This document shows positions 1 through 64,000 of a stretch of DNA of 64,000 nucleotides, one piece after another; position 1 is the first letter of the stretch, and the number at the start of each line of letters is the position of its first letter. The translations under genes were made by a program, and so were the position numbers. Origin of the DNA: Iodobacter ciconiae (GTDB lineage Bacteria > Pseudomonadota > Gammaproteobacteria > Burkholderiales > Chitinibacteraceae); contig NZ_CP034433.1 in the NCBI RefSeq assembly GCF_003952345.1, forward strand, positions 2,170,001-2,234,000, in the 5' to 3' direction. Below the pieces are notes generated by a model. That model was not told where the DNA came from. It saw only the letters and a program-made list of their open reading frames with translations, and did no database searches.

Positions 1-148
1 CCCCCCCCAGAATTTTCATAAAGGTGGATTTACCGCAACCATTTGCGCCAATCAAACCATAGCGGTTGCCATCACCAAATTTTACTGAAACCTTTTCAAA
101 TAAAGGCTTTGCACCAAATTGCATCGTAATATTAAAAGTACTGATCAT
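1..148 (-). CDS. ybiT: ABC-F family ATP-binding protein, YbiT-like (N-terminal part only)
   Basis: The first 49 codons of a gene that runs off the left edge of the window. The translation starts [17 protein letters not shown] and reaches a Walker A motif, GANGCGKST (residues 34-42). This closely resembles the start of YbiT, a cytosolic ABC-F protein with two ATPase domains and no membrane part; such proteins act on the ribosome during translation. The ATG at 148 fits the known N-terminus of the family. The second ATPase half and the linker are outside the window, so assignment to YbiT rather than another ABC-F member rests on N-terminal similarity alone. Confidence 0.8.
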
Positions 149-1011
149 GATCCGTTTACCCTATTTCTGTACACAAACGCCGTTGTATTTAATAAAAAAA
201 TGATTGCTTACCCGCTTCTTAGTACAGAAATGTGATCTGCAATATTCAAAGTACCCGTTTTGATCTGTTCACTATGATCGAGATACAGCATTGCATCTTC
301 TAAAAATATCACCAGCCACTGCCTTAGCGGTGATTCAATCCGCGAAGCATATCAAATACACATTTACCCTGTTTCTTATACCGGCATTGTGATTTGCTTA
401 AAAAATATCTTTTGCCACATTGCCAAACAAAACACAGCAACCCTACACAATGTAGTGATTTTCCTTTTTTCCGCGCACAAGTATCCCCAAGAGCAGCAGG
501 CATATGCTATTGCCAAGCTGAATAACCCATTGCGGCAGCGTAAAGCGGGGGATTTTATCACAGCACAGCCACCAGATCGCCATGCTGTGCATAACCGGCC
601 GATCAGATGCTAAGTGGAAATAGTTAAAACAACGCCACAACGGCATTAATTCCGTAAGCAAGGCTTTAATCAATCAGAGCAGCAACGCTATACTAAAGCG
701 GCATTCTTACTGTTTACCTATACTTATGTGGCACCTACCATTAACAGAAGCTATTTTTTAAATCAGTCACAATGACAATGTAATATTTATTTTCCACCGA
801 CGTAAAACAGCACTGGCATTTGCCATATTACTTAACATAATTAGCCTTCGATAATATGAAGAACAAACTCATTAGGGCGTGTCTATTTTATTTACCACAG
901 CCAAGCAAGGTAGTATCTGTGTGTAACGCTGTATTTTTTACAAAATACTCGATAAAAACAAACTAAGTTAATATTTTTCAACCGCTTTTGTGCAGCAAGG
1001 TAGGGCAAGTA
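149..1011. other. Long intergenic region without a convincing gene
   Basis: About 860 AT-rich bases between the divergent ybiT-like gene and the PilZ-like gene. Short open frames exist on both strands near 380-670, but they overlap each other, lack ribosome binding sites and resemble no family I know. The interval must carry the promoters of both flanking genes. I see no tRNA, clear terminator or repeat here. Confidence 0.5.
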
Positions 1012-2529
1012 ATGTTTGACATCAAAGGCCTTGTAAATTCACTCTTTCAGCACACCCCGCAAGAGGGTGTTTTTGATTTAAAGTCCGCTACTATTTTTAT
1101 GGAAGAGCTACCTGAAAGTGATATTTTGCAGGCACAGATAGAAATTGTAAAAGCATTAAAGCAACTCAATAGCAATCCAAAAATCAGCATAAATGAGCGC
1201 TTCAAGACTATTCCTTACCTCGAAGAAAAAGCCCAGCCACTGCAAAGCCACCTGCTTGATATTTATCACGGCCGCTTAATTGAAGAAGGCACAACCTCCC
1301 ATCAAGTCCTGCCTACGATCTTAAATTTTTGGTATGAAATGGCTACGGGATACTTGAGCTGTATTAAGCAAGGCAGCCAAAAGAAATTTACATCGTCACA
1401 AAAAATAGAATTTTTTACCCTCAGGGCAATGGATCTCTACGCCATCCAGGCCCAGTATTCTTATATGCGCCACTTGGAAATTGACCACCATATCTGGCGC
1501 AATCTTAACCGCCTCTATCTTTTTGCCGAACAGGGTGGTTTTGCAGATAAAACACAGATTAGCCCGGCAAATATCAGTGTTTACCAAATCTACGTACGGA
1601 CATTAATGCTCTCCCTGTCTGCACCGGAAAAAATACAATCTAGGCAAATTGAACTCATCAGCATCTGGCTAAAAAAGTGGACAAGCGAATTTATCTTAGA
1701 AAAAGAGCTAAAACCACACCAGCACTTATTTGCAATTAATATTTCAGGCAGCACTCCACCCAAACGAATCCGCCGGGATATGGTTGGAGAGAACTGGCGC
1801 TACTGGTCTACCAATACAATCACGGCCCAGATTACACAACTTCTTGAACAATATAGCCAGGGTCAATCTCCTGCCTCCTTAGGGCTTCCTGCTGAATCAA
1901 ACTCCCCCTCGAACTTGGAATTATTGCAGACGTTACGTAATTTATGGTCCCGTGATGCCATTACACCGGTAAGAAAACACGAAAGAAAAAGTAATAACAA
2001 ATCAATCCAGGTCATTACTGGCTTGGCAAACATCGTGCCCTTTATTACCCAGCAAGGGAAAGTGGCCGCAAGTAGTGCGGATCAGATCAATGCTGAGAAA
2101 TGGGAGTTGGGTGATGAAAGCAGCAGTGGCTTCGGTTTAAACTACCATAGTGAAACTCAAATTGAAGTGGGTGAGCTTTTAGGCTTAAACCATGTAACAA
2201 ATCATCCATTTACAATTGGAATTGTGCGCCGCTTTCACCGTAGCCAAGAAGGCTTTGTCAGCGTTGGCGTAGAAACACTGACACAAAGCCCAATTATCGT
2301 GGAACTCACCCCCTTACTGTCCGAAGAGAGTACCACCTGTATTTATGCCCCTGAAGGACCTAGCAGCAATCCAGCCCGGTTCCTGATTATTCCTCAGGTG
2401 ATATTTGCAGAACACAGAGAATACAAATTTGCAGCCCAAGGGAAAAACTACCTCATCCGTCTCTCACCTGCACTAGAGCACACCTCCAGCTTTGTTTTAG
2501 CCAAATTTACAGTTCTGGAAAAACTCTAA
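1012..2529 (+). CDS. PilZ-like, probable c-di-GMP-binding protein
   Basis: A 505-aa soluble protein with no signal peptide or membrane segment. The N-terminal ~300 residues are a helical region I do not recognise. The C-terminal third carries the two signature elements of PilZ domains: RKHER (R321 and R325, RxxxR) and DESSSG (residues 368-373, DxSxxG). A strand-rich tail resembling PilZ (GFVSVGVETL) follows. PilZ domains bind c-di-GMP through these residues. The spacing between the two motifs is longer than usual, so ligand binding is a prediction. The ATG at 1012, preceded by an AAGG-containing stretch, is preferred to a TTG eight codons upstream. It stands alone, followed by tRNA-Ser. Confidence 0.6.
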   Translation: MFDIKGLVNSLFQHTPQEGVFDLKSATIFMEELPESDILQAQIEIVKALKQLNSNPKISINERFKTIPYLEEKAQPLQSHLLDIYHGRLIEEGTTSHQVLPTILNFWYEMATGYLSCIKQGSQKKFTSSQKIEFFTLRAMDLYAIQAQYSYMRHLEIDHHIWRNLNRLYLFAEQGGFADKTQISPANISVYQIYVRTLMLSLSAPEKIQSRQIELISIWLKKWTSEFILEKELKPHQHLFAINISGSTPPKRIRRDMVGENWRYWSTNTITAQITQLLEQYSQGQSPASLGLPAESNSPSNLELLQTLRNLWSRDAITPVRKHERKSNNKSIQVITGLANIVPFITQQGKVAASSADQINAEKWELGDESSSGFGLNYHSETQIEVGELLGLNHVTNHPFTIGIVRRFHRSQEGFVSVGVETLTQSPIIVELTPLLSEESTTCIYAPEGPSSNPARFLIIPQVIFAEHREYKFAAQGKNYLIRLSPALEHTSSFVLAKFTVLEKL

Positions 2530-2640
2530 ATGCATATTCTGCCCATGAAATATTTTATTAATTTACACAAAATTCTTTACACATTCTCAAACATTCCACT
2601 ATAATGCGTACCTGTCTGAGTTGCTAAGACTCAGCACGAA

Positions 2641-2730
2641 GGAAGTGTGGCCGAGTGGTTTAAGGCAGCAGTCTTGAAAACTGCCGAGGATGCAAGTCCT
2701 CCGTGGGTTCGAATCCGACCGCTTCCGCCA
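2641..2730 (+). tRNA. tRNA-Ser (anticodon TGA)
   Basis: A 90-nt class II tRNA. The acceptor stem GGAAGTG pairs with CGCTTCC, and the CCA end is encoded at 2728-2730. The anticodon stem GCAGT/ACTGC encloses CTTGAAA with anticodon TGA (2675-2677), reading UCA codons. The long variable arm is typical of serine tRNAs, and the T-loop GGTTCGAATCC is canonical. Confidence 0.97.
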
Positions 2731-2740
2731 GGATTCAAGA

Positions 2741-2774
2741 AAATCCCCTGATGAAAATCAGGGGATTTTTTTTG
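2741..2774 (+). terminator. Rho-independent terminator of tRNA-Ser
   Basis: A perfect 12-bp stem (AAATCCCCTGAT / ATCAGGGGATTT) with a 4-nt loop, followed directly by a T-run, 10 bases after the tRNA CCA end. Confidence 0.9.
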
Positions 2775-2824
2775 TCTATTAACTCAAAACACGGCGTAGA
2801 CTATCAAAGACACCAATCTACCCA

Positions 2825-2854
2825 TAAAAAAAACCCCACCAAAGTGGGGTTTTG
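2825..2854 (-). terminator. Rho-independent terminator of the first porin gene
   Basis: Hairpin AAAACCCCAC / GTGGGGTTTT with a run of seven T on the minus strand, about 30 bases beyond the porin stop codon. It ends transcription leftward and also separates the porin from the convergent tRNA-Ser unit. Confidence 0.88.
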
Positions 2855-2882
2855 AGTAGATTTTAGATGCAGACCTAAACGA

Positions 2883-3986
2883 TTAGAAACCAGTCCATGT
2901 GCCAACAGTAATACGTGCGCTGTTACCAGAATCAGGAGTCGAGCCATCAAAGTGGGTCGATGCTTTAGAATCATACTTATGATAGCGGCCTTGCACGAAG
3001 AATTGAGTATTCTTCGACAACATGTAACCCCACTGACCAGCAAACTGCTGAACACCAGAATCAAGCTTGTCACGACCACCATTGGCAATACGAACACCAC
3101 CGGCTAACTTAGCATCCATAATTTGCTGATAGCTAACATTGATGCTGTTTTTGCCGAAGTTATAGCCACCACCAATCAGCCACTGTCCCACATCCAGAGA
3201 AGATGTGCCAGCGCCGTACTTAACGTAATTACGCTTGTAAAGTGCGCGAACATTGAAATCACCAAATGTTGCACGACCGCCCAAAAATGCTAAGCGAGTT
3301 TCGTTACCAGCCTCTGTGACATCAGCCCAGTCAGCCGGTCCGTTGCCACTTGCCAGTGCCATTTGTACGAATGCGCGGTCATTTTGAAGCTGGTAACCAC
3401 CATCAATATTAAAGTTAGCAAATGCTACATTACCGGTCAGATCATAAGCATAAGTATTAGTATCACCCTTGCCAGCAACGCCTGCTTTATCACCAATTTT
3501 ATACTGAGCCGCAAAAGAAACAGGGCCAAACTTAGGTGACATATAGTTCAGGGAATCTTTCCACTTGTCTGGTGAAGTACCAAAGTCAGCAAGCAAGTTA
3601 CCAGACCCGTTCACGCCATACGGCCAGTCAAGCACATTCAGGTAAGAATTAACAAACTGTGTACCCGCACGCAGTTCACCCCAGCCGCCAGCATAACCAA
3701 TCCAAGCCTCACGGCCACCAAAAGTATCATAACGGTAGTCAGTTGCTACTTTCTGGGCAACACGCCATTTCAGCTTGCTGCCGTTATCAAGCTGATCAGA
3801 ACCATCAATATTGATAACAATTGCTGTTTCTTCGTACAACTCACCACCAGATGACGATGCACCTGTTGAGCGGTTTGTACCGAACATCAGGTCCATTTCA
3901 GCCGAGCCGTTAATAGATACATCAGCAAAAGCTGGCGTAGAACATGCTGCAGCAACAGCAGCAACGATCAGAGCACGTTTAAACAT
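2883..3986 (-). CDS. Gram-negative general porin (outer membrane)
   Basis: 367 aa, a trimeric beta-barrel porin of the betaproteobacterial type that lets small hydrophilic solutes cross the outer membrane. Residues 1-21 form a signal peptide (MFKRALIVAAVAAACSTPAFA) with an AFA cleavage site. The mature protein begins with DVSINGSAEMD, typical of these porins. It shows alternating amphipathic strands and ends in the aromatic C-terminal signature GTWTGF recognised by the BAM machinery. The neighbouring gene upstream on the same strand encodes a paralogue (364 aa) with the same start and end motifs. A separate terminator follows each, so they are probably transcribed independently. Confidence 0.92.
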   Translation of the reverse strand: MFKRALIVAAVAAACSTPAFADVSINGSAEMDLMFGTNRSTGASSSGGELYEETAIVINIDGSDQLDNGSKLKWRVAQKVATDYRYDTFGGREAWIGYAGGWGELRAGTQFVNSYLNVLDWPYGVNGSGNLLADFGTSPDKWKDSLNYMSPKFGPVSFAAQYKIGDKAGVAGKGDTNTYAYDLTGNVAFANFNIDGGYQLQNDRAFVQMALASGNGPADWADVTEAGNETRLAFLGGRATFGDFNVRALYKRNYVKYGAGTSSLDVGQWLIGGGYNFGKNSINVSYQQIMDAKLAGGVRIANGGRDKLDSGVQQFAGQWGYMLSKNTQFFVQGRYHKYDSKASTHFDGSTPDSGNSARITVGTWTGF

Positions 3987-4177
3987 TATTCATCTCTCTC
4001 TAAAAGGGAATATGGTTTTTTTGACTTCACTACATCAAGGCATATTTGCTTGTGTTACGAAGCAAGAATACTCAATAGGTAGAAACCCATGCAATATTGC
4101 GTCGCATATCTGCAACATTGTGTATCCAACGTACAACAAAACCCTTACTAGAGTGACGTAAATGCTAGCACGCACAA

Positions 4178-4212
4178 AAAACGCCACGACTTTCATCGTG
4201 GCGTTTTTTTAA
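4178..4212 (-). terminator. Bidirectional-looking terminator after the second porin
   Basis: Stem ACGCCACGA / TCGTGGCGT with A- and T-runs on both sides, so it has a poly-U tail in either direction. It lies about 60 bases downstream of the 364-aa porin gene on the minus strand. Confidence 0.85.
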
Positions 4213-4270
4213 ACTTAAAGCGCCAGGCCCGCACCGAATACCAGCCTGTTGCTTAGTGGCAGGTTCTAAA

Positions 4271-5365
4271 TTAGAACGCTGTCCATGTACCTACTAACAG
4301 ACGTGTAGAGTCTTTCTTGTCTGAATTAAGAGCAAAGCCATCAAGTTGTGCAGTACGTGTCATTACACTAGCATTACCAGCAGTATCCAGCATGTGGTGA
4401 CGAACTTGAGCGAAGGCAACAGAGTTCTTAGACAGCTTGTAGTTGTACTGAGCATTGATTACATTCATACCGTCATCACGCTTAGCACCATCAGTTTTGC
4501 TATCTTGAACGCGCTGATAACCCAGGTTGAAGTTGTTCTTACCCATGGTATAACCACCAGCCAGCAAGAATTGATCAACAGCAGTCTTATCACCAGCAAC
4601 AGCCAACTCTACATCGCCATTCCACTCGTTACGCTTGTAACCAGCAGCCAGGTCAAATGCACCCATCTTGTATTTAACATCAAGGTTGTATGTACGCAGT
4701 TTATTTTCTGCACCAGTACCTACAGTAAAGTCACCCGAACTACCCCACGTTTTACCACCGAATATCTTTGCTTTGGAAGAAGCATTCGCGTTATTTTGAG
4801 CTTCAGCAATACCAGCATCAATATCAAAACCGTAGCCCATGTAGTTAGCAGTCAATTCCATAGCACGGGCTGAGTTACGACCATTACCTAAATCATACTG
4901 ACCAGCAAAGCTGAAGCCGCTAAACTTAGGTGAGAAGTAGGTTATGGCGTTTGCGTATTGAACTTGCTGCGAACCAAAATCAGCCCACAAGTTACCTTGG
5001 CCTGAAGATGCAAAACCATCTAACTCACGGTATTGGTTAGAGAACTGGTTACCGAAACGAACTTCACCAAACTGAGTTGCGTAACCAATCCAAGCCTCAC
5101 GCTGACCAAAGCTGTCATAACGACCTGGAGTTTCTACTTTCTGAGCCAGGCGCCATTTCAGTGTATCGCCAGAATCCAGCTTATCAGTGCCATCAATATT
5201 TACAACAACGGCAACTTCTTCAGCAACTTTGCCATCGCCCTTTGCATTCTGGTTAGTCTTGTACATCAAGTCCATTTCAGCAGAACCGCTGATTGTTACA
5301 TCTGCGAATGCAGGAGCTGCAAACATTGCGGATACGGCAGTAGCGATAAGAACGCGCTTAAACAT
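4271..5365 (-). CDS. Gram-negative general porin, paralogue
   Basis: 364 aa, same family as the adjacent 367-aa porin. It has a signal peptide MFKRVLIATAVSAMFAAPAFA, mature start DVTISGSAEMDLMYKTN, a repetitive beta-strand pattern throughout and C-terminal GTWTAF. The shared MFKR start, SAEMDLM segment, WRLAQKVE/WRVAQKVA segment and EAWIGYA segment indicate tandem duplication followed by divergence of the loops. An AGG-containing stretch precedes the ATG. The two paralogues may be differentially regulated, but no operator can be read from the sequence. Confidence 0.92.
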   Translation of the reverse strand: MFKRVLIATAVSAMFAAPAFADVTISGSAEMDLMYKTNQNAKGDGKVAEEVAVVVNIDGTDKLDSGDTLKWRLAQKVETPGRYDSFGQREAWIGYATQFGEVRFGNQFSNQYRELDGFASSGQGNLWADFGSQQVQYANAITYFSPKFSGFSFAGQYDLGNGRNSARAMELTANYMGYGFDIDAGIAEAQNNANASSKAKIFGGKTWGSSGDFTVGTGAENKLRTYNLDVKYKMGAFDLAAGYKRNEWNGDVELAVAGDKTAVDQFLLAGGYTMGKNNFNLGYQRVQDSKTDGAKRDDGMNVINAQYNYKLSKNSVAFAQVRHHMLDTAGNASVMTRTAQLDGFALNSDKKDSTRLLVGTWTAF

Positions 5366-6173
5366 ACTGAGATTCCTTTATCAATTTTAGAGCCACGAAT
5401 TCAATTATTTAAATTCGGATCCATAGGATTTGAAAGACCACTCAGCAGCGCATTTTTATTTTAAAGCCAACTCAGCAAACGGCTGAATCTACTTAATAAA
5501 AAATCAAGCGAGCTAAGTGCTCCGAAGCCCGTATATAACCACAGCGTTTAATTTTGTTCTGCTGTAAAAATACCAAACCCTTATAAGTAAAAATACCAAT
5601 AAAACATCACATTGCCCTATACTAGGTAATAGACCTTATTATTGAAATAATCGAGCGCAAAATATATAAATAAAAGAATAAAATCCGGTTGTTTTTTACA
5701 ATAAATAGCACAAATATTCACAACATTAAACATAAAAAAAGATATATGTAAAACCAAATAAACACCTTCAAAAAAATTAAATACGGTCGATTAATTTCAT
5801 TCCTGTTTTTCCTGGAGCAATCTATAAAGCAATAAAATCTGGCCCTATATCGACCTACGCCACAGAAAGAAATCAGGCCTTCCACCATGTTAAGTTGTAT
5901 ATTTACAACGTTTTTTCACTTTAAAACCAACACAATAAATGAGCAGGTTTCTGTTTATCTCAATAGCAGCCAGGTTGCTCTGCCCTATTTTTAGGATCCA
6001 GAACACGTCAGAACACAAACCGGCAGGCATCACACACAGACAAAAACCAGCGTGCACACGGCAAGGCAGCTCTCATACACCATTTTCCATTTTTCTGGAT
6101 AAAGCACCCTCAAACGGCTTAAATTGCTTAAAACCACCATAGAGCTGCTTGATAGGGCAAGAAAAGCACAGAC
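5366..6173. other. AT-rich intergenic region upstream of the porin
   Basis: About 800 bases between the porin start and the gap terminator. The sequence is strikingly AT-rich from about 5560 to 5780 and must contain the porin promoter. Short open frames around 5939-6221 lack ribosome binding sites and recognisable sequence. I see no RNA gene here. Confidence 0.45.
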
Positions 6174-6202
6174 AAAAAAATACCCGCATCGCTGCGGGTA
6201 TC
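6174..6202 (-). terminator. Rho-independent terminator of gap
   Basis: Stem ATACCCGCA/TGCGGGTAT with seven T on the minus strand, about 30 bases beyond the gap stop codon. Confidence 0.9.
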
Positions 6203-6229
6203 TTATTAAAGCACTACTCAAAGTACTTA

Positions 6230-7246
6230 TTATTTAGCATTCCACAAAGCTTTGGTCGTATCGAGCATACGGTTAGAGAAGCCCCACTCGTTGTCGTACC
6301 AGGACAGCACTTTCACCAAAGTACCACCGGACACCTTAGTTTGCGATGCTTCGTAGGTAGAAGACGCTGAATCGTGATTAAAATCGATCGATACCAGTGG
6401 CAGATCGTTATAGTTCAACACGCCTTTCATCGGGCCTTCAGATGCTTCTTTCATGATCTGGTTAATTTCCTCAACTGTCGTTGCACGAGCAGCCGTGAAA
6501 GTCAGATCAACCAAAGAAACATTAATCGTTGGTACGCGAACAGCAAAACCATCCAGCTTGCCTTTCAGCTCGGGCAATACCAGTGCAACTGCCGCGGCAG
6601 CGCCAGTCTTGGTTGGAATCATCGAATGCGTTGCTGAACGGGCACGACGCAGATCTTCGTGATAAACGTCTGTCAGAACCTGATCATTGGTGTAGCTGTG
6701 GATTGTGGTCATCAAACCGGAAACAAGACCGATTTTATCGTTCAGTGGCTTAACCAGCGGCGCAAGGCAGTTGGTGGTGCATGAAGCGTTAGAAATAACA
6801 GTATCAGTGGCTTTCAGCGTGTCGTGGTTTACACCGAACACGATGGTGGCATCCACATCATTACCGCCTGGTGCAGAAATAATCACTTTTTTCGCGCCGG
6901 CAGTAATGTGCGCTGATGCCTTTGCTTTGCTGGCAAAGAAGCCGGTACACTCCATCACCACATCCACGCCGATTTCTGCCCATGGCAAATCAGCAGGATT
7001 ACGCTGAGCACAAACGCGAATTTTGTCGCCGTTTACGATCATAAAATCGCCATCTACAGATACTTTGCCAGCAAATTTGCCATGCACTGTATCGTATTGT
7101 GTCAGGTGAGCGTTAGTTTTTGCATCGCCTAAATCGTTAATAGCCACGATTTGGAATTCATCAGTACGGCCAGATTCATACAAAGCGCGCAGTACATTGC
7201 GACCGATACGACCATAGCCGTTAATTGCGATACGAATTGCTGCCAT
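6230..7246 (-). CDS. gap: Glyceraldehyde-3-phosphate dehydrogenase, type I
   Basis: 338 aa. It oxidises glyceraldehyde-3-phosphate to 1,3-bisphosphoglycerate with NAD+ and phosphate in the cytosol (lower glycolysis and Entner-Doudoroff). The N-terminal Rossmann start is [13 protein letters not shown]. The active-site motif SNASCTTNC has its catalytic cysteine at residue 156. The C-terminal [12 protein letters not shown] is typical. The ATG at 7246 has GGGAG upstream; an in-frame extension beginning MIFFYARPG lacks family similarity. It lies beside the eda/edd genes, consistent with a coordinated sugar-catabolism locus. Confidence 0.96.
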
Positions 7247-7410
7247 TGCCTCGTGCTCCCCAGTGAGTTCAGAAAAAGCGCGTCCCCTACCGGGCCGCGC
7301 ATAAAAAAAAATCAAGAATAGAGAATACCCAGCTGTCGTCCTGCTGACGATATGGCTATTCCCTATAAAACATGAAATATTGATATAAATCGTAACTTAC
7401 AAACGGTTTT

Positions 7411-7459
7411 TATACCCACACAGGCCCAAAACCGAGCCTGGCAATAATGCGTGGGTATA
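7411..7459. repeat. Imperfect inverted repeat downstream of eda
   Basis: ATACCCAC (7412-7419) pairs with GTGGGTAT (7451-7458), with an inner CAGGC (7421-7425)/GCCTG (7436-7440). No T-run follows on the minus strand, so it is not a classical terminator for eda. It could be an mRNA 3' structure or an operator in the gap upstream region. Confidence 0.4.
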
Positions 7460-7473
7460 ATCCTCTAAGTTAA

Positions 7474-8097
7474 TTACTTTGCAAATGCTGCGGCTGCACG
7501 AGCCAGTGCGGTAATCCCCGCCCAGTCACCAGCGGCAACCATTTCCTTAGGGGCGAGCCACGATCCACCCACGCACCCAACATTTGGCATAGCCAATAAT
7601 TTAGGAGCCGACTCTGGACTTACTCCACCCGTTGGGCAAAATAAAATTTGCGGCAAAGGGCCACCCATTGCTTTGAGCATACCCATGCTCCCCGCTTGCT
7701 CTGCCGGGAATAATTTCAGGGCGTCAAAGCCTTCTTCCAGCGCAGCAATTGCCTCGGATGGGGTCATCACACCAGGCAGCAGCTCAATTTTTGCAGCACG
7801 GGCAGCGGCAGCCAGTGTAGGCGTCAGGCCCGGCGTTACTGCAAACACCGCACCAGCTGCCTTAGCTTGCGCAAACTGCTCAGGGCGCACCACAGTACCG
7901 ACGCCCACAATGGCACCCGGCACATTATCAACAATGGCGCGCACCGCAGCCAGAGCCGCATCGGTACGTAAAGTGACTTCCAGGACACGAATACCACCAT
8001 CAACCAGAGCCTGAGCCAGCGGAACTGCGTGTTCGACTTTCTCGATTACCAAAACCGGCATCACCGGACAAGAGCGCATGATTTCGCGAATTTGCAT
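7474..8097 (-). CDS. eda: KDPG aldolase (2-dehydro-3-deoxyphosphogluconate aldolase)
   Basis: 207 aa, class I aldolase that splits 2-keto-3-deoxy-6-phosphogluconate into pyruvate and glyceraldehyde-3-phosphate, the last step of the Entner-Doudoroff pathway. It has the active-site glutamate motif VLEVTLRT and the Schiff-base lysine in LKLFPAE. The C-terminal glycine motif PTGGVSPE binds phosphate. The ATG at 8097 has AGGAAG upstream; the in-frame extension beginning MGITQ is not family sequence. It follows edd on the same strand with a 156-base gap containing a 10-bp hairpin. Confidence 0.95.
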   Translation of the reverse strand: MQIREIMRSCPVMPVLVIEKVEHAVPLAQALVDGGIRVLEVTLRTDAALAAVRAIVDNVPGAIVGVGTVVRPEQFAQAKAAGAVFAVTPGLTPTLAAAARAAKIELLPGVMTPSEAIAALEEGFDALKLFPAEQAGSMGMLKAMGGPLPQILFCPTGGVSPESAPKLLAMPNVGCVGGSWLAPKEMVAAGDWAGITALARAAAAFAK

Positions 8098-8188
8098 GGG
8101 TTTGTTCTTCCTGTTCTGTAAATTATTAGATGTGTGGGATGGGAGGAGCTGAGTGATACCCATCAGTAATAACGATTCGATGAGTATC

Positions 8189-8222
8189 TTGCCGGGTGCA
8201 GATATTTTGTATCACCCGGCAA
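8189..8222. repeat. 10-bp hairpin between edd and eda
   Basis: TTGCCGGGTG (8189-8198) and CACCCGGCAA (8213-8222) can pair around a 14-nt loop. It has no poly-T tail on the minus strand. It may stabilise the edd mRNA end or reduce read-through into eda. Confidence 0.5.
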
Positions 8223-8253
8223 AGCCCCCCCATCAAAAAAACGATTTAACTAA

Positions 8254-10080
8254 TTAATGAGCCAAACCCATGCTGATTGCGCCTTCTTCAGCACCGGTTG
8301 CTGCAGAGCGGAATGTAGCGAACAGCTCACGGCCCATTCCATGCTCGTTGGCAGACAGATCTGCAGTATCCACAGTGCGAGCAGCCCATTCAGCCGCATC
8401 AACTTTCGCTTCAACCACGCCAGCATCTGCATCAAGGCGGATGATATCGCCATTTCTAACTTTGCCCAGCGGCCCGCCGTTTAAAACTTCCGGCGTCATA
8501 TGAATAGCCGAAGGCACTTTGCCCGATGCTCCCGACATACGGCCGTCGGTCACCAAGGCCACTTTAAAACCACGATCCTGCAACAACCCCAACACAGGAG
8601 TGAGCTTATGCAACTCTGGCATTCCATTAGCACGCGGCCCCTGGAAACGCAGAACCGCCACAAAGTCTTTTTCCAGCTCGCCACGTTTAAACGCGGCCAG
8701 CACATCATCCTGATCGTCAAACACAATTGCGGGCGCTTCTACACAGCGATTTTCTGGCTTAACCGCAGAAATTTTAATCACAGAGCGGCCCAGGTTGCCC
8801 GCCAGCAAACGTAAACCGCCATCTGCACTAAACGGGTTGCTTGCATGGCGAACAACGTTGTCATCCACAGGCTCGAGCGGTGCAGCTCGCCACACCGCCT
8901 TGCCATCTTCCCCTAGGAAAGGCTCGTTGGCATAAGGCCGTAAGCTTTTACCAGCAACTGTCAGCACATCTTCGTGCAGCAAGCCTGCATCCAGCAATTC
9001 GCGAATTAGAAAACCCATGCCACCGGCAGCATGGAAATGATTTACATCAGCCGAGCCATTTGGATAAATTTTTGCGAGCAAGGGAATAATGGCAGACAAA
9101 TCATCGAAATCACTCCAGTCGATAATAATACCCGCAGCACGAGCGATCGCAATCATATGAATAGTGTGATTGGTCGAGCCGCCCGTTGCAAGCAAGCCAA
9201 CAATGCCATTCACAATGCATTTCTCATCCACTACTTTACCAACCGGTGTAAATTCATCGCCTCTGTAAGTGATAGCGATCGCACGCTGTGCCGCTGCAAC
9301 AGTCAGGGCATCACGTAAGGGAGTGCCTGGATTAACGAAAGCTGCACCAGGTAAATGCAAGCCCATCACTTCCATCAGCATTTGATTTGAATTAGCGGTC
9401 CCGAAAAAAGTACATGTCCCCGCACCGTGATAAGAACCCTCTTCGGAGGCCAGCAGTTCTTCACGGCCGCATTTGCCTTCGGCAAATAACTGGCGCGCTT
9501 TCGCTTTTTCACTATTGGCAATGCCCGATGTCATCGGGCCCGCAGGCACAAATACTGTTGGCAAATGACCAAATTGCAAAGCCCCAATCAATAAACCCGG
9601 CACAATTTTGTCGCAAACACCAAGGCAAACCACGCTATCAAACACATTGTGAGACAGGCCCACAGCAGTGGACATGGCAATCACATCGCGGCTAAACAGA
9701 CTAAGCTCCATGCCTGGCTGACCTTGGGTCACACCGTCACACATGGCAGGCACGCCACCGGCAAACTGTGCTGTTGCGCCCGACAGGCGCACTGCTTCTT
9801 TAATAATTGCAGGGAACATTTCAAACGGCTGATGTGCCGACAGCATATCGTTATATGCGGAGACGATTCCCAAATTGGGCTGGCGCATCTCACGCATCAT
9901 AATTTTATCTGTTTCCGGTGCCGCAGCCCAGGCATGAGCCTGGTTCGTACAGGCTAAGCCTTTACGTAGCGGCTCCTTACTGGCAGCCTTTTCAAGACGG
10001 GCTAAATAACGAGAGCGAGGACCCTGGCTTCTTGCGATAATACGCGCAGTGACTTCGGCAAGCTTAGGATGAACAGACAT
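8254..10080 (-). CDS. edd: 6-phosphogluconate dehydratase
   Basis: 608 aa, IlvD/Edd family iron-sulfur dehydratase converting 6-phosphogluconate to KDPG, the committing step of the Entner-Doudoroff pathway. Family motifs are present: the cysteine-containing segments [15 protein letters not shown] and [11 protein letters not shown] that help bind the [4Fe-4S] cluster, [13 protein letters not shown], and the C-terminal [15 protein letters not shown]. Length matches the family. The ATG at 10080 is preceded by CGGAG; a TTG two codons upstream is less likely. It is divergent from zwf across a 306-base interval that holds two HexR-like palindromes. Confidence 0.96.
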
Positions 10081-10142
10081 AGACAAAGACTCCGAGTTAC
10101 GGCGCGATCACGGCACGCCACGTACATTTCTGTAAAATTGAC

Positions 10143-10157
10143 CGTAGTTTTACTACA
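10143..10157. promoter_or_regulatory. Candidate HexR operator, edd side
   Basis: CGTAGTTTTACTACA is a near-perfect palindrome fitting the known proteobacterial HexR consensus (TGTA-R-T...TTACA type). It lies 63 bases upstream of the edd ATG. Assignment rests on this match and on hexR lying in the same locus. Confidence 0.6.
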
Positions 10158-10312
10158 AAGCACCTATAACTTCAACCGCAGCGGCCTGGAAATTTCATTT
10201 CATTGCGCTGCATCAATAGTCAACATTTACACAGGGTTACCATTCTACGCTACGTGTTAACCCCCATCATTAAGAGACCTTGGCGAATTTCGTTTGCGCC
10301 GCTATTTAGCTG

Positions 10313-10327
10313 TGTAGTAAGATTACA
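10313..10327. promoter_or_regulatory. Candidate HexR operator, zwf side
   Basis: TGTAGTAAGATTACA has the TGTA...TACA arms and 15-bp length of characterised HexR sites. It lies about 60 bases upstream of the zwf ATG. Confidence 0.68.
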
Positions 10328-10386
10328 AAGTCTTACGTGCCCGCCAAGGCCCGAAAACCGACTCAAAGAATAAAGGACTCACGCGG

Positions 10387-11841
10387 ATGACTCAGATCGA
10401 CGCTTTCGACATGGTGCTGTTCGGCGGCACTGGCGACTTGGTAATGCGTAAATTATTACCAGCGCTCTATCACCAACATCAAGAAGGCAATCTGCCCCAG
10501 GAAGGACGCATCGTCTGCCTGGGCCGCAGTGTCCCAGATACTGCAGCTTACCTCAATAAAGCCCATGCTTTAGCCGTAGGCTACCTGGGCAAGCACTACA
10601 ATGACGCCGACTGGGCGACATTTGCTGAGCGGATTGAATATCTGCATCTTGATTCCAATCATCCGGAAGAATTTACCAAGTTAGCCGACGCGCTAAATGC
10701 CTTTCCCAAGCGTGTTCGCGTATTTTATCTCTCGACTGCGCCTGATTTATTCGCTCCCATTTCCAAGAGTCTATCCGAAGTTGGCCTTACCGCCGGCAAT
10801 GCCCGCGTAGTGCTCGAAAAACCGCTAGGGCATGATCTAGCTTCATCAAACAAAATTAACGACGAAGTTGGTGAATATTTCCAGGAACACCAAATTTATC
10901 GAATCGACCATTATCTGGGCAAAGAACCTGTTCAGAATTTGATGGCACTGCGCTTTGCCAACACTCTGCTTGAGCCGCTCTGGCGCAGAGAATGGATTCG
11001 CGACGTACAAATCACCGTTACAGAACAGGTTGGTGTTGAATCACGCGCCGATTTTTACGATAAAACCGGTGCACTGCGCGATATGGTGCAAAACCATCTG
11101 CTGCAACTGCTGACCATCGTGGCAATGGAGCCGCCTGCATCCATCGATGCAGATGCAGTGCGCGATGAGAAACTCAAGATTCTACGCGCCTTAAAGCCAC
11201 TTTCAACAGAAGATGTGCACACAAAGGTTGTACGCGGCCAATACAGAGCCGGTGCGGTAGATGGCAAACCCGTAACAGGTTACCTGAACGAGCCGGATGT
11301 TCCGGCCAACTCAAAAACCGAAACCTTTGTTGCACTAAAAGCAGAAATCCAAACCTGGCGCTGGGCTGGCGTACCATTTTACCTGCGTACCGGTAAACGT
11401 CTGTCCGAACGCCTTGCCGAGATCGTCATTAATTTTCGCGAAACACCGCATTCCATTTACGGCCGTACCGCCAGCACCCCTAATCGCCTGGTGATTCAGC
11501 TGCAGCCCGCCGAATCGGTACGCCTTTATATGATGGCAAAGGAGCCGGGCAATCAAGGCCGTTTGCGTCCTGTACATCTGGATATGGATTTCAAAGAAAT
11601 ATTCCAGACCCGCAGCCCGGAAGCTTACGAGCGACTATTGCTAGATGTCATTCGCGGCGATCTATCCCTGTTTGTACGCCGGGACGAACAACGTGCGGCA
11701 TGGCGCTGGGTTGAGCCAATTATCGACAACTGGGAAAGCAGCCCCGATGGCCCTAAGCCTTACACTGCCGGTACATGGGGCCCAGCTGCATCTTCTGCAC
11801 TGCTATCACGTGACGGACTTTGCTGGCACGAAGAAGCATAA
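10387..11841 (+). CDS. zwf: Glucose-6-phosphate 1-dehydrogenase
   Basis: 484 aa. It oxidises glucose-6-phosphate to 6-phosphogluconolactone with NAD(P)+ and feeds both the Entner-Doudoroff and pentose phosphate routes. The nucleotide-binding motif FGGTGDLVMRKLLPAL is at residues 12-27. The active-site motif RIDHYLGKEPVQN contains the catalytic histidine and substrate lysine. The ATG at 10387 follows AAAGGA. It starts the plus-strand run zwf-pgl-hexR-pgi, with a weak hairpin in the 64-base gap before pgl. Confidence 0.96.
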   Translation: MTQIDAFDMVLFGGTGDLVMRKLLPALYHQHQEGNLPQEGRIVCLGRSVPDTAAYLNKAHALAVGYLGKHYNDADWATFAERIEYLHLDSNHPEEFTKLADALNAFPKRVRVFYLSTAPDLFAPISKSLSEVGLTAGNARVVLEKPLGHDLASSNKINDEVGEYFQEHQIYRIDHYLGKEPVQNLMALRFANTLLEPLWRREWIRDVQITVTEQVGVESRADFYDKTGALRDMVQNHLLQLLTIVAMEPPASIDADAVRDEKLKILRALKPLSTEDVHTKVVRGQYRAGAVDGKPVTGYLNEPDVPANSKTETFVALKAEIQTWRWAGVPFYLRTGKRLSERLAEIVINFRETPHSIYGRTASTPNRLVIQLQPAESVRLYMMAKEPGNQGRLRPVHLDMDFKEIFQTRSPEAYERLLLDVIRGDLSLFVRRDEQRAAWRWVEPIIDNWESSPDGPKPYTAGTWGPAASSALLSRDGLCWHEEA

Positions 11842-11859
11842 CGCAAGTACTTGAATCAG

Positions 11860-11886
11860 GCGGGCCGGTTTTCTGGCCCGCTCTTT
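11860..11886 (+). terminator. Small hairpin between zwf and pgl
   Basis: GCGGGCC/GGCCCGC stem (11860-11866 and 11875-11881) followed by TCTTTC. It may cause partial attenuation within the operon; the T-run is poor. Confidence 0.4.
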
Positions 11887-11905
11887 CATTATCATGAGGT
11901 AAAAC

Positions 11906-12601
11906 ATGTTGTCATGGCACGAATGTTCATCAAAAGACGAACTGGATCAGCAACTGGCTGATTTTATTGCTGAGCAATTAAGCACAGCCATTGCAACACG
12001 TGGTCAGGCAGGGATCGCAGTTTCTGGCGGAAGAACGCCAGCCGGTATGTTCAAAGCCTTACGGGTTAAGGAACTGGACTGGTCCAAAGTTTTCATTACA
12101 CTGGCAGATGAGCGCTGGGTCGCCCCGGATCATACCGATAGCAATGAACGTCTTACCCGCGAGAACCTGCTGCAAGATAAAGCGGCCAAAGCAACATTTG
12201 TTTCCCAGGTATCAAGTGCCGCCACCGCTCATGAAGGCCAGCAAGAAATCGAGGCCCGGCTGGCAGCTCTTCCCTCTCCTCTGGATGTGCTGATTTTAGG
12301 CATGGGAGATGACGGCCATACCGCATCGCTCTTTCCCGATGCCGCCGAGCTGGAAGCCGCCTGCACCTCGGATGCACTATGCGCTGCGGTCACTCCGCCT
12401 GTGGCCCCGCATCAGCGTATTACGCTTACCCTGCCTACTCTTTCAAAAGCACGTTCAGTCATCGTGCATATCACCGGGGAGAGCAAAAAAACCCTATTAC
12501 AAAACGCCCTGCTTGAGCAAAAGCCAGAAGCCGCACTCTTCCCGATTCGCCGGGTTCTGAATAAGGCAACAGCTGCCAAACACATATTCTGGGCAGCCTG
12601 A
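11906..12601 (+). CDS. pgl: 6-phosphogluconolactonase
   Basis: 231 aa, DevB/SOL-type lactonase hydrolysing 6-phosphogluconolactone to 6-phosphogluconate between the Zwf and Edd steps. Family motifs GIAVSGGRTPAGMFKAL, TLADERWV and LGMGDDGHTASLFPD are intact. GAGGT lies 5-9 bases before the ATG. It lies 64 bases after zwf on the same strand. Confidence 0.94.
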   Translation: MLSWHECSSKDELDQQLADFIAEQLSTAIATRGQAGIAVSGGRTPAGMFKALRVKELDWSKVFITLADERWVAPDHTDSNERLTRENLLQDKAAKATFVSQVSSAATAHEGQQEIEARLAALPSPLDVLILGMGDDGHTASLFPDAAELEAACTSDALCAAVTPPVAPHQRITLTLPTLSKARSVIVHITGESKKTLLQNALLEQKPEAALFPIRRVLNKATAAKHIFWAA

Positions 12602-12765
12602 TCCGGATGCTTTACTCTCTAGTCAGTACTTGTGCAAAAGTCTTCCGGCAAAGCGCGCCACCGTAAGCAAGCTGTGTAATATGGCAAGCGGGCTCGATTG
12701 CAGCCCAAGAAGTTTCGCACAAGAATTTTCCCCTCATAAAACTCGTGTTTGAGTGAGAAAAAGAC

Positions 12766-13617
12766 ATGCTCGAACGTATCAAAGCTGCACTCGATAGCCT
12801 CAGCAAATCAGAACGCAAAGTTGCCCAGCTGGTAATTGAACAGCCTAATCTGGTTGCCAATGCACCGATTGCGCAAATTGCTGACTTAGCCCTTGTTTCA
12901 CAGCCCACCGTGATTCGTTTCTGTCGCTCACTCAACTGCTCAGGCCTGCAAGATTTCAAATTACGGCTCACACGCAGCCTGGTGTCCGGCGTGCCCTATG
13001 TGCACTCCATGGTGAGCCGCGATGATTCTGCTCACGATCTGGCGCGCAAATTATTCGATAATAATATTTCGCATCTGCTGCGCTGCCGCAATGAGCTCGA
13101 CACCGAAGTGCTGGAACGCGCCATCACCATTTTGTCCAATGCCAAAAAGATCGAAATGTACGGGCAGGGACAATCAGGTGCAGTTGCAATAGACGCACAG
13201 AACAAGTTTTTCCGCTTGGGCGTACCCACCGTTTCATATACCGATCCGCATATGCACGGCATGAGTGCATCCATGCTCGGGCCTGGGGATGCCGTTGTTG
13301 CTATTTCAAACTCCGGCCGCACGCTGGATTTACTGCGCTCGGTAGAAATTGCCCGTGATGCGGGGGCTGATGTGATTGGAATTACCCACTCCAAATCACC
13401 ATTAGCCAAGCGTTGCTCACTTTGCCTTTTTGCCGACACAATGGAAGACCCCGATCTGTACACCCCAATGATTACCCGGATCGTACATCTGGTCATTATT
13501 GACGTACTTGCCGTCGGTGTAGCACTCAGGCGCGGACCAGAACTCATAGACCAACTCGAAAAAATGAAACGCAGCCTTAAAGAAAAGCGTGTTCGAGGTC
13601 ATGACAACTACAGTTGA
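12766..13617 (+). CDS. hexR: HexR, RpiR-family transcriptional regulator
   Basis: 283 aa. The N-terminal helix-turn-helix of the RpiR family (residues ~1-77, with LVSQPTVIRFCRSLNC as recognition region) is followed by a SIS sugar-phosphate-binding domain (~125-255, motifs MYGQGQSG and ISNSGRT). HexR represses Entner-Doudoroff and related genes and is released by KDPG in characterised relatives. Its position inside the zwf-pgl-pgi run and the two operator-like palindromes upstream of edd and zwf support this identity over other RpiR proteins. I do not see a clear HexR site directly before hexR. Confidence 0.9.
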   Translation: MLERIKAALDSLSKSERKVAQLVIEQPNLVANAPIAQIADLALVSQPTVIRFCRSLNCSGLQDFKLRLTRSLVSGVPYVHSMVSRDDSAHDLARKLFDNNISHLLRCRNELDTEVLERAITILSNAKKIEMYGQGQSGAVAIDAQNKFFRLGVPTVSYTDPHMHGMSASMLGPGDAVVAISNSGRTLDLLRSVEIARDAGADVIGITHSKSPLAKRCSLCLFADTMEDPDLYTPMITRIVHLVIIDVLAVGVALRRGPELIDQLEKMKRSLKEKRVRGHDNYS

Positions 13618-13639
13618 TTTTTAAGGACTTACCTACATC

Positions 13640-15286
13640 ATGCCAAATCTTACACACACCCCAGCATGGCTTGCTTTAGAAGAGCACTTCAAAGAAATAT
13701 CTGTTTTACATCTGCGTGATCTGTTTAAGGACGATCCAGAGCGGTTTGAAAAGTTTTCGCTTGAATCTGGCGGCCTGTTTTTTGATTACTCAAAAAACCG
13801 TATCACCACCCAAACCATGGAATTACTTATGGATCTGGCCCGTCAGTCCGGGCTGCCAGAGCGCATTCAGGCCATGTTTGCCGGCCAAAAAATCAACACC
13901 ACCGAAAACCGTGCCGTATTGCACACAGCGCTACGTAACCTGGATAAACATCCGCTGATTGTTGATGGCGAAGATGTGATGCCCAAGGTTAATGCTGTAA
14001 AAGACAAAATCGGTATTTTCTCGGACAAAGTGCGTTCCGGCGAATGGCTGGGTTACACTGGCAAAGCGATTACCGATATTGTGAATATCGGTATTGGTGG
14101 CTCAGATCTGGGCCCGCTGATGGTGTGCCAGGCCCTGAAAGACTACGGTCACAAACGCCTGAAAATGCACTTTGTTTCAACCGTAGACGGCGATCAGGTT
14201 ATATCCACGCTTGCGAAACTGAACCCTGAAACCACCCTCTTTATTATTTCATCTAAAACATTTACCACCCAGGAAACACTGACCAACGCCCGTACCTCGC
14301 GCGCATGGTTTGTAAAAACATCGGGAAGTGAAGAGCATATTGCCAAGCATTTTGTGGCTGTTTCCACCAATGCCAAAGCTGTCAGCGAATTCGGTATTGA
14401 TATCGACAATATGTTTGAATTCTGGGATTGGGTAGGTGGCCGTTACAGCCTGTGGAGCGCCATTGGTTTACCTATTGCAATTTACCTTGGCAAACACAAT
14501 TATCAGGATTTGCTGCATGGTGCGTACACCATGGACCAGCACTTTTGCAGTAAGCCATTAGAGCAGAATTTACCCGTAATTATGGGGATGCTCGGAGTTT
14601 GGTATGTCAATTTCTTTGGCGCCAGCACCCAGCTTATTTCTCCTTATAATCAATCGCTTTACCGATTCCCGGCATATTTGCAACAGCTGGACATGGAGTC
14701 AAACGGTAAAACAATTGATTTGAATGGCAAACGCGTGAATTATCGCACCGGTCCTGCGGTATGGGGCGACACCGGCATTAACGGCCAGCACGCCTATTAC
14801 CAGTTATTGCATCAGGGCAGTCAAATGGTGCCGGTTGACTTTATTGCCACGATCGAGCACCCGGACATTCCCGAGCCACACAATACTATTTTGATGGCCA
14901 ATGTCTTTGCCCAGACGGAAGCATTTTTGCGTGGAAAAAATGAAAGTGAAGTACGCGCAGAATTGGATATGCAAGGCATTACCGGTGATGCACAGGATGC
15001 CTTGGTTCCACATAAAATATTTGAGGGCAATCGCCCGACGAGCACCATCTTGATGCAGCGTTTGTCACCGCGGCGTTTAGGTACACTGATTGCCCTGTAC
15101 GAGCACAAAGTATTTGTGCAGGGCACGGTCTGGAATATTAATTCCTATGACCAATGGGGTGTGGAACTTGGCAAGCAATTGGCAAAAGCCATTGAAGCCG
15201 ATTTAATCACTCCGGGTTTAACCACTAACCATGATGCTTCAACCAATGGTCTGGTGAATTATTACAAGCGAAATACCCCGCGTTAA
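13640..15286 (+). CDS. pgi: Glucose-6-phosphate isomerase
   Basis: 548 aa, interconverting glucose-6-phosphate and fructose-6-phosphate. Family motifs present: [37 protein letters not shown] and the C-terminal signature [16 protein letters not shown] with the catalytic lysine. Length matches the bacterial enzyme. AAGGA lies upstream of the ATG. The gene begins 22 bases after hexR, so co-transcription is likely. In organisms using the Entner-Doudoroff route it recycles fructose-6-phosphate. Confidence 0.97.
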
Positions 15287-15331
15287 ACGGGATGTATTTT
15301 TAGATGCCTATTACAATGCAGGCCTTTTAAA

Positions 15332-15358
15332 GCAGGCTGATCCACACAATCAGCCTGC
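15332..15358. repeat. Perfect 10-bp palindrome between pgi and aceE
   Basis: GCAGGCTGAT and ATCAGCCTGC separated by 7 bases. No T-run on the plus strand. It may be a Rho-dependent or processing hairpin for pgi, or an operator for the pyruvate dehydrogenase genes. Confidence 0.5.
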
Positions 15359-15411
15359 CTCCGCATCAAAATCTGCGGAGTTATTAACCCACTCACAAGG
15401 TAGAGAGACCA

Positions 15412-18072
15412 ATGGCAGAGCAGCTTCATGACCTCGATCCCCAAGAAACGCAAGAATGGCTGGAGTCACTCGATAGCGTCCTCGAAAAAGAAGGCGCAGA
15501 GCGCGCCCATTTTCTGGTTGAAAAACTAGTCGATCACGCCCGCCAGGATGGCGTCAATATTCCGTATACGGCAACAACAGCCTATATCAATACCATTCCT
15601 GCGCACTTGCAAGCCAAGCACCCTGGCAAGCCTAATCTGGAAGAACGCATTCTGGCTTATACCCGCTGGAATGCTGCAGCAATGGTGGTTAAAGCCAACC
15701 GTGACGAAGCAGAGCCGGGCGGGCATATTTCTTCATTCGCCTCCGCGGCCACTTTGTACGATGTGGGCTGGAATCACTTCTGGCACGCCCCTTCGGAAAA
15801 CCATGGCGGCGATTTAGTTTACTTCCAGGGCCACTCTGCGCCGGGCGTTTACTCGCGCGCCTTCCTTGAAGGCCGTATTACTGAAGATCAACTGAATAAA
15901 TTCCGTCGTGAAGTTGAAGGAGGCGGTTTATCGTCTTACCCGCACCCATGGCTGATGCCTGATTTCTGGCAATTCCCGACGGTATCGATGGGTCTTGGCC
16001 CGCTGATGGCGATTTACCAGGCCCGCTTTATGAAGTACCTGGACGATCGCGGCTTTAAACAAAAAGGCGATCGTAAAGTCTGGTGCTTTTGCGGCGATGG
16101 CGAAATGGACGAGCCAGAATCCTTAGGCGCTATTTCCCTGGCAGGACGCGAAAAACTCGACAACCTGATCTTTGTGATTAACTGCAACTTGCAGCGCCTT
16201 GACGGCCCGGTACGTGGTAACGGCAAAATCATTCAAGAGCTGGAAGGCGATTTCCGTGGCTCAGGCTGGAATGTCATTAAGGTAGTCTGGGGCACAGGCT
16301 GGGATGCCATCCTTGCTCAGGACAAAAAAGGCCTGTTGCAAAAACGTATGATGGAAGTGGTCGATGGTGAATACCAGACTTACAAATCCAAAAACGGCGC
16401 TTATGTACGCGAACACTTCTTCGGTGCTTACCCGGAATTGCTCGATTTAGTTGCATCCATGTCTGATGACGATATCTGGCGTCTGACACGCGGTGGTAAC
16501 GACCTTTATAAAGTGTACGCAGCCTATAAAGCGGCCTCGGAGCACAAAGATCAGCCTACCCTGTTGCTGGTTAAAACAGTAAAAGGCTTCGGCGTTGGTG
16601 CTGCGGGCGAATCGCAAAATATTGCGCACAACACCAAAAAACTGTCTGACAGCGATCTGATTCATTTGCGTGATCGCTTTAATATCCCGCTGACTGATGA
16701 AGAAGCCATTGCTTGCAAATTCTATCGTCCAGCTGACGATAGCCAAGAGCTCAAGCATATGCACGAGCGTCGTGCCTCGCTGGGCGGCTTTGTGCCATCC
16801 AGAAAACCCGTCGACGAGCCGCTGGAAGTACCGGGCCTAGACGCGCTGCAAAGCTTGTTGGGCGACTCCGGTGAGCGTGAAATGTCCACCACCATGGCCT
16901 TTGTTCGTATCCTGAACACCCTGGTGAAAGACAAAAAAATCGGTAACCGCATCGTGCCTATCGTGCCGGATGAATCCCGCACCTTCGGTATGGAAGGCAT
17001 GTTCCGCCAGCTGGGGATCTGGTCGCATGTGGGCCAGCTGTACGAGCCACAAGATGCTGATCAGCTGATGTTCTACAAGGAATCCAAAACCGGTCAGGTA
17101 TTGCAGGAAGGGATTAACGAAGCCGGTGCGATGAGCGACTGGATTGCTGCGGCAACCTCCTACGCCAACCACGGCGTCACCATGATTCCGTTCTACATCT
17201 ACTACTCGATGTTTGGTTTCCAGCGTATCGGCGACTTAGCATGGGCAGCGGGCGATTTACGCGCTCGCGGCTTCTTGGTCGGTGGTACGGCTGGCCGCAC
17301 CACGCTGAACGGCGAAGGCTTGCAGCATCAGGATGGTCACGGCCATCTGTTTGCCGAATTTATCCCGAACTGCGTGTCCTACGATCCGACCTTCGCTTAC
17401 GAGCTGGCCGTGATTGTGCAAGACGGTATGCGCCGCATGTATCAAAACCAGGAAAACATTTATTACTACCTGTCAGTAATGAATGAAAACTACAGCCACC
17501 CTGCTATGCCAGAAGGCTCGGCAGCTGGCATCCTGCGCGGCATGTATATGTTCCAGGAAGGCGCAAAAGACGCTGCACTGAAAGTGCAGCTGATGGGTTC
17601 GGGCACGATCTTTCGCGAAGTAATCGCTGCGGCAGAGCTGCTGAAAGCCGATTTCGGCGTGGATGCGGATATCTGGTCTTGCCCAAGCTTTAACGAACTG
17701 CGCCGAGATGGTATGGCCGTTGAGCGCCACAATATGCTCAACCCGCTGGCAACGCAGCAAGTACCTTATGTAACTGAATGCCTGACTGGCCGTACTGGGC
17801 CTGTGATTGCCGCAACTGACTACAAGCGCGCATTTGCAGATCAAGTACGTGAATACGTTCCTGCCAAGTATGTTGTGCTGGGTTGCGACGGCTATGGCCG
17901 CTCCGATTCACGCAAAGCATTGCGCAGCTTCTTTGAAGTGGATCGCCACCACGTTGCCGTTGCTGCACTGAAAGCACTGGCTGACGAGGGCAAAATTCCT
18001 GCTGCAAAAGTAGCACAGGCCCTTGAAAAGTATGGCATCGCAGCAGGCAGACCAGCGCCTTGGACAGTGTAA
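15412..18072 (+). CDS. aceE: Pyruvate dehydrogenase E1 component, homodimeric type
   Basis: 886 aa. Thiamine diphosphate-dependent decarboxylation of pyruvate and transfer of the acetyl group to the lipoyl arms of AceF. The TPP-binding motif starts GDGEMDEPES and ends in NCNLQRLDG. Other family signatures are HNTKKLSDSDL and HQDGHGHLFAEF. Length equals the alpha-2-type E1 of E. coli. The ATG at 15412 follows a purine-rich AAGGTAGAGAG stretch. It is the first gene of the aceE-aceF-lpdA cluster, 99 bases before aceF. Confidence 0.97.
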   Translation: MAEQLHDLDPQETQEWLESLDSVLEKEGAERAHFLVEKLVDHARQDGVNIPYTATTAYINTIPAHLQAKHPGKPNLEERILAYTRWNAAAMVVKANRDEAEPGGHISSFASAATLYDVGWNHFWHAPSENHGGDLVYFQGHSAPGVYSRAFLEGRITEDQLNKFRREVEGGGLSSYPHPWLMPDFWQFPTVSMGLGPLMAIYQARFMKYLDDRGFKQKGDRKVWCFCGDGEMDEPESLGAISLAGREKLDNLIFVINCNLQRLDGPVRGNGKIIQELEGDFRGSGWNVIKVVWGTGWDAILAQDKKGLLQKRMMEVVDGEYQTYKSKNGAYVREHFFGAYPELLDLVASMSDDDIWRLTRGGNDLYKVYAAYKAASEHKDQPTLLLVKTVKGFGVGAAGESQNIAHNTKKLSDSDLIHLRDRFNIPLTDEEAIACKFYRPADDSQELKHMHERRASLGGFVPSRKPVDEPLEVPGLDALQSLLGDSGEREMSTTMAFVRILNTLVKDKKIGNRIVPIVPDESRTFGMEGMFRQLGIWSHVGQLYEPQDADQLMFYKESKTGQVLQEGINEAGAMSDWIAAATSYANHGVTMIPFYIYYSMFGFQRIGDLAWAAGDLRARGFLVGGTAGRTTLNGEGLQHQDGHGHLFAEFIPNCVSYDPTFAYELAVIVQDGMRRMYQNQENIYYYLSVMNENYSHPAMPEGSAAGILRGMYMFQEGAKDAALKVQLMGSGTIFREVIAAAELLKADFGVDADIWSCPSFNELRRDGMAVERHNMLNPLATQQVPYVTECLTGRTGPVIAATDYKRAFADQVREYVPAKYVVLGCDGYGRSDSRKALRSFFEVDRHHVAVAALKALADEGKIPAAKVAQALEKYGIAAGRPAPWTV

Positions 18073-18171
18073 AGCAGTGAGACTGAGTCTTAAGCAACAC
18101 GCTTAAAGACAATGGAGGAGGGATTTATCCCTTCTCCCCTCTCACTCCATACCCTCACAGGATTCGTATAT

Positions 18172-19776
18172 ATGAGCACATTGATTGAAGTAAAAATCCC
18201 CGACATCGGCGGCCACGAGGGCGTTGAAGTGATCGAGGTTTTTGTAAAAGCTGGCGACACCATTGAAGTAGAGCAATCGCTCATTACATTAGAAACCGAC
18301 AAAGCGACGATGGAAGTGCCATCGACCCACGCCGGTGTAGTTAAAGAAATGAAGATCAAGATCGGCGATAAAGCCTCGGAGGGCAGCGTGGTATTGCTGC
18401 TGGAAGCCGCGGCTACGGCCGGCGCAGCTGCGCCTGCTGCAGCACCTGTTTCAGCTGCAGCGCCTGCTCCTGCAGCAGCGCCTGCCGTTGCCAGCAGCAT
18501 CGAAGTGCGCGTACCGGACATCGGTGGCCACGATGCTGTTGACGTGATTGAAGTCTTTGTAAAAGCGGGTGATGTGGTTGAAAAAGAACAATCCCTGATC
18601 ACCCTGGAAACAGACAAAGCCTCGATGGAAGTGCCATCACCGGAAGCGGGCGTAGTAGAAAGCATCTCCCTGAAAGTCGGGGACAAAATCAGCGAAGGCG
18701 GCTTGATCCTGGTACTGAAAGGCACCGCCTCAGCAGCGGTACCAGCCGCCGCAGTGGCAGCAGCCCCTGCAGCGGTTGCCGCGCCTGCAGCCGCCGCTGT
18801 AATCGCAGCTCCCGCGGCAGTTGCAGCGCCCGCAGCTCGCCCTGTTGACGAAGCCAGCTTCAAAAAATCCCACGCATCGCCATCTATTCGCAGCTTTGCC
18901 CGCGAATTAGGCGTCGATCTGGGCCGCATTGCCGGCACAGGTCCTAAGGGCCGTATTTTGCATGGCGACGTGCAGGCTTATGTAAAATCAATCATGAGCA
19001 GCCAGTCAGCAGCACCCAGTGCCGCCCTTGGTACAGGCTCTGGCCTTGATCTTCTGCCTTGGCCAAAAGTTGATTTCGCCAAATTTGGCCCGATCGAAAC
19101 CAAGCCATTAACCCGCATCCAGAAGCTCTCCGGCGCGAATCTGCACCGCAACTGGGTGGTGATTCCGCATGTAACGTTTAACGACGAATGCGATATCACC
19201 GAGCTGGAAGAATTCCGCAAATCTATCGGTAAAGAGTGGGAAAAGAGCGGCATGAAGCTCTCGCCGCTGGCCTTTATTATTAAAGCCGCAGCTGAAGCGC
19301 TGAAAGCCTTCCCAACCGTTAACGCCAGCCTCGATGGCGACAATCTGGTCTTAAAACAGTATTACAACATCGGCTTTGCAGCTGACACGCCAAATGGCTT
19401 GGTTGTACCTGTCATCAAGAATGTTGATCAAAAAGGCTTAAAACAAATCGCCCAAGAGCTGACCGACCTTTCCGCCTTAGCGCGTGAGGGCAAACTCAAG
19501 CCGACCGATATGCAAGGCGCAACCTTTACTATTTCCAGCCTTGGCGGCATTGGCGGTACCAGCTTCACACCGATCGTCAACGCACCTGAAGTGGCGATTC
19601 TTGGCGTGTGCAAATCCCAAATCAAGCCAATCTGGAATGGCAAAGAATTTGAGCCACGCCTGATGTGCCCATTGTCGCTATCCTTCGATCACCGCGTGAT
19701 CGACGGCGCAATGGCCGGCCGCTTCACCGTGCAACTGGGCAAGCTGCTAAGCGACATCCGCCGTTTGGTGTTGTAA
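18172..19776 (+). CDS. aceF: Dihydrolipoamide acetyltransferase (E2 of pyruvate dehydrogenase)
   Basis: 534 aa core of the pyruvate dehydrogenase complex. Two lipoyl domains occur (~1-75 and ~110-185), each with the lipoylated lysine in [11 protein letters not shown] or [11 protein letters not shown]. Long Ala/Pro-rich swinging linkers follow each. A peripheral subunit-binding domain ([15 protein letters not shown]) precedes the catalytic acetyltransferase domain with active-site DHRVIDGA. The ATG at 18172 was chosen because [14 protein letters not shown] is the family start and AGGA precedes it. The two lipoyl domains match the betaproteobacterial form. Confidence 0.96.
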
Positions 19777-19800
19777 GCGTCAGCTAAAAATTTAATACTA

Positions 19801-19915
19801 AAACCCAAATCTTAAAACACGAAGTTAAGGAGAACACGGAGCAACACGGAGAAAACCCTCAGTCTTTTTTGTCTCCGTGAAACTCCGTGTTCTCCGTGGT
19901 TCAAGGTCTGGGTTT
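19801..19915. repeat. Palindromic intergenic repeat rich in CACGGAG units
   Basis: Left arm (about 19801-19854: AAACCCA...AGAACACGGAGCAACACGGAG) and right arm (about 19871-19915: CTCCGTGAAACTCCGTGTTCTCCGTGG...TGGGTTT) are imperfect reverse complements around a T-rich centre. A diverged half copy lies near 45878-45928. This resembles a widespread class of bacterial intergenic repeats that give spurious TTEDTE-like translations. Confidence 0.75.
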
Positions 19916-19926
19916 TCAATCCTTTT

Positions 19927-19961
19927 GTAGGGAGTGAACCAGAGCATGGTGCACTCCCTAC
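19927..19961. repeat. 10-bp hairpin repeat upstream of lpdA
   Basis: GTAGGGAGTG and CACTCCCTAC pair perfectly around a 15-nt loop containing AGAGCATGGTG. It looks like a REP-type intergenic palindrome rather than a terminator, since no T-run follows. Confidence 0.6.
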
Positions 19962-19983
19962 CATTGACCAAATGGAATGAATG

Positions 19984-21777
19984 ATGAGTAATCTGATTGA
20001 AATTAAAGTCCCCGATATCGGCGGCCATGACAATGTGGATATCATCGAAGTCTTCGTGAAAGCCGGCGACACGGTAGCCGTTGAAGAATCCCTGATTGCT
20101 CTGGAAACCGATAAAGCCACGATGGAAGTGCCTTCCACCCACGCCGGTGTAATTAAAGAAGTTAAAGTTGCCGTGGGCGACAAAGTATCCGAAGGCAGCC
20201 TGCTGGTAGTGATGGAAGTTGCCACAACTGCAGCAGCATCTGCCCCGGCTGCAGCACCAAGCCCGGCACCTGCAGCACCACAAACCACACCTGTAGCAGC
20301 CAGCCATAGCACCGCTGCCGGCCCGATCTATAGCGGCACTGCCGACTATGAATGCGAAATGGTGGTGCTCGGTGGTGGCCCCGGTGGTTACTCCGCCGCG
20401 TTCCGCTCGGCAGACCTTGGTATGAAAACCATCGTGGTTGAGCGTTTTTCCAAGCTTGGCGGTGTGTGTTTGAATGTGGGTTGTATTCCGTCAAAGGCAC
20501 TGCTGCACAATGCCGCAGTGATCGACGAAGTAAAACACCTAGCGGCCAACGGGATTAAATTTGGCGAGCCAGAAGTCGATATCGACGCGCTGCGTGACTT
20601 TAAAGAAAAAGTCATTGGCAAGCTCACAGGTGGTCTGGCCGGTATGGCCAAAGCGCGTAAAGTGGAATTTGTACGTGGTATTGGCCGCTTTATTGACCCG
20701 CACCATCTGGAAGTGCAAATCACGTCAGGTGAAGGCAAAGAAGTCACTGGGGCCACAAAAATCATCAAGTTCCAGAAAGCAATTATTGCTGCTGGCTCTT
20801 CAGTATTTAAGCTGCCTTTTGTACCGAACGATCCGCGCGTAGTGGATTCAACCGGCGCACTGGAGCTCAAATCCGTACCCAAACGCATGCTGATTTTAGG
20901 CGGCGGGATTATTGGTCTGGAAATGGGTACGGTTTACTCCACACTGGGCGCACGCCTTGATGTAGTAGAAATGCTCGATGGCCTGATGCAGGGCGCGGAT
21001 CGCGATCTGGTTAAAGTATGGGAAAAATGGAATGCCCACCGCTTTGACAACATCATGCTCAAGACCAAAACCGTAGCGCTAGAAGCGAAAGAAGACGGTA
21101 TCTGGGCAACGTTTGAAGGCGACAACGCCCCTGCAGAGCCTCAATGCTACGACCTCGTGCTGCATGCAACAGGCCGTGTGCCTAACGGCGGCAAAGTGGG
21201 CGCAGAAAACGCCGGCGTAGTTGTGACTGATCGAGGCTTTATCCCTGTTGATAAGCAAATGCGCACCAATGTGCCGCATATTTTTGCGATTGGCGATCTG
21301 GTTGGCCAGCCGATGCTGGCGCACAAAGCCGTGCACGAAGCGCACGTTGCGGCCGAAAACGCAGCGGACCACAAAGCCTTTTTTGATGCCCGCGTGATTC
21401 CGGGTGTGGCCTATACCGATCCGGAAGTCGCCTGGGTGGGGGTAACCGAAGATGAGGCCAGGAAAAATGGTATCAACTACGGCAAAGGCGTATTCCCATG
21501 GGCGGCATCGGGCCGTGCCATTGCCAATGGCCGCGACGAAGGCTTTACCAAATTGATCTTTGATCAGGACACCAAGCAAATCATCGGCGGCGCAATTGTT
21601 GGCCCGCACGCTGGCGATATGATCGGTGAAATCTGCCTTGCCATCGAAATGGGTTGCGATGCCGTAGATATCGGCAAAACCATCCACCCTCACCCGACCA
21701 TGGGCGAATCGATTGGTATGGCAGCCGAAGCATTCAAAGGTGTATGTACAGATCTGCCACCACAGAAAAAAAAGTAA
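19984..21777 (+). CDS. lpdA: Dihydrolipoamide dehydrogenase with N-terminal lipoyl domain (E3)
   Basis: 597 aa, longer than ordinary E3 (~470) because of an N-terminal lipoyl domain (~1-80, [11 protein letters not shown]) and an Ala/Pro-rich linker (~85-120). The E3 part has the FAD motif [12 protein letters not shown], the redox disulfide [13 protein letters not shown], the NAD motif [11 protein letters not shown] and the C-terminal catalytic HPHPTMGES. It reoxidises dihydrolipoamide on AceF. The fusion is known in Neisseriales and relatives. Two ATG codons are adjacent; the second gives [14 protein letters not shown], parallel to AceF. The 207-base gap from aceF is filled with palindromic repeats. 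Confidence 0.94.
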
Positions 21778-21787
21778 CTGTTACAGC

Positions 21788-21819
21788 TTAAAAACCCGGC
21801 TTGGTTGCCGGGTTTTTTT
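21788..21819 (+). terminator. Rho-independent terminator after lpdA
   Basis: Stem AAACCCGGC/GCCGGGTTT with a 6-nt loop and a poly-T tail, ending the pyruvate dehydrogenase gene cluster. Confidence 0.93.
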
Positions 21820-22016
21820 ACGCCCGTACAAACTCCATTTAAAACAAAAGCACTTAATTTCTGCCAAATACTTACATAAATAATACATTTTTTGTTACAA
21901 AAATTTCTTAAAACATACCGTTACTACGGAATTAAATTACAAGTAGCTTGAAGCTTTTCAAGACTAACCTAAGCTATTAAAAGGAAATAACAAAACCACT
22001 CAGGAGGTGCCCTCAA

Positions 22017-25000
22017 ATGCCTGCAGTATTTCATGACACAGCCCAGCTGCAATTGATTGATCAGATCCCCTGCGGCATTTATCTCTGTCATTCAAGCGGG
22101 CAATGCCGTTATACAAACTCGGCCTTACAAACCATGCTGGGCCTCTCTGCTGAAGACTGCGCTGGCGATGGGTGGCTTAAAAACCTGCACCCGGATGACC
22201 GTGAGCGGGTACACGGGCAATGGCTACAGGCAATGGCTACTCAAACTGATTTTGAACTTTCCTTTCGTATTTTGCGAGCCGATCAGCAGATATGCTATTT
22301 ACGCACAAAAGCCCGCCCGCTCCCAGATGCCCATGGCCAGATCAGCGGCTATATCGGCAGCATGGAAGAGCTTACCTTTAATCACATCCCCCCGCTGCAC
22401 TACCACACCCCGATCAAAGCGGCCTCCATTTCCAATGCAATTTTCGATAAGCAAGGCAAACTCATTTACCTTAACCCGGCATTTAGCAGCTGCTTTGGTT
22501 ATCAACTTACCGATATACCTCTGTTAAATGACTGGTGGAGCCTGGCTCTGCCCGTGCCAGAATACCGGCAGTGGGTATTTAATCAAGGCCTGTACCATGA
22601 TCCGCTCAGCTCTGACAACATCTTCCCGGCTTTAGAGACACATATTTGCTGTAAAGATGGGAGCTACAAAACGGTTAAAGTCAGCCAGAGTCCGCTGCCA
22701 TTTGTGCTTGATCAGGCACTGCTCATCACCCTTATTGATCTGGGCGGATCTGAGCAGCAGCAATCGCAAGAAAACCCGGCCAGCTGGCTGCAGCTGGCTG
22801 GCATGATCGATTCGGCAACAGACGCCAATCAGGCTAAAAATGCATTTCTTAGCCTGATGGGGCATGAAATCCGCACGCCGCTCAATAGCATATTGGGCAT
22901 GGCGTATCTGGCCCAGCTCACCCCTCTGGATGCAAAACAAAGTGATTATCTGAACAAAATCACGCTCTCGGCCGGCCATCTGCTCGATCTGATGAATGAC
23001 ATTCTCGATTCTTCAAAAATTGAGGCCGGCAAACTGCAAATCAGTATGGTTCGGCCTGCAGAAGAGAAATTAACCGTTAGCAGCCAGCCGGGCAGAGAAA
23101 GCGAGTTTAAATTCAGCCAGCACCCCGTCATTAATACGCAAGCCCCCTCTTCCAACCATCATCGCCACAGCACGAGTGATCATTGTCTGGTAGGAAAACA
23201 CATTTTGCTGGCAGACGATCACCCGTTTAACCAGCAAATTGCAGCCGAATTATTACAAATAGCCGGAGCAGAAGTTACCACCGCCAACAATGGGCTTGAA
23301 GCGCTGCAATTAACAAAAAAATACCATTTCGACGCCATTTTGATGGATATGCAAATGCCACAAATGGATGGTATCTCTGCCTGCATCGCAATCCGGAAAA
23401 CACCGGCTTTCGAATCCCTCCCTATTATCGCCATAACAGCCAATGTTTCACGCGAGCACCACCAAAGCTGCCTTGATGCAGGGATGAACGACTTTATCGG
23501 CAAACCGATAGACGCAGAAAAACTCTACCAGACGCTGGCCTACTGGCTAGGGCCGGAAGCACTCATGCCTTCACAAACCCAACCCCTTCCACAGCAAGAA
23601 AAGTCCCCTGCTTCTATAAGTGAGCAATCGGCCCCGCTCATCAATCTGGCAGAGCTTCACAATATGCTGGGAGAAGATCCCGCACGCCAGCGAAAATACT
23701 GTACAAAATTTGTTCATTCTTTTAAGGAAGGACTAAGCAATATTCAACAAGCCCATAAAAAACAAAATCAGACGGGGCCACAATGCCATCGTCTAAAGTC
23801 AATCGCCCGCACAGTTGGTGCAATACAGCTGGGCAGGCAACTTTCCATAATGGAAAAACTGGACCCGAACATACCACCGGAGCAGCAATTAGAGCACATC
23901 GAGCTACTGCAGCAGTTATTTCGGCAAAGCTGCGAATCCTTGCAGCAAAAAGGTCTGCTTGATATGCAAACCACCCCCTGTTCCACGCCCTTTCACATGC
24001 CGGAGAAAAGCACGCTCTGCATTTTACTGGTCGACGATGATGACTTTATGCTGGAAATCATTCAGCAACATTTAAATGATCTAGGAATCAGCCAGGTCCT
24101 TTTGTTTCCCAAGGCAAAAGATGCACTTGCAAGACTTGCCCGGCAGCCCCAGCCCGACTGGATCTTCTGCGATTTACAAATGCCCGATATGGATGGTGTT
24201 ACTTTTCTGCGCCAGCTAGGCTTACTGCAATACGAAGGCTATATCGCCATCCTTTCTGCCATGGACGAGCAGGTATTAAAAGCGGCAAAACGACTGGCCC
24301 ACTCTTTTCACCTAAAGCTGGGTGGCACCCTCACCAAACCGGTAAAAAAAGAAGAGCTGGCGCAAATATTATTGCTTCACCCCGCTCATGTCAGCCAGGA
24401 TCAGAAGAAAGGAAATCACCTCCCCCAGCTGGAGCTGCAGGAAGAAGAAATACGCAAAGGCCTTGCAGAGGGAGAAGTCGAGCTCTATTACCAGCCTAAA
24501 GTGAGTACCGGCCAGCGCAAAGTAATAGGAGCCGAAAGCCTGGCCCGCTGGCGTCACCCACAGCGCGGATTACTTGGCCCACACTTATTTGTTCCCGCCA
24601 TTGAGACTCTGGGCCTCATTGATGATCTCACTCTCTGTGTACTCAAACTAGCCAGCCGCCAGTTACGAATATGGCTTGATCAGGGCGAGCATATCAAGCT
24701 GTCAATCAATGTGTCGATGGGCAATCTGCACCGACTGGAGCTGCCGGAATTGTTTCAGGATGTGCTGCGCGAAAATAATATCACCCCTGATCTTATTACG
24801 CTGGAAATCACCGAAACCCAGCTTACTCATGATTATGTGCTTAGCCTGGATATCCTTACCCGCCTAAGAATTATGGGCTTTAGCCTTTCTGTGGACGACT
24901 TCGGCACGGGTTTTTCAACCATGGAGCACCTGATTCAAATTCCGTTTACCGAATTAAAAATTGATAAAGCCTTTGTCAGCGGCGCAACCCAAGATGCTTC

Positions 25001-25214
25001 CGCCCGGACCATTTTGGAGCATAGCGCAGATTTAGGCCGGAAGTTTTCACTTAATTTGGTCGCCGAAGGGGTAGAAACACAGGCCGACTGGGATTTAGTT
25101 TCAAACATTGGTTGCCACGAAGTGCAGGGCTACCTGATCGGTCATCCTATGCCTGCTGATGAGTTTATGCTCTGGAAAAAAAGGTGGGAAAGCGATCTGC
25201 CCGGCTCTGAATAA
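22017..25214 (+). CDS. Multidomain signalling protein PAS-PAS-HisKA-REC-HPt-REC-EAL lacking the kinase ATPase domain
   Basis: 1065 aa, soluble. Domains: two PAS (~15-110 and ~130-235), HisKA with HEIRTPLNS (H283), REC (DD400-401, phospho-acceptor D444), HPt with CHRLKSIARTVGA (H591), second REC (D719), and EAL phosphodiesterase (~805-1055). The EAL catalytic residues look intact: AESLARW (E840), EITET, DDFGTGFS, KIDKAFV, AEGVET, QGY. It probably hydrolyses c-di-GMP. Directly after HisKA, where an HATPase_c of ~150 residues is expected, only its last strand (PGRESEFKFS) remains before REC, so it cannot autophosphorylate. The neighbouring 1276-aa paralogue keeps that domain. A strong AGGAGGTG precedes the ATG. 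Confidence 0.85.
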   Translation: MPAVFHDTAQLQLIDQIPCGIYLCHSSGQCRYTNSALQTMLGLSAEDCAGDGWLKNLHPDDRERVHGQWLQAMATQTDFELSFRILRADQQICYLRTKARPLPDAHGQISGYIGSMEELTFNHIPPLHYHTPIKAASISNAIFDKQGKLIYLNPAFSSCFGYQLTDIPLLNDWWSLALPVPEYRQWVFNQGLYHDPLSSDNIFPALETHICCKDGSYKTVKVSQSPLPFVLDQALLITLIDLGGSEQQQSQENPASWLQLAGMIDSATDANQAKNAFLSLMGHEIRTPLNSILGMAYLAQLTPLDAKQSDYLNKITLSAGHLLDLMNDILDSSKIEAGKLQISMVRPAEEKLTVSSQPGRESEFKFSQHPVINTQAPSSNHHRHSTSDHCLVGKHILLADDHPFNQQIAAELLQIAGAEVTTANNGLEALQLTKKYHFDAILMDMQMPQMDGISACIAIRKTPAFESLPIIAITANVSREHHQSCLDAGMNDFIGKPIDAEKLYQTLAYWLGPEALMPSQTQPLPQQEKSPASISEQSAPLINLAELHNMLGEDPARQRKYCTKFVHSFKEGLSNIQQAHKKQNQTGPQCHRLKSIARTVGAIQLGRQLSIMEKLDPNIPPEQQLEHIELLQQLFRQSCESLQQKGLLDMQTTPCSTPFHMPEKSTLCILLVDDDDFMLEIIQQHLNDLGISQVLLFPKAKDALARLARQPQPDWIFCDLQMPDMDGVTFLRQLGLLQYEGYIAILSAMDEQVLKAAKRLAHSFHLKLGGTLTKPVKKEELAQILLLHPAHVSQDQKKGNHLPQLELQEEEIRKGLAEGEVELYYQPKVSTGQRKVIGAESLARWRHPQRGLLGPHLFVPAIETLGLIDDLTLCVLKLASRQLRIWLDQGEHIKLSINVSMGNLHRLELPELFQDVLRENNITPDLITLEITETQLTHDYVLSLDILTRLRIMGFSLSVDDFGTGFSTMEHLIQIPFTELKIDKAFVSGATQDASARTILEHSADLGRKFSLNLVAEGVETQADWDLVSNIGCHEVQGYLIGHPMPADEFMLWKKRWESDLPGSE

Positions 25215-25281
25215 GCAGCACGGATCACTCAGATTTTTGCCATATCCAATTTAAAACACTCATCCCTAAGGACCCCGTATT

Positions 25282-26415
25282 ATGAATGACAAGCCATTGG
25301 TGCTCATCGTCGACGATGATCTTTTTATGCTTGATTTTATCTTTGATGCCTTAAGCGAAACCTGCAATGTAATTACCGCAGAAAACGGCAAAACTGCTTT
25401 ACAACTTGTACAGCAGCAACGCCCAAAACTGGTGCTCGCTGATGTAAAAATGCCGGAAATGGACGGCTATGAATTATGCCGCCAAATTAAAAATGACTTC
25501 GATATTAGCGATACACCGGTCCTTTTTCTATCGGCGCTAGATGGAATCGAAGACCGGCTGCAAGGCTTTGATGTAGGTGGTGAAGATTTCGTACTCAAAC
25601 CCACCAACCCCAAGGTACTGCAAGCCAAAGTAGCTCATGTGCTGCAGCTGATTGAAGAGCGCCAGCAATTAAAATCCCAGGCTCAATATGCCACCAACAC
25701 CGCCATGCTGGCGATGGTGAGCATGAGTGAAACAAGTTTACTGATTGAGGGAATTAAACGTTTTAATAATTGCAGTGTGCCACTTGATTTAGCCCAGGCC
25801 CTCATCAGTGCAATTACCTTGTTTGAAGTAGATAGCGTAGTAGAGCTGATTCTGTCTGAAGGCAGCTCTATCGCCATCAATGCCCGCGGGCCGGCCAGCG
25901 CGCTTGAAACCTCCATCATGCACCATATGTCGACCATGGACCGGATCACCCAGTTTAAAAGCCGGATGGCCATTACCTACCCGCATATCCGGGTTTTGAT
26001 CAGCAATATGCCCGAACATGATGATGATCGTTGCGGCCGTTTACGCGATAACCTGGCCATTTTGATCGAATCAACCGAATACCGGCTGGAAGCGCTCAAT
26101 ATTATGATGAAAACCAGGGAGCGCGATATTACCATTGCCGCCACCATTAAATCGCTCACACAGGCACTTAGCCAAATTGATCAGAAACAAAGAGAAGGCC
26201 GCACCTCCATTGCCATTATCCTAAACAACATCACCTCCCGTATCGAGGCCGCCCTGGTCGGGCTGCAGCTCACCGAACGCCAGGAAAGCTCGCTCGTCAA
26301 TATTGTCTGCCACGGGCTGGAAGAGGTATCAAACACCATCATTGCCGATGCCGATTTTCAGGATCAGCTCAGTAATGCAATCAAAGCGCTCCAAAATACC
26401 ATCAACAACGCTTAA
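25282..26415 (+). CDS. Response regulator with receiver domain and unrecognised helical output domain
   Basis: 377 aa. Residues ~5-120 are a REC domain (VDDD near the start, phospho-acceptor D54 in LADVKMPEMDG, and the lysine in KPTNPK). The C-terminal ~230 residues contain no DNA-binding, GGDEF, EAL or HD motif that I can see and are mostly helical with a TRERDITIAATIKSLTQAL stretch; I do not recognise the family. It lies between two hybrid-kinase-type proteins on the same strand, 67 bases after the EAL protein and about 80 before the membrane kinase. It may take phosphate from the kinase or one of the HPt domains. Confidence 0.8.
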   Translation: MNDKPLVLIVDDDLFMLDFIFDALSETCNVITAENGKTALQLVQQQRPKLVLADVKMPEMDGYELCRQIKNDFDISDTPVLFLSALDGIEDRLQGFDVGGEDFVLKPTNPKVLQAKVAHVLQLIEERQQLKSQAQYATNTAMLAMVSMSETSLLIEGIKRFNNCSVPLDLAQALISAITLFEVDSVVELILSEGSSIAINARGPASALETSIMHHMSTMDRITQFKSRMAITYPHIRVLISNMPEHDDDRCGRLRDNLAILIESTEYRLEALNIMMKTRERDITIAATIKSLTQALSQIDQKQREGRTSIAIILNNITSRIEAALVGLQLTERQESSLVNIVCHGLEEVSNTIIADADFQDQLSNAIKALQNTINNA

Positions 26416-26498
26416 GTAACGAATTCGTACCGCTTGCAAACGACAATTCACATGATGTGCACCGTACAGAGCACACTTACTTAAAGTTGATATCAAAT

Positions 26499-29400
26499 AT
26501 GATCTTAAACTGGAGGCCACTGCACTCACTGCAAAGTAGGGTCACCTTGCTGATGCTGCTGCTCTTTGTTGTCACAATTTTGCTGCTGACATTTTATGCC
26601 AAGCGCATTTTTCAAAAAGAAATGCAGCATCTGGTCAGCAATCAGCAACTATCCAGTGCCAATATTATTGCTAATGATATTGACCATCATTTAAAGGAAG
26701 GCATAAATGCACTTAACCACTTTACAATCAAAGTAACACCACAATCCTTAAAAACCCCGCAAGCGCTCCAAATTGAGCTTGAAAACCAGAGTGTGCTGCA
26801 AGAATTGTTCAACACAGGCTGCTACCTCAGTATCCCGGCAAACAAACTGCCTATCCCCTCCTTATCGCTTGCCAGGCGGCCAATCACTTATACCCTGTAT
26901 CAGTCATCCGTCACGCAGGCCATGAGACAGGGAATCAGCACGGTTTCCCTTCCGCAAACAGACAACTTGCAACAGGCTCCCATCTTTGTCATCACCGTTC
27001 CGGTCAGAAACGATTACGGGCAGGTTATCGCCACCTTATCCGGGGTCATTAATCTGCACAAACCGAACTTTATTGATGAAAAAATTAAAAATCACAATGG
27101 AAAAACCGGTAGCTATGCCTTAATCGCCCCGAAGCAGCGCTTAATTATCGCGGCTTCAGACAAAAACCTCACCATGAAGCCATCGTTTTCCATCAGTGCA
27201 AGTCACATCCTTGAGCTGTTTATGCAAGGTGAAGAGCAATCAGGTACTTTTATCAACGCCCTACATACCGAAGTACTTGTTTCTGTCAAAAAAGTCGCGG
27301 TTACCGGCTGGTATGTTGCCGCCACCTTGCCCACTGTCGAAGCATTCTTCCCCGTAAAACAAGCCGTGGAACATATTCTGCTCGTCACCCTGAGTATGAC
27401 ACTGCTCGCTTCCCTATTAATTGCATGGATCTTAAAACAGCAACTGTCTCCTTTGCATACTGCGGTTCAGCGCCTTAATAGCATGGCAGTCAGTGACGCC
27501 TCCCCCTGCCCGCTTCCCATTACCAGAAATGATGAAATTGGCCAGCTACTCAACAGTTTTAACCTTCTGCTGGCCGCTCTGGGTAAACGGGAAGATGCGC
27601 TAAAACAAAGCGAATCATTTATCCGGGCCATTACCGAAAATATTCCAAGTATGCTGGCCTACTGGACCCCAGATTTGCATTGTGCTTTTGCCAATAAAGC
27701 CTATTGCGAGTGGTTTGATCATAGCGCAGCCCAAATCAACGATATCGCTATGCAGGATTTACTCGGCCCTGAGCTGTTTCAAACCATCCAGCATTACGTT
27801 CATGGCGCCTTGGCAGGTAAAGAGCAGCACTATGAGCGCACTTTACTAAAACCCGATGGCAAAACAATCTACCTGTTAGCTCAATATATTCCCCATCTGC
27901 AAGCGGGCGAGATTCAAGGTTTTTTTGTCCTGCTTACAGATATCACTACAATTAAGCAAGGGCAAGAGCAGCTAAGATTAAGCGATGCAGCCCTGAAAGC
28001 CATCTCACAGGGAGTACTCATTGCCGATGCCAATCGCAATATTATTTCCACCAATCAGCCCTTACTTGCCATTACAGGCTTTAGTGCGGAGGATTTTATT
28101 GGGCGTAATTGCAATTTTCTACAAGGCCCGCTCTCCAGCCCTGAAACCATCATCGCAATTCGTCATGCCCTTGACTCCGGAAAAGAATTTAATGGAGAAA
28201 TAATTAACTACCATAAAAATGGGAAACCATTCTGGAATGACCTTAGCATTTCACCAGTATTTAACAAATATGGAAAAATAAGTAACTATATCGGAATTAC
28301 CCGCGATATAACTGAAAGAAAAAACTCGGAAGCAGAACGATTAAACAAACAGGCACAGCTCGTCGGCATGATTAATACAGCAATGGATGCCATCGTAAGC
28401 ACAGATGCTCAATTTAATATCATCTTATTTAATCCCGCAGCAGAGAAATTATTTGGCTACTCGGCAGAAAATATCCTGGGGCTGCCCATTGAATGTTTGC
28501 TGCCAATAGATCTTGCAATTGCACACCGGGAAGAAATGCTGCAATTTGCTAAAAAAAAGGAAACCCCGCGGCAAATGCGCGGCCGCTCGGTACGGCCGGT
28601 ATTGGCCAAACATAAAGAAGGGCACGAGTTTCCTGCCGAAATTGCGATTTCTTATTTGGAAAACAATGGACAACCCATTTTCACTGCAATGATACGGGAT
28701 CTTACCGAGCGTAAATTACTTGATGATGCGTTAATGCAATTTGCAGCCACCCTGGAGCTGCGCGTTATTGAACGAACACAGGAATTAGAAGCCGCCAAGC
28801 TGCAGGCTGAAAATGCCAATCAGGCCAAAAGTGCATTTCTAGCCAATATGAGCCATGAAATTCGTACTCCGCTTAACAGCGTACTGGGCATGACTCACCT
28901 GGCACAGCTTACCGAATTAAACCCGAAACAACGTGATTATCTGCATAAAATCACTTTATCAGGAACACTGCTGCTCGATTTAATTAATGATATTCTTGAT
29001 TTTTCAAAAATAGAAGCCGGTAAACTTGATTTAAATACTGTAGATTTTAATTTATCCGAACTTATTCAACATGTTACCGAGCTCATTCAGCATAAAGCCC
29101 TGGAAAAAAGCCTGAGCCTGAATATACGGATCGATAAGCAAGTCCCCATTGCCTTACATGGTGATGATTTGCGCATTAAACAGGTACTGCTTAATTTACT
29201 CAGTAATGCAATTAAATTTACCGAGCAAGGCTCAATCACACTGGCTGTACTCCAATATAGCAGCGATTACACCCTGCAATTTAGCATTAGTGATACAGGT
29301 ATTGGCATCAGCCCCGAGGCGCAAGAATCACTGTTTCAATCTTTTCAACAGGCAGATAATTCCATTACCCGTAAATATGGTGGCAGCGGATTAGGCCTGG

Positions 29401-30329
29401 CAATTAGCCGTCAGTTAGTACAGCTCATGGGTGGAGAATTATCCATGAAAAGTGAATTAGGCCAGGGTAGCGAATTTACTTTTCATATTACCCTGGCACA
29501 GGCAGAAACAGATCCATCGCTGCTGATTATGCCATATGAGAATAAAAATAATGAGCTATTTTTCAAAGATAAGCTTATTTTACTGGCTGATGATCATAGT
29601 TTTAACCAGCAAATTGGTAGCGAGTTATTAGAAATAAAAGGTGCAAAAGTTATCCTTGCCAATAATGGTCTGGAAGTCATTCAGTTAGCCAGCCAGTATA
29701 AATTTGATGCCATTTTGATGGATGTGCAAATGCCAGAAATGGATGGCATTACAGCCAGTCAAACTTTAAGAAAAAATCCGGAGTTCGACCATATTCCAAT
29801 TATTGCTATGACAGCTAATATCTCGTCCGATTATCGTCAGCGCTGTGCCGAGGCGGGAATGAGTCAATTTATTGGCAAGCCTGTACAGGCAGAAAAACTT
29901 TATCTGACGCTTATGATTTGTTTTAGAAAACAGGGCGATATTGAAAGCTCCACTTTTTTAGACACTAAGCCGATAATATCGCCCGATTCCGGCCAATGGA
30001 TCAATACCCAGGAATTGCAAAACATGCTGGGAGATGATTTAGAACGCCAGCGAAAATACTGCACACGCTTTGCCAAGGCAATACAAGAAGGGCTAACAAC
30101 GATTGACCAGGCATTAAATAGTAATAATGCAGAACTAATTAAACTGGAATGCCATCGCCTTAAAGCTATTGCCCACACCGTAGGGGCAATGTCACTTGGC
30201 GCCCAGCTCGCCAAAATGGAAAAAAACGAGTACAGCCCGAAAGAAATAAATGATGAGATAGCACAATTAAAATTACTATTTAAACAAAGCTGCAGCGAGC
30301 TAAACAGCATGAATTTACTCGATATTTAA
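26499..30329 (+). CDS. Membrane hybrid histidine kinase with cache-like sensor, LOV-like PAS, REC and HPt domains
   Basis: 1276 aa. TM1 (~15-32), periplasmic sensor (~35-290, cache-like), TM2 (~292-314), HAMP, PAS (~375-490), LOV-like PAS (~498-610), PAS (~620-740), HisKA (HEIRTPLNS, H786), HATPase_c (LLNLLSNAIKFT, SDTGIGIS, GGSGLGLAISR), REC (D1075) and HPt (H1219). All catalytic elements of a phosphorelay kinase appear intact. The second PAS has the flavin-adduct motif GRNCNFLQG (C538) followed by NYHKNGKPFWN, the LOV signature. However, the Arg after Cys is Asn and the usual Gln near the end (GxQxD) is Thr. The start is uncertain: ATG 26499 is chosen over an upstream GTG at 26457, neither with a strong binding site. 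Confidence 0.85.
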   Translation: MILNWRPLHSLQSRVTLLMLLLFVVTILLLTFYAKRIFQKEMQHLVSNQQLSSANIIANDIDHHLKEGINALNHFTIKVTPQSLKTPQALQIELENQSVLQELFNTGCYLSIPANKLPIPSLSLARRPITYTLYQSSVTQAMRQGISTVSLPQTDNLQQAPIFVITVPVRNDYGQVIATLSGVINLHKPNFIDEKIKNHNGKTGSYALIAPKQRLIIAASDKNLTMKPSFSISASHILELFMQGEEQSGTFINALHTEVLVSVKKVAVTGWYVAATLPTVEAFFPVKQAVEHILLVTLSMTLLASLLIAWILKQQLSPLHTAVQRLNSMAVSDASPCPLPITRNDEIGQLLNSFNLLLAALGKREDALKQSESFIRAITENIPSMLAYWTPDLHCAFANKAYCEWFDHSAAQINDIAMQDLLGPELFQTIQHYVHGALAGKEQHYERTLLKPDGKTIYLLAQYIPHLQAGEIQGFFVLLTDITTIKQGQEQLRLSDAALKAISQGVLIADANRNIISTNQPLLAITGFSAEDFIGRNCNFLQGPLSSPETIIAIRHALDSGKEFNGEIINYHKNGKPFWNDLSISPVFNKYGKISNYIGITRDITERKNSEAERLNKQAQLVGMINTAMDAIVSTDAQFNIILFNPAAEKLFGYSAENILGLPIECLLPIDLAIAHREEMLQFAKKKETPRQMRGRSVRPVLAKHKEGHEFPAEIAISYLENNGQPIFTAMIRDLTERKLLDDALMQFAATLELRVIERTQELEAAKLQAENANQAKSAFLANMSHEIRTPLNSVLGMTHLAQLTELNPKQRDYLHKITLSGTLLLDLINDILDFSKIEAGKLDLNTVDFNLSELIQHVTELIQHKALEKSLSLNIRIDKQVPIALHGDDLRIKQVLLNLLSNAIKFTEQGSITLAVLQYSSDYTLQFSISDTGIGISPEAQESLFQSFQQADNSITRKYGGSGLGLAISRQLVQLMGGELSMKSELGQGSEFTFHITLAQAETDPSLLIMPYENKNNELFFKDKLILLADDHSFNQQIGSELLEIKGAKVILANNGLEVIQLASQYKFDAILMDVQMPEMDGITASQTLRKNPEFDHIPIIAMTANISSDYRQRCAEAGMSQFIGKPVQAEKLYLTLMICFRKQGDIESSTFLDTKPIISPDSGQWINTQELQNMLGDDLERQRKYCTRFAKAIQEGLTTIDQALNSNNAELIKLECHRLKAIAHTVGAMSLGAQLAKMEKNEYSPKEINDEIAQLKLLFKQSCSELNSMNLLDI

Positions 30330-30504
30330 CCCCAATTACCACCAATACGGTTGCCCAAAACAGGCTAGTGCTAAGCAGCTTATTGCCTTTTTCTGCGCAG
30401 GCTGTGCATCCGGTATTTACTCCTGCCCCCCGGCGCAGTGTCATAATCAAAAATAACCTCATTCTCCGGCATACCCCATCACAAAATAACCCAAGGATAA
30501 GCCC

Positions 30505-31029
30505 ATGCGTATTCTCGCCCTGCTTGCTTTTTGCAGCTCAATGAGCCTGGCAGCCTGCCCGCCGCTGCTGGATTACCAAAGCAAAACACTAAAAGGGGAA
30601 GCTTTTGATCTTTGCAGCTATAGCGGCAAACCTATCCTGGTCGTCAATACGGCCAGTAAATGTGGCTTTACCCCGCAATTTGAAAAACTGGAAAAAATTT
30701 ATGCCAAATATAAGGAACAAGGTTTATTGGTTGTGGGATTTCCTTCCAATGATTTCAAACAGGAACTAACCGACAATAAAGAAATAGGCGATTTCTGCCG
30801 CCTGACTTACTTTGTGAAATTCCCGATGCTGGAAAAATCCAGCGTACGCGGCTCAAACGCCAATCCCCTCTTTCAACGATTAAGTCGTGCATCAGACACC
30901 ACACCCAAATGGAATTTCTACAAATACCTGATCGCTCCCGACGGTAAAACAGTAAGCGCATATAGCTCGCTCACCGAGCCGGATGATAAGGAAATCATCG
31001 CTAAAATTGAGAGCTGGCTGAAAAAATAA
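30505..31029 (+). CDS. Glutathione peroxidase family protein, probably exported
   Basis: 174 aa. The N-terminal hydrophobic stretch MRILALLAFCSSMSLAAC resembles a signal peptide, possibly of lipoprotein type, so the enzyme may act in the periplasm. The peroxidase fold shows NTASKCGFTPQ with peroxidatic C53, GFPSNDF and WNFYKYLI (catalytic Trp and Asn region). Such proteins reduce hydroperoxides using thioredoxin or glutathione. The usual GFPCNQF is here GFPSNDF, lacking the common resolving cysteine and the Gln at that site. AAGGA precedes the ATG. The next genes (convergent) are ahpF and ahpC, giving a peroxide-defence neighbourhood. Confidence 0.88.
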   Translation: MRILALLAFCSSMSLAACPPLLDYQSKTLKGEAFDLCSYSGKPILVVNTASKCGFTPQFEKLEKIYAKYKEQGLLVVGFPSNDFKQELTDNKEIGDFCRLTYFVKFPMLEKSSVRGSNANPLFQRLSRASDTTPKWNFYKYLIAPDGKTVSAYSSLTEPDDKEIIAKIESWLKK

Positions 31030-31142
31030 TACAGAGCTTAGGGCGCTGCCCCTATTCACTTAAGTAAAACTGCCGTCCTTTACTGGCGCATAAAAGCCAG
31101 CAAGCTATTCAATCAACAGGTGTATACCATCGCCTGATATGC

Positions 31143-31182
31143 AAACAGCCGCGAAAACCCATAGAGTCTTCGCGGCTGTTTT
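31143..31182. terminator. Bidirectional terminator between gpx and ahpF
   Basis: 13-bp stem AAACAGCCGCGAA / TTCGCGGCTGTTT with a 13-nt loop between the two convergent genes. Short T-runs in both directions. Confidence 0.8.
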
Positions 31183-31196
31183 ACTAATTAACGACT

Positions 31197-32741
31197 TTAA
31201 CTGCGCATTAAATAATCAAATGCGCCAAGCGAAGCCTTTGCCCCATCACCAATTGCAATAACGATTTGCTTAAATGGCACGGTCGTCACATCCCCTGCAG
31301 CAAACACACCTGCTAAAGAGGTTTGTCCACGGTTATCCACTTCAATTTCACCATGTTTGCTTAATTCCAGCGTGCCTTTCAGCCAGTCTGTATTGGGCAG
31401 TAAACCAATCTGCACAAAAATCCCAGCCAAGTCCACCTGATGCGATTCACCACTCTGGCGATCGGTATATTGCAAGCCTCTGACCTTTTGCCCATCACCC
31501 AGTACGGCGGTGGTTTGCGCCTGCTTTAGCACCACCACATTGGGCAGGCTATAGAGTTTTTTCTGCAATACTGCATCGGCGCGCAGCTCGGAACCATACT
31601 CCAGCAGGGTAACGTGCTCTACAATCCCGGCCAGATCAATCGCAGCTTCTACGCCGGAATTACCACCACCCACCACGGCCACGCGCTTACCCTTAAACAA
31701 AGGGCCATCGCAGTGCGGGCAGTACGCCACACCGCGGCCACGATATTCTTTTTCTCCCGGCACATTCATTTCACGCCAGCGCGCACCGGTCGCAATAATC
31801 ACCGACTTACTTTTCAAAGTGGCACCACTGGCAAGACGAATCTGGCTGATGCCATTTTCATCGAGGCTGAGTGATTCAGCCCGTTGCAGATTCATAATAT
31901 CTACATCGTAATGCTTTACATGCTGCTCCAGCGCCATCACCAGCTTGGGACCTTCGGTTTCCTGCACCGAAATAAAGTTTTCGATACTCATGGTATCCAG
32001 CACCTGACCACCAAAACGCTCGGCCACCACACCAGTGCGAATACCTTTACGCGCCGCATACACCGCTGCTGCCGCACCAGCCGGCCCGCCGCCAATCACC
32101 AGTAAATCGAACGGATCTTTAGCTGAAATCGCTTCCGCCTGGCGCTCTACCGAGCCGGTATCAAGCTTGGCAACCACTTCCTCAATCCCCATGCGGCCCT
32201 GGCCAAAGGCTTCACCATTCAGGTACACCGAAGGCACGGCCATAATTTGCCGGGCGTTCACTTCATCCTGAAATAACGCGCCGTCAATCATGACATGGCT
32301 GATTTTTGGATTAAGTACCGCCATCAGATTGAGCGATTGCACTACTTCCGGGCAATTCTGGCAAGTAAGTGAAATAAATGTTTCAAAATGCAGCTCACCC
32401 GGCAAGGCTTTAATTTGCTCGATCAGCGCCGCTTCAATCTTGGGCGGATGCCCCCCCACTTGCAGTAAAGCCAGTACCAAGGAGGTAAATTCATGCCCCA
32501 TCGGAATCCCGGCAAAACGCACACGGGCCTCTTCCCCTAAACGGGCAATGCCAAAAGAAGGCTTAAGCGCAGCATCATCAAAACGCAGCGTGATTTTATC
32601 TGACAGCTCAGTGATCTCTTGCAGCAGGCTGCTCATTTCTATCGCCGTACTGCTTTCATCTAAAGAGGCAATCAGCTCGATCGGGAATTGCAGTTTTTCT
32701 AAATAGGCGGAAAGTTGGGATTTGATATTAGCTTCAAGCAT
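31197..32741 (-). CDS. ahpF: Alkyl hydroperoxide reductase subunit F
   Basis: 514 aa flavoprotein disulfide reductase that passes electrons from NAD(P)H to AhpC. The N-terminal double-thioredoxin-like domain contains TCQNC (C127/C130). The FAD motif [15 protein letters not shown], the redox centre YCPHCDG (C341/C344), the NAD motif [12 protein letters not shown] and a C-terminal FAD motif FAAGDVT follow. Length is that of bacterial AhpF. It lies 152 bases downstream of ahpC on the same strand. The start ATG at 32741 ([10 protein letters not shown]) matches the family despite a weak binding site. Confidence 0.96.
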
Positions 32742-32893
32742 GGATGAATTATCCGAGATGGTTTTTATTGAAAAAGCGCCTGGCGCTGATAGAGAAAAAT
32801 GCTTTTACAATAAAAGCAATCATTTCAGGGCAACTGAAGCCTGAAGACTTCACCCGCCCTGCTTATTCCAATTAATTAAGGCCGGGTAAGGCC

Positions 32894-33457
32894 TTAAATC
32901 TTGCCTACTAAATCGAGCGATGGTGCCAGTGTTTCTGCACCTGGCTGCCATTTAGCCGGGCAAACTTCACCTGGATGCTTAGCGATGTATTGAGCAGCTT
33001 GCACTTTACGCATCAGCTCTGAAGCGGAGCGGCCAATGCCATTATCATGGATTTCGCAAAGCTTGATCTGGCCTTCCGGATTAATCAGGAAAGTGCCACG
33101 CAGTGCCAGGCCTTCTTCTTCAATCATCACATCAAAATTGCGGGTCAACACACCGGTAGGGTCAGCAAGCATCGGGTAGTTGATTTTTTTAATGGTATCC
33201 GATGTATCGTGCCAGGCCTTGTGGGTAAACTGGGTATCTGTCGAAACCGAATAAACCTCTACACCCATTTTCTGAAATTCAGGGTAAAAATCAGCCAGAT
33301 CTCCCAATTCGGTAGGACAAACAAAAGTAAAATCAGCAGGGTAGAAAAATACAATCGACCACTTGCCTTTCAGATCTGCCTCGGTAACCGAAGAGAACTT
33401 ACCTGCATGAAATGCATTAACTTTAAATGGTTTAATTTCAGTATTAATCAAAGACAC
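32894..33457 (-). CDS. ahpC: Alkyl hydroperoxide reductase subunit C (peroxiredoxin)
   Basis: 187 aa typical 2-Cys peroxiredoxin reducing H2O2 and organic hydroperoxides in the cytosol, recycled by AhpF. The peroxidatic cysteine C47 is in FTFVCPTE and the resolving cysteine C166 in EVCPAKW. The start is GTG at 33457, supported by AGGAGA six bases upstream and by the family N-terminus [10 protein letters not shown]. Upstream lies an imperfect 33-bp palindrome that could bind a regulator. Confidence 0.97.
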
Positions 33458-33537
33458 AGTACTTCTCCTAAGAGGGAATATATTATTTGTTATTTAGTGA
33501 AGCCATATTAAACGCCCGCCTCTTTCAGGTCTAATTA

Positions 33538-33570
33538 ATAGTTTTTATCTTATGCATTAATAATTACTAT
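33538..33570. promoter_or_regulatory. Imperfect palindrome upstream of ahpC
   Basis: ATAGT...ACTAT outer arms and TTAT/ATAA inner arms over 33 bases, about 80 bases before the ahpC start. The ATAG/CTAT ends recall OxyR sites, but the internal N7 spacing does not fit all four half-sites. Confidence 0.3.
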
Positions 33571-33660
33571 ACACAAAAACTATTTTTAATATTACTACAA
33601 GGCCCTTCCTGCATGCTGAAGACTGTGATACATCAGTTTTCCCTATTGTCTCATTCAACT

Positions 33661-33684
33661 AAAAATAATCTCTTAAAAGAGATA
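33661..33684 (-). terminator. Weak terminator at the end of the defence operon
   Basis: ATCTCTT/AAGAGAT hairpin followed on the minus strand by TATTTTTAG, just past the metallopeptidase stop codon. Confidence 0.35.
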
Positions 33685-33694
33685 GCAAAAAAAC

Positions 33695-34468
33695 TCAATT
33701 CAGCAACATATTCGCCATCCCATCCAACCGACTTTTCACTGTTTCCCAGTGCGGCATCACTTGCCCCATTAAGCGATAAAATCGCTCACTGTGATTGTGT
33801 TCTGCTAAGTGGCAAAGCTCGTGCAAAATCACATAGTCGATGCAGTCTCTGGACGCTTTAACGAGATGAGGGTTTAGGGTTAAACGCCCGGCTGGTGAGC
33901 AGCTTCCCCACTGAGTTTGCATGGTCAGAACTCGGAGTGGTGGCTTGTCGCTCACCCAGAGTGCCTGCTCCAGCATGGTATCTAGCCTGCGTGCAAATAC
34001 TTCTTTAGCTCGCCCTTTGTACCAAGCAGCAAGCAATGCACTAGTTTTCTCAGCTGATTTTTCCCGCGCCGTGACTTCAATCTTTCCGCGCAACAACTTC
34101 ACGGATGGTTTTACAGCAGGGTTTTCAATCACCTTCAGCACATACTGTTTGCCAAGATAATAATGGCTTTCGCCGCTGATGTACTGCCGAGGGCGAACAT
34201 GCTCTAAGCGGCTGCCAAACTCGCGTAATTGCTGATAAATCCACCGGGCGCGCAACATGGCTGCTGCGATGACATCATCATCACTCGCAATTTCTGGCGC
34301 GCTGATTTGCACACGGCAATCTGGCAAAACCTTAATTAAAATTTTGCTGGCCTGACCAGATCGTGGCAGCCGTTCAAAACAAATTTGCTCATCGGCGTAA
34401 CTGAAACACAAATTAGTCTTGCTCGGTATGGGCTTGATAGTGACGTTCACCTCATCCCCCAGCAGCAT
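33695..34468 (-). CDS. YgjP/DUF45-type zinc metallopeptidase-like protein
   Basis: 257 aa. The C-terminal half has the zinc motif HELCHLAEHNHSERF (HExxH plus a downstream His) and WGSCSPAGRLTLNP, both characteristic of the YgjP/SprT-like family. The role of the family is not settled; members are very often encoded next to type I restriction genes. Its start overlaps the end of hsdR by 17 bases, so it is the last gene of the RM/defence operon and translationally coupled. A GTG seven codons inside (VNVTIKP) is an alternative start. Confidence 0.85.
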   Translation of the reverse strand: MLLGDEVNVTIKPIPSKTNLCFSYADEQICFERLPRSGQASKILIKVLPDCRVQISAPEIASDDDVIAAAMLRARWIYQQLREFGSRLEHVRPRQYISGESHYYLGKQYVLKVIENPAVKPSVKLLRGKIEVTAREKSAEKTSALLAAWYKGRAKEVFARRLDTMLEQALWVSDKPPLRVLTMQTQWGSCSPAGRLTLNPHLVKASRDCIDYVILHELCHLAEHNHSERFYRLMGQVMPHWETVKSRLDGMANMLLN

Positions 34469-37400
34469 TTAAACCAACACGGGTAATCTGCACCACCCAT
34501 TCAACCAGTGCTTTAGCCTGATCCATACCTGCGCCGATAGCTTTGCATTCGGCGAACAGCACAGGCAATAGCTGTTTACGAATATTTGACTCAATGTTTT
34601 GCGGATTAATCGAATGCTCGGCAACCGATTGCTCAACCATTTTGTCAATTTGAAAAGCCAGCCCCACCCATTTATCAACAATTTGGGCATCATTAATCGC
34701 AAACACCTCGGGCAAGGTTTTTTTGAATATGCCGAAATAAGCTTGAGCATGGCGGTTCCCCGCAAATGCATCGGGCAATTCATCCAACTGCCGCTGCTGC
34801 ACTTTTTCTTCAAACGAATGGAACAGCAGGTATTGCTTCAGGGGATGATCAAATAGCTTTTCTGCATCGTTAATCGCATCACGCAGCAACTTCGAAAAGG
34901 CTTCCTGCGCATAAGGATCATCGCGTAGCTCTTGCTCAATCATCCTAGCGACACGGGTTTTAATGATATCGGTTTCGTTGCGTGTTTTTTCCTCAGACCA
35001 ATCTTCTGGTTTGGGTTTAGTGCCCATTTTGCCAACTTCGTAAGTACCGCCTGGCTCCCTGACCTCAATACCCACCACATGCTTATCGAGCAGCTTTTTC
35101 ACCTGTACTGCGTAATCATCGTAGTTAATCGTATCACCAGAGTCCTGCTTTACCAGCAGACGCAAACTAGAAAACTGCTTTACCGCCTCTTTATATTGCT
35201 GGTGATCCGTATCACTAAAGCTTTTATCTTCAAAGAATGTAGCCGATTGCAGTGCAACCTTCATGCAGCCAGAGAACTCGGTTAACGCTTCGTAAAAATC
35301 ATCACGAACTTTCTGGTTCACATCAACCAGCTCACCGTTTCGGTCTTCCGTTTTCGGCACCAATACTTGCCGCAGTTGTTCGATGTCATTCTTGTTCTTA
35401 ACGCAGTCAAAAATAGCCCATAGCTGTTTGTATAAACGAGGCAGGCGCTTATATTCGGTACTCATCGGGTTATACAGCCCGGCAATATCATTGATGTCGT
35501 ATCCGCCCTGGGTGCGTGATGCAAGGTCCTGATACTTGGCAATGGTGGTATCCAGCTCAGCCAGAATGCCGCGATAGTCGATCAACAAACCGAATTTCTT
35601 CAGCGAGTGCAATCGATTTACACGAGCAATCGCTTGAATCAAATTATGCTCTTTGAGCGGTTTATCGATATAAAGCACGGTGTTTTTTGGCTCGTCAAAG
35701 CCTGTGAGCAGTTTATCCACCACAATCAGCAGCTTGAGCGAATCATCCTTCTCGAAGCGATCAATGATCTGCTTGGTATAGACCTGCCCATCCTGTGACC
35801 CCACGTTCTCTTTCCACCACTGCGTAACGATGGGCATCGTGGCTTCATCAACCTCCGAGTTACCTTCACGGGTATCGGGAGCGCTGATCACGACGGCAGA
35901 TTCAAACAGCCCAGCTTCATCAAGATATTTTTTATATTTGATAGCGGATACTTTGCTATCACAAGCAAGCTGCCCCTTCAGGCCATCATTGATATTCTTC
36001 ACAAAGTGATTAGCGATATCGAGCGCAATCAGCCTAATGCGATCTTCTGCACTATAAATCTGCCCTTTACGCGCAAATTTACTTTTCAAATCAGCTTTTT
36101 GTGCGGGTGTCAGCCCTTCGGTAATACGCTCAAACCACGTATCAATCGCACGCTCATTCACATCCAAATCAGGGATACGCTCTTCATACAGTAGCGGGGT
36201 AACCGCTTTATCTTCCACCGCCCGCTGCATGGTGTAGGCATGAACAATCGGGCCGAATTTACTGGTCGTTTTGTCGTCTTTTAATAAGGGCGTACCAGTG
36301 AATGCCACAAACGCCGCATTAGGCATAGCTTGCTTCATGCGGATATTATTTTCACCGCCCTGGCTGCGATGGCCTTCATCAATTAATACAATGATGTCAG
36401 CACTGGTATTCGTGCATTCTGGCATCTTGGTCGCGGTATTAAATTTGTGGATTAAAGAAAAAACAATACGCTCGGTACCGGTGCTAATTTGCTCAGCTAA
36501 GCGCTTGCCTGATGTCGCAATGGCTAGCTCTTTATCTTTTTTACCCGATAGCTCACCACCTGAAGCAAACGTTTTGGAGAGCTGGGTTTCTAAATCAACG
36601 CGGTCGGTTACAACAACAATACGACACTGCTTGAGTGAGTCATGCAGGATCAGTGCCTTACTCAAGAAAACCATCGTGAAAGACTTGCCAGAGCCCGTGG
36701 TGTGCCAAATCACGCCACCTTCCCGCCCGCCATCGGAACGGCGGGTATTGATACGATCAATCAAACGCTTAATGCCAAACACCTGCTGATAGCGGGCAAC
36801 AATCTTGCCGACCTTTTTATCGTACAAAGTAAAAAAGCGCACCATTTCCAGCAAGCGAGCAGGCATCAACAGGCTGATCAGCAATTTATCCTGCCCTGTT
36901 ACGGCCAGCTCACCGCCTGCCAGCAGCGATTGATACCACGTCAAATCCTTAGCCGGGCGATGATTGAAAAGGGAATCAGTCTGCAACGGGCTGATTGTTT
37001 TATTCTTAATCGCATACATCTGCGCATCAGAAATATCCTCTTCCCGCCAGGCCGCAAAAAACTTCTCCGGTGTGCCGCAAGTACCGTATCGGCCATCGGT
37101 GCCATTAATGGACAAAATCAGCTGGGCATAGGCAAACAGGCGGGGGATTTCATCATGGCGCTGGTTACGCAGCGATTGCGAAATGCCTTCGGAAATACTC
37201 GGGCCTTTATTGCCATCAGGGCGCTTAGCCTCAATAATTACCAGCGGAATCCCGTTCACAAAGCACACAATATCCGGGCGGCGGCTGTCGATACCACCCG
37301 AGCGGGTAACACTAAATTCTTCCGTGAACAGAAAGCTATTATTTCCTGGGGTTTGCCATTCGATCAAAGCAATTGTTGGATTGGCTTTTTTGCCATCCAC

Positions 37401-37736
37401 AAACTCAGTTACCGAAATACCATACAACATATGGTTGTAAAGCTTCTCGTTGGCATGCACCAAGCCTTCATTGAGCGCCGGGCTACAAACTTCGGCAATC
37501 AGCTTATCAATCGCCTTGTCAGACAGCGCTTGCTCACGGCCTTCGAAGCGAAAGCGGCGCGTTTGCAAAACCTGCCGCAGCTCATCGCGCAATACCACTT
37601 CATCTTGCCTGCCACCGCGCTTGGCTAAAGCCTGATCGGGCGGCAGGAAAGTCCAGCCAAGATTGGTTAGTAGCGTTAGCGCGGGGATTTTGGCGCTGTA
37701 TTCTTCCTGAAATTTTGGGGCAAACTGATCGGTCAT
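34452..37736 (-). CDS. hsdR: Type I restriction enzyme, R (motor/nuclease) subunit
   Basis: 1094 aa. The N-terminal PD-(D/E)xK nuclease shows RRPDIVCF (D155) and IIEAKRPD (E169, K171). The SF2 translocase part has Walker A TTGSGKS (K351), LIDEGHRSQ (motif II), AFTGTPL (motif III), and ARVNRLHSLKKFG (motif VI region). HsdR cleaves unmodified DNA after ATP-driven translocation, in complex with HsdM2S. All motifs look intact. It is separated from its hsdM and hsdS by an OLD nuclease/UvrD helicase pair but stays on the same strand with a 49-base gap, so a single transcript is likely. Confidence 0.95.
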   Translation of the reverse strand: MTDQFAPKFQEEYSAKIPALTLLTNLGWTFLPPDQALAKRGGRQDEVVLRDELRQVLQTRRFRFEGREQALSDKAIDKLIAEVCSPALNEGLVHANEKLYNHMLYGISVTEFVDGKKANPTIALIEWQTPGNNSFLFTEEFSVTRSGGIDSRRPDIVCFVNGIPLVIIEAKRPDGNKGPSISEGISQSLRNQRHDEIPRLFAYAQLILSINGTDGRYGTCGTPEKFFAAWREEDISDAQMYAIKNKTISPLQTDSLFNHRPAKDLTWYQSLLAGGELAVTGQDKLLISLLMPARLLEMVRFFTLYDKKVGKIVARYQQVFGIKRLIDRINTRRSDGGREGGVIWHTTGSGKSFTMVFLSKALILHDSLKQCRIVVVTDRVDLETQLSKTFASGGELSGKKDKELAIATSGKRLAEQISTGTERIVFSLIHKFNTATKMPECTNTSADIIVLIDEGHRSQGGENNIRMKQAMPNAAFVAFTGTPLLKDDKTTSKFGPIVHAYTMQRAVEDKAVTPLLYEERIPDLDVNERAIDTWFERITEGLTPAQKADLKSKFARKGQIYSAEDRIRLIALDIANHFVKNINDGLKGQLACDSKVSAIKYKKYLDEAGLFESAVVISAPDTREGNSEVDEATMPIVTQWWKENVGSQDGQVYTKQIIDRFEKDDSLKLLIVVDKLLTGFDEPKNTVLYIDKPLKEHNLIQAIARVNRLHSLKKFGLLIDYRGILAELDTTIAKYQDLASRTQGGYDINDIAGLYNPMSTEYKRLPRLYKQLWAIFDCVKNKNDIEQLRQVLVPKTEDRNGELVDVNQKVRDDFYEALTEFSGCMKVALQSATFFEDKSFSDTDHQQYKEAVKQFSSLRLLVKQDSGDTINYDDYAVQVKKLLDKHVVGIEVREPGGTYEVGKMGTKPKPEDWSEEKTRNETDIIKTRVARMIEQELRDDPYAQEAFSKLLRDAINDAEKLFDHPLKQYLLFHSFEEKVQQRQLDELPDAFAGNRHAQAYFGIFKKTLPEVFAINDAQIVDKWVGLAFQIDKMVEQSVAEHSINPQNIESNIRKQLLPVLFAECKAIGAGMDQAKALVEWVVQITRVGLNAAGG

Positions 37737-37785
37737 TACTTATCCTGCTGTTTTTAGCAACGGCTAATTCATACGAGAGGGGTGG

Positions 37786-39681
37786 TTACTCGATTTCAAT
37801 TACGAATCGAGACACTCGCTGAAATCTGCGGTCACCCCATGGCATCATTCGCTGCTTTGGGTAAGTGATGAATAACCATCGTTTTGCTCTAGTGATGGCA
37901 ACAAACGCACTGTTACGTTCTTCATCAATCTCTTTTGGTGTCTGCGCCCGGTAATCAGGAAATACCCCCTCACACATGCCCATCAAGAAAACAATATCTT
38001 TTTCCAATCCTTTCATTGTATGAACTGTACTTAAGGTCAAGCCTTTATCGGGTCCAGTATCAACCAACTGCCCCAAAGCCAATGCATTGCGAAATGCAGC
38101 CAAAGAGCTGCCTAGCCCTTTACGTTTAAACAATGTCCATGATTGACCAAATTCGTCTAATTCAGCGTGGCTCAATCTAAGCTCTTCTGATTTTGCATCA
38201 GTTAAACACTCACTCTCTTGGCTTATTGCATCAAGCTTCGCTTTAAATTTATCAATGAATTTTCGAATATTTGGCTCTTCTGCATCCAATTGATTAATTT
38301 CACCAATTAGGCTTGAGTACAGTTTGGCATTCTCATCGTTAAGACTCAGGGCATTCTCTGATATGGCGCTTAGAACATCATCTCCCCATTCTTTAGGCTC
38401 TGGAATATCCAATACAGAGCAAAGTTTTCTACCATCAACCCAATCTTTAGAATTGATTTTTAGCCGAACTGCATAGTCAAGTATCTTTCCAAACACAGTT
38501 GCGCGTTCTAGTTGTCGCTCCCCTTTTCTCAATGAGAAAGGGATTCCTTTTTCTTTAAGGGAATCTTCAAACTTGCCAAATACAAAACGATTTCTCGCTA
38601 TGACAACCATTTTATCGAGACTTATTTCACCCTCAATTTCATTGTCAAACTTTTGACTTAGAAGTCGTTCGATTGAAGCAGAAATCCATTCAGCCTCATC
38701 TTCTTCTGTTGTAAAGTGGATAATTTCAACTTTGCCTTCAAGCGCATAATCTAGCTCTACTTGAGCGCCTGGTCGTAGTTTATTTGCAGCCCTTATTACG
38801 GCTTTTGAGCTACGATAATTTTCTTTTAGCTCAAAAACCTGAGGCCTAAAATCGGCAATAAAGTCGTTGCAGAAGAAATCTTTGGAAGAACCGTTAAATC
38901 CGTAGATCATTTGATTTGGATCGCCGACCATCAGAACACTTTGAATGGCATCGCCACAAAGTGCTTTTATGAATTCATATTGGGCACGATTCAGATCCTG
39001 AGCCTCATCGACACAAATATGCTTGTACTGTGACCGATATATCTTGGCTACCCAATCATGAGTAAGTAGGATTTTATGCGCATAGACCAAGATATCGTCA
39101 TAATCAATGCCGCCGCTATTCAATAAAGCAGACTGGTAGTCTTGAAAAACTTTCCAGATATTGCCATCAGGATATTGTTCAGCCACATCAAACTCGGTTA
39201 ATAATTCACGTTTGATTTTTGAAAAAATATCCATGTAACTCTGTAAAATTTTCTTCCTTTCTTTGCGCTCGCCAGAGTTGCTACCCTCAAGATAGGTATC
39301 AATATCAACCCCTTCATCACGCAGTGACTGAAGAAATACTTCCATCCGATCTTGATCACGGTCGTAAATGTGCAGTTCGGGAGGTAAGCCAACTGTATGG
39401 CCATATTTCTCCAGGACACGCTGTGCAACAGAATGAATGGTTGCAATCCAGGCACGGTCTTCTGCCTGTTCACAATCCTCTAAACGTGTTGCCATCTCTT
39501 CAGCGGCTTTATTGGTGAAGGTCAGCGCAATGACCCCTTCCTTTTTAGTGTTCTGCAAGAGAAATCGTACCCGCTCAGTCAGCACACGGGTTTTACCAGA
39601 TCCCGCAGAGGCTAGAACCTGAATTGCTTTATACATATCGGTATTAACTATATCAGCCTGAGCCAATGAGAGATTTAGCAT
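37786..39681 (-). CDS. UvrD/Rep-like superfamily 1 helicase, GajB-like partner of the upstream OLD nuclease
   Basis: 631 aa. SF1A helicase motifs in order: ASAGSGKT (I, residues 24-31), ALTFTNKAAEEM (Ia), CVDEAQDLN (II), MVGDPNQMIYGFNG (III), ELKENYRS (IV), LSTVHTMKGLEKD (V) and AFVAITRAKRWLF (VI). All look functional. Pairs of OLD nuclease plus UvrD-like helicase define Gabija anti-phage systems, in which GajB follows GajA as here. This helicase is longer than the founding GajB (~494 aa). The ATG at 39681 lies two bases after the nuclease stop and has GGAA upstream; an ATG four codons earlier would overlap it. Confidence 0.85.
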   Translation of the reverse strand: MLNLSLAQADIVNTDMYKAIQVLASAGSGKTRVLTERVRFLLQNTKKEGVIALTFTNKAAEEMATRLEDCEQAEDRAWIATIHSVAQRVLEKYGHTVGLPPELHIYDRDQDRMEVFLQSLRDEGVDIDTYLEGSNSGERKERKKILQSYMDIFSKIKRELLTEFDVAEQYPDGNIWKVFQDYQSALLNSGGIDYDDILVYAHKILLTHDWVAKIYRSQYKHICVDEAQDLNRAQYEFIKALCGDAIQSVLMVGDPNQMIYGFNGSSKDFFCNDFIADFRPQVFELKENYRSSKAVIRAANKLRPGAQVELDYALEGKVEIIHFTTEEDEAEWISASIERLLSQKFDNEIEGEISLDKMVVIARNRFVFGKFEDSLKEKGIPFSLRKGERQLERATVFGKILDYAVRLKINSKDWVDGRKLCSVLDIPEPKEWGDDVLSAISENALSLNDENAKLYSSLIGEINQLDAEEPNIRKFIDKFKAKLDAISQESECLTDAKSEELRLSHAELDEFGQSWTLFKRKGLGSSLAAFRNALALGQLVDTGPDKGLTLSTVHTMKGLEKDIVFLMGMCEGVFPDYRAQTPKEIDEERNSAFVAITRAKRWLFITYPKQRMMPWGDRRFQRVSRFVIEIE

Positions 39682-39683
39682 GC

Positions 39684-41450
39684 TTATTTCCATTCTTTTA
39701 GTTTATTAAAGGAATCGATAACGGCTTTTGGAATCATCGCCTCAATAGGTTTGGAGTTTTTTTTTGTGGCAATTATTTCCGCCAAAAACCCTGCATACGA
39801 TGCCTTCGATGATCTCATCAACTCTACTAACTGAACATTGTTCAACTTTTGGATTTCGGCAGTCTTAGCGGCAATATATTTTGGTTTTTCACTCCCTTTA
39901 GTTTCTGTCTTGACTAAAGCTTCAACAATTTCATCTCTAATGTTTTGAACATTAACCAGCTCTGCTTCAATATCATTTCCTGAACTTAAGAAGTTGAGGC
40001 TAAAATTATTGTCACTCAACGTCAGTTTCTTCTCTTCGATTATCTTTTTAATCTGAGATTTGATCTCTTTTTCCGTATTCCCATCATTGTCACTAACAAT
40101 ACAAACAGGAATCCCAAAGCTTAAGGCCATTTTCACAAAAGGCGCATAATTCTTCCCACCGACACTGATACAGTTAACCCCAGAGGCAAATGCAGATCTT
40201 TTAAAGAAAACTGAAAACATAGCAGGAATCAACTGCTCTTCAGTAACACCTTCAAACAATATTATCGCTTTAGAAAAAAGCAACTCTCCTCGGAAACGCA
40301 TTACTTCTCTGTGGAGCATATTAATTTCTTCAGCATCCAAACCAGGAATCAATTCTGTAGCAACTACTTTCCCTGATGATCGAACCAATCCTCGTAGGTT
40401 TTCTAGGTTTGATATTCCAATTACATAGGGAGAGTGAGTGCTAATAATGACTTGGCCAGAACTGCTTTGCAGTTGTTCAAACAAGGTTCTTTGAGCATTG
40501 GGGTGCAAATGAGCTTCAGGCTCCTCTGCGGCAATGATGGGAAAAAACGGCTCTTTTTCGTCATCATGTGTCTTAGCCATCAATTCTATAAAGGCCTTAA
40601 CCGTCAACATTGATGCCCAACTCCGAGTTCCCATGCCATGATATTCCATGGAAAATGAACTCTTGTCCGTTTCACCGAAATGAACACCGAAACGTTTAGA
40701 TAAATCTCTGATTTTTTTAGGAAAAGGAGTTAATTCTGTCTTGCCTGCACCATCAAAAGATTGATTTAACGTGTCCAAATGCTCTTTAAGCTTGTTTAAT
40801 GGCGCGCTTTTTTCGATGGCTTGCTTATTAATAGCCGCGACCAACTCTTCTAACTCAGCAACATCCTTGGCATCGTATTCAACGCTAGCCAAAACCCTGC
40901 CAATAAACGAGGACTTTTCTTTAAGTTCACTATGAATGTCACGTTGCGCATCAATCGAAATGAAGGGGATTGCATCTAGGCGTTTCAAGAATTTATTTTT
41001 TGGGTCTACTTTTACAACTTGCCACCCATCAAGAGCAGGCCACGCATTCAGATGGAAGCGTTCAATGTTGAAGCCTCCTTTGATTTTATCTGGCTTGGCA
41101 ATAGTTCTTAGAGCGAAGTACTGCCGACCACTTGTATCTGATTGGACTGTATCGCCAAAAACATCAACCCATTTATCTTCAAACTGGCCAGGCTTACCAG
41201 TTTTGTCGAGAGCAATGATGCGAAGGTCGATGGTTATACTATCCTTCTGCTGATCCGTCGCACTGATATGAAAGTCTTCATCTGATAAAAATCGAGAGTA
41301 ATCACCCAGCGCCAATTGCAAGGCCTTGATTACCGAAGTTTTCCCAGCATTATTCTGTCCAAAAAGGACAGTAACTCGTGGGAGAGAAACTTCGGTGTTT
41401 TCTATACCACGGAAACCACAAATTCGTACGACATCAACTTGAATACTCAT
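39684..41450 (-). CDS. OLD-family ATPase/TOPRIM nuclease, GajA-like (class 2 OLD)
   Basis: 588 aa, close to the length of GajA. The N-terminal ABC-type ATPase has Walker A FGQNNAGKTS (residues 30-39), Walker B AAEEPEAHLHP and the switch region ISTHSPYVIG. The C-terminal TOPRIM domain has FEGVTEEQ (E400, E404) and SDNDGN (D454, D456), the metal-binding residues. Class 2 OLD proteins next to a UvrD-type helicase are Gabija nicking nucleases controlled by nucleotide. Its ATG overlaps the end of hsdS (ATGA-type junction), so it is translationally coupled to the RM specificity gene. Confidence 0.87.
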   Translation of the reverse strand: MSIQVDVVRICGFRGIENTEVSLPRVTVLFGQNNAGKTSVIKALQLALGDYSRFLSDEDFHISATDQQKDSITIDLRIIALDKTGKPGQFEDKWVDVFGDTVQSDTSGRQYFALRTIAKPDKIKGGFNIERFHLNAWPALDGWQVVKVDPKNKFLKRLDAIPFISIDAQRDIHSELKEKSSFIGRVLASVEYDAKDVAELEELVAAINKQAIEKSAPLNKLKEHLDTLNQSFDGAGKTELTPFPKKIRDLSKRFGVHFGETDKSSFSMEYHGMGTRSWASMLTVKAFIELMAKTHDDEKEPFFPIIAAEEPEAHLHPNAQRTLFEQLQSSSGQVIISTHSPYVIGISNLENLRGLVRSSGKVVATELIPGLDAEEINMLHREVMRFRGELLFSKAIILFEGVTEEQLIPAMFSVFFKRSAFASGVNCISVGGKNYAPFVKMALSFGIPVCIVSDNDGNTEKEIKSQIKKIIEEKKLTLSDNNFSLNFLSSGNDIEAELVNVQNIRDEIVEALVKTETKGSEKPKYIAAKTAEIQKLNNVQLVELMRSSKASYAGFLAEIIATKKNSKPIEAMIPKAVIDSFNKLKEWK

Positions 41451-42655
41451 TTATGATTCTCCATAACTTTGACACGTACCTTGCCTGTCAACAATTGTTG
41501 CATCAGGGCTTTTTTCTCTTGTTTCAGGCCGTCGAGCTGGGATTGCAGGGTTTCGATTTCTTGGTCGGCAGCAGATAGAATAGATGCGATCTTTCCCTGT
41601 TCCTTAATCGATGGCAGTAAAAAAGGGAATCCACAAAGTGCATCAAACCCCACTGAATCACGGACCGAGCCCTGTGTACTTCCATTAATGCGCTGCTGAG
41701 CTTCGTTTGACTGCATCCAATTCAAAAAATAATCAGAATTCAATTGATCTGGATTGATACTAAAAACAACATACATTGGACTGAGCAATCCCTCTTCAAA
41801 GCGATCCAACCGTGAAAAAGAACCAACATTCAGTCGAGATGGGTTATAGCCAAACTGGCCTTTTTTCACAATTTTGTAGTTTGATACATCATCGCTTGCG
41901 ACTCGTTTTGAAAACTGCTCTTCAGGCAGCACGAAACCGCTATGGTTTGTAATGCTTAAAACGCGATCGATTAAGTTGGAACGGTTTCTTGCCTTTTCTT
42001 CATAAAGCACCGCTTTTAAATGAATACGTTTCCATTTTCCCTCAAACCCCGGAAAGCGTTTTTTGCCGGTGAGCAGTTGTTGCATCAGGGCCTTTTTCTG
42101 CTGGCGGGCGAGGTCGAGCAGGCGCTCGGTGGTGGCGATGGCCTGATCCCAAGTCGAGAGGATTTGGGCGATTTTCTTTTGTTCTGCCAGTGGTGGTGTC
42201 GATATTCTGTAATGTTTTAACTCGCCAGAGTTAAGGTTTGGTTTTCCCCCGCCTGCACATAAACGATTAACTTCATTAATTCCAATTTCAGAATTTATGT
42301 GAGTGGCCAAATAAAATGAATCTAATAAATTTTCTTTAGGTCGTGCAATTAGTGTTGTGAAGGTCAGTGCGCCTTCAAATTCTTGAGGTACTACGCAGGC
42401 TTCACCGATGTTAGATCCGGTTCTTACTGCAACAACATCACCTCGTCTAACCATTTTTGATTTGTTACTTTTTGCGAAATCCTCATCAATAAATACCACC
42501 GAGCTAGAGTCGAAATAATTTCTCTTAATGTTCTGATTCCGAATTAACTTAACTCCAGATGGCCGCATGAATGGAGTAACGGAAATAGCTAAGCCAACTG
42601 AAATTTTTTCGCAAACATCATCAAGCTCTTTTGCAAGCCATCCCTTAGGCAACAT
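41447..42655 (-). CDS. hsdS: Type I restriction-modification specificity subunit
   Basis: 402 aa with the standard two-repeat S-subunit plan: TRD1 (~1-150), conserved coiled coil ending QQKKALMQQLLTGKKRFPG, TRD2 (~210-340), and a second coiled coil ending KQEKKALMQQLLTGKVRV. The duplicated KKALMQQLLTGK segment is a hallmark of HsdS. It sets the bipartite DNA target. The ATG at 42655 (MLPKGWLAKEL) overlaps the hsdM stop by about 11 bases; an in-frame upstream ATG lies inside hsdM and gives non-family sequence. It runs directly into the OLD nuclease gene with a 4-base overlap. Confidence 0.94.
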   Translation of the reverse strand: MLPKGWLAKELDDVCEKISVGLAISVTPFMRPSGVKLIRNQNIKRNYFDSSSVVFIDEDFAKSNKSKMVRRGDVVAVRTGSNIGEACVVPQEFEGALTFTTLIARPKENLLDSFYLATHINSEIGINEVNRLCAGGGKPNLNSGELKHYRISTPPLAEQKKIAQILSTWDQAIATTERLLDLARQQKKALMQQLLTGKKRFPGFEGKWKRIHLKAVLYEEKARNRSNLIDRVLSITNHSGFVLPEEQFSKRVASDDVSNYKIVKKGQFGYNPSRLNVGSFSRLDRFEEGLLSPMYVVFSINPDQLNSDYFLNWMQSNEAQQRINGSTQGSVRDSVGFDALCGFPFLLPSIKEQGKIASILSAADQEIETLQSQLDGLKQEKKALMQQLLTGKVRVKVMENHK

Positions 42656-44168
42656 AACCCAGCTCCTGCAAATACTTCGACATCTCGGTTTCCAGCACAT
42701 TCAATTGCACTTTCAGCTGCTCACGCTCGGCACGCACCGCTAGCAGGTCGATTTCGGTTTCTTCTTCAAAAGTATCCACGTAGCGCGGAATATTCAGGTT
42801 GAAGTCGTTGTCTTTGATCTCGTCAAAACTGGCCACATAGGCGTATTTTTCTATATTCACGCCATCGCGGTAGGTGGCGACCACCTTGGCGATATTGTCA
42901 TCCGTCAGCACATTCTGGTTTTTACCGGCTTTGAATTCGCGGCTGGCGTCGATAAAAATCACATTGGTATCTGATTTTTCTTTAGAAAAAATCAGAATTG
43001 CTGCCGGGATGCCAGTGCCGTAAAACAGTTTTTCTGGCAGGCCGATCACCGCATCAAGCAGGTTTTCTTCGATCAGCTTTTGCCGGATGGCACCTTCAGT
43101 GCCACCACGAAACAGCACGCCATGCGGCACCACCACGCCCATGCGGCCGGTACCGGGTTTGAGTGTTTCGATCATATGCAGAATAAAGGCGTAATCGCCC
43201 TTGGTTTTGGGAGGAATACCACGGCGGTAGCGGTCGAATTTATCGTTCTCCGCATCATCATGGCCCCATTTTTCTAAGGAAAACGGCGGGTTGGCGGTCA
43301 CGATGTCAAACAGCATCAAATCACCGTTTTTATCCAGCAATTTGGGGTTGCGAATGGTGTCGCCCCATTCGATTTTATGGTTGTCTTCGCCATGCAAAAA
43401 CATATTCATCTTGGCCAGCGACCAGGTCGAGCCAATAGCTTCCTGTCCGTACAGTGCGTAGTTCTTGCTACCGTGATTGCTCACCACCTTGCGGCCACAC
43501 TTCATTAATAGCGATGCCGAGCCGCAGGCTGGATCGCAAATGGTGTCACCCGGCTGCGGATCAAGCAGCTCGGCAATCAGCTCAGAAATTTCTGGAGGAG
43601 TGTAAAATTCGCCCGCCTTTTGGCCACCGCTGGCGGCGAAGTTTTTGATCAAAAATTCATAGCCATTACCGATAATATCCAGTGCACCGACACGGCTTGG
43701 CTTAAGGTTGAGTTCGGGCTTGGCAAAGTCTTCCAAAAGATGGCGCAAGATGGTATTTTTCTGTTTTTCTTCACCCAGCTTGTCGGTGTTAAAGCTGATG
43801 TCCTGAAACACGCTTTTGCCTGCATCTTTAAGCTTGGTGCCGTTGGCTTCTTCAATCGCGTGCAGTGCCTGATCAATACGCTCGCCATTACCCGGCTCGT
43901 GGCGGTGTTCGTACAGCACGTAAAAGCTGGCCTGAGCAGGCAGCACAAAACGCTCGTTCTTGAGCATTTCTGTAATCAGCTCCGGCTCGTCGCCGTATTC
44001 TGCCTGGTAGCCGTCATAGTGATCCTGCCAGACGTCCGAGATATATTTCAGAAACAGCATGGTGAGCACGAAGTCTTTGTAGGTATCGGCGCTAATCGTG
44101 CCGCGAAAGGTATCGCAAGCCGCCCATAGTGCTTTGTTGATATCGTCTTGATTAATCTGATCACTCAT
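42645..44168 (-). CDS. hsdM: Type I restriction-modification DNA methyltransferase (N6-adenine)
   Basis: 507 aa. The N-terminal HsdM_N domain (~5-150) is followed by the N6-adenine methyltransferase domain with SAM motif CDPACGSASLL (D212 onwards) and catalytic NPPF (N293). It methylates the host sites chosen by HsdS and is part of the restriction complex. AAGGAA lies upstream of the ATG and overlaps the end of a 36-aa ORF. Length and motifs are those of complete HsdM proteins. Confidence 0.96.
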   Translation of the reverse strand: MSDQINQDDINKALWAACDTFRGTISADTYKDFVLTMLFLKYISDVWQDHYDGYQAEYGDEPELITEMLKNERFVLPAQASFYVLYEHRHEPGNGERIDQALHAIEEANGTKLKDAGKSVFQDISFNTDKLGEEKQKNTILRHLLEDFAKPELNLKPSRVGALDIIGNGYEFLIKNFAASGGQKAGEFYTPPEISELIAELLDPQPGDTICDPACGSASLLMKCGRKVVSNHGSKNYALYGQEAIGSTWSLAKMNMFLHGEDNHKIEWGDTIRNPKLLDKNGDLMLFDIVTANPPFSLEKWGHDDAENDKFDRYRRGIPPKTKGDYAFILHMIETLKPGTGRMGVVVPHGVLFRGGTEGAIRQKLIEENLLDAVIGLPEKLFYGTGIPAAILIFSKEKSDTNVIFIDASREFKAGKNQNVLTDDNIAKVVATYRDGVNIEKYAYVASFDEIKDNDFNLNIPRYVDTFEEETEIDLLAVRAEREQLKVQLNVLETEMSKYLQELGYVA

Positions 44169-44171
44169 TTT

Positions 44172-44282
44172 TTATTCCTTGTCAGATGGATATGCCCGCT
44201 TTTTTGCGGCTGATTCCAATTGTTTGATGCTTTGTTCGGGCGTTGGCAGGTTTTCTGGCATGAATTGAAGTTGCTCATTCAT
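44172..44282 (-). CDS. 36-aa ORF between half-HsdS and hsdM
   Basis: A small frame starting MNEQLQFMPENLP and ending KKRAYPSDKE, stop 3 bases before the hsdM start. It has an excellent ribosome binding site (GTGGAGGAATCAAT then ATG), better than that of hsdM. It is rich in Glu, Gln and Lys with a predicted short helix and no membrane segment. I recognise no family. It could be a leader peptide coupling translation into hsdM, or a small regulatory or structural partner of the methylase. Confidence 0.55.
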   Translation of the reverse strand: MNEQLQFMPENLPTPEQSIKQLESAAKKRAYPSDKE

Positions 44283-44296
44283 ATTGATTCCTCCAC

Positions 44297-44878
44297 TTAT
44301 TTCAATAAGCCATTAGCAATGGATGTCAGCAACTGCTCGCCATTACGGCGTAGTTGCTCAATCAATTGCAATTCTTGTTTAATCGTATTAGCGAGTTTGA
44401 TAATGATCTGCTGCTTATTTAGCGGAGGAATTGCAATAGGTGTTGCCTCCAAAGCGCTGCGTTTAATCGCCTTGGTCAATGTGCCCTCTGAATTAAGGTC
44501 GAAATATCTTTGGCTGGGCTGCTGATTCAGAAACCAGCACAGATACTCAGGCAGGATGCCGTGATGGGTAACTCGCACCACAAAAAAGTGCGGCGCAGCA
44601 ACAGCCAGCTTACCCATAGTCGTGAGCGTGTCATCAATCAGCACCGCGTAATTATGACTGCCACGGGCAGCAACCAGAATATCACCCACCTGCAGCCAAT
44701 CATCACGGCGGCCTGCCGGCTCAGTTTCAACACACTCAGCCCAGCTCACACCTTGCTGTGGCGAGGCATCTTTCATTTGCACAGCAATGACGCCTGAGCC
44801 CGGAGACTCTGGAACCTTGCCCCGGAAGGGATGGCCAGCGGCAATGTTAGCGAGATCAGAAAGTGATTGTAGCTGCAT
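44297..44878 (-). CDS. Half-size HsdS-like protein (single target-recognition domain)
   Basis: 193 aa, about half of a normal S subunit. It begins MQLQSLSDLANIAAGHPFRG, has TRD-like features (GDILVAARGSHNYAVLID, PEYLCWFLNQQ), then a single conserved helix (IPPLNKQQIIIKLANTIKQELQL region) and stop. Half-S proteins can dimerise to recognise palindromic-type bipartite targets. It is the first gene of the defence operon, ahead of the 36-aa ORF and hsdM, while a full hsdS follows hsdM. A good sigma-70-like promoter lies directly upstream. Confidence 0.8.
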   Translation of the reverse strand: MQLQSLSDLANIAAGHPFRGKVPESPGSGVIAVQMKDASPQQGVSWAECVETEPAGRRDDWLQVGDILVAARGSHNYAVLIDDTLTTMGKLAVAAPHFFVVRVTHHGILPEYLCWFLNQQPSQRYFDLNSEGTLTKAIKRSALEATPIAIPPLNKQQIIIKLANTIKQELQLIEQLRRNGEQLLTSIANGLLK

Positions 44879-44908
44879 ACTCTGCGTGTTTCATAAGCGA
44901 TGCTGCAC

Positions 44909-44937
44909 AATATCTACTCTTTAACAATTACTGTCAA
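44909..44937 (-). promoter_or_regulatory. Sigma-70-type promoter of the defence operon
   Basis: Minus strand TTGACA (44932-44937), 17-base spacer, GATATT (44909-44914), about 30 bases upstream of the half-HsdS start. Confidence 0.6.
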
Positions 44938-45122
44938 CCACAAAGTTGTATTAACGTTACTGCATAAAAAAACCACACTAAAAAGCGTGGCTATCGGGTA
45001 ATAAACCAGAATAATCAAATATATGAGTGGATCTTCGCAGCTCGAGTGAATTGGTATACCAAGACTCACGTCCAAACATACATCATAAATAGAGATATGC
45101 TTTTATTATCGATAAGTGCTTT

Positions 45123-45422
45123 TTATTGATGAAGCTGCCAGCGTGCAGTCAGGATCGGGATGCGCTTTCTTTGCTCCATGCAATCAAAATCACCCTCCTG
45201 ATACTCCCGGCAAATCCACGGTCTTTGCTCGTAGATGGTACACATCATGGTGTGCCGATCCAGTGCCGCGCACCAGCCGTCTTCCAGCCTGTGCATAATC
45301 TCGCCGCCCCAGGCATCTTGCTCGATGTACTCTACCGGTACGGCGTCATCCCCGGCAATCAGCATCACTTCCAGCTGGCAACAACAAGCTTTACAAGTAC
45401 TGCAGGACACGGCGAAAGACAT
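45123..45422 (-). CDS. YkgJ-family cysteine-cluster protein
   Basis: 99 aa small cytosolic protein with cysteines arranged CSTCKACCCQLE near the N-terminus and later CAALD, CTIYEQRPWICREY and DCME, the pattern of the YkgJ/UPF0153 zinc- or iron-binding family. The function of the family is unknown. It stands alone between the defence operon and a repeat-rich interval. The start MSFAVSCS at 45422 fits the family. Confidence 0.85.
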   Translation of the reverse strand: MSFAVSCSTCKACCCQLEVMLIAGDDAVPVEYIEQDAWGGEIMHRLEDGWCAALDRHTMMCTIYEQRPWICREYQEGDFDCMEQRKRIPILTARWQLHQ

Positions 45423-45476
45423 AAAATTTACTCGATTGTGCGGTGTTTTATAGGGATTGCATCATTCGCAGGCTAA

Positions 45477-45525
45477 GTGAAACCCACCTGATTTGTTATG
45501 AGATTATGAGTTCGGCGGGTTTCAC
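45477..45525. repeat. Inverted repeat with GGCGGGTTTCAC arms
   Basis: GTGAAACCCACC (45477-45488) and GGCGGGTTTCAC (45514-45525), one mismatch, around a 25-base loop. Related arms recur at 49441-49495. Confidence 0.55.
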
Positions 45526-45544
45526 TCCAGCTCACTAAACAAAG

Positions 45545-45587
45545 TCAAAAAGATCTTTTTTATTAGTGCCTTCGGCACGTTGATTTA
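45545..45587 (+). repeat. Dispersed 40-bp repeat, copy 1
   Basis: TCAAAAAGATCTTTTT, a short spacer, then AGTGCCTTCGGCACGTTGAT. The reverse complement occurs at 50574-50612 with only a small difference in the spacer. It contains a GTGCC-TTC-GGCAC hairpin and an AAAAAGATCTTTTT palindrome. Confidence 0.8.
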
Positions 45588-45592
45588 GATGC

Positions 45593-45621
45593 GGGAGTCC
45601 CCCGCGTGGGGGCTCCCTTTC
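45593..45621 (+). repeat. Strong GC-rich hairpin in the intergenic region
   Basis: GGGAG(T)CCCCC / GGGGGCTCCC around GCGT, followed by TTTCTT. It could act as a terminator on the plus strand. No upstream plus-strand gene is evident. Confidence 0.45.
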
Positions 45622-45929
45622 TTGAACAACCAGAAATCCTAGTACGCAAAGAAGGCCGCCCCAACCAGCACGAAGGCCTGCGAACAATCGAGACGGCGCG
45701 GGACTCACTTCGCTCGCTCAAACAACATCAAAGAAACCCCGCCCTGCTTGTTTCTCGTGTCACGGCTTCAGGGGGATTTTAGCCCCGTGCGACTAGCCGT
45801 GATAAAAAACCAGATTAGTCCATTTGATAATGCCTAAAATCCACAGAAAATAGCTTAATTCAACACCTGTTTTTCTGCCGTGAAACTCTGTGTTCTCTGT
45901 GCCCTCTGTATTTTAAGACTTGGGTTTTG
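45622..45929. other. Repeat-bearing intergenic region before pat
   Basis: About 300 bases with no gene. It contains further short palindromic segments and, at about 45878-45928, a diverged half of the CACGGAG-type palindromic repeat seen between aceF and lpdA (CCGTGAAACTCTGTGTTCTC... ending in ACTTGGGTTTT). Confidence 0.6.
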
Positions 45930-48605
45930 CTATAGCTCCTTCACTACCCACTTCAAGCCATTGTCTTCCGGATGCGGCTGGATGGTAAAACCGAGGTGCT
46001 TCATAAAGGCCAGCATGGTTTTATTGCTGGTAAGTACTTCGCCTTCAACAACAGACAGGCCCATATCGCGGGCTGCGGTAAAAAGGGCTTCCATCAAGCG
46101 GTTGCCAAGGCCTTTGCCTTGCCAGGCATCATCGATCACCACGGCAAATTCGCAACTGTCTTTATCAGGATTAGCCGTATAACGGGCCACACCAATAATT
46201 TGCTCGCCCTGGCCTGCCTGCACAGTAGCGGCAATCGCCATTTCTCTGGCGTAATCCAGATGGGTAAAGCGCGCCAGCAGGCTTTGTGGCAAGGATTTAA
46301 GCACACTCATATAGCGGTTATAGCGCGTTTCATCGGATAGCCTGCTTACAAACTGAATCAGTAAATCGGCGTCTTCCGGGCGGATCGGGCGCAAAATCAT
46401 CGGCATGCCGGTTTTTAACTGGGTGAGCTGCATCAGATGCGACGGATAGGGATGAATCGCCATATGTGCGTAACGGCGGGCCTTTGGATCAACCGCTGCC
46501 ACAATAATGCTGGCGTCCACCGCAATCACGCCGTTTTCATCGCTAATCAGCGGGTTGATATCCAGCTGCTGAATCTGCGGTAATTCGCAGACCATTTCAG
46601 ACACCCGCAGCAGTACATTTTTAACCACCTCAATATTGACTGCAGGCTGGTTTCTGAACGACGCCAGCATTTTTTTAATCCGTGTGCGGCGAATTAAATG
46701 ATCAGCCAGATAATCATTCAGAGGGGGAAGCGATACGGCAATATCGTTAAAAACTTCTACAGCAACCCCGCCCGAGCCAAAACTAATCACCGGGCCAAAA
46801 GCCGAATCGTTAACCACGCCCACCATCAGCTCGCGGGCATGTTTTTTGCCATGCATCGGCTGCACCGTCAGGCCACGCACACGCTCAACACCCAGCTTAT
46901 CATGGGCACGGCCCAGCATTTTATTGGCCTCGCTCGCTACCGAGATCAGACTGTTTAAATTAAGCGCCACGCCGTCAATATCCGTTTTATGCATTAAATC
47001 GACAGCATCTATTTTCAGCACCACCGGCAGACCCATGCCCATGGCGGCATTCACTGCATCATCGGCACTATTGGCGCGTACAGTCATGGCCACAGGAATA
47101 TGAAAAGCCCTCAAAATTGCTTTTGATTCGATTTCATCCAGCAGGCTGCGCCCATCTGCCAGCACTTTATCAATCACCATATGCGCCGTTTCCATATCCG
47201 GCGCTTCCCACTCACCCAAGGGTGCAGGGGTTTGCAATAAAAGCTGCTGATTGTGCTGCCAGGCAGCCAGAGAATAAAACACCTCTACCGCCTGCTCTGG
47301 TGCAGAAAAGCTTGCGCATCCTGCCTTGACAAGCAATTTACGGCTGGCATCGACTTTTTTACCGCCTATCCATGCCATGAGCAGCGGCTTATCGCTGGTT
47401 TTTTTCAGCGCAATCATTGCTTCGGCAGTGCGTAAATGATCTGTCCCTGCCTGGGGGGTAAACACCACCAGTACACCATCAATATTCGGGTCTGCCAGCA
47501 GCGCTTCAACCGCCAGTTTGAACCGCTCTGGTGACGCGTCGCCCAGGATATCCACCGGATTATTACTACTGGCCTGTGCGGGCAGATTTTTAGCCAGCCA
47601 GGCCACAGTACCTGGTGCTAACTCGGGCAGCTGCACATGTAAATCACGCGCCCGGTCTACTGCCATCATCCCGGCACCGATGCCATTGGTCACAACGGCC
47701 AGACGACGGCCTTTGGTTTTAAATGTGCCATTTAATACTTTGGCGGCAGTAAATAACTGGTTAATTGAGCGTAAACGCAACACACCCGCACGCTTGAGTG
47801 CCGCATCAAACACGTCATCACGCCCGATCAGGCGCTCGGAATGGGTGCGCCCGTGCGCCACATCGTTATAGCGCCCCACTTTGAGCGCCATCACCGGTTT
47901 GGAGCGCGCCGCAGCCCGCACCGCCGACATAAAGGTGCGCGCTTCGTGCAAATCTTCGATATACAGCAAAATGCTCTGGGTTTTAGGGTCCGCCACCAGA
48001 TAATCCAGCACCTCGCCCACGTCCACATCCACGGCCGAGCCTAATGAAACCACGGAGGAAAAACCCACATCATGCGATTCAGCCCAGTCCAAAATCGCTG
48101 AAGTAATGGACGATGATTGCGATATCAAAGCCATACTGCCGTTTTTAATCTTGCCCTGATAATTGCCCGCCATTAATTTAGCGCTCACACGGCACAGACC
48201 AAAAACGGTTGGCCCGATAATACGCAGACCGTAGTGGCGTGCCCGCCCCATTATTTTTTCTAGCAGAATCTGACTTTTTTTATCTGTGCCCACAAAATCG
48301 CAAGACATAATCACGACCGCTTTAATGCCCTTTTTGCCGCTTTCTTCAATTAAATCAAGCAAAGTTTTTGCGGGTGTCGTGATAATGACTAAATCCACCA
48401 CCATCGGCACCTTTGCCAATGATTTAAATGCCGCAATTTCCAGCACCCGGTCGTGGCGCAGATTCACCGGGAATAATTTTCCCGTGTAACCACCATCAAT
48501 CAAATTGGCAAACACAGTCGTGCCCACCGCGCCGGGTGTTTCAGATGCACCCACCACCGCTACAGAGCGGGGATCAAACAAAGGAGAAAGATAGTGTGGT
48601 TTCAT
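45930..48605 (-). CDS. pat: Pat-type protein: ADP-forming acyl-CoA synthetase-like fused to GNAT acetyltransferase
   Basis: 891 aa. N-terminal CoA-binding Rossmann region (SVAVVGASETPGAVGT), succinyl-CoA-ligase-like domain, ATP-grasp region (~490-700), then a C-terminal GNAT domain (~725-891; GKGLGNRLMEALF acetyl-CoA loop). This architecture is that of YfiQ/PatZ-type protein lysine acetyltransferases, which acetylate acetyl-CoA synthetase and other enzymes using acetyl-CoA. The synthetase half is usually regulatory and inactive. It stands alone and is divergent from ppa. The start ATG at 48605 (MKPHYLSPLFDPRSVAVVG) matches relatives. Confidence 0.92.
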   Translation of the reverse strand: MKPHYLSPLFDPRSVAVVGASETPGAVGTTVFANLIDGGYTGKLFPVNLRHDRVLEIAAFKSLAKVPMVVDLVIITTPAKTLLDLIEESGKKGIKAVVIMSCDFVGTDKKSQILLEKIMGRARHYGLRIIGPTVFGLCRVSAKLMAGNYQGKIKNGSMALISQSSSITSAILDWAESHDVGFSSVVSLGSAVDVDVGEVLDYLVADPKTQSILLYIEDLHEARTFMSAVRAAARSKPVMALKVGRYNDVAHGRTHSERLIGRDDVFDAALKRAGVLRLRSINQLFTAAKVLNGTFKTKGRRLAVVTNGIGAGMMAVDRARDLHVQLPELAPGTVAWLAKNLPAQASSNNPVDILGDASPERFKLAVEALLADPNIDGVLVVFTPQAGTDHLRTAEAMIALKKTSDKPLLMAWIGGKKVDASRKLLVKAGCASFSAPEQAVEVFYSLAAWQHNQQLLLQTPAPLGEWEAPDMETAHMVIDKVLADGRSLLDEIESKAILRAFHIPVAMTVRANSADDAVNAAMGMGLPVVLKIDAVDLMHKTDIDGVALNLNSLISVASEANKMLGRAHDKLGVERVRGLTVQPMHGKKHARELMVGVVNDSAFGPVISFGSGGVAVEVFNDIAVSLPPLNDYLADHLIRRTRIKKMLASFRNQPAVNIEVVKNVLLRVSEMVCELPQIQQLDINPLISDENGVIAVDASIIVAAVDPKARRYAHMAIHPYPSHLMQLTQLKTGMPMILRPIRPEDADLLIQFVSRLSDETRYNRYMSVLKSLPQSLLARFTHLDYAREMAIAATVQAGQGEQIIGVARYTANPDKDSCEFAVVIDDAWQGKGLGNRLMEALFTAARDMGLSVVEGEVLTSNKTMLAFMKHLGFTIQPHPEDNGLKWVVKEL

Positions 48606-48870
48606 GGCTGACAGATTATAAAAGGCTGGCCTCTAGTGTATACCGCCAATCTGTTCAGCGCAGTGTAGGTATTACTTTATATTGAGGCAAATTCTCATGC
48701 ATTTATTAATACCCGCCTGTGCCAGCCGCCAGATGACCTGCCAAAGATGGGCAGCCGGAACAACATTGCTTAAGCGCATAGATACAAAATACCTGCGGGC
48801 AATGATGCATGCACCCGCTGCAAGCCTTATAATTGCCGCCGTTCTCAATTGAAACTATGGAATTTATCCG

Positions 48871-49398
48871 ATGGACATCAGTAAAATTGCTGCAGGCAAA
48901 GATTTACCGAATGATTTCAATGTCATTATCGAAATCCCTGCTAATGCGCCACCAATCAAATACGAATTCGACAAAGCATCTGGCGCGATTATCGTTGATC
49001 GTTTCGTGGGTACATCGATGTCCTACCCGATGAACTACGGTTTTGTGCCACACACCCTGTCCCTGGATGGCGATCCTGTCGATGTGCTGGTATACACTCC
49101 ATTCCCACTACTGCCAGGCATGGTTATCAAGTGCCGTGCAATTGGTGTATTAGGCATGGAAGACGAAGCAGGTATGGACGCAAAAGTGATTGCCGTACCG
49201 GTAGAAAAAGTATGTGCCATGTATGCCCACATTCAAAGCCTGGAAGACTTGCCGGAGCTGCTCCTGGCTCAGGTAAAACATTACTTCGAGCACTACAAAG
49301 ATCTGGAAAAAGGCAAGTGGGTTAAGATTACCGGCTGGGGCGACAAAGCAGCTGCCCAGGCAGAGATCATGCAAAGCTATGATCGCGCGCAGAAGTAA
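48871..49398 (+). CDS. ppa: Inorganic pyrophosphatase (family I)
   Basis: 175 aa soluble hexameric-type pyrophosphatase, hydrolysing pyrophosphate to drive biosynthesis. The signature DGDPVDVLV with its metal-binding aspartates and the YPMNYGFVP segment are intact, as are [15 protein letters not shown] and [24 protein letters not shown] element near 48828 may be its -10 box. Length matches bacterial Ppa. Confidence 0.96.
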
Positions 49399-49408
49399 TT
49401 AAGTGTTT

Positions 49409-49424
49409 GGCGGGAAAACCCGCC
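49409..49424 (+). repeat. Short hairpin after ppa
   Basis: GGCGGG-AAAA-CCCGCC, a perfect 6-bp stem 10 bases after the ppa stop; no T-run directly after it. Confidence 0.5.
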
Positions 49425-49440
49425 AGCATTTCATATACAA

Positions 49441-49500
49441 CGCGGGTTTTGCCCGCCCTGCAAGATAATTGATCTTGGGGCGGGTGAAACCCGCGTTTTT
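49441..49500 (+). terminator. Long inverted repeat with T-run downstream of ppa
   Basis: CGCGGGTTTTGCCCGCCC (49441-49458) pairs imperfectly with the GGGCGGGTGAAACCCGCG type arm ending at 49495, followed by TTTTT. It works as a plausible ppa terminator and belongs to the same repeat style as 45477-45525. Confidence 0.65.
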
Positions 49501-49545
49501 AATGCCCCGCTAGCAGGTTTACGCCTGTGCAAAAATGCGCGGTAA

Positions 49546-49902
49546 CTAGCCCCCCGCCCGCTTCACTACCCAGCCCTTAGGCTTTAAGAATTCCAGCACC
49601 ACATCACAATGATCTCCTTGCACCTCGATCACGCCGTCTTTAACTGTGCCGCCCGAGCCACAGCGGGTGCGCAGCTGCTTGGCCAGCGCGGCCAATTCAT
49701 CATCATCCAGCGGCACGCCTTTAATCAGGGTTACGCCTTTACCCTTGCGACCCTTGGTTTCTCTGGAAACACGCACCACACCATCGCCCGCCGGGCGTGG
49801 CTGCTTTTTGCAAATACATGCGTCTTCGGGCTGATTACAACTAGGACACATCGTGCCGTGTTCAGTGGAATAAACAAGGCCACCTAAAGCTTTTTTCATC
49901 AT
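49546..49902 (-). CDS. yciH: SUI1/YciH-type translation factor-like protein
   Basis: 118 aa. A small zinc-ribbon-like N-terminus (MCPSCNQPEDACICKK) precedes a SUI1 domain (TLIKGVPLDDDELAALAKQL, then GSGGTVKDGVIEVQGDH and the C-terminal KPKGWVVKRAGG). Bacterial YciH resembles eukaryotic eIF1 and can influence start-codon selection; its cellular role is not well established. Two adjacent ATG codons are possible starts. Confidence 0.92.
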   Translation of the reverse strand: MMKKALGGLVYSTEHGTMCPSCNQPEDACICKKQPRPAGDGVVRVSRETKGRKGKGVTLIKGVPLDDDELAALAKQLRTRCGSGGTVKDGVIEVQGDHCDVVLEFLKPKGWVVKRAGG

Positions 49903-50075
49903 GATATTTTTTAAAAGGTAGAAAACCAGAGAACAGAAGTCTAACAGCCCGCCCGGCTTTCGTGTTCATTGCGCCGATACAGACAAACTGACAAGAAAAC
50001 ATATCAAAACCAGCATACCCGGCCATTTTCGATGTGTTTTATGAATAAAAAAGTAACTCAATTCGGGAAATAGCG

Positions 50076-50104
50076 TTGACAAGCCAGCAGAGGGGCCGTA
50101 TTAT
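50076..50104 (+). promoter_or_regulatory. Promoter of tRNA-Tyr
   Basis: TTGACA (50076-50081), exactly 17 bases, TATTAT (50099-50104). The predicted start lies a few bases before the tRNA, and a GC-rich stretch follows, as in stable-RNA promoters. Confidence 0.85.
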
Positions 50105-50117
50105 TCGGGCCTTCTGT

Positions 50118-50203
50118 GGGGGGGTTACCCCAGCGGTCAACGGGTCCGGACTGTAAATCCGGCGGCTAAGCCTTCGAAGGTTCGAATCCTTCCCCCCCCA
50201 CCA
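50118..50203 (+). tRNA. tRNA-Tyr (anticodon GTA)
   Basis: 86-nt class II tRNA. The acceptor stem is all G (50118-50124) against all C (50193-50199), with discriminator A and encoded CCA. The anticodon stem CCGGA/TCCGG encloses CTGTAAA with anticodon GTA (50153-50155). The T-arm GAAGG-TTCGAAT-CCTTC is perfect and the long variable arm is present. Confidence 0.97.
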
Positions 50204-50215
50204 GAAACCAAAATC

Positions 50216-50240
50216 AACAGGCGCTCAGCCTGTTTTTTTT
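50216..50240 (+). terminator. Terminator of tRNA-Tyr
   Basis: AACAGGC/GCCTGTT stem with a 5-nt loop and eight T, 13 bases after the CCA end. Confidence 0.92.
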
Positions 50241-50573
50241 CGTCTGTACATTTCAGAATGTGACCATTGCACACAGGCACAGCGCCAATCCCAAGGCGGA
50301 TGCTTACCCCATAGACGCTAAGCAAATTGCTTTTTATCAGCAAGCCGCGAAAAAGCACAATAACCACGCTCTCCGCATTGGGCTTTTTAAAATCCCCTTG
50401 AAACACGCAAGCTCCGAACAAGCGGGGCGGGGGATTGCTTGGGAGCGAGGCAGCGAGCCAATCCCGCCTGCCGCCGACTGTCCGCAGCGAGAGGATTTCG
50501 CACTTTGAGATTGTGGCTTGGCTTCGTTTCTTAGCGAAGCAAGAAACGATGCCCCGCGGTGGCTACCGCTCCA
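50241..50573. other. Intergenic region between tRNA-Tyr and the TonB-like gene
   Basis: About 330 bases with no credible gene. The centre has GC-rich inverted segments (around 50420-50560, e.g. GGGGATTGCTTGGGAGCGAG and GCTTCGTTTCTTAGCGAAGC). The interval then runs into the second copy of the 40-bp dispersed repeat. Confidence 0.5.
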
Positions 50574-50612
50574 AAATCAACGTGCCGAAGGCACTAAAAA
50601 GATCTTTTTGAA
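50574..50612 (-). repeat. Dispersed 40-bp repeat, copy 2 (inverted)
   Basis: Reverse complement of the element at 45545-45587: ATCAACGTGCCGAAGGCACT followed by AAAAAGATCTTTTTGA. The two copies are about 5 kb apart and lie in intergenic DNA flanking pat, ppa, yciH and tRNA-Tyr. Confidence 0.8.
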
Positions 50613-50637
50613 TTTAGCTGGCATCAAGCTCAACCCC

Positions 50638-51426
50638 TCAAGACCTACCCCACACCGCTCTCTCGTTAATAAACTGATAGTAACGCAGCAGCATAATCTG
50701 GCCGCGCTTATCCAGAAGTGGCACGGGCACCGGGCCGAAGGTGGCCGAGCGCCTTACGATCTGCAAAGCAGCAGCATCCAGAGCCGGGTTACCCGATGAT
50801 TGCTCCAAGGTGAGCGATGCAATATTGCCATCGCCATTGAGCACCAGGCGAAACTGCAAAGTACCAAACATCGAGCGCCCGTATTCATCTTTAGGGAAAT
50901 TCATTTGCCCGATACGCTCTACCTTTCTGCGAATTTGTGGCTCCCAGATATTAAACAGCGCTTGGGTATCCACACTTTGCCGCGCGCGTGTTGCGCCGTT
51001 TTCCTGCTGCTCGTCAATGCTGGGTTTTAGATCCGCATAGCGGGTAATTAACTCCGCAGGCTTGTTACCAGGCTTGCCGCTTAACGCGTCACCCAGATCA
51101 TCAATCACCACTTCTTTTACCGGCGCAGCCGCCTGGCTGGCTGGCCGTGCGGGAACAAAATAATCTTCCTTCACCGGCACTTTAGGCGGCGCTTTTGTCA
51201 TCACCGGTGGCAGCTTGGGAACAGGTGTGGGTTCGGGCCTGCGTTTAGGGGCAGGCCTGGGCTGCAGTTGCAACTGAAGACCCTGGCTGGCCGCCTGTTT
51301 TGGCAATACCTTAGGGGCGGCAGCGGGCAGCAGCAAAAATAAAAGATGCACAAAAATAGAAGCCGCTAAGCCGTGCCATAGCCAGGCCGAATGTCGTTGA
51401 GAATCATGAGATACGGCAATATTCAT
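50638..51426 (-). CDS. TonB-like energy transducer
   Basis: 262 aa. A single N-terminal membrane anchor (~22-40, LAASIFVHLLFLLLPAAAP) is followed by a Pro/Lys-rich periplasm-spanning region and a C-terminal TonB-type domain (SVDTQALFNIWEPQIRRKVE to RYYQFINE). TonB proteins couple the ExbBD proton-motive machine to outer-membrane receptors for iron or vitamin uptake. No exbB or exbD is adjacent. The divergent neighbour is a ferric-reductase-like gene, consistent with an iron role. The ATG at 51426 (MNIAVSHD) has a GAG upstream; an ATG ten codons earlier has no binding site. Confidence 0.82.
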   Translation of the reverse strand: MNIAVSHDSQRHSAWLWHGLAASIFVHLLFLLLPAAAPKVLPKQAASQGLQLQLQPRPAPKRRPEPTPVPKLPPVMTKAPPKVPVKEDYFVPARPASQAAAPVKEVVIDDLGDALSGKPGNKPAELITRYADLKPSIDEQQENGATRARQSVDTQALFNIWEPQIRRKVERIGQMNFPKDEYGRSMFGTLQFRLVLNGDGNIASLTLEQSSGNPALDAAALQIVRRSATFGPVPVPLLDKRGQIMLLRYYQFINERAVWGRS

Positions 51427-51600
51427 AGCACTCGGATAGAAAACTGTGCGAGGCATTCTACATAAGCCCCGGCCTTCATGGCAGTAAACTTAGTTCACTC
51501 GTCCGGCAATGCGCCATTAATACCCAAGCGCCTTAAGTTTCAGTTCATATTCAAAGTGCCCAATATACCCCGTTAACAGGAACCCAAAGCCGAAGCCACA

Positions 51601-52881
51601 ATGAAACCCTTACCGATTCTCTTACTGATCAGCACCTTGCTCTACTGCCTGTGCAGTTACTTGCAAAACGGCATCCCTGCCACCTATTGGGAATGGCGGC
51701 ATGAGCTAGTGCTGCTCAGCGGCGTACAGCTGATGACCGTGATGTCTGCCGCCATGCTGCTGGCCACCCGCCCCGCCTGGCTGGAAAAACCCTTGAGCGG
51801 CTTGGATAAAATGTATGGCCTGCACAAGCAGCTGGGCATCGCGGCAGGCATTTTGCTGGCAATGCACTGGCTGATCAAACTATCCCCTAAATTAGTCATG
51901 GCGATGGAATGGGCTGCACCACGCATCAGGCACAGTGGCCTTGGCAAAGGCAAAGACCCGCTGATCTCCCTTGCCAAAGATGTGGGCGAATGGGCCGCCT
52001 GGGCCGTGCTGGCCATGGTGATTCTAGCGCTGCTGCGCGCCGTGCCTTACCGCTTCTGGCGCAAAGTGCATAAACTCTTTGCCCCATTATTTTTGATGGG
52101 CGCATTTCACGGCCTGATCCTGATGCCAAGAGTGCTGTGGCTAACGCCTGTAGGCGCATTAATGGCCATACTGCTCATCACAGGATCAATTTGTGCAATC
52201 TATTCGCTACTAGGACAAATCGGCAAAAACCGCCAGATTACAGGCCATATCAGCCAAATCACTCCATTGCCTGCCGATCAGCTGGAAGTAATTTGCCAGA
52301 CAGATGCCAGCTGGCCGGGCCATCAGGCAGGCCAGTTTGCCCTGGTCAGCTTTAATCAAAGCGAAGGTGCACACCCCTACACCATCGCCTCGGCCCCGCG
52401 GCCAAATGGCGAGCTGCGTTTTATCATTAAAGCGCTGGGAGACTACACCCGCACCCTGGCCCGGGATTTAAAAGTGGGCGACAAAGTGACAATCGAAGGC
52501 CCTTACGGCTGCTTTAATGGTGCAAGCAACGGCGTGCGACAGGCATGGATCGCAGGTGGCATCGGCGTTACGCCCTTTTTAGCCTGGCTGGAAAGCCCGG
52601 CATTTAAAGGCCAGCAAATCGACTTTTACTACTGCGTAAAAAGCGCCAAAGAAGCCGCCCGCCTGCCGGAAATCCAAGCCGCATGCATCGCCAGAAAACT
52701 GCGCCTGCACCTGATAGAAAGCGACGCTGGCCAGCGCCTGAATGTCGCCCAAATCCAGGCAGAAACGCTTGATGACATCTGGTACTGCGGCCCGCAAAGC
52801 CTGGGCAACGCCATCAGCCAGCATCTCGCCCAGATGAGCCAGCCACCCCGCTTTCACCACGAAGCATTTGCCATGCGCTAA
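51601..52881 (+). CDS. Ferric reductase-like transmembrane flavoprotein
   Basis: 426 aa. The first ~210 residues have about six hydrophobic helices with histidines suited to heme (LHKQLGIAAG, LAMHWL, VHKLFAPLFLMGAFHG), the ferric-reductase-like transmembrane domain. Residues ~215-426 form a ferredoxin-NADP-reductase-like module: FAD-binding HPYTIAS, GPYGCF, and NAD-binding AGGIGVTPFLAWL. Members transfer electrons across the inner membrane, for iron or other acceptors. It is divergent from the TonB-like gene across 174 bases. Confidence 0.87.
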   Translation: MKPLPILLLISTLLYCLCSYLQNGIPATYWEWRHELVLLSGVQLMTVMSAAMLLATRPAWLEKPLSGLDKMYGLHKQLGIAAGILLAMHWLIKLSPKLVMAMEWAAPRIRHSGLGKGKDPLISLAKDVGEWAAWAVLAMVILALLRAVPYRFWRKVHKLFAPLFLMGAFHGLILMPRVLWLTPVGALMAILLITGSICAIYSLLGQIGKNRQITGHISQITPLPADQLEVICQTDASWPGHQAGQFALVSFNQSEGAHPYTIASAPRPNGELRFIIKALGDYTRTLARDLKVGDKVTIEGPYGCFNGASNGVRQAWIAGGIGVTPFLAWLESPAFKGQQIDFYYCVKSAKEAARLPEIQAACIARKLRLHLIESDAGQRLNVAQIQAETLDDIWYCGPQSLGNAISQHLAQMSQPPRFHHEAFAMR

Positions 52882-53272
52882 AAATATTCACCCAGGGTTC
52901 TGGCCTTAGCCTTAGTAAAAGGGGGATTTGCAACAGATGCCGGGCTAAAACAAGCCAAAAACCTCAAATATCTCTACACGAATTCAGGAGGCACTTCCGC
53001 ACTGTAGCTTCCCCCTTTGAAAAAGGGGGAAGCAAAACCAACTCCTTAAGTAAACGGCGTTAGGAATTGTGGGGCATTTGCTTTTAAATTGGCCTTCGCC
53101 TTTTTATCAAAAGATGCAGCGCCCCAATCCTATTAACTTAAGGATTTGTACCAGCAGCTTTAACTGCAAATGTTTTTATACACAGCGCTTTCGCGGCTAA
53201 AGCCGCTCCTACAAAAAACATCGCATTTTGTCTTAAATTGCAAGGATTACCCCCTGAACAAGTGCATCAAGC
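52882..53272. repeat. Intergenic region with palindromic and REP-like elements
   Basis: No gene. It contains a perfect hairpin GCTTCCCCCTTT-GAA-AAAGGGGGAAGC (53007-53033) and a REP-like GCGGCTAAAGCCGC followed by TCCTACA (53193-53213). The latter resembles repeats widespread in Pseudomonas and other proteobacteria. Confidence 0.65.
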
Positions 53273-53848
53273 TCAACGCCAGCGCATCAAAACCCAAGCC
53301 AAGGCCAAAGCCGCACAATTAAGCAGCACTGTCGCCCAAAACACCCCTAAAAACGCCGCCTTTTTAGATTTATGCCGCAACCACCTTTGCGCCAGCAAAG
53401 CCCCCGGCCAGCCACCAAGCAGCGCCAGCAAATGCAAAGTATTCTCCTCTGTACGCCAGCGATTATTCCTGGCCGCCGATTTATCCAGCGCATAAGCAAT
53501 AAAAGTCAGCACACTGACCGCTAAATAGCAGCCAGCAATCCACCACTGCAAACGCCCGATAAAGCAGGCTGAAACTAAAAATGCGGCAAACAACAGCACC
53601 CAAATTACAGAGCCAGATTCTGCTGCAGTACCTCTGCGCTGCCCCACAAAACAAACCTGCTCCGCCTGAAACCGGCCCTTGTCATCACGCACCTGCACAT
53701 AAGTAATCAAATCGCCCTCTGCCGGGCGCCGGGTGCGATTTTCAAACGCCTTAATATGCAAAAAAGCCCGCTCCCCGCCGCCGTTTTGAACCACAAAACC
53801 AAAGCCCTGATCATCCTTCCAACTAGATATTTTTCCCTGAAAGCGCAT
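53273..53848 (-). CDS. Cold-shock-domain plus DUF1294 membrane protein
   Basis: 191 aa. Residues 1-70 form a cold-shock-like OB fold (KISSWKDDQGFGFV, RAFLHIKAF). Residues ~80-190 contain three to four hydrophobic helices with the DUF1294 pattern (AYALDKSAARNNRWRTEENTL, LLGGWPGALLAQRWLRHK). The function of this widespread CSD-DUF1294 fusion is unknown; RNA binding at the membrane is inference. Start MRFQGKISSWK is typical. Confidence 0.9.
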   Translation of the reverse strand: MRFQGKISSWKDDQGFGFVVQNGGGERAFLHIKAFENRTRRPAEGDLITYVQVRDDKGRFQAEQVCFVGQRRGTAAESGSVIWVLLFAAFLVSACFIGRLQWWIAGCYLAVSVLTFIAYALDKSAARNNRWRTEENTLHLLALLGGWPGALLAQRWLRHKSKKAAFLGVFWATVLLNCAALALAWVLMRWR

Positions 53849-54325
53849 AGAAACTCGTTTGAATAATTTTTAAAGGAGTGCCTTATTGAAGCCAATAAAA
53901 CTTAAAGATGGCAGGCACGCGCCAGCAATCCGTATTTTTAGCTTGCATTAAATAACAAATATATAAAACTTTAAGTAAGTAAAAACAGTAATTTGGCCAT
54001 TGCAGACTTCAGAATGTACATAGTGCAAAAAAACATCAAATCCCCAGCCAAAGCGACTTTTGTATGAGAAAGTAGCCCCCTGCAGCGTATGCTGAGCACC
54101 ATTCAAAAATACAGCCAAGTGCATGTTTCCCCCCGTTTAGCCTACATCAACGCCCTAAAAAAACACCCCATAGCCATTACTATATTCATCCCTTTGGAAG
54201 AACTGAGTGACGGCATAATGCCGAAATCAACGACAAAACCTGTAATTTAAAGCAAGGCATGATGCAAGAGCGGCTAGTGTGAGTAGCTTTGCACTTGTAC
54301 TAACAGGATAGAATGGGGTAACAAC
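53849..54325. other. Intergenic region upstream of the Kiwa-like pair
   Basis: About 480 AT-rich bases. A 53-codon plus-strand frame (54089-54250, beginning MLSTIQKYSQVHVSP) has no clear ribosome binding site and no family I recognise; it might be a decayed gene end. The promoter of the downstream pair must lie here. Confidence 0.4.
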
Positions 54326-54799
54326 ATGCTAAATATAGCCTTTCGATTATTGCTAACCTTCAATGCAACATCCCTTTTGTTAATTGTTTTTCTTGTACAA
54401 AAGAGCTTTGCATTGGGGTATTTCTTCCCTAGCTATTCTGGGCTAACTCGCCTACCTAACATAGCTTCATACCTGATTTATTTATCCGTTCCAATAATTT
54501 TTACAGGCTTAAGTTTGCGTTTGAGTTCTTACCTTGGAAAAGACGAATTTAAAAAAGAGGATATCGAGTCAATTGGGCATGCAAACAATAGTTTTCTACC
54601 CAGTTATTTGGGGTACTTCTTTGTTGCATTGAGTGTTGGAAATTGGGAGACACTCTGGTTTGTCTATGTTGTACTATTCGTTTTTACATTTCTGTCACAG
54701 GCACTGTATTTCAGTAAACAGAAATACCGAAAGCCGGGTGAGGTTAATATTCCGATGGCAAAGCGAATTAATAATTACACTTTCTTAGAGAGAGACTGA
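54326..54799 (+). CDS. kwaA: Four-helix membrane protein, probable Kiwa KwaA
   Basis: 157 aa with four hydrophobic segments (~5-27, ~45-65, ~88-104, ~107-126) and a charged C-terminal tail. On its own it has no recognisable motif. The assignment comes from the partner: the next gene, 2 bases downstream, looks like a DUF4868/KwaB protein, and Kiwa consists of exactly a small four-helix membrane protein plus KwaB. In Kiwa, KwaA senses infection at the inner membrane. The pair looks AT-richer than neighbouring housekeeping genes, consistent with horizontal transfer. Confidence 0.55.
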   Translation: MLNIAFRLLLTFNATSLLLIVFLVQKSFALGYFFPSYSGLTRLPNIASYLIYLSVPIIFTGLSLRLSSYLGKDEFKKEDIESIGHANNSFLPSYLGYFFVALSVGNWETLWFVYVVLFVFTFLSQALYFSKQKYRKPGEVNIPMAKRINNYTFLERD

Positions 54800-54801
54800 G
54801 T

Positions 54802-55638
54802 ATGGATCATATTTTTGCCAAAATTAAGGGGCATGTTAAAAAGCTCCATTTCAAAATAATTTCGGATCACACGCTGTTTGATACGATTCAAATTGATCTT
54901 GATGCGTGTGTCGTATACGACCCCGACCACAATCTAGATGAAGATGCTTGGTTCAAGGTTGAGCAATTTACTAAGCAACCTTTTTGTAGTCTTGATTTTA
55001 TAAAGGCAGATTTTGACTCAAAAGACTATGAGGACTTACAGAAAGCACAGTTCTCAAAAATTGCTTACATTTTCTCAACGCAAGGTGATGATTTTTATTT
55101 TCAAAAAATCAGCCCATCTCTGTTTATTTGTAAAAAATTTATCGCTTTTGGTGAAGCAGCAAAAATTGAAGAGAATGAAAATCGGCTAGTCGTAAATACA
55201 AAGCCAGATGCAGTCTACTTCAAAAATTCAGACACATTAGTTTTTAGAAACATCGCAACTATCTCCAGTATCTTCAATGGAATTGACCAGTTATTCAAGG
55301 AAGCAACCAAGGAAGAAGTCTCACAATTCTTGAAGCTGCCATTTATTTCTTTAATTAATGACTATAACGTTGACTCTGTATCAAAACCTAACCGAAAACG
55401 AATCGCTTTGGCTATGGAGACTTTGGCCAAAATGTCCGATCAAGATCGAACCGATATTTTCGCTTACATCAATGGCTATTGTAGCGACACATTGAACTTT
55501 GATGCAGCTACCGGCAATATTAATATTTCAAAAGACAACGATTTAAAGCTGTTGATTTATGCTATTGAACAACGCTTTTATACAACACTCATTGGCCATG
55601 AAAAGAGGTTAGCTAATTCAATTCAAGCAGTAAATTAG
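54802..55638 (+). CDS. kwaB: Probable Kiwa KwaB (DUF4868-like)
   Basis: 278 aa soluble protein. The central DAVYFKNSDTLVFRN segment and the C-terminal LKLLIYAIEQRFYTTLIGHEKR followed by LANS are reminiscent of DUF4868 proteins, which end with a conserved block of this kind. KwaB binds DNA and works with KwaA against phage replication. It is slightly shorter than the founding KwaB (~315 aa). It starts 2 bases after the membrane protein, so the two are translationally coupled. The call is from memory of the family pattern and needs a profile search. Confidence 0.55.
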   Translation: MDHIFAKIKGHVKKLHFKIISDHTLFDTIQIDLDACVVYDPDHNLDEDAWFKVEQFTKQPFCSLDFIKADFDSKDYEDLQKAQFSKIAYIFSTQGDDFYFQKISPSLFICKKFIAFGEAAKIEENENRLVVNTKPDAVYFKNSDTLVFRNIATISSIFNGIDQLFKEATKEEVSQFLKLPFISLINDYNVDSVSKPNRKRIALAMETLAKMSDQDRTDIFAYINGYCSDTLNFDAATGNINISKDNDLKLLIYAIEQRFYTTLIGHEKRLANSIQAVN

Positions 55639-55718
55639 GTTTGCAGCTTGGATTATCACATTGGGAAATATGGATTTTATCGGTATCAGCTTAGTTTTAA
55701 ACTGACGAAGGCTTAGTC

Positions 55719-56351
55719 ATGAATAACCGCTATGCAGTAGGTGGTGCACAAGGTGCTTTTGAACCCAATTCGAATGAGCTGGTATTAGCCAATAAGTTGG
55801 GTATTGCCTCGCCAGACGATATGAACGAAGCCGAGCTGGTTTTGCTGCAACAGTTGTACCAGTTGGTTCTGATTGATGAATTTCCAGACCGGCAAATCAC
55901 AGTGGCTGACTTGCAGGATTGGCATCATCTTTGGCTGGGTAATGTCTATGATTGGGCCGGCTGTGTGCGCTCGGTGAATATGAGCAAAGGTGATTTTCAC
56001 TTTGCCGCTGCGGCGCAAATCCCGCGTTTGCTTGATGGTTTTAAACGTGATTGTCTGGCGCGGTTTACACCTTGCTCTGGATTGACTCGGAGCGATTTAG
56101 TAGAAGCCATCGCTGTCTCACATATCGAGCTGATTTTGATTCATCCATTCCGTGAGGGAAACGGGCGCTTGTCCCGCTTATTGGCCGATGTGATGGCGGT
56201 ACAAGGCGGCACGGAGCCTCTGGATTACAGTGTATGGGATGCGAATAAACCGGCTTACTTTGCAGCAATTCAGGCCGGGATGCAGTGTAACTACCAGCCG
56301 ATGAAATATTGGGTAGATCTGGCGCTAGGCGAAATTAACGCGCCAGCTTGA
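55719..56351 (+). CDS. Fic-domain protein (probable AMP-transferase toxin)
   Basis: 210 aa. The canonical Fic motif HPFREGNGRLSR is at residues 142-153, with the catalytic His and the nucleotide-binding Glu-Gly-Asn-Gly-Arg intact. Fic proteins transfer AMP (sometimes other nucleotides or phosphocholine) to hydroxyl side chains of target proteins. I see no inhibitory (S/T)xxxE(G/N) helix inside the protein at either end, so an external antitoxin would be expected. A 58-aa ORF with a motif of that kind is convergent and overlaps the last 17 bases. Confidence 0.9.
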   Translation: MNNRYAVGGAQGAFEPNSNELVLANKLGIASPDDMNEAELVLLQQLYQLVLIDEFPDRQITVADLQDWHHLWLGNVYDWAGCVRSVNMSKGDFHFAAAAQIPRLLDGFKRDCLARFTPCSGLTRSDLVEAIAVSHIELILIHPFREGNGRLSRLLADVMAVQGGTEPLDYSVWDANKPAYFAAIQAGMQCNYQPMKYWVDLALGEINAPA

Positions 56352-56511
56352 GCGAGGCAAATTTGCCAGAGGGTTGTTTGAGTTTATTTTCGAGCTGCTG
56401 GATGCTTTGCCCGGTTTCAATTGCGGTTGAGCTGGCAACTGCACGCAATAATGCTTTAGCGGTAACAGGACGGCAACGGGCATAGGTTTTAAGTTGAACT
56501 AATTTGGTCAT
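56335..56511 (-). CDS. 58-aa ORF convergent with fic; candidate Fic inhibitor
   Basis: Starts MTKLVQLKTYARCRP and ends FASLKLAR, opposite to fic and overlapping its 3' end by 17 bases. It contains ASSTAIETGQ (residues 27-36), which resembles the inhibitory helix motif SxxxE(G/N) of Fic regulation (S28-T-A-I-E32-T, with T in place of G/N). A TATAAT box (minus strand, 56541-56546) lies upstream; the ribosome binding site is weak. No family is recognised. Antitoxin function is inference from motif and position. Confidence 0.45.
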   Translation of the reverse strand: MTKLVQLKTYARCRPVTAKALLRAVASSTAIETGQSIQQLENKLKQPSGKFASLKLAR

Positions 56512-56653
56512 GGTACATCGCTATAAAAATGCGTCTACTGATTATACAGCAAGGCCAAAACAATAAAATTGGCTTTATTAGTAAGTATCCATGTAAATAG
56601 CAAAACTGCCCCATAAATTTTAGAAGCAAGCCCAAAAACGATACTGGATTGAC

Positions 56654-57716
56654 ATGGCACTGAGCACTCACAGCGATTATCAGCAGCTCTTAGAGCAAAT
56701 TTCTACCAGCTATGGCGAGGCCAGACTGCGCGCGGTGCAGGCGGTTAACCAGCAATTGGTCGCCAGTTATTGGCAGGTGGGGCAGCATATTGTCGAATTC
56801 GAGCAAGGCGGTCAAAGCCGTGCGGTGTATGGCAAAGATTTGATTAATCAGGCTATCGCGCGATCTGGGTTTGCGCCATGGCAAGGGTTTTAGCCAAAGC
56901 AATTTGATACGCTGCCGTCAGTTTTATCTGGGTTATCCAAATAGTGCGACAGTGTCTCACCTATTGACGTGGTCACACTGGATTGAGCTGCTCAAAATTG
57001 ACGATGTATTAGAGCGCAGCTTTTACGAGCAACAAACCCTGCTGGAACGCTGGTCGGTGCGAGAGCTGATCCAGCAAAAAGAGAGTGCGCTGTTCTTACG
57101 CTTGGCTGCCAGCAAAGATAAAGCGGGCGTTTTGCAGTTAGCTACGCAAGGTCAACAAATCGAACAGCCCGCCGACCTGCTGCGTAAGCCGTATATATTC
57201 GAATTTTTAAAAATCCCCGAGCCCTACCAAATTGCGGAAACGCAATTGGAAACGCTACTGTGCGACCATTTACAGCCCTTTTTACTAGAGCTGGGTAAGG
57301 GATTTACTTTTGTTGGGCGGCAGTATCGTATTACGCTGAATAACCGCCATTACAAAGTGGATTTGGTGTTTTACCACCGCATTTTGCGCTGTTTTGTGTT
57401 AATTGATTTAAAGATCAATGAAGTACAGCATCAAGATATTGGTCAGGTGAATATGTATTTTGGCTATTTTGCTCAGGAAGAAAATATCGAGGGAGATAAT
57501 CCACCCATAGGGATTATTCTGAGCCGCAATAAGGACGAATTGCTGATTGAATATGCCACTTATCAAATGAACAGCCAACTGTTTGTCCAAAAATATCAAC
57601 TGTATTTGCCCAATCAGGAAGACTTGCGCCGCGAACTAGAATTAACATTGCGCGAAGGTACAGAAAATGCCAGCCAAAGCGCTAAGACATTGCTAGATGA
57701 AAATGATGATACATAA
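56654..57716 (+). pseudogene. YhcG/DUF1016 PDDEXK nuclease-like gene, frameshifted
   Basis: Two frames together make a complete DUF1016 protein. The first (56654-56893) gives the N-terminal winged-helix-like part up to AVYGKDLINQAIA. The second continues as RDLGLRHGKGFSQSNL, normal family sequence, to 57716, with the nuclease core YKVDLVFYH and VLIDLKINE. The frame change lies near 56853-56870 (TATCGCGCGATCT). Function of the family is linked to phage defence and restriction of foreign DNA. The defect may be a real mutation, programmed frameshifting or an assembly error; there is no homopolymer at the site. Confidence 0.8.
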
Positions 57717-57976
57717 GAAAGGGGGCCAGTTGACTCCGGCCATTTGCAGTTAAAACAGCACTATTCAGATTCAATACACAACAAAATGTATCAGAGAAAA
57801 TCTTAATGAGTAAGATTAGCAAAAATCGTGTTGCTGCACTATAGCGTAAAGATAAATCCTGATATTGATAAAAACAATGAAACTATTTTATTTATTAATT
57901 GGGAAAATACAGAAAATAATAATTATGCCATTACTGAGGAAGTAACTGGAAAAGAGACAAACTTAAAATTCCAACA
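57717..57976. other. Short AT-rich spacer
   Basis: No gene supported. A plus-strand frame begins near 57828 (MLLHYSVKINPDIDK) and then runs antisense through the phosphopantetheinyl transferase fragment, so it is probably spurious. Confidence 0.4.
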
Positions 57977-58213
57977 TCAGCCACACACCGAAACAATCCC
58001 CTCCCCTATCTGGCGCTGCCACAACAATCTGCTTTGCGCTAATTTCATATCCCGCCCCTCTGACCATTCCTTCAGCCCCATTTTGCAAGCCTTTGTTCTG
58101 GCTTCCAGCTCGCTCCACTCCTTGGCAAAGAGTAATGCTTGCTCTGGTTCAGGCAACTGGCCAAGTGTTCGGGCAATGGCAGGAGAAAAGTAGATACCGT
58201 CTTGCCGGTCAAG
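57977..58213 (-). pseudogene. 4'-phosphopantetheinyl transferase, C-terminal part separated by IS110
   Basis: The frame reads LDRQDGIYFSPAIARTL...FAKEWSELEARTKACKMGL...; the WSELEARTKA block is the C-terminal signature of Sfp-type transferases (WxxKExxxKA), with the Mg-binding Glu kept. It is joined to the N-terminal part at 59391-59694 if the intervening IS110 is removed with one copy of CTTG: the codons then read LLYLDRQDG without a break, giving 178 aa. The insertion also separates the C-terminal part from its start signals. Confidence 0.85.
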
Positions 58214-59192
58214 CATTTTGATACTCAGCTTGATACTTTTTCTGTGTTTTCAGCACGCCGAAGCTCAGGTGTACCAGTTTGCGCATGCAAGCGCCCAAGG
58301 CAGACATTTTGCTCTTGCCTCGGGCAAGCAAACGTTCAAATAAGGCTTTGACGTGGGGGTTGTATTTTGTGGCAACAATAGCGGCCATATAAAGTACTGC
58401 ACGTATTTGCGAAGGGCCAGCTTTGGACAGTTTAGCGCGACCTAATAGTGACGAACCTGATTGTCGCTCGACCGGCACCAAGCCCAAATAGGCCGATAGT
58501 TGTTCGGCTGTATTGAACTGATGCATGTGCATCACAGCCAACAATTGTGTCCCACTTTGCGGTCCAATTGCAGGGATGCTTTGTAGTAAATCCAGGTCAT
58601 TTTTCAGTCCTGGATGGCGGTCGATGTGATCGTCGATTTGGCTTTGCAGCTTTTTGAGTTGCGCGTTTAGAAAGGCGATGCTGTCGTTAATCGACTGATG
58701 AATCAGCTCTGGTGTAACAGTCGACTGTGCTTTTTCTTGGCGATTTTGTTCGCGCAGCAAGTCTTGCAGAATCGCTTCGCGGCGGGCAAGAAACCCTTTC
58801 AAAATGCGGGCTTCGGGCGGCGGAGGCAGCCACGCGGCAGGGTTAATCATGGCGCAGTAACGTGCCAGCACTTGGCTATCAACGCCATCGGTTTTGGTGC
58901 GAACAGCGAGGCCTTGGCCAAAATGTTTGACCTGTGCGGGATTGGCAATCGAGACGCACACGCCAGCATCATGTAGCAGCGTAGCGGCTAATTCGTGATA
59001 CACGCCAGTGGCTTCCATGGTGACGTGCAACTGATCATGAGGGATGTGATTTTTAGTCAGCCAGGCCAGTAAATCGGCGAGACCTTTGGCGGTATTGGTA
59101 ACGACTTTGGCTTTGCCTTTGAGCGGGTCAAGCTGGGTTAGCAAATAACAATCGAGTTTAGCTTTAGCCACATCCATACCAAGATAAAACAT
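58209..59192 (-). CDS. IS110-family transposase (DEDD recombinase)
   Basis: 327 aa. N-terminal RuvC-like DEDD domain starting FYLGMDVAKAKLDCYLL (first Asp), with MEATGVYHE (Glu) and KTDGVDSQVLARYC (Asp pair). C-terminal Transposase_20-like domain with SIPAIGPQSGTQLLAVM and LSAYLGLVPVERQSGSS, containing the catalytic serine region. ATG 59192 is preferred to an in-frame start 12 codons upstream. The gene ends NA-stop exactly at the element boundary: the last base of the TGA stop comes from flanking DNA. About 200 non-coding bases precede it inside the element. Confidence 0.93.
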   Translation of the reverse strand: MFYLGMDVAKAKLDCYLLTQLDPLKGKAKVVTNTAKGLADLLAWLTKNHIPHDQLHVTMEATGVYHELAATLLHDAGVCVSIANPAQVKHFGQGLAVRTKTDGVDSQVLARYCAMINPAAWLPPPPEARILKGFLARREAILQDLLREQNRQEKAQSTVTPELIHQSINDSIAFLNAQLKKLQSQIDDHIDRHPGLKNDLDLLQSIPAIGPQSGTQLLAVMHMHQFNTAEQLSAYLGLVPVERQSGSSLLGRAKLSKAGPSQIRAVLYMAAIVATKYNPHVKALFERLLARGKSKMSALGACMRKLVHLSFGVLKTQKKYQAEYQNA

Positions 59193-59390
59193 GAGAACTC
59201 TTCCTGTAAAAAAGCCTAATTCGCCCACTTGCCTTGTGCATACAGGGTCAGCGCCCTTGGCTACCGTTCAGTGTCTGATTTGGCGAAAGAAGAGAGGCGA
59301 AGGGTTTGATCTACAAGAGAAGGTCAATGCCTTAAGGTTGGGCCCAAACTCACTTTGCCTCGTGTGGTAGTAGCTAACCACCACAGGGAA
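58214..59390 (-). mobile_element. IS110-family insertion sequence, boundaries readable
   Basis: Boundaries are inferred from the interrupted phosphopantetheinyl transferase gene. The sequence CTTG (minus strand) is present at both junctions (58210-58213 and 59391-59394). Removing everything between while keeping one CTTG restores an unbroken frame. The element is therefore about 1.18 kb. No terminal inverted repeats or target duplication beyond CTTG are seen, as expected for IS110 group members, which recombine at a short core. Confidence 0.85.
59193..59390 (-). ncRNA. Candidate bridge RNA region of the IS110 element
   Basis: 198 non-coding bases between the element's left end and the transposase start, the place where IS110-group elements encode their bridge RNA. 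On the minus strand the region begins with a 9-bp hairpin (TGTGGTGGT loop ACTACCACA, one G-T pair). The middle contains CTCTTGTA, identical to 8 bases of the target just left of the insertion, and TTGACC, identical to 6 bases from the right side. Loop assignment is not possible without folding. Confidence 0.45.
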
Positions 59391-59694
59391 CAAGATACAA
59401 GAGTTGGGCGACTTCTGGCAGTTCGGCAAAGTGTTGGATGGGGGTGATGTCTGCGCCTAGTATGGCGCATTTAGATAGGGCACAGATGGCGTAATTGCTG
59501 CTGTAGGAGAGTGATATTTGCCACGGGCCGGTGGCAAATACAGGGCAGCTGGGGGTTTCCAGCAGTTGGCCGCCTGATCTTGGCTGCACCTGGGCGTGCA
59601 GCCATAGGCGGATTTGGGCTGCTTGATGCTGGCGGCTGGCGCTGTTTTTAAACAGCGCCAGCTCAAACAGATCGTGGGCAATTAGCTGCGGCAT
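59391..59694 (-). pseudogene. 4'-phosphopantetheinyl transferase, N-terminal part separated by IS110
   Basis: About 100 codons starting MPQLIAHDLFELALFK at 59694, overlapping the end of the NRPS-like gene by 13 bases. It contains ISLSYSSNYAICALS and LGADITPI, the Sfp-type P-loop region with the Mg-binding Asp. After LLYL it enters IS110 sequence and stops. Together with 57977-58213 it would make a 178-aa transferase that attaches 4'-phosphopantetheine to the carrier domain of the upstream synthetase. In its present state the protein should be inactive. Confidence 0.85.
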
Positions 59695-62600
59695 GTGCGC
59701 CAGGGTACGGCGGGGCTGCCGGTCCAGGCCTGGCAATCGGGGATGGTTTCGCCTTTTACCACGAGGGTGAGCGGGCCCAGGCGGGCGCCGTTGCCGACGA
59801 TGGCGTCGTACAAAATGGTGCTGCGCGGGCCAACATTAACCCCCGCGCCGATTTCTACGTGGCCGATTTTCATGATGCGGTCTTCAAACAAATGGGTTTG
59901 CGGGCCGGACCATGCATGCAGCACCGTATCGTCGCCGATGGTGACGCAATCAAATTCGGTAATGTCAGTGGTATCCATAAATACCCCGCTGCCAATCTTA
60001 CAACCCATGCAGCGAAACGCCATGGGTAGCCATGGGGTGCCGCGTAAGAAGTTAAAAAAGTTGGGAACGGCAATGGATTCGTAAAGGCTGGTTAGTGCTT
60101 CGCTGCGCCATACAAAGGAGGTCCACATCGGTGCAGAATGCGGGCGATAGCGGCCTATCATCAGCCATTTCAGCACCACAACAAACACAAACGAGCCTAT
60201 GCCATATAAAACCCCGGCGATCATCAAGGCCCAGAATACGCCGTGAAAGTCTTCCCTTTCGGCAAAGGGCATCACTTTTAAAACGGTGAGATAGCCGACG
60301 GTAATGATCACCGCCAGCGGCATCACAGTACGCAACCCTTCCACAAAGCCCCGCGCTAAGCGCCGCGCCAGACTCGGTTTAAAAGTGAGGCTGTCGGCAA
60401 AACCCGCCACCTGCTCACGCGCCGGTAAAGACAGCGCCGGGCTACCCAACCATGTCTGGCCGGATTGCATACGATCATTGGCCGGGGCGCGGGATTGCAC
60501 GCCGATCAATACATCGTCGGGGATGATGCTGCCATCGGGCACGTAAGCGCCATTGCCTACAAAGCTGCGATTGCCCACTACGGTGGGGCGTAGCGTCATC
60601 CAGCCTCTATCAATTTCTTCATCGCCCAGCATCACCGCATCGGCAATAAAGCTGTCTTCCCCCAGGGTAAGCAAATCGGGCACCACGCCAATAGCGTTAG
60701 AAATCTCCGTGCCACGCCCTACTTTTGCCCCCAGAAAGCGATACCACCAGCCTGCGTAAACCGATGCATACAGGCCGTGCAGTATATTAAGGCTGGATTC
60801 CTGAATCTGATTTGTCAGCCAGCGGCGGTAATACATCGTGCCAAACACGGGCCAGCTGCCCAGCGGATTACGCGGCAGCAGCAACCAGCGTACAGCGGCC
60901 GAGCCAAGCAGTGTCAGCACAATCAGCACCGCGCTGGCTGGCAGTGCCAGCATCAGGTAAAACATAAACGCTTCGGGCAGCGCCACGCCTTGTTCGGTTA
61001 GATCAAACCAGTGCCCGTCCAGCCAATCGATCAACAAAAAGCTGGGGAAAACCGGCACAAAAAACAAAATGGCAACCAGTGCCGATCCGCCTGCGTAAGC
61101 CAGCCCATGCAGGCCACGCAAAGCGGAGTTACGCTTAGGGCGTTCCGGCATAGCCGGCGGCAACTGGCTGCTTTTGCGCGCTGGCGAGCCGCTCCAGACT
61201 TCGCCTGCGGCAATTTTTTGCCCGACCGATAGCGCCGATAAGCCCTCCAAGCGGCCTAAATCGCCCACGCTGGTTTCTGATTGCAAGATGGAATAAGAGC
61301 CGATATAAGCATCCTTGCCCACGGTAATCGGGCCCACTTCCCAGTGATCGCCCTGCACCCTGAAGTTTTCAAAATTAACCGAAGCGCCAATGCTGGCGCC
61401 ATCGCCTATGCTCAGCAAATCATAAACACGCACACTAATGGCCGACAGCGCCACGTTTTTACCAATTTTTGCACCCAAGGCACGCAAATACAGCGATTGC
61501 AAAGGCGAGCCGGTTAAGAAATACAGCGGGGTAATATCCAGTAAGCGATCCGACAGCCACCAGCGAAAATAAGTAAAACCATAGAGCCGGTAGCGGCCTG
61601 CTTTTAGCCGCCCCAGCACCAGCCATTTACCGGCAATGACGATGGCAAAGCTAAATAATAAGCTGCCTAAATACACTAAAATGGCCGCTGCTACCGCCAG
61701 CCCCAGACTATCTCCCTCCTCCCCCGTCATAAAGTGATAAGTAAAAAACGGAGCCAGCCACAACAACATGCGCAGGCCAATTAAGAAAGGCAAAGTGGCC
61801 AGCTGTGCGCTGCCACAACATAGCCGGCGTAAGAATGGCACTTTTTTTACCGGCTCTGCCACAATTTCTTCAGGCTGGATCTGGGCCAGCGCATCCAGGC
61901 GGGTGGCGATTACTTGTAAAGTGCGGCTTTGGTAAATATCCTGTACGGTCATACCGGCATAAGCCGGATTACGCCGCAAGATGGAGACTAAGCGCGCCGC
62001 CAGTAAGGAATGCCCGCCAAGCTCGCCAAAAAAATCATCCACAAGGCGTAGCGGCTGACCGGGGAACAGGGTGGTCAGCGCGGCAAACAGGGCTTTTTCT
62101 GCATCGCTAACCGGCTCATCGCTATCCAGGTTTTTACCCACAGGCAGGATCAGCTCGCGGGCTTTCAGCGTTTTTCTATCGATTTTTCCTGAGGTCAGCC
62201 TGGGTAATTCGCTTATAAATTCAAAGCGAGCAGGAATCATATAGGGCGGCAGGCAGCGTTTTAGCCCGTTTTTTAAGGCGGCCGCGTCTACTCCTTCGGC
62301 CACCACAAACGCCACCAGCTGATCGATGCCTGCCAGCTCGCGCAGCAAAACAGCAGCCGTGCCTACGCCGGAAATCTGGCAGAGCGAAGCTTCAATTTCG
62401 CCCAGCTCTACCCGAAAGCCGCGCACTTTTACCTGATCATCGGTGCGGCCTAAGCACTGAACCTGGCCCGCTTCATCAATACGCGCCAAATCGCCAGTGC
62501 GGTATAAGCGCCGCTCATGCGGGAATTCTTCGAGATTTGAAAAGGGATTGTCGAAGAATTTTTCGGCGGTTAATTCAGGGCGGCCCAAATAGCCATCGGC

Positions 62601-63647
62601 CACGCCGGGGCCAATAATGCACAGCTCGCCGGTTTCACCCTGCGGCAATAAGCGGCCATCTTCGCTGCGCACCAAAAGACCATAATTGGGCAGCGGCTTG
62701 CCGATAGTCACCGGCTCGCCACGGCGCAATTGGGCCAGGCTGGCCGACACCGTGCATTCGGTAGGGCCGTAAGTATTAAACATCTGCCGCTCTGGCGTGG
62801 CCCAACGCTCTACCAGCGATTCCGGGCACATTTCGCCGCCCAGATTAATAATCCGTAAGCCGGGTACTTCCTGACTAAACAGCGCCAGCAAGGTTGGCAC
62901 GGCGTGCAGCACGGTGACTTTTTCCTGGTTTAATATCGCCGGCAAAGCGTCAGGATCGCCCGTCAATATTTTAGGCGCCAGCCACAGCGATGCACCCACC
63001 AGATAGCTGATCCAGATTTCTTCAAACGACATATCAAAGGCGACCGAAAAGCCCTGATACACCTTGTCATCCTGACGCACACCCAACACTGAGTTTTCGC
63101 TGCGCAAGAAATGGCAAATACTGCCCTGGCTGATCGGCACACCCTTGGGTTTACCAGTTGACCCCGATGTGTAAATCACATAGGCCGGATGGCTGGGGAG
63201 TAGGCCCTGGCGGCGCAGCAAATCGCCCGTAACCGGTGCAGACAATTGCGCGCTGCTCAATACCGGCACGCCCGCTCCGGCTAGATCGCCATCGCCCACC
63301 AAGAGCACCGCCGCCGCATCTTCCAGGCAAACCTGCATGCGATCAACCGGCGTATCGGCCTCAAACGGCAACCAGGCCGCGCCCGCTTTAGCAATGGCCG
63401 CTTGCATAATCAATAGCGCAGCACCACGCGGCAGGCACAGGCCAACGATTTGCCCTGCCTTTACGCCAAACTGAATTAAATGATGCGCGGCCAGATCGGC
63501 GCGGTGGTTCAGCTCGGTATAAGTCAGCACTTCTGATTGCCAATAAATGGCCGGATGATCAGGAATACGCTGCGCCGTGTTTTCTAATAAATCAGCCAGC
63601 GTTTCAGCGCGCAATAGTTCAGGCAGATAAGGGCCACGAAGAATCAT
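59682..63647 (-). CDS. Pls/PosA-type non-ribosomal peptide synthetase
   Basis: 1321 aa. The adenylation domain (~1-490) has YTSGSTGKPKGV, NTYGPTECT, YRTGDLARID, DDQVKVRGFRVELGE and LTSGKIDRKT. The carrier domain has LGGHSLLAARL (phosphopantetheine Ser at 547). The rest has about six hydrophobic segments alternating with three left-handed beta-helix (hexapeptide-repeat) acyltransferase-like modules. This A-T-membrane plan is that of the Pls/PosA family, whose best known member makes epsilon-poly-lysine. The amino acid used here cannot be read with confidence. The downstream phosphopantetheinyl transferase, which overlaps it by 13 bases, is disrupted by IS110. Confidence 0.9.
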   Translation of the reverse strand: MILRGPYLPELLRAETLADLLENTAQRIPDHPAIYWQSEVLTYTELNHRADLAAHHLIQFGVKAGQIVGLCLPRGAALLIMQAAIAKAGAAWLPFEADTPVDRMQVCLEDAAAVLLVGDGDLAGAGVPVLSSAQLSAPVTGDLLRRQGLLPSHPAYVIYTSGSTGKPKGVPISQGSICHFLRSENSVLGVRQDDKVYQGFSVAFDMSFEEIWISYLVGASLWLAPKILTGDPDALPAILNQEKVTVLHAVPTLLALFSQEVPGLRIINLGGEMCPESLVERWATPERQMFNTYGPTECTVSASLAQLRRGEPVTIGKPLPNYGLLVRSEDGRLLPQGETGELCIIGPGVADGYLGRPELTAEKFFDNPFSNLEEFPHERRLYRTGDLARIDEAGQVQCLGRTDDQVKVRGFRVELGEIEASLCQISGVGTAAVLLRELAGIDQLVAFVVAEGVDAAALKNGLKRCLPPYMIPARFEFISELPRLTSGKIDRKTLKARELILPVGKNLDSDEPVSDAEKALFAALTTLFPGQPLRLVDDFFGELGGHSLLAARLVSILRRNPAYAGMTVQDIYQSRTLQVIATRLDALAQIQPEEIVAEPVKKVPFLRRLCCGSAQLATLPFLIGLRMLLWLAPFFTYHFMTGEEGDSLGLAVAAAILVYLGSLLFSFAIVIAGKWLVLGRLKAGRYRLYGFTYFRWWLSDRLLDITPLYFLTGSPLQSLYLRALGAKIGKNVALSAISVRVYDLLSIGDGASIGASVNFENFRVQGDHWEVGPITVGKDAYIGSYSILQSETSVGDLGRLEGLSALSVGQKIAAGEVWSGSPARKSSQLPPAMPERPKRNSALRGLHGLAYAGGSALVAILFFVPVFPSFLLIDWLDGHWFDLTEQGVALPEAFMFYLMLALPASAVLIVLTLLGSAAVRWLLLPRNPLGSWPVFGTMYYRRWLTNQIQESSLNILHGLYASVYAGWWYRFLGAKVGRGTEISNAIGVVPDLLTLGEDSFIADAVMLGDEEIDRGWMTLRPTVVGNRSFVGNGAYVPDGSIIPDDVLIGVQSRAPANDRMQSGQTWLGSPALSLPAREQVAGFADSLTFKPSLARRLARGFVEGLRTVMPLAVIITVGYLTVLKVMPFAEREDFHGVFWALMIAGVLYGIGSFVFVVVLKWLMIGRYRPHSAPMWTSFVWRSEALTSLYESIAVPNFFNFLRGTPWLPMAFRCMGCKIGSGVFMDTTDITEFDCVTIGDDTVLHAWSGPQTHLFEDRIMKIGHVEIGAGVNVGPRSTILYDAIVGNGARLGPLTLVVKGETIPDCQAWTGSPAVPWRTCRS

Positions 63648-63878
63648 AGAGGTAATCTGTCCTGGATAATAAAAAACCCTAAGTCTAACAAATAATTGAT
63701 ATAAACCTATTTAAAAAGACTCCAAAAAATATAAATAAGGCAGACACCGCTAATTGACGTTCTATTTTGTATGCTATACGGATAAAACATGCCTGATCAA
63801 AGATTAAATTGGGAATTTTACAGCTGGTACTCACTCATTACGCGATGGCAAGATAGCGCATTCGTAAAGGAGATTTAA

Positions 63879-64000
63879 ATGAGTGAAGCAGATAAAATGT
63901 GCGCTGGCCAGTATTACAACCCCGACGATAAAGAGCTGGTAAAAATGCGTGTGGCTGCACGCTTATTGAGTGAAAAATTCAATCGCACTTCTGCTCTTAA
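63879..64000 (+). CDS. Maltose/galactoside O-acetyltransferase-like protein (N-terminal part)
   Basis: About 40 codons, running off the right edge. The start MSEADKMCAGQYYNPDDKE followed by LVKMRVAARLLSEKFN is the maltose-acetyltransferase N-terminal helix pair (family pattern EKxKMxAGExYxxxDxEL). Full proteins continue into a left-handed beta-helix acetyltransferase. AAGGAG lies seven bases before the ATG. Confidence 0.8.
   Translation, partial: MSEADKMCAGQYYNPDDKELVKMRVAARLLSEKFNRTSAL

Follow-up and report, generated by a model that had tools for sequence, protein, structure and literature searches.

A portable Gabija cassette, probably, in the hsdS-hsdR interval of a type I restriction-modification operon of Iodobacter ciconiae

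Results and discussion

A complete second defence module, a gajA-gajB pair of the Gabija family, lies between hsdS and hsdR of a type I restriction-modification (RM) operon, on the same strand as its host genes, in the window examined here (the whole 64,000-nucleotide stretch of Iodobacter ciconiae DNA that was analysed, part of a 3.88 Mb single-contig genome). We interpret the pair as a portable Gabija cassette carried in the hsdS-hsdR slot of a mobile RM-YgjP operon, with which it would be co-expressed and for which it would provide a second layer of defence linked to the first by DNA ends, and we give this reading a probability of roughly 0.6. Its directly observed parts are gene content, intact motifs, a recurrent position, a swappable slot, a deviant base composition and an empty chromosomal site in congeners. 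Type I RM loci are known to harbour nested defence genes, and the question is whether the partners cooperate or one merely transports the other. The present locus offers a clean case for it: the same Gabija clade is found with and without RM genes, and among congeners one RM operon occurs both with the Gabija pair and without it.

Organization of the operon

The operon is encoded on the minus strand and is transcribed in the order one-domain HsdS-like gene, hsdM, hsdS, gajA, gajB, hsdR and YgjP-like gene, with domains assigned using Pfam, PADLOC and NCBIfam profiles. The sequence-only reading had described hsdM, hsdS, an OLD-TOPRIM nuclease, a UvrD helicase and hsdR in that order; the minus-strand open reading frames confirm these five genes and their junctions, but the first and last genes of the operon had been missed. 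The first gene (44297..44878) encodes a 193-residue protein with a single specificity domain (Methylase_S 27.7 bits, cut-off 22; PADLOC Specificity_I 51 bits) and lies 128 bp upstream of hsdM. It follows, by 30 nt, the best sigma-70-like promoter candidate of the operon, on the same strand (44909..44937; TTGACA, 17 nt, GATATT). This is a consensus match only and a weak one, as shuffled sequence would be expected to hold 19.5 sites of this kind and the region holds 12. The type I DNA methyltransferase gene hsdM (42645..44168; N6_Mtase 347 bits, TIGR00497 above cut-off) is followed by the specificity subunit gene hsdS (41447..42700), whose product matches Methylase_S in two stretches (90 bits) and PADLOC Specificity_I from residue 16 (346 bits); translation more likely starts at an inner ATG at 42655, the residue from which the profile matches run. 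The restriction/translocase subunit gene hsdR (34452..37736; TIGR00348 477 bits, above cut-off; HSDR_N and SWI2_SNF2) overlaps the YgjP-like metallopeptidase gene that ends the operon (33695..34468; PF01863 190 bits). By these profiles hsdM, hsdS and hsdR are all present with their catalytic domains. Compared with solved relatives, HsdM scores best against 7vru (309 bits), then against the EcoR124II M subunit (248 bits) and the EcoKI M subunit (about 102 bits). The five solved relatives found for HsdR are all 1038-residue HsdR chains, one of them named EcoR124II; the system may be IC-like, closer to EcoR124/EcoprrI than to EcoKI.

The slot between hsdS and hsdR (37736..41447), delimited by a break in homology with congeners and a drop in GC content, is occupied by gajA (39684..41450), encoding a class 2 OLD-family ATPase-TOPRIM nuclease of 588 residues, and gajB (37786..39693), encoding a UvrD/PcrA-like helicase of 635 residues. 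The hsdS stop and the gajA start overlap by 4 bases (41447-41450), as had been noticed from the letters alone. The spacing of gajA and gajB, described earlier as either two bases or an overlap, amounts to an overlap of 10 bases when the first ATG of gajB is used and to a distance of 2 bases when the inner ATG at 39681 is used. A gap of 49 bp separates gajB from hsdR. In a consensus scan, the minus strand immediately upstream of gajA showed no promoter-like site; together with the overlapping genes, this makes co-transcription of hsdS, gajA, gajB and hsdR likely; the earlier proposal that the pair is co-expressed with HsdMS is likely correct on the same grounds.

A 37-bp stretch, recognized through cross-matches to congeners, is found in both halves of hsdS (41481-41517 and 42063-42099), and its second copy also marks the left edge of the cargo slot.

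GajA and GajB belong to the Gabija family

Assignment of the OLD-UvrD pair to Gabija, proposed before any profile had been consulted, was borne out by full-length PADLOC matches, the nuclease to the GajA profile PDLC00067 (783 bits, residues 1-587) and the helicase to the GajB profile PDLC00132 (907 bits, full length). GajA combines the Pfam domains AAA_15 and OLD-like_TOPRIM and carries a Walker A motif, GQNNAGKT, from residue 31. Its TOPRIM residues E400, D454 and D456 (full-protein numbering; one lower in the alignment, whose first row is without the first Met) are invariant in all 23 alignment rows and align with E379, D432 and D434, the TOPRIM residues of BcGajA (PMC10781630). In GajB, a Walker A motif (ASAGSGKT, 28-35) and a DEAQD box (229-233) are found, and G31, G33, K34, T35, D229, E230, Q232 and D233 are invariant in 18 of 18 rows. 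The residues in these alignments uphold the earlier statement that the catalytic motifs of both proteins are intact.

Single-chain models agree with these assignments, the fold of GajA matching the Gabija nuclease and that of GajB matching UvrD and GajB. The pair thus resembles known Gabija systems, such as that of Bacillus cereus VD045, in being a two-gene pair with full-length profile matches, the same fold, and TOPRIM and helicase motifs. It differs from the B. cereus VD045 system in lying inside a type I RM operon, in its distant sequence (GajA has weak sequence similarity to BcGajA, with 15-21% identity in structure alignments) and in its longer GajB, which has 635 residues against 493-499 for BcGajB and is closer to UvrD. 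In Gabija, GajA and GajB form a 4:4 complex. SMC and Rad50 heads also match GajA in structure, with Z scores that are equal or slightly higher; the alignment to them spans about the first 390 residues, and we did not regard them as kin.

The operon and its slot in congeners

The same RM operon was found in two of eight congeners (L190 and L191), with HsdM 93-94% identical to that of the window. Their slot contains an anti-phage dCTP deaminase gene, followed by genes for a MoxR ATPase and a ViaA-like VWA protein. These assignments come from profiles run on L190, where the dCTP deaminase exceeds the NCBIfam NF041025 cut-off and reaches 564 bits in PADLOC while the VWA protein scores 251 bits, below the NCBIfam cut-off of 500; L191 was assigned by its DNA homology to L190. 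Along the operon, homology between the window and the congeners is lost at 41480, with 33 bp of hsdS still to come, and is regained at 37724/37719, 12-17 bp into hsdR. A search at E 1e-20 found the window's GajA in none of the eight congeners. The operon itself is mobile: the genes flanking it in the window, where they stand 11.5 kb apart, are separated by 236-734 bp in five congeners, including the genomes of L190 and L191.

Base composition also sets the cargo apart: GC content is 40.1% in gajA, 41.4% in gajB and 42.7% in hsdS, against 50.1% in hsdM and 47.9% in hsdR. Among the embedded gajA loci of other genomes (defined below), gajA has a lower GC content than the hsdM and hsdR measured there in 20 of 21 (the exception is L016; L061 was not measurable). 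The low GC content of the cargo fits an independent origin, but low GC is also common in defence genes generally.

The nested arrangement recurs in distinct RM systems

GajA relatives were sought by a scan of genome contigs, from which the best 80 of 95 loci were kept; their neighbours were annotated with profiles seeded from the window's genes, so that some loci scored as free of RM may be missed RM loci. Within these best 80 of 95 loci, hsdS ends no more than 100 bp from gajA in 18 of the 71 with at least 700 bp of upstream sequence (as it does in L044, whose flank is shorter), and 10 loci share the window's overlap of exactly 4 bp. On the other side, 63 loci extend 700 bp or more beyond the pair; hsdR starts no further than 350 bp away in 9 of them and no further than 5 kb away in 17. 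Flanks of 3 kb or more upstream and 3.5 kb or more downstream are available in 41 loci, and in 10 of these hsdM and hsdS precede and hsdR follows the pair. The nested order that had been expected to be conserved elsewhere therefore recurs in many unrelated genomes, which makes the arrangement more than chance; the contrary outcome named in advance, a pair in this position only here, is not what the relatives display. Two loci depart from these patterns: L038, labelled as having no RM genes upstream, has hsdR directly upstream of gajA, and L135 has, by eye only, apparent type III RM genes ahead of gajA.

We called a locus embedded when hsdS lay at most 2.3 kb upstream or hsdR at most 5 kb downstream. 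This applies to 22 of the best 80 of 95 loci (17 on both sides, 5 ending before hsdR is visible), while 31 of the 80 have neither hsdS nor hsdR there despite flanks of no less than 3 kb on the upstream and 3.5 kb on the downstream side; a further 12 are not embedded upstream and have too little sequence downstream, and 15 are beyond judgement. On a tree of 82 GajA proteins (the 80 loci, the window and L135), built by a quick method that left 22 of 79 inner branches weak, the label 'embedded' has to change 18 times, and branches with strong support require at least 16 of these changes. Shuffled labels cluster to the same degree, 78 of 500 shuffles giving a count as low. Judged from these sequences, embedding is not a lineage trait, and members of one Gabija clade with and without RM genes are intermixed. 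The host systems vary as well: in 16 other embedded loci HsdR is 25-33% identical to that of the window and does not join its group but forms at least two groups of its own, which implies that the pair sits in quite different RM systems. Long branches leave the deepest joins of the HsdR tree unsure, and the Gabija label changes only twice on it because the other rows had been picked as relatives of the window's HsdR.

These observations bear on the claim that the pair is a partner of HsdMS and not a Gabija system working independently. That claim is not supported in a clade in which 31 of 80 loci (best 80 of 95) are without RM and scattered among the rest, and a dedicated cooperation with HsdMS likewise sits badly with the divergence of the host HsdR and with two congeners that keep the same operon around other cargo. 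Direct cooperation, whereby HsdMS would recruit GajAB to unmethylated DNA or GajAB would process HsdR products within one complex, draws on the repeated, tight and often 4-base coupling of gajA to hsdS. We nevertheless consider it decidedly improbable, given that congeners with a nearly identical HsdM carry something else, that embedded and free GajA loci intermingle on the tree and that the host RM proteins are very different. From the RM-free clade members, the divergent host HsdR and the exchange of cargo in congeners, we conclude that any link would more likely run through shared expression and DNA substrate than through protein contacts. The recurrent 4-base coupling could still reflect a closer cooperation than the portable-cassette reading allows.

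Two other GajA models were considered for a control clade. PDLC00062 was found in 5 of 398 genomes, and the four loci fetched, too few to conclude from, show no hsdS or hsdR beside gajA (L167 has a weak hsdM-like match of 31 bits and L170 is cut at gajA). PDLC00094 was dropped: it matched in 35 of 398 genomes, mostly through the second half of the profile only and in two families, and its matches are probably chromosomal OLD proteins. I. ciconiae itself encodes a second OLD-like protein of 582 residues (G000:C1:3783149-3784828) that matches the GajA model PDLC00094 with 270 bits over its second half.

The hsdS-hsdR gap is a general cargo bay

The locus was also approached from its RM side. HsdR homologues were searched for in 274 genomes of the class, 55 of which had a match at 1e-60, and in 398 genomes of the phylum, 17 of which had one at 1e-150 (own genome counted in both). 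The related operons compared comprise 28 loci, namely 26 from these searches (12 plus 14) and the two congener loci. A YgjP gene lies between -17 and +12 bp from the end of hsdR in 26 of the 27 related operons with sequence there, the exception being L160 (L162 is cut before that point). The one-domain HsdS-like gene, at 44297-44878 in the window, precedes hsdM in 16 of the 21 related operons with hsdM and enough contig (L123, L126-L128, L130-L132, L153, L155, L157, L158, L160, L163, L166, L190, L191). It is mostly accompanied by a full hsdS, and its product could be a specificity subunit used as an alternative or for regulation.

Both an hsdS-type gene and hsdR are visible in 22 related loci, with a gap of at least 200 bp in 18 and a closed, cargo-free slot in four (L127, L130, L160, L166); in L157 the full hsdS is missing and only the one-domain HsdS-like gene lies upstream. 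None of these 22 slots contains a GajB-like gene. Profiles identified PDC-S21 with AbiD (L123), Septu PtuA-PtuB (L124, where hsdS is off the contig), PDC-S20/KAP (L126), PDC-S05/RhuM (L128), an OLD-like protein with DUF3800 (L131), DUF3800 (L132), PDC-M07A (L133), PDC-S12 (L154), AbiD (L155), PDC-S02 (L156), and RloB- and Fic-type proteins (L158); the slots of L153, L157, L159 and L161-L164 were read by eye only.

A second set, assembled by HsdR, consisted of 80 loci taken in score order among the matches listed, omitting loci already fetched, partial matches and most of those with short upstream sequence. Among the matches listed, hsdS lies upstream in 73 of the 80, adjoining hsdR in 20, and is missing in 7; the 53 slots of at least 200 bp include some that may contain an unrecognised second hsdS. 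A GajB-like gene was found in 0 of these 53 slots, so Gabija is a rare slot passenger in this Pseudomonadota sample (among the matches listed). Going by its own loci, the present Gabija clade nevertheless uses such slots often. Ten slot proteins of the second set, picked by eye, yielded three PrrC, two HEC-05, one PDC-S05, one Orf5 and one PDC-S02 match and two weak or absent matches. In a separate NCBIfam scan of cargo proteins, 6 of 10 matched nothing.

By its gene contents, the hsdS-hsdR gap is a general cargo bay holding quite different defence genes in close relatives. Since the slot holds other defence genes there, the Gabija pair is best regarded as exchangeable cargo and not as new machinery made for this operon. 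The same variety would be expected from pure hitch-hiking, in which the slot tolerates insertions and supplies a ready promoter and both systems act without interplay. Many unrelated kinds of cargo, the existence of cargo-free slots and truncated hsdR 5' copies at module joints (see below) all accord with it. We regard it as possible but somewhat unlikely, because it leaves unexplained why so much of the nameable cargo is defence-related.

Truncated hsdR 5' copies mark some slots

A truncated copy of the start of hsdR was found inside the slot in 5 of 30 slots, 12 of the 30 belonging to Gabija hosts (L013:5792-5941, L076:13556-13683, L077:13666-14011, L080:13681-13785 and L190:10244-10385). 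These copies extend 112-337 nt into the gene, three also including 6-16 bases before it. Compared with the intact hsdR that follows, their identity is 56-83% at the protein level and 71-91% at the DNA level. They lie at the end of gajB in L076, L077 and L080, and after the next cargo gene in L013. In four loci the copies abut the end of a cargo gene. The 53 slots of the second set contain one clear copy (L223) among the matches listed; a weak match in L264 (28 residues, E 3e-5) was excluded from the count. Later segments of HsdR were found in 0 of 30 slots of the first set and in 0 of 53 of the second (among the matches listed). The C-terminal 120 residues of HsdS were found in 0 of 30 and in 2 of 53 slots (L209 and L254, among the matches listed), and HsdM, sought in the first set only, in 1 of 30, L157, whose 'slot' includes its own hsdM. 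The slot of the window contains no truncated hsdR 5' copy.

Going by these counts, the mark is real but uncommon. It suggests that cargo may at times be added by recombination at the start of hsdR, leaving the old 5' end stranded, and we infer that modules enter some slots in this way. A broader version makes the hsdS-hsdR gap a site of recombination-driven cassette exchange with serial addition at the hsdR start, where Gabija would be favoured through the DNA ends made by type I enzymes in a two-step relay; we advance this only tentatively and consider it unlikely. The hsdR 5' copies at module joints offer a concrete and testable mechanism of cargo acquisition.

A second defence layer linked by DNA ends

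According to the portable-cassette reading, HsdMSR would form the first layer and cut unmethylated incoming DNA, while GajAB would form the second and act on linear foreign DNA whose ends RecBCD does not handle. Such RecBCD-free ends might arise, for instance, when a phage shields its ends or blocks restriction. In the most economical link, restriction itself would yield linear ends, and phages that shield ends from RecBCD or escape restriction would next meet GajAB. The two systems would then be tied together by co-expression and by a substrate that both share, DNA ends, with no dedicated protein contact. The second step is extrapolated, and inferred, from Pseudomonas aeruginosa Gabija, which is reported to target linear DNA on which RecBCD is not acting and to prevent circularisation (PMC12407980); a review likewise describes Gabija action on linear DNA (PMC12904381). 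Both recB and recC, each above cut-off, are present in the genome of the window. The former (G000:C1:2235796-2239398) begins about 1.8 kb past the end of the window and the latter (3808854-3812036) lies 1.6 Mb away. Such a separation of recB and recC is unusual.

Among the specific rivals, the main one assigns GajAB a guard role of the PrrC kind. As with PrrC in EcoprrI, the intact RM complex would keep GajAB silent, and a phage restriction inhibitor, a DNA mimic or similar, would release it. This is modelled on PrrC, which is reported to be embedded in a type IC RM locus and activated by inhibition of EcoprrI (PMC12707154), and on PARIS, which has an AAA-TOPRIM protein and is reported to be triggered by Ocr (PMC9122126). 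PMC12255303, citing another source, states that Gabija is activated on sensing Ocr, and PrrC-like genes do occur in hsdS-hsdR gaps of the second set (among the matches listed). We find such a role improbable for GajAB, as many genomes carry the same GajA clade without adjoining RM genes and the host RM proteins are too divergent to offer one conserved contact surface.

Relation to other embedded defence systems

In EcoprrI, prrC is placed between hsdS and hsdR. The I. ciconiae locus resembles it in having a defence gene embedded in an RM locus, of type IC in EcoprrI according to PMC12707154, and differs in that PrrC is an anticodon nuclease guarding restriction, whereas a DNA nuclease-helicase pair with no known guarding role is found here. 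Defence modules between hsdS and hsdR are already known, as exemplified by DarTG2: the RRDM island of enteropathogenic Escherichia coli comprises RptR, HsdM, HsdS, DarTG2, HsdR and an M48 peptidase (PMC12255303). The two loci are alike in that a defence module separates hsdS from hsdR and that a metallopeptidase gene lies downstream. The cargo is DarTG2 in RRDM and Gabija here, and the first gene encodes a repressor in RRDM and a one-domain HsdS-like protein here. The downstream metallopeptidase is of the YgjP type in I. ciconiae and of the M48 type in the E. coli island.

Candidate defences proposed through 'guilt by embedding' correspond to the PDC and HEC families of PADLOC (preprint of Payne et al., as cited in PMC12255303 and PMC12988326). 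The cargo of the related operons matches PDC families, while Gabija, unlike those candidates, is an established system. Embedding of defences in type I RM loci is a reported trend (PMC12629846). Our literature search, whose scope did not extend to the preprint of Payne et al., which may report one, returned no precedent for Gabija exactly between hsdS and hsdR.

Outside the window, the same genome has one more pair of genes for HsdM and HsdR, separated by about 4.4 kb (G000:C1:911697-919746), probably, by gene content, a second type I RM locus.
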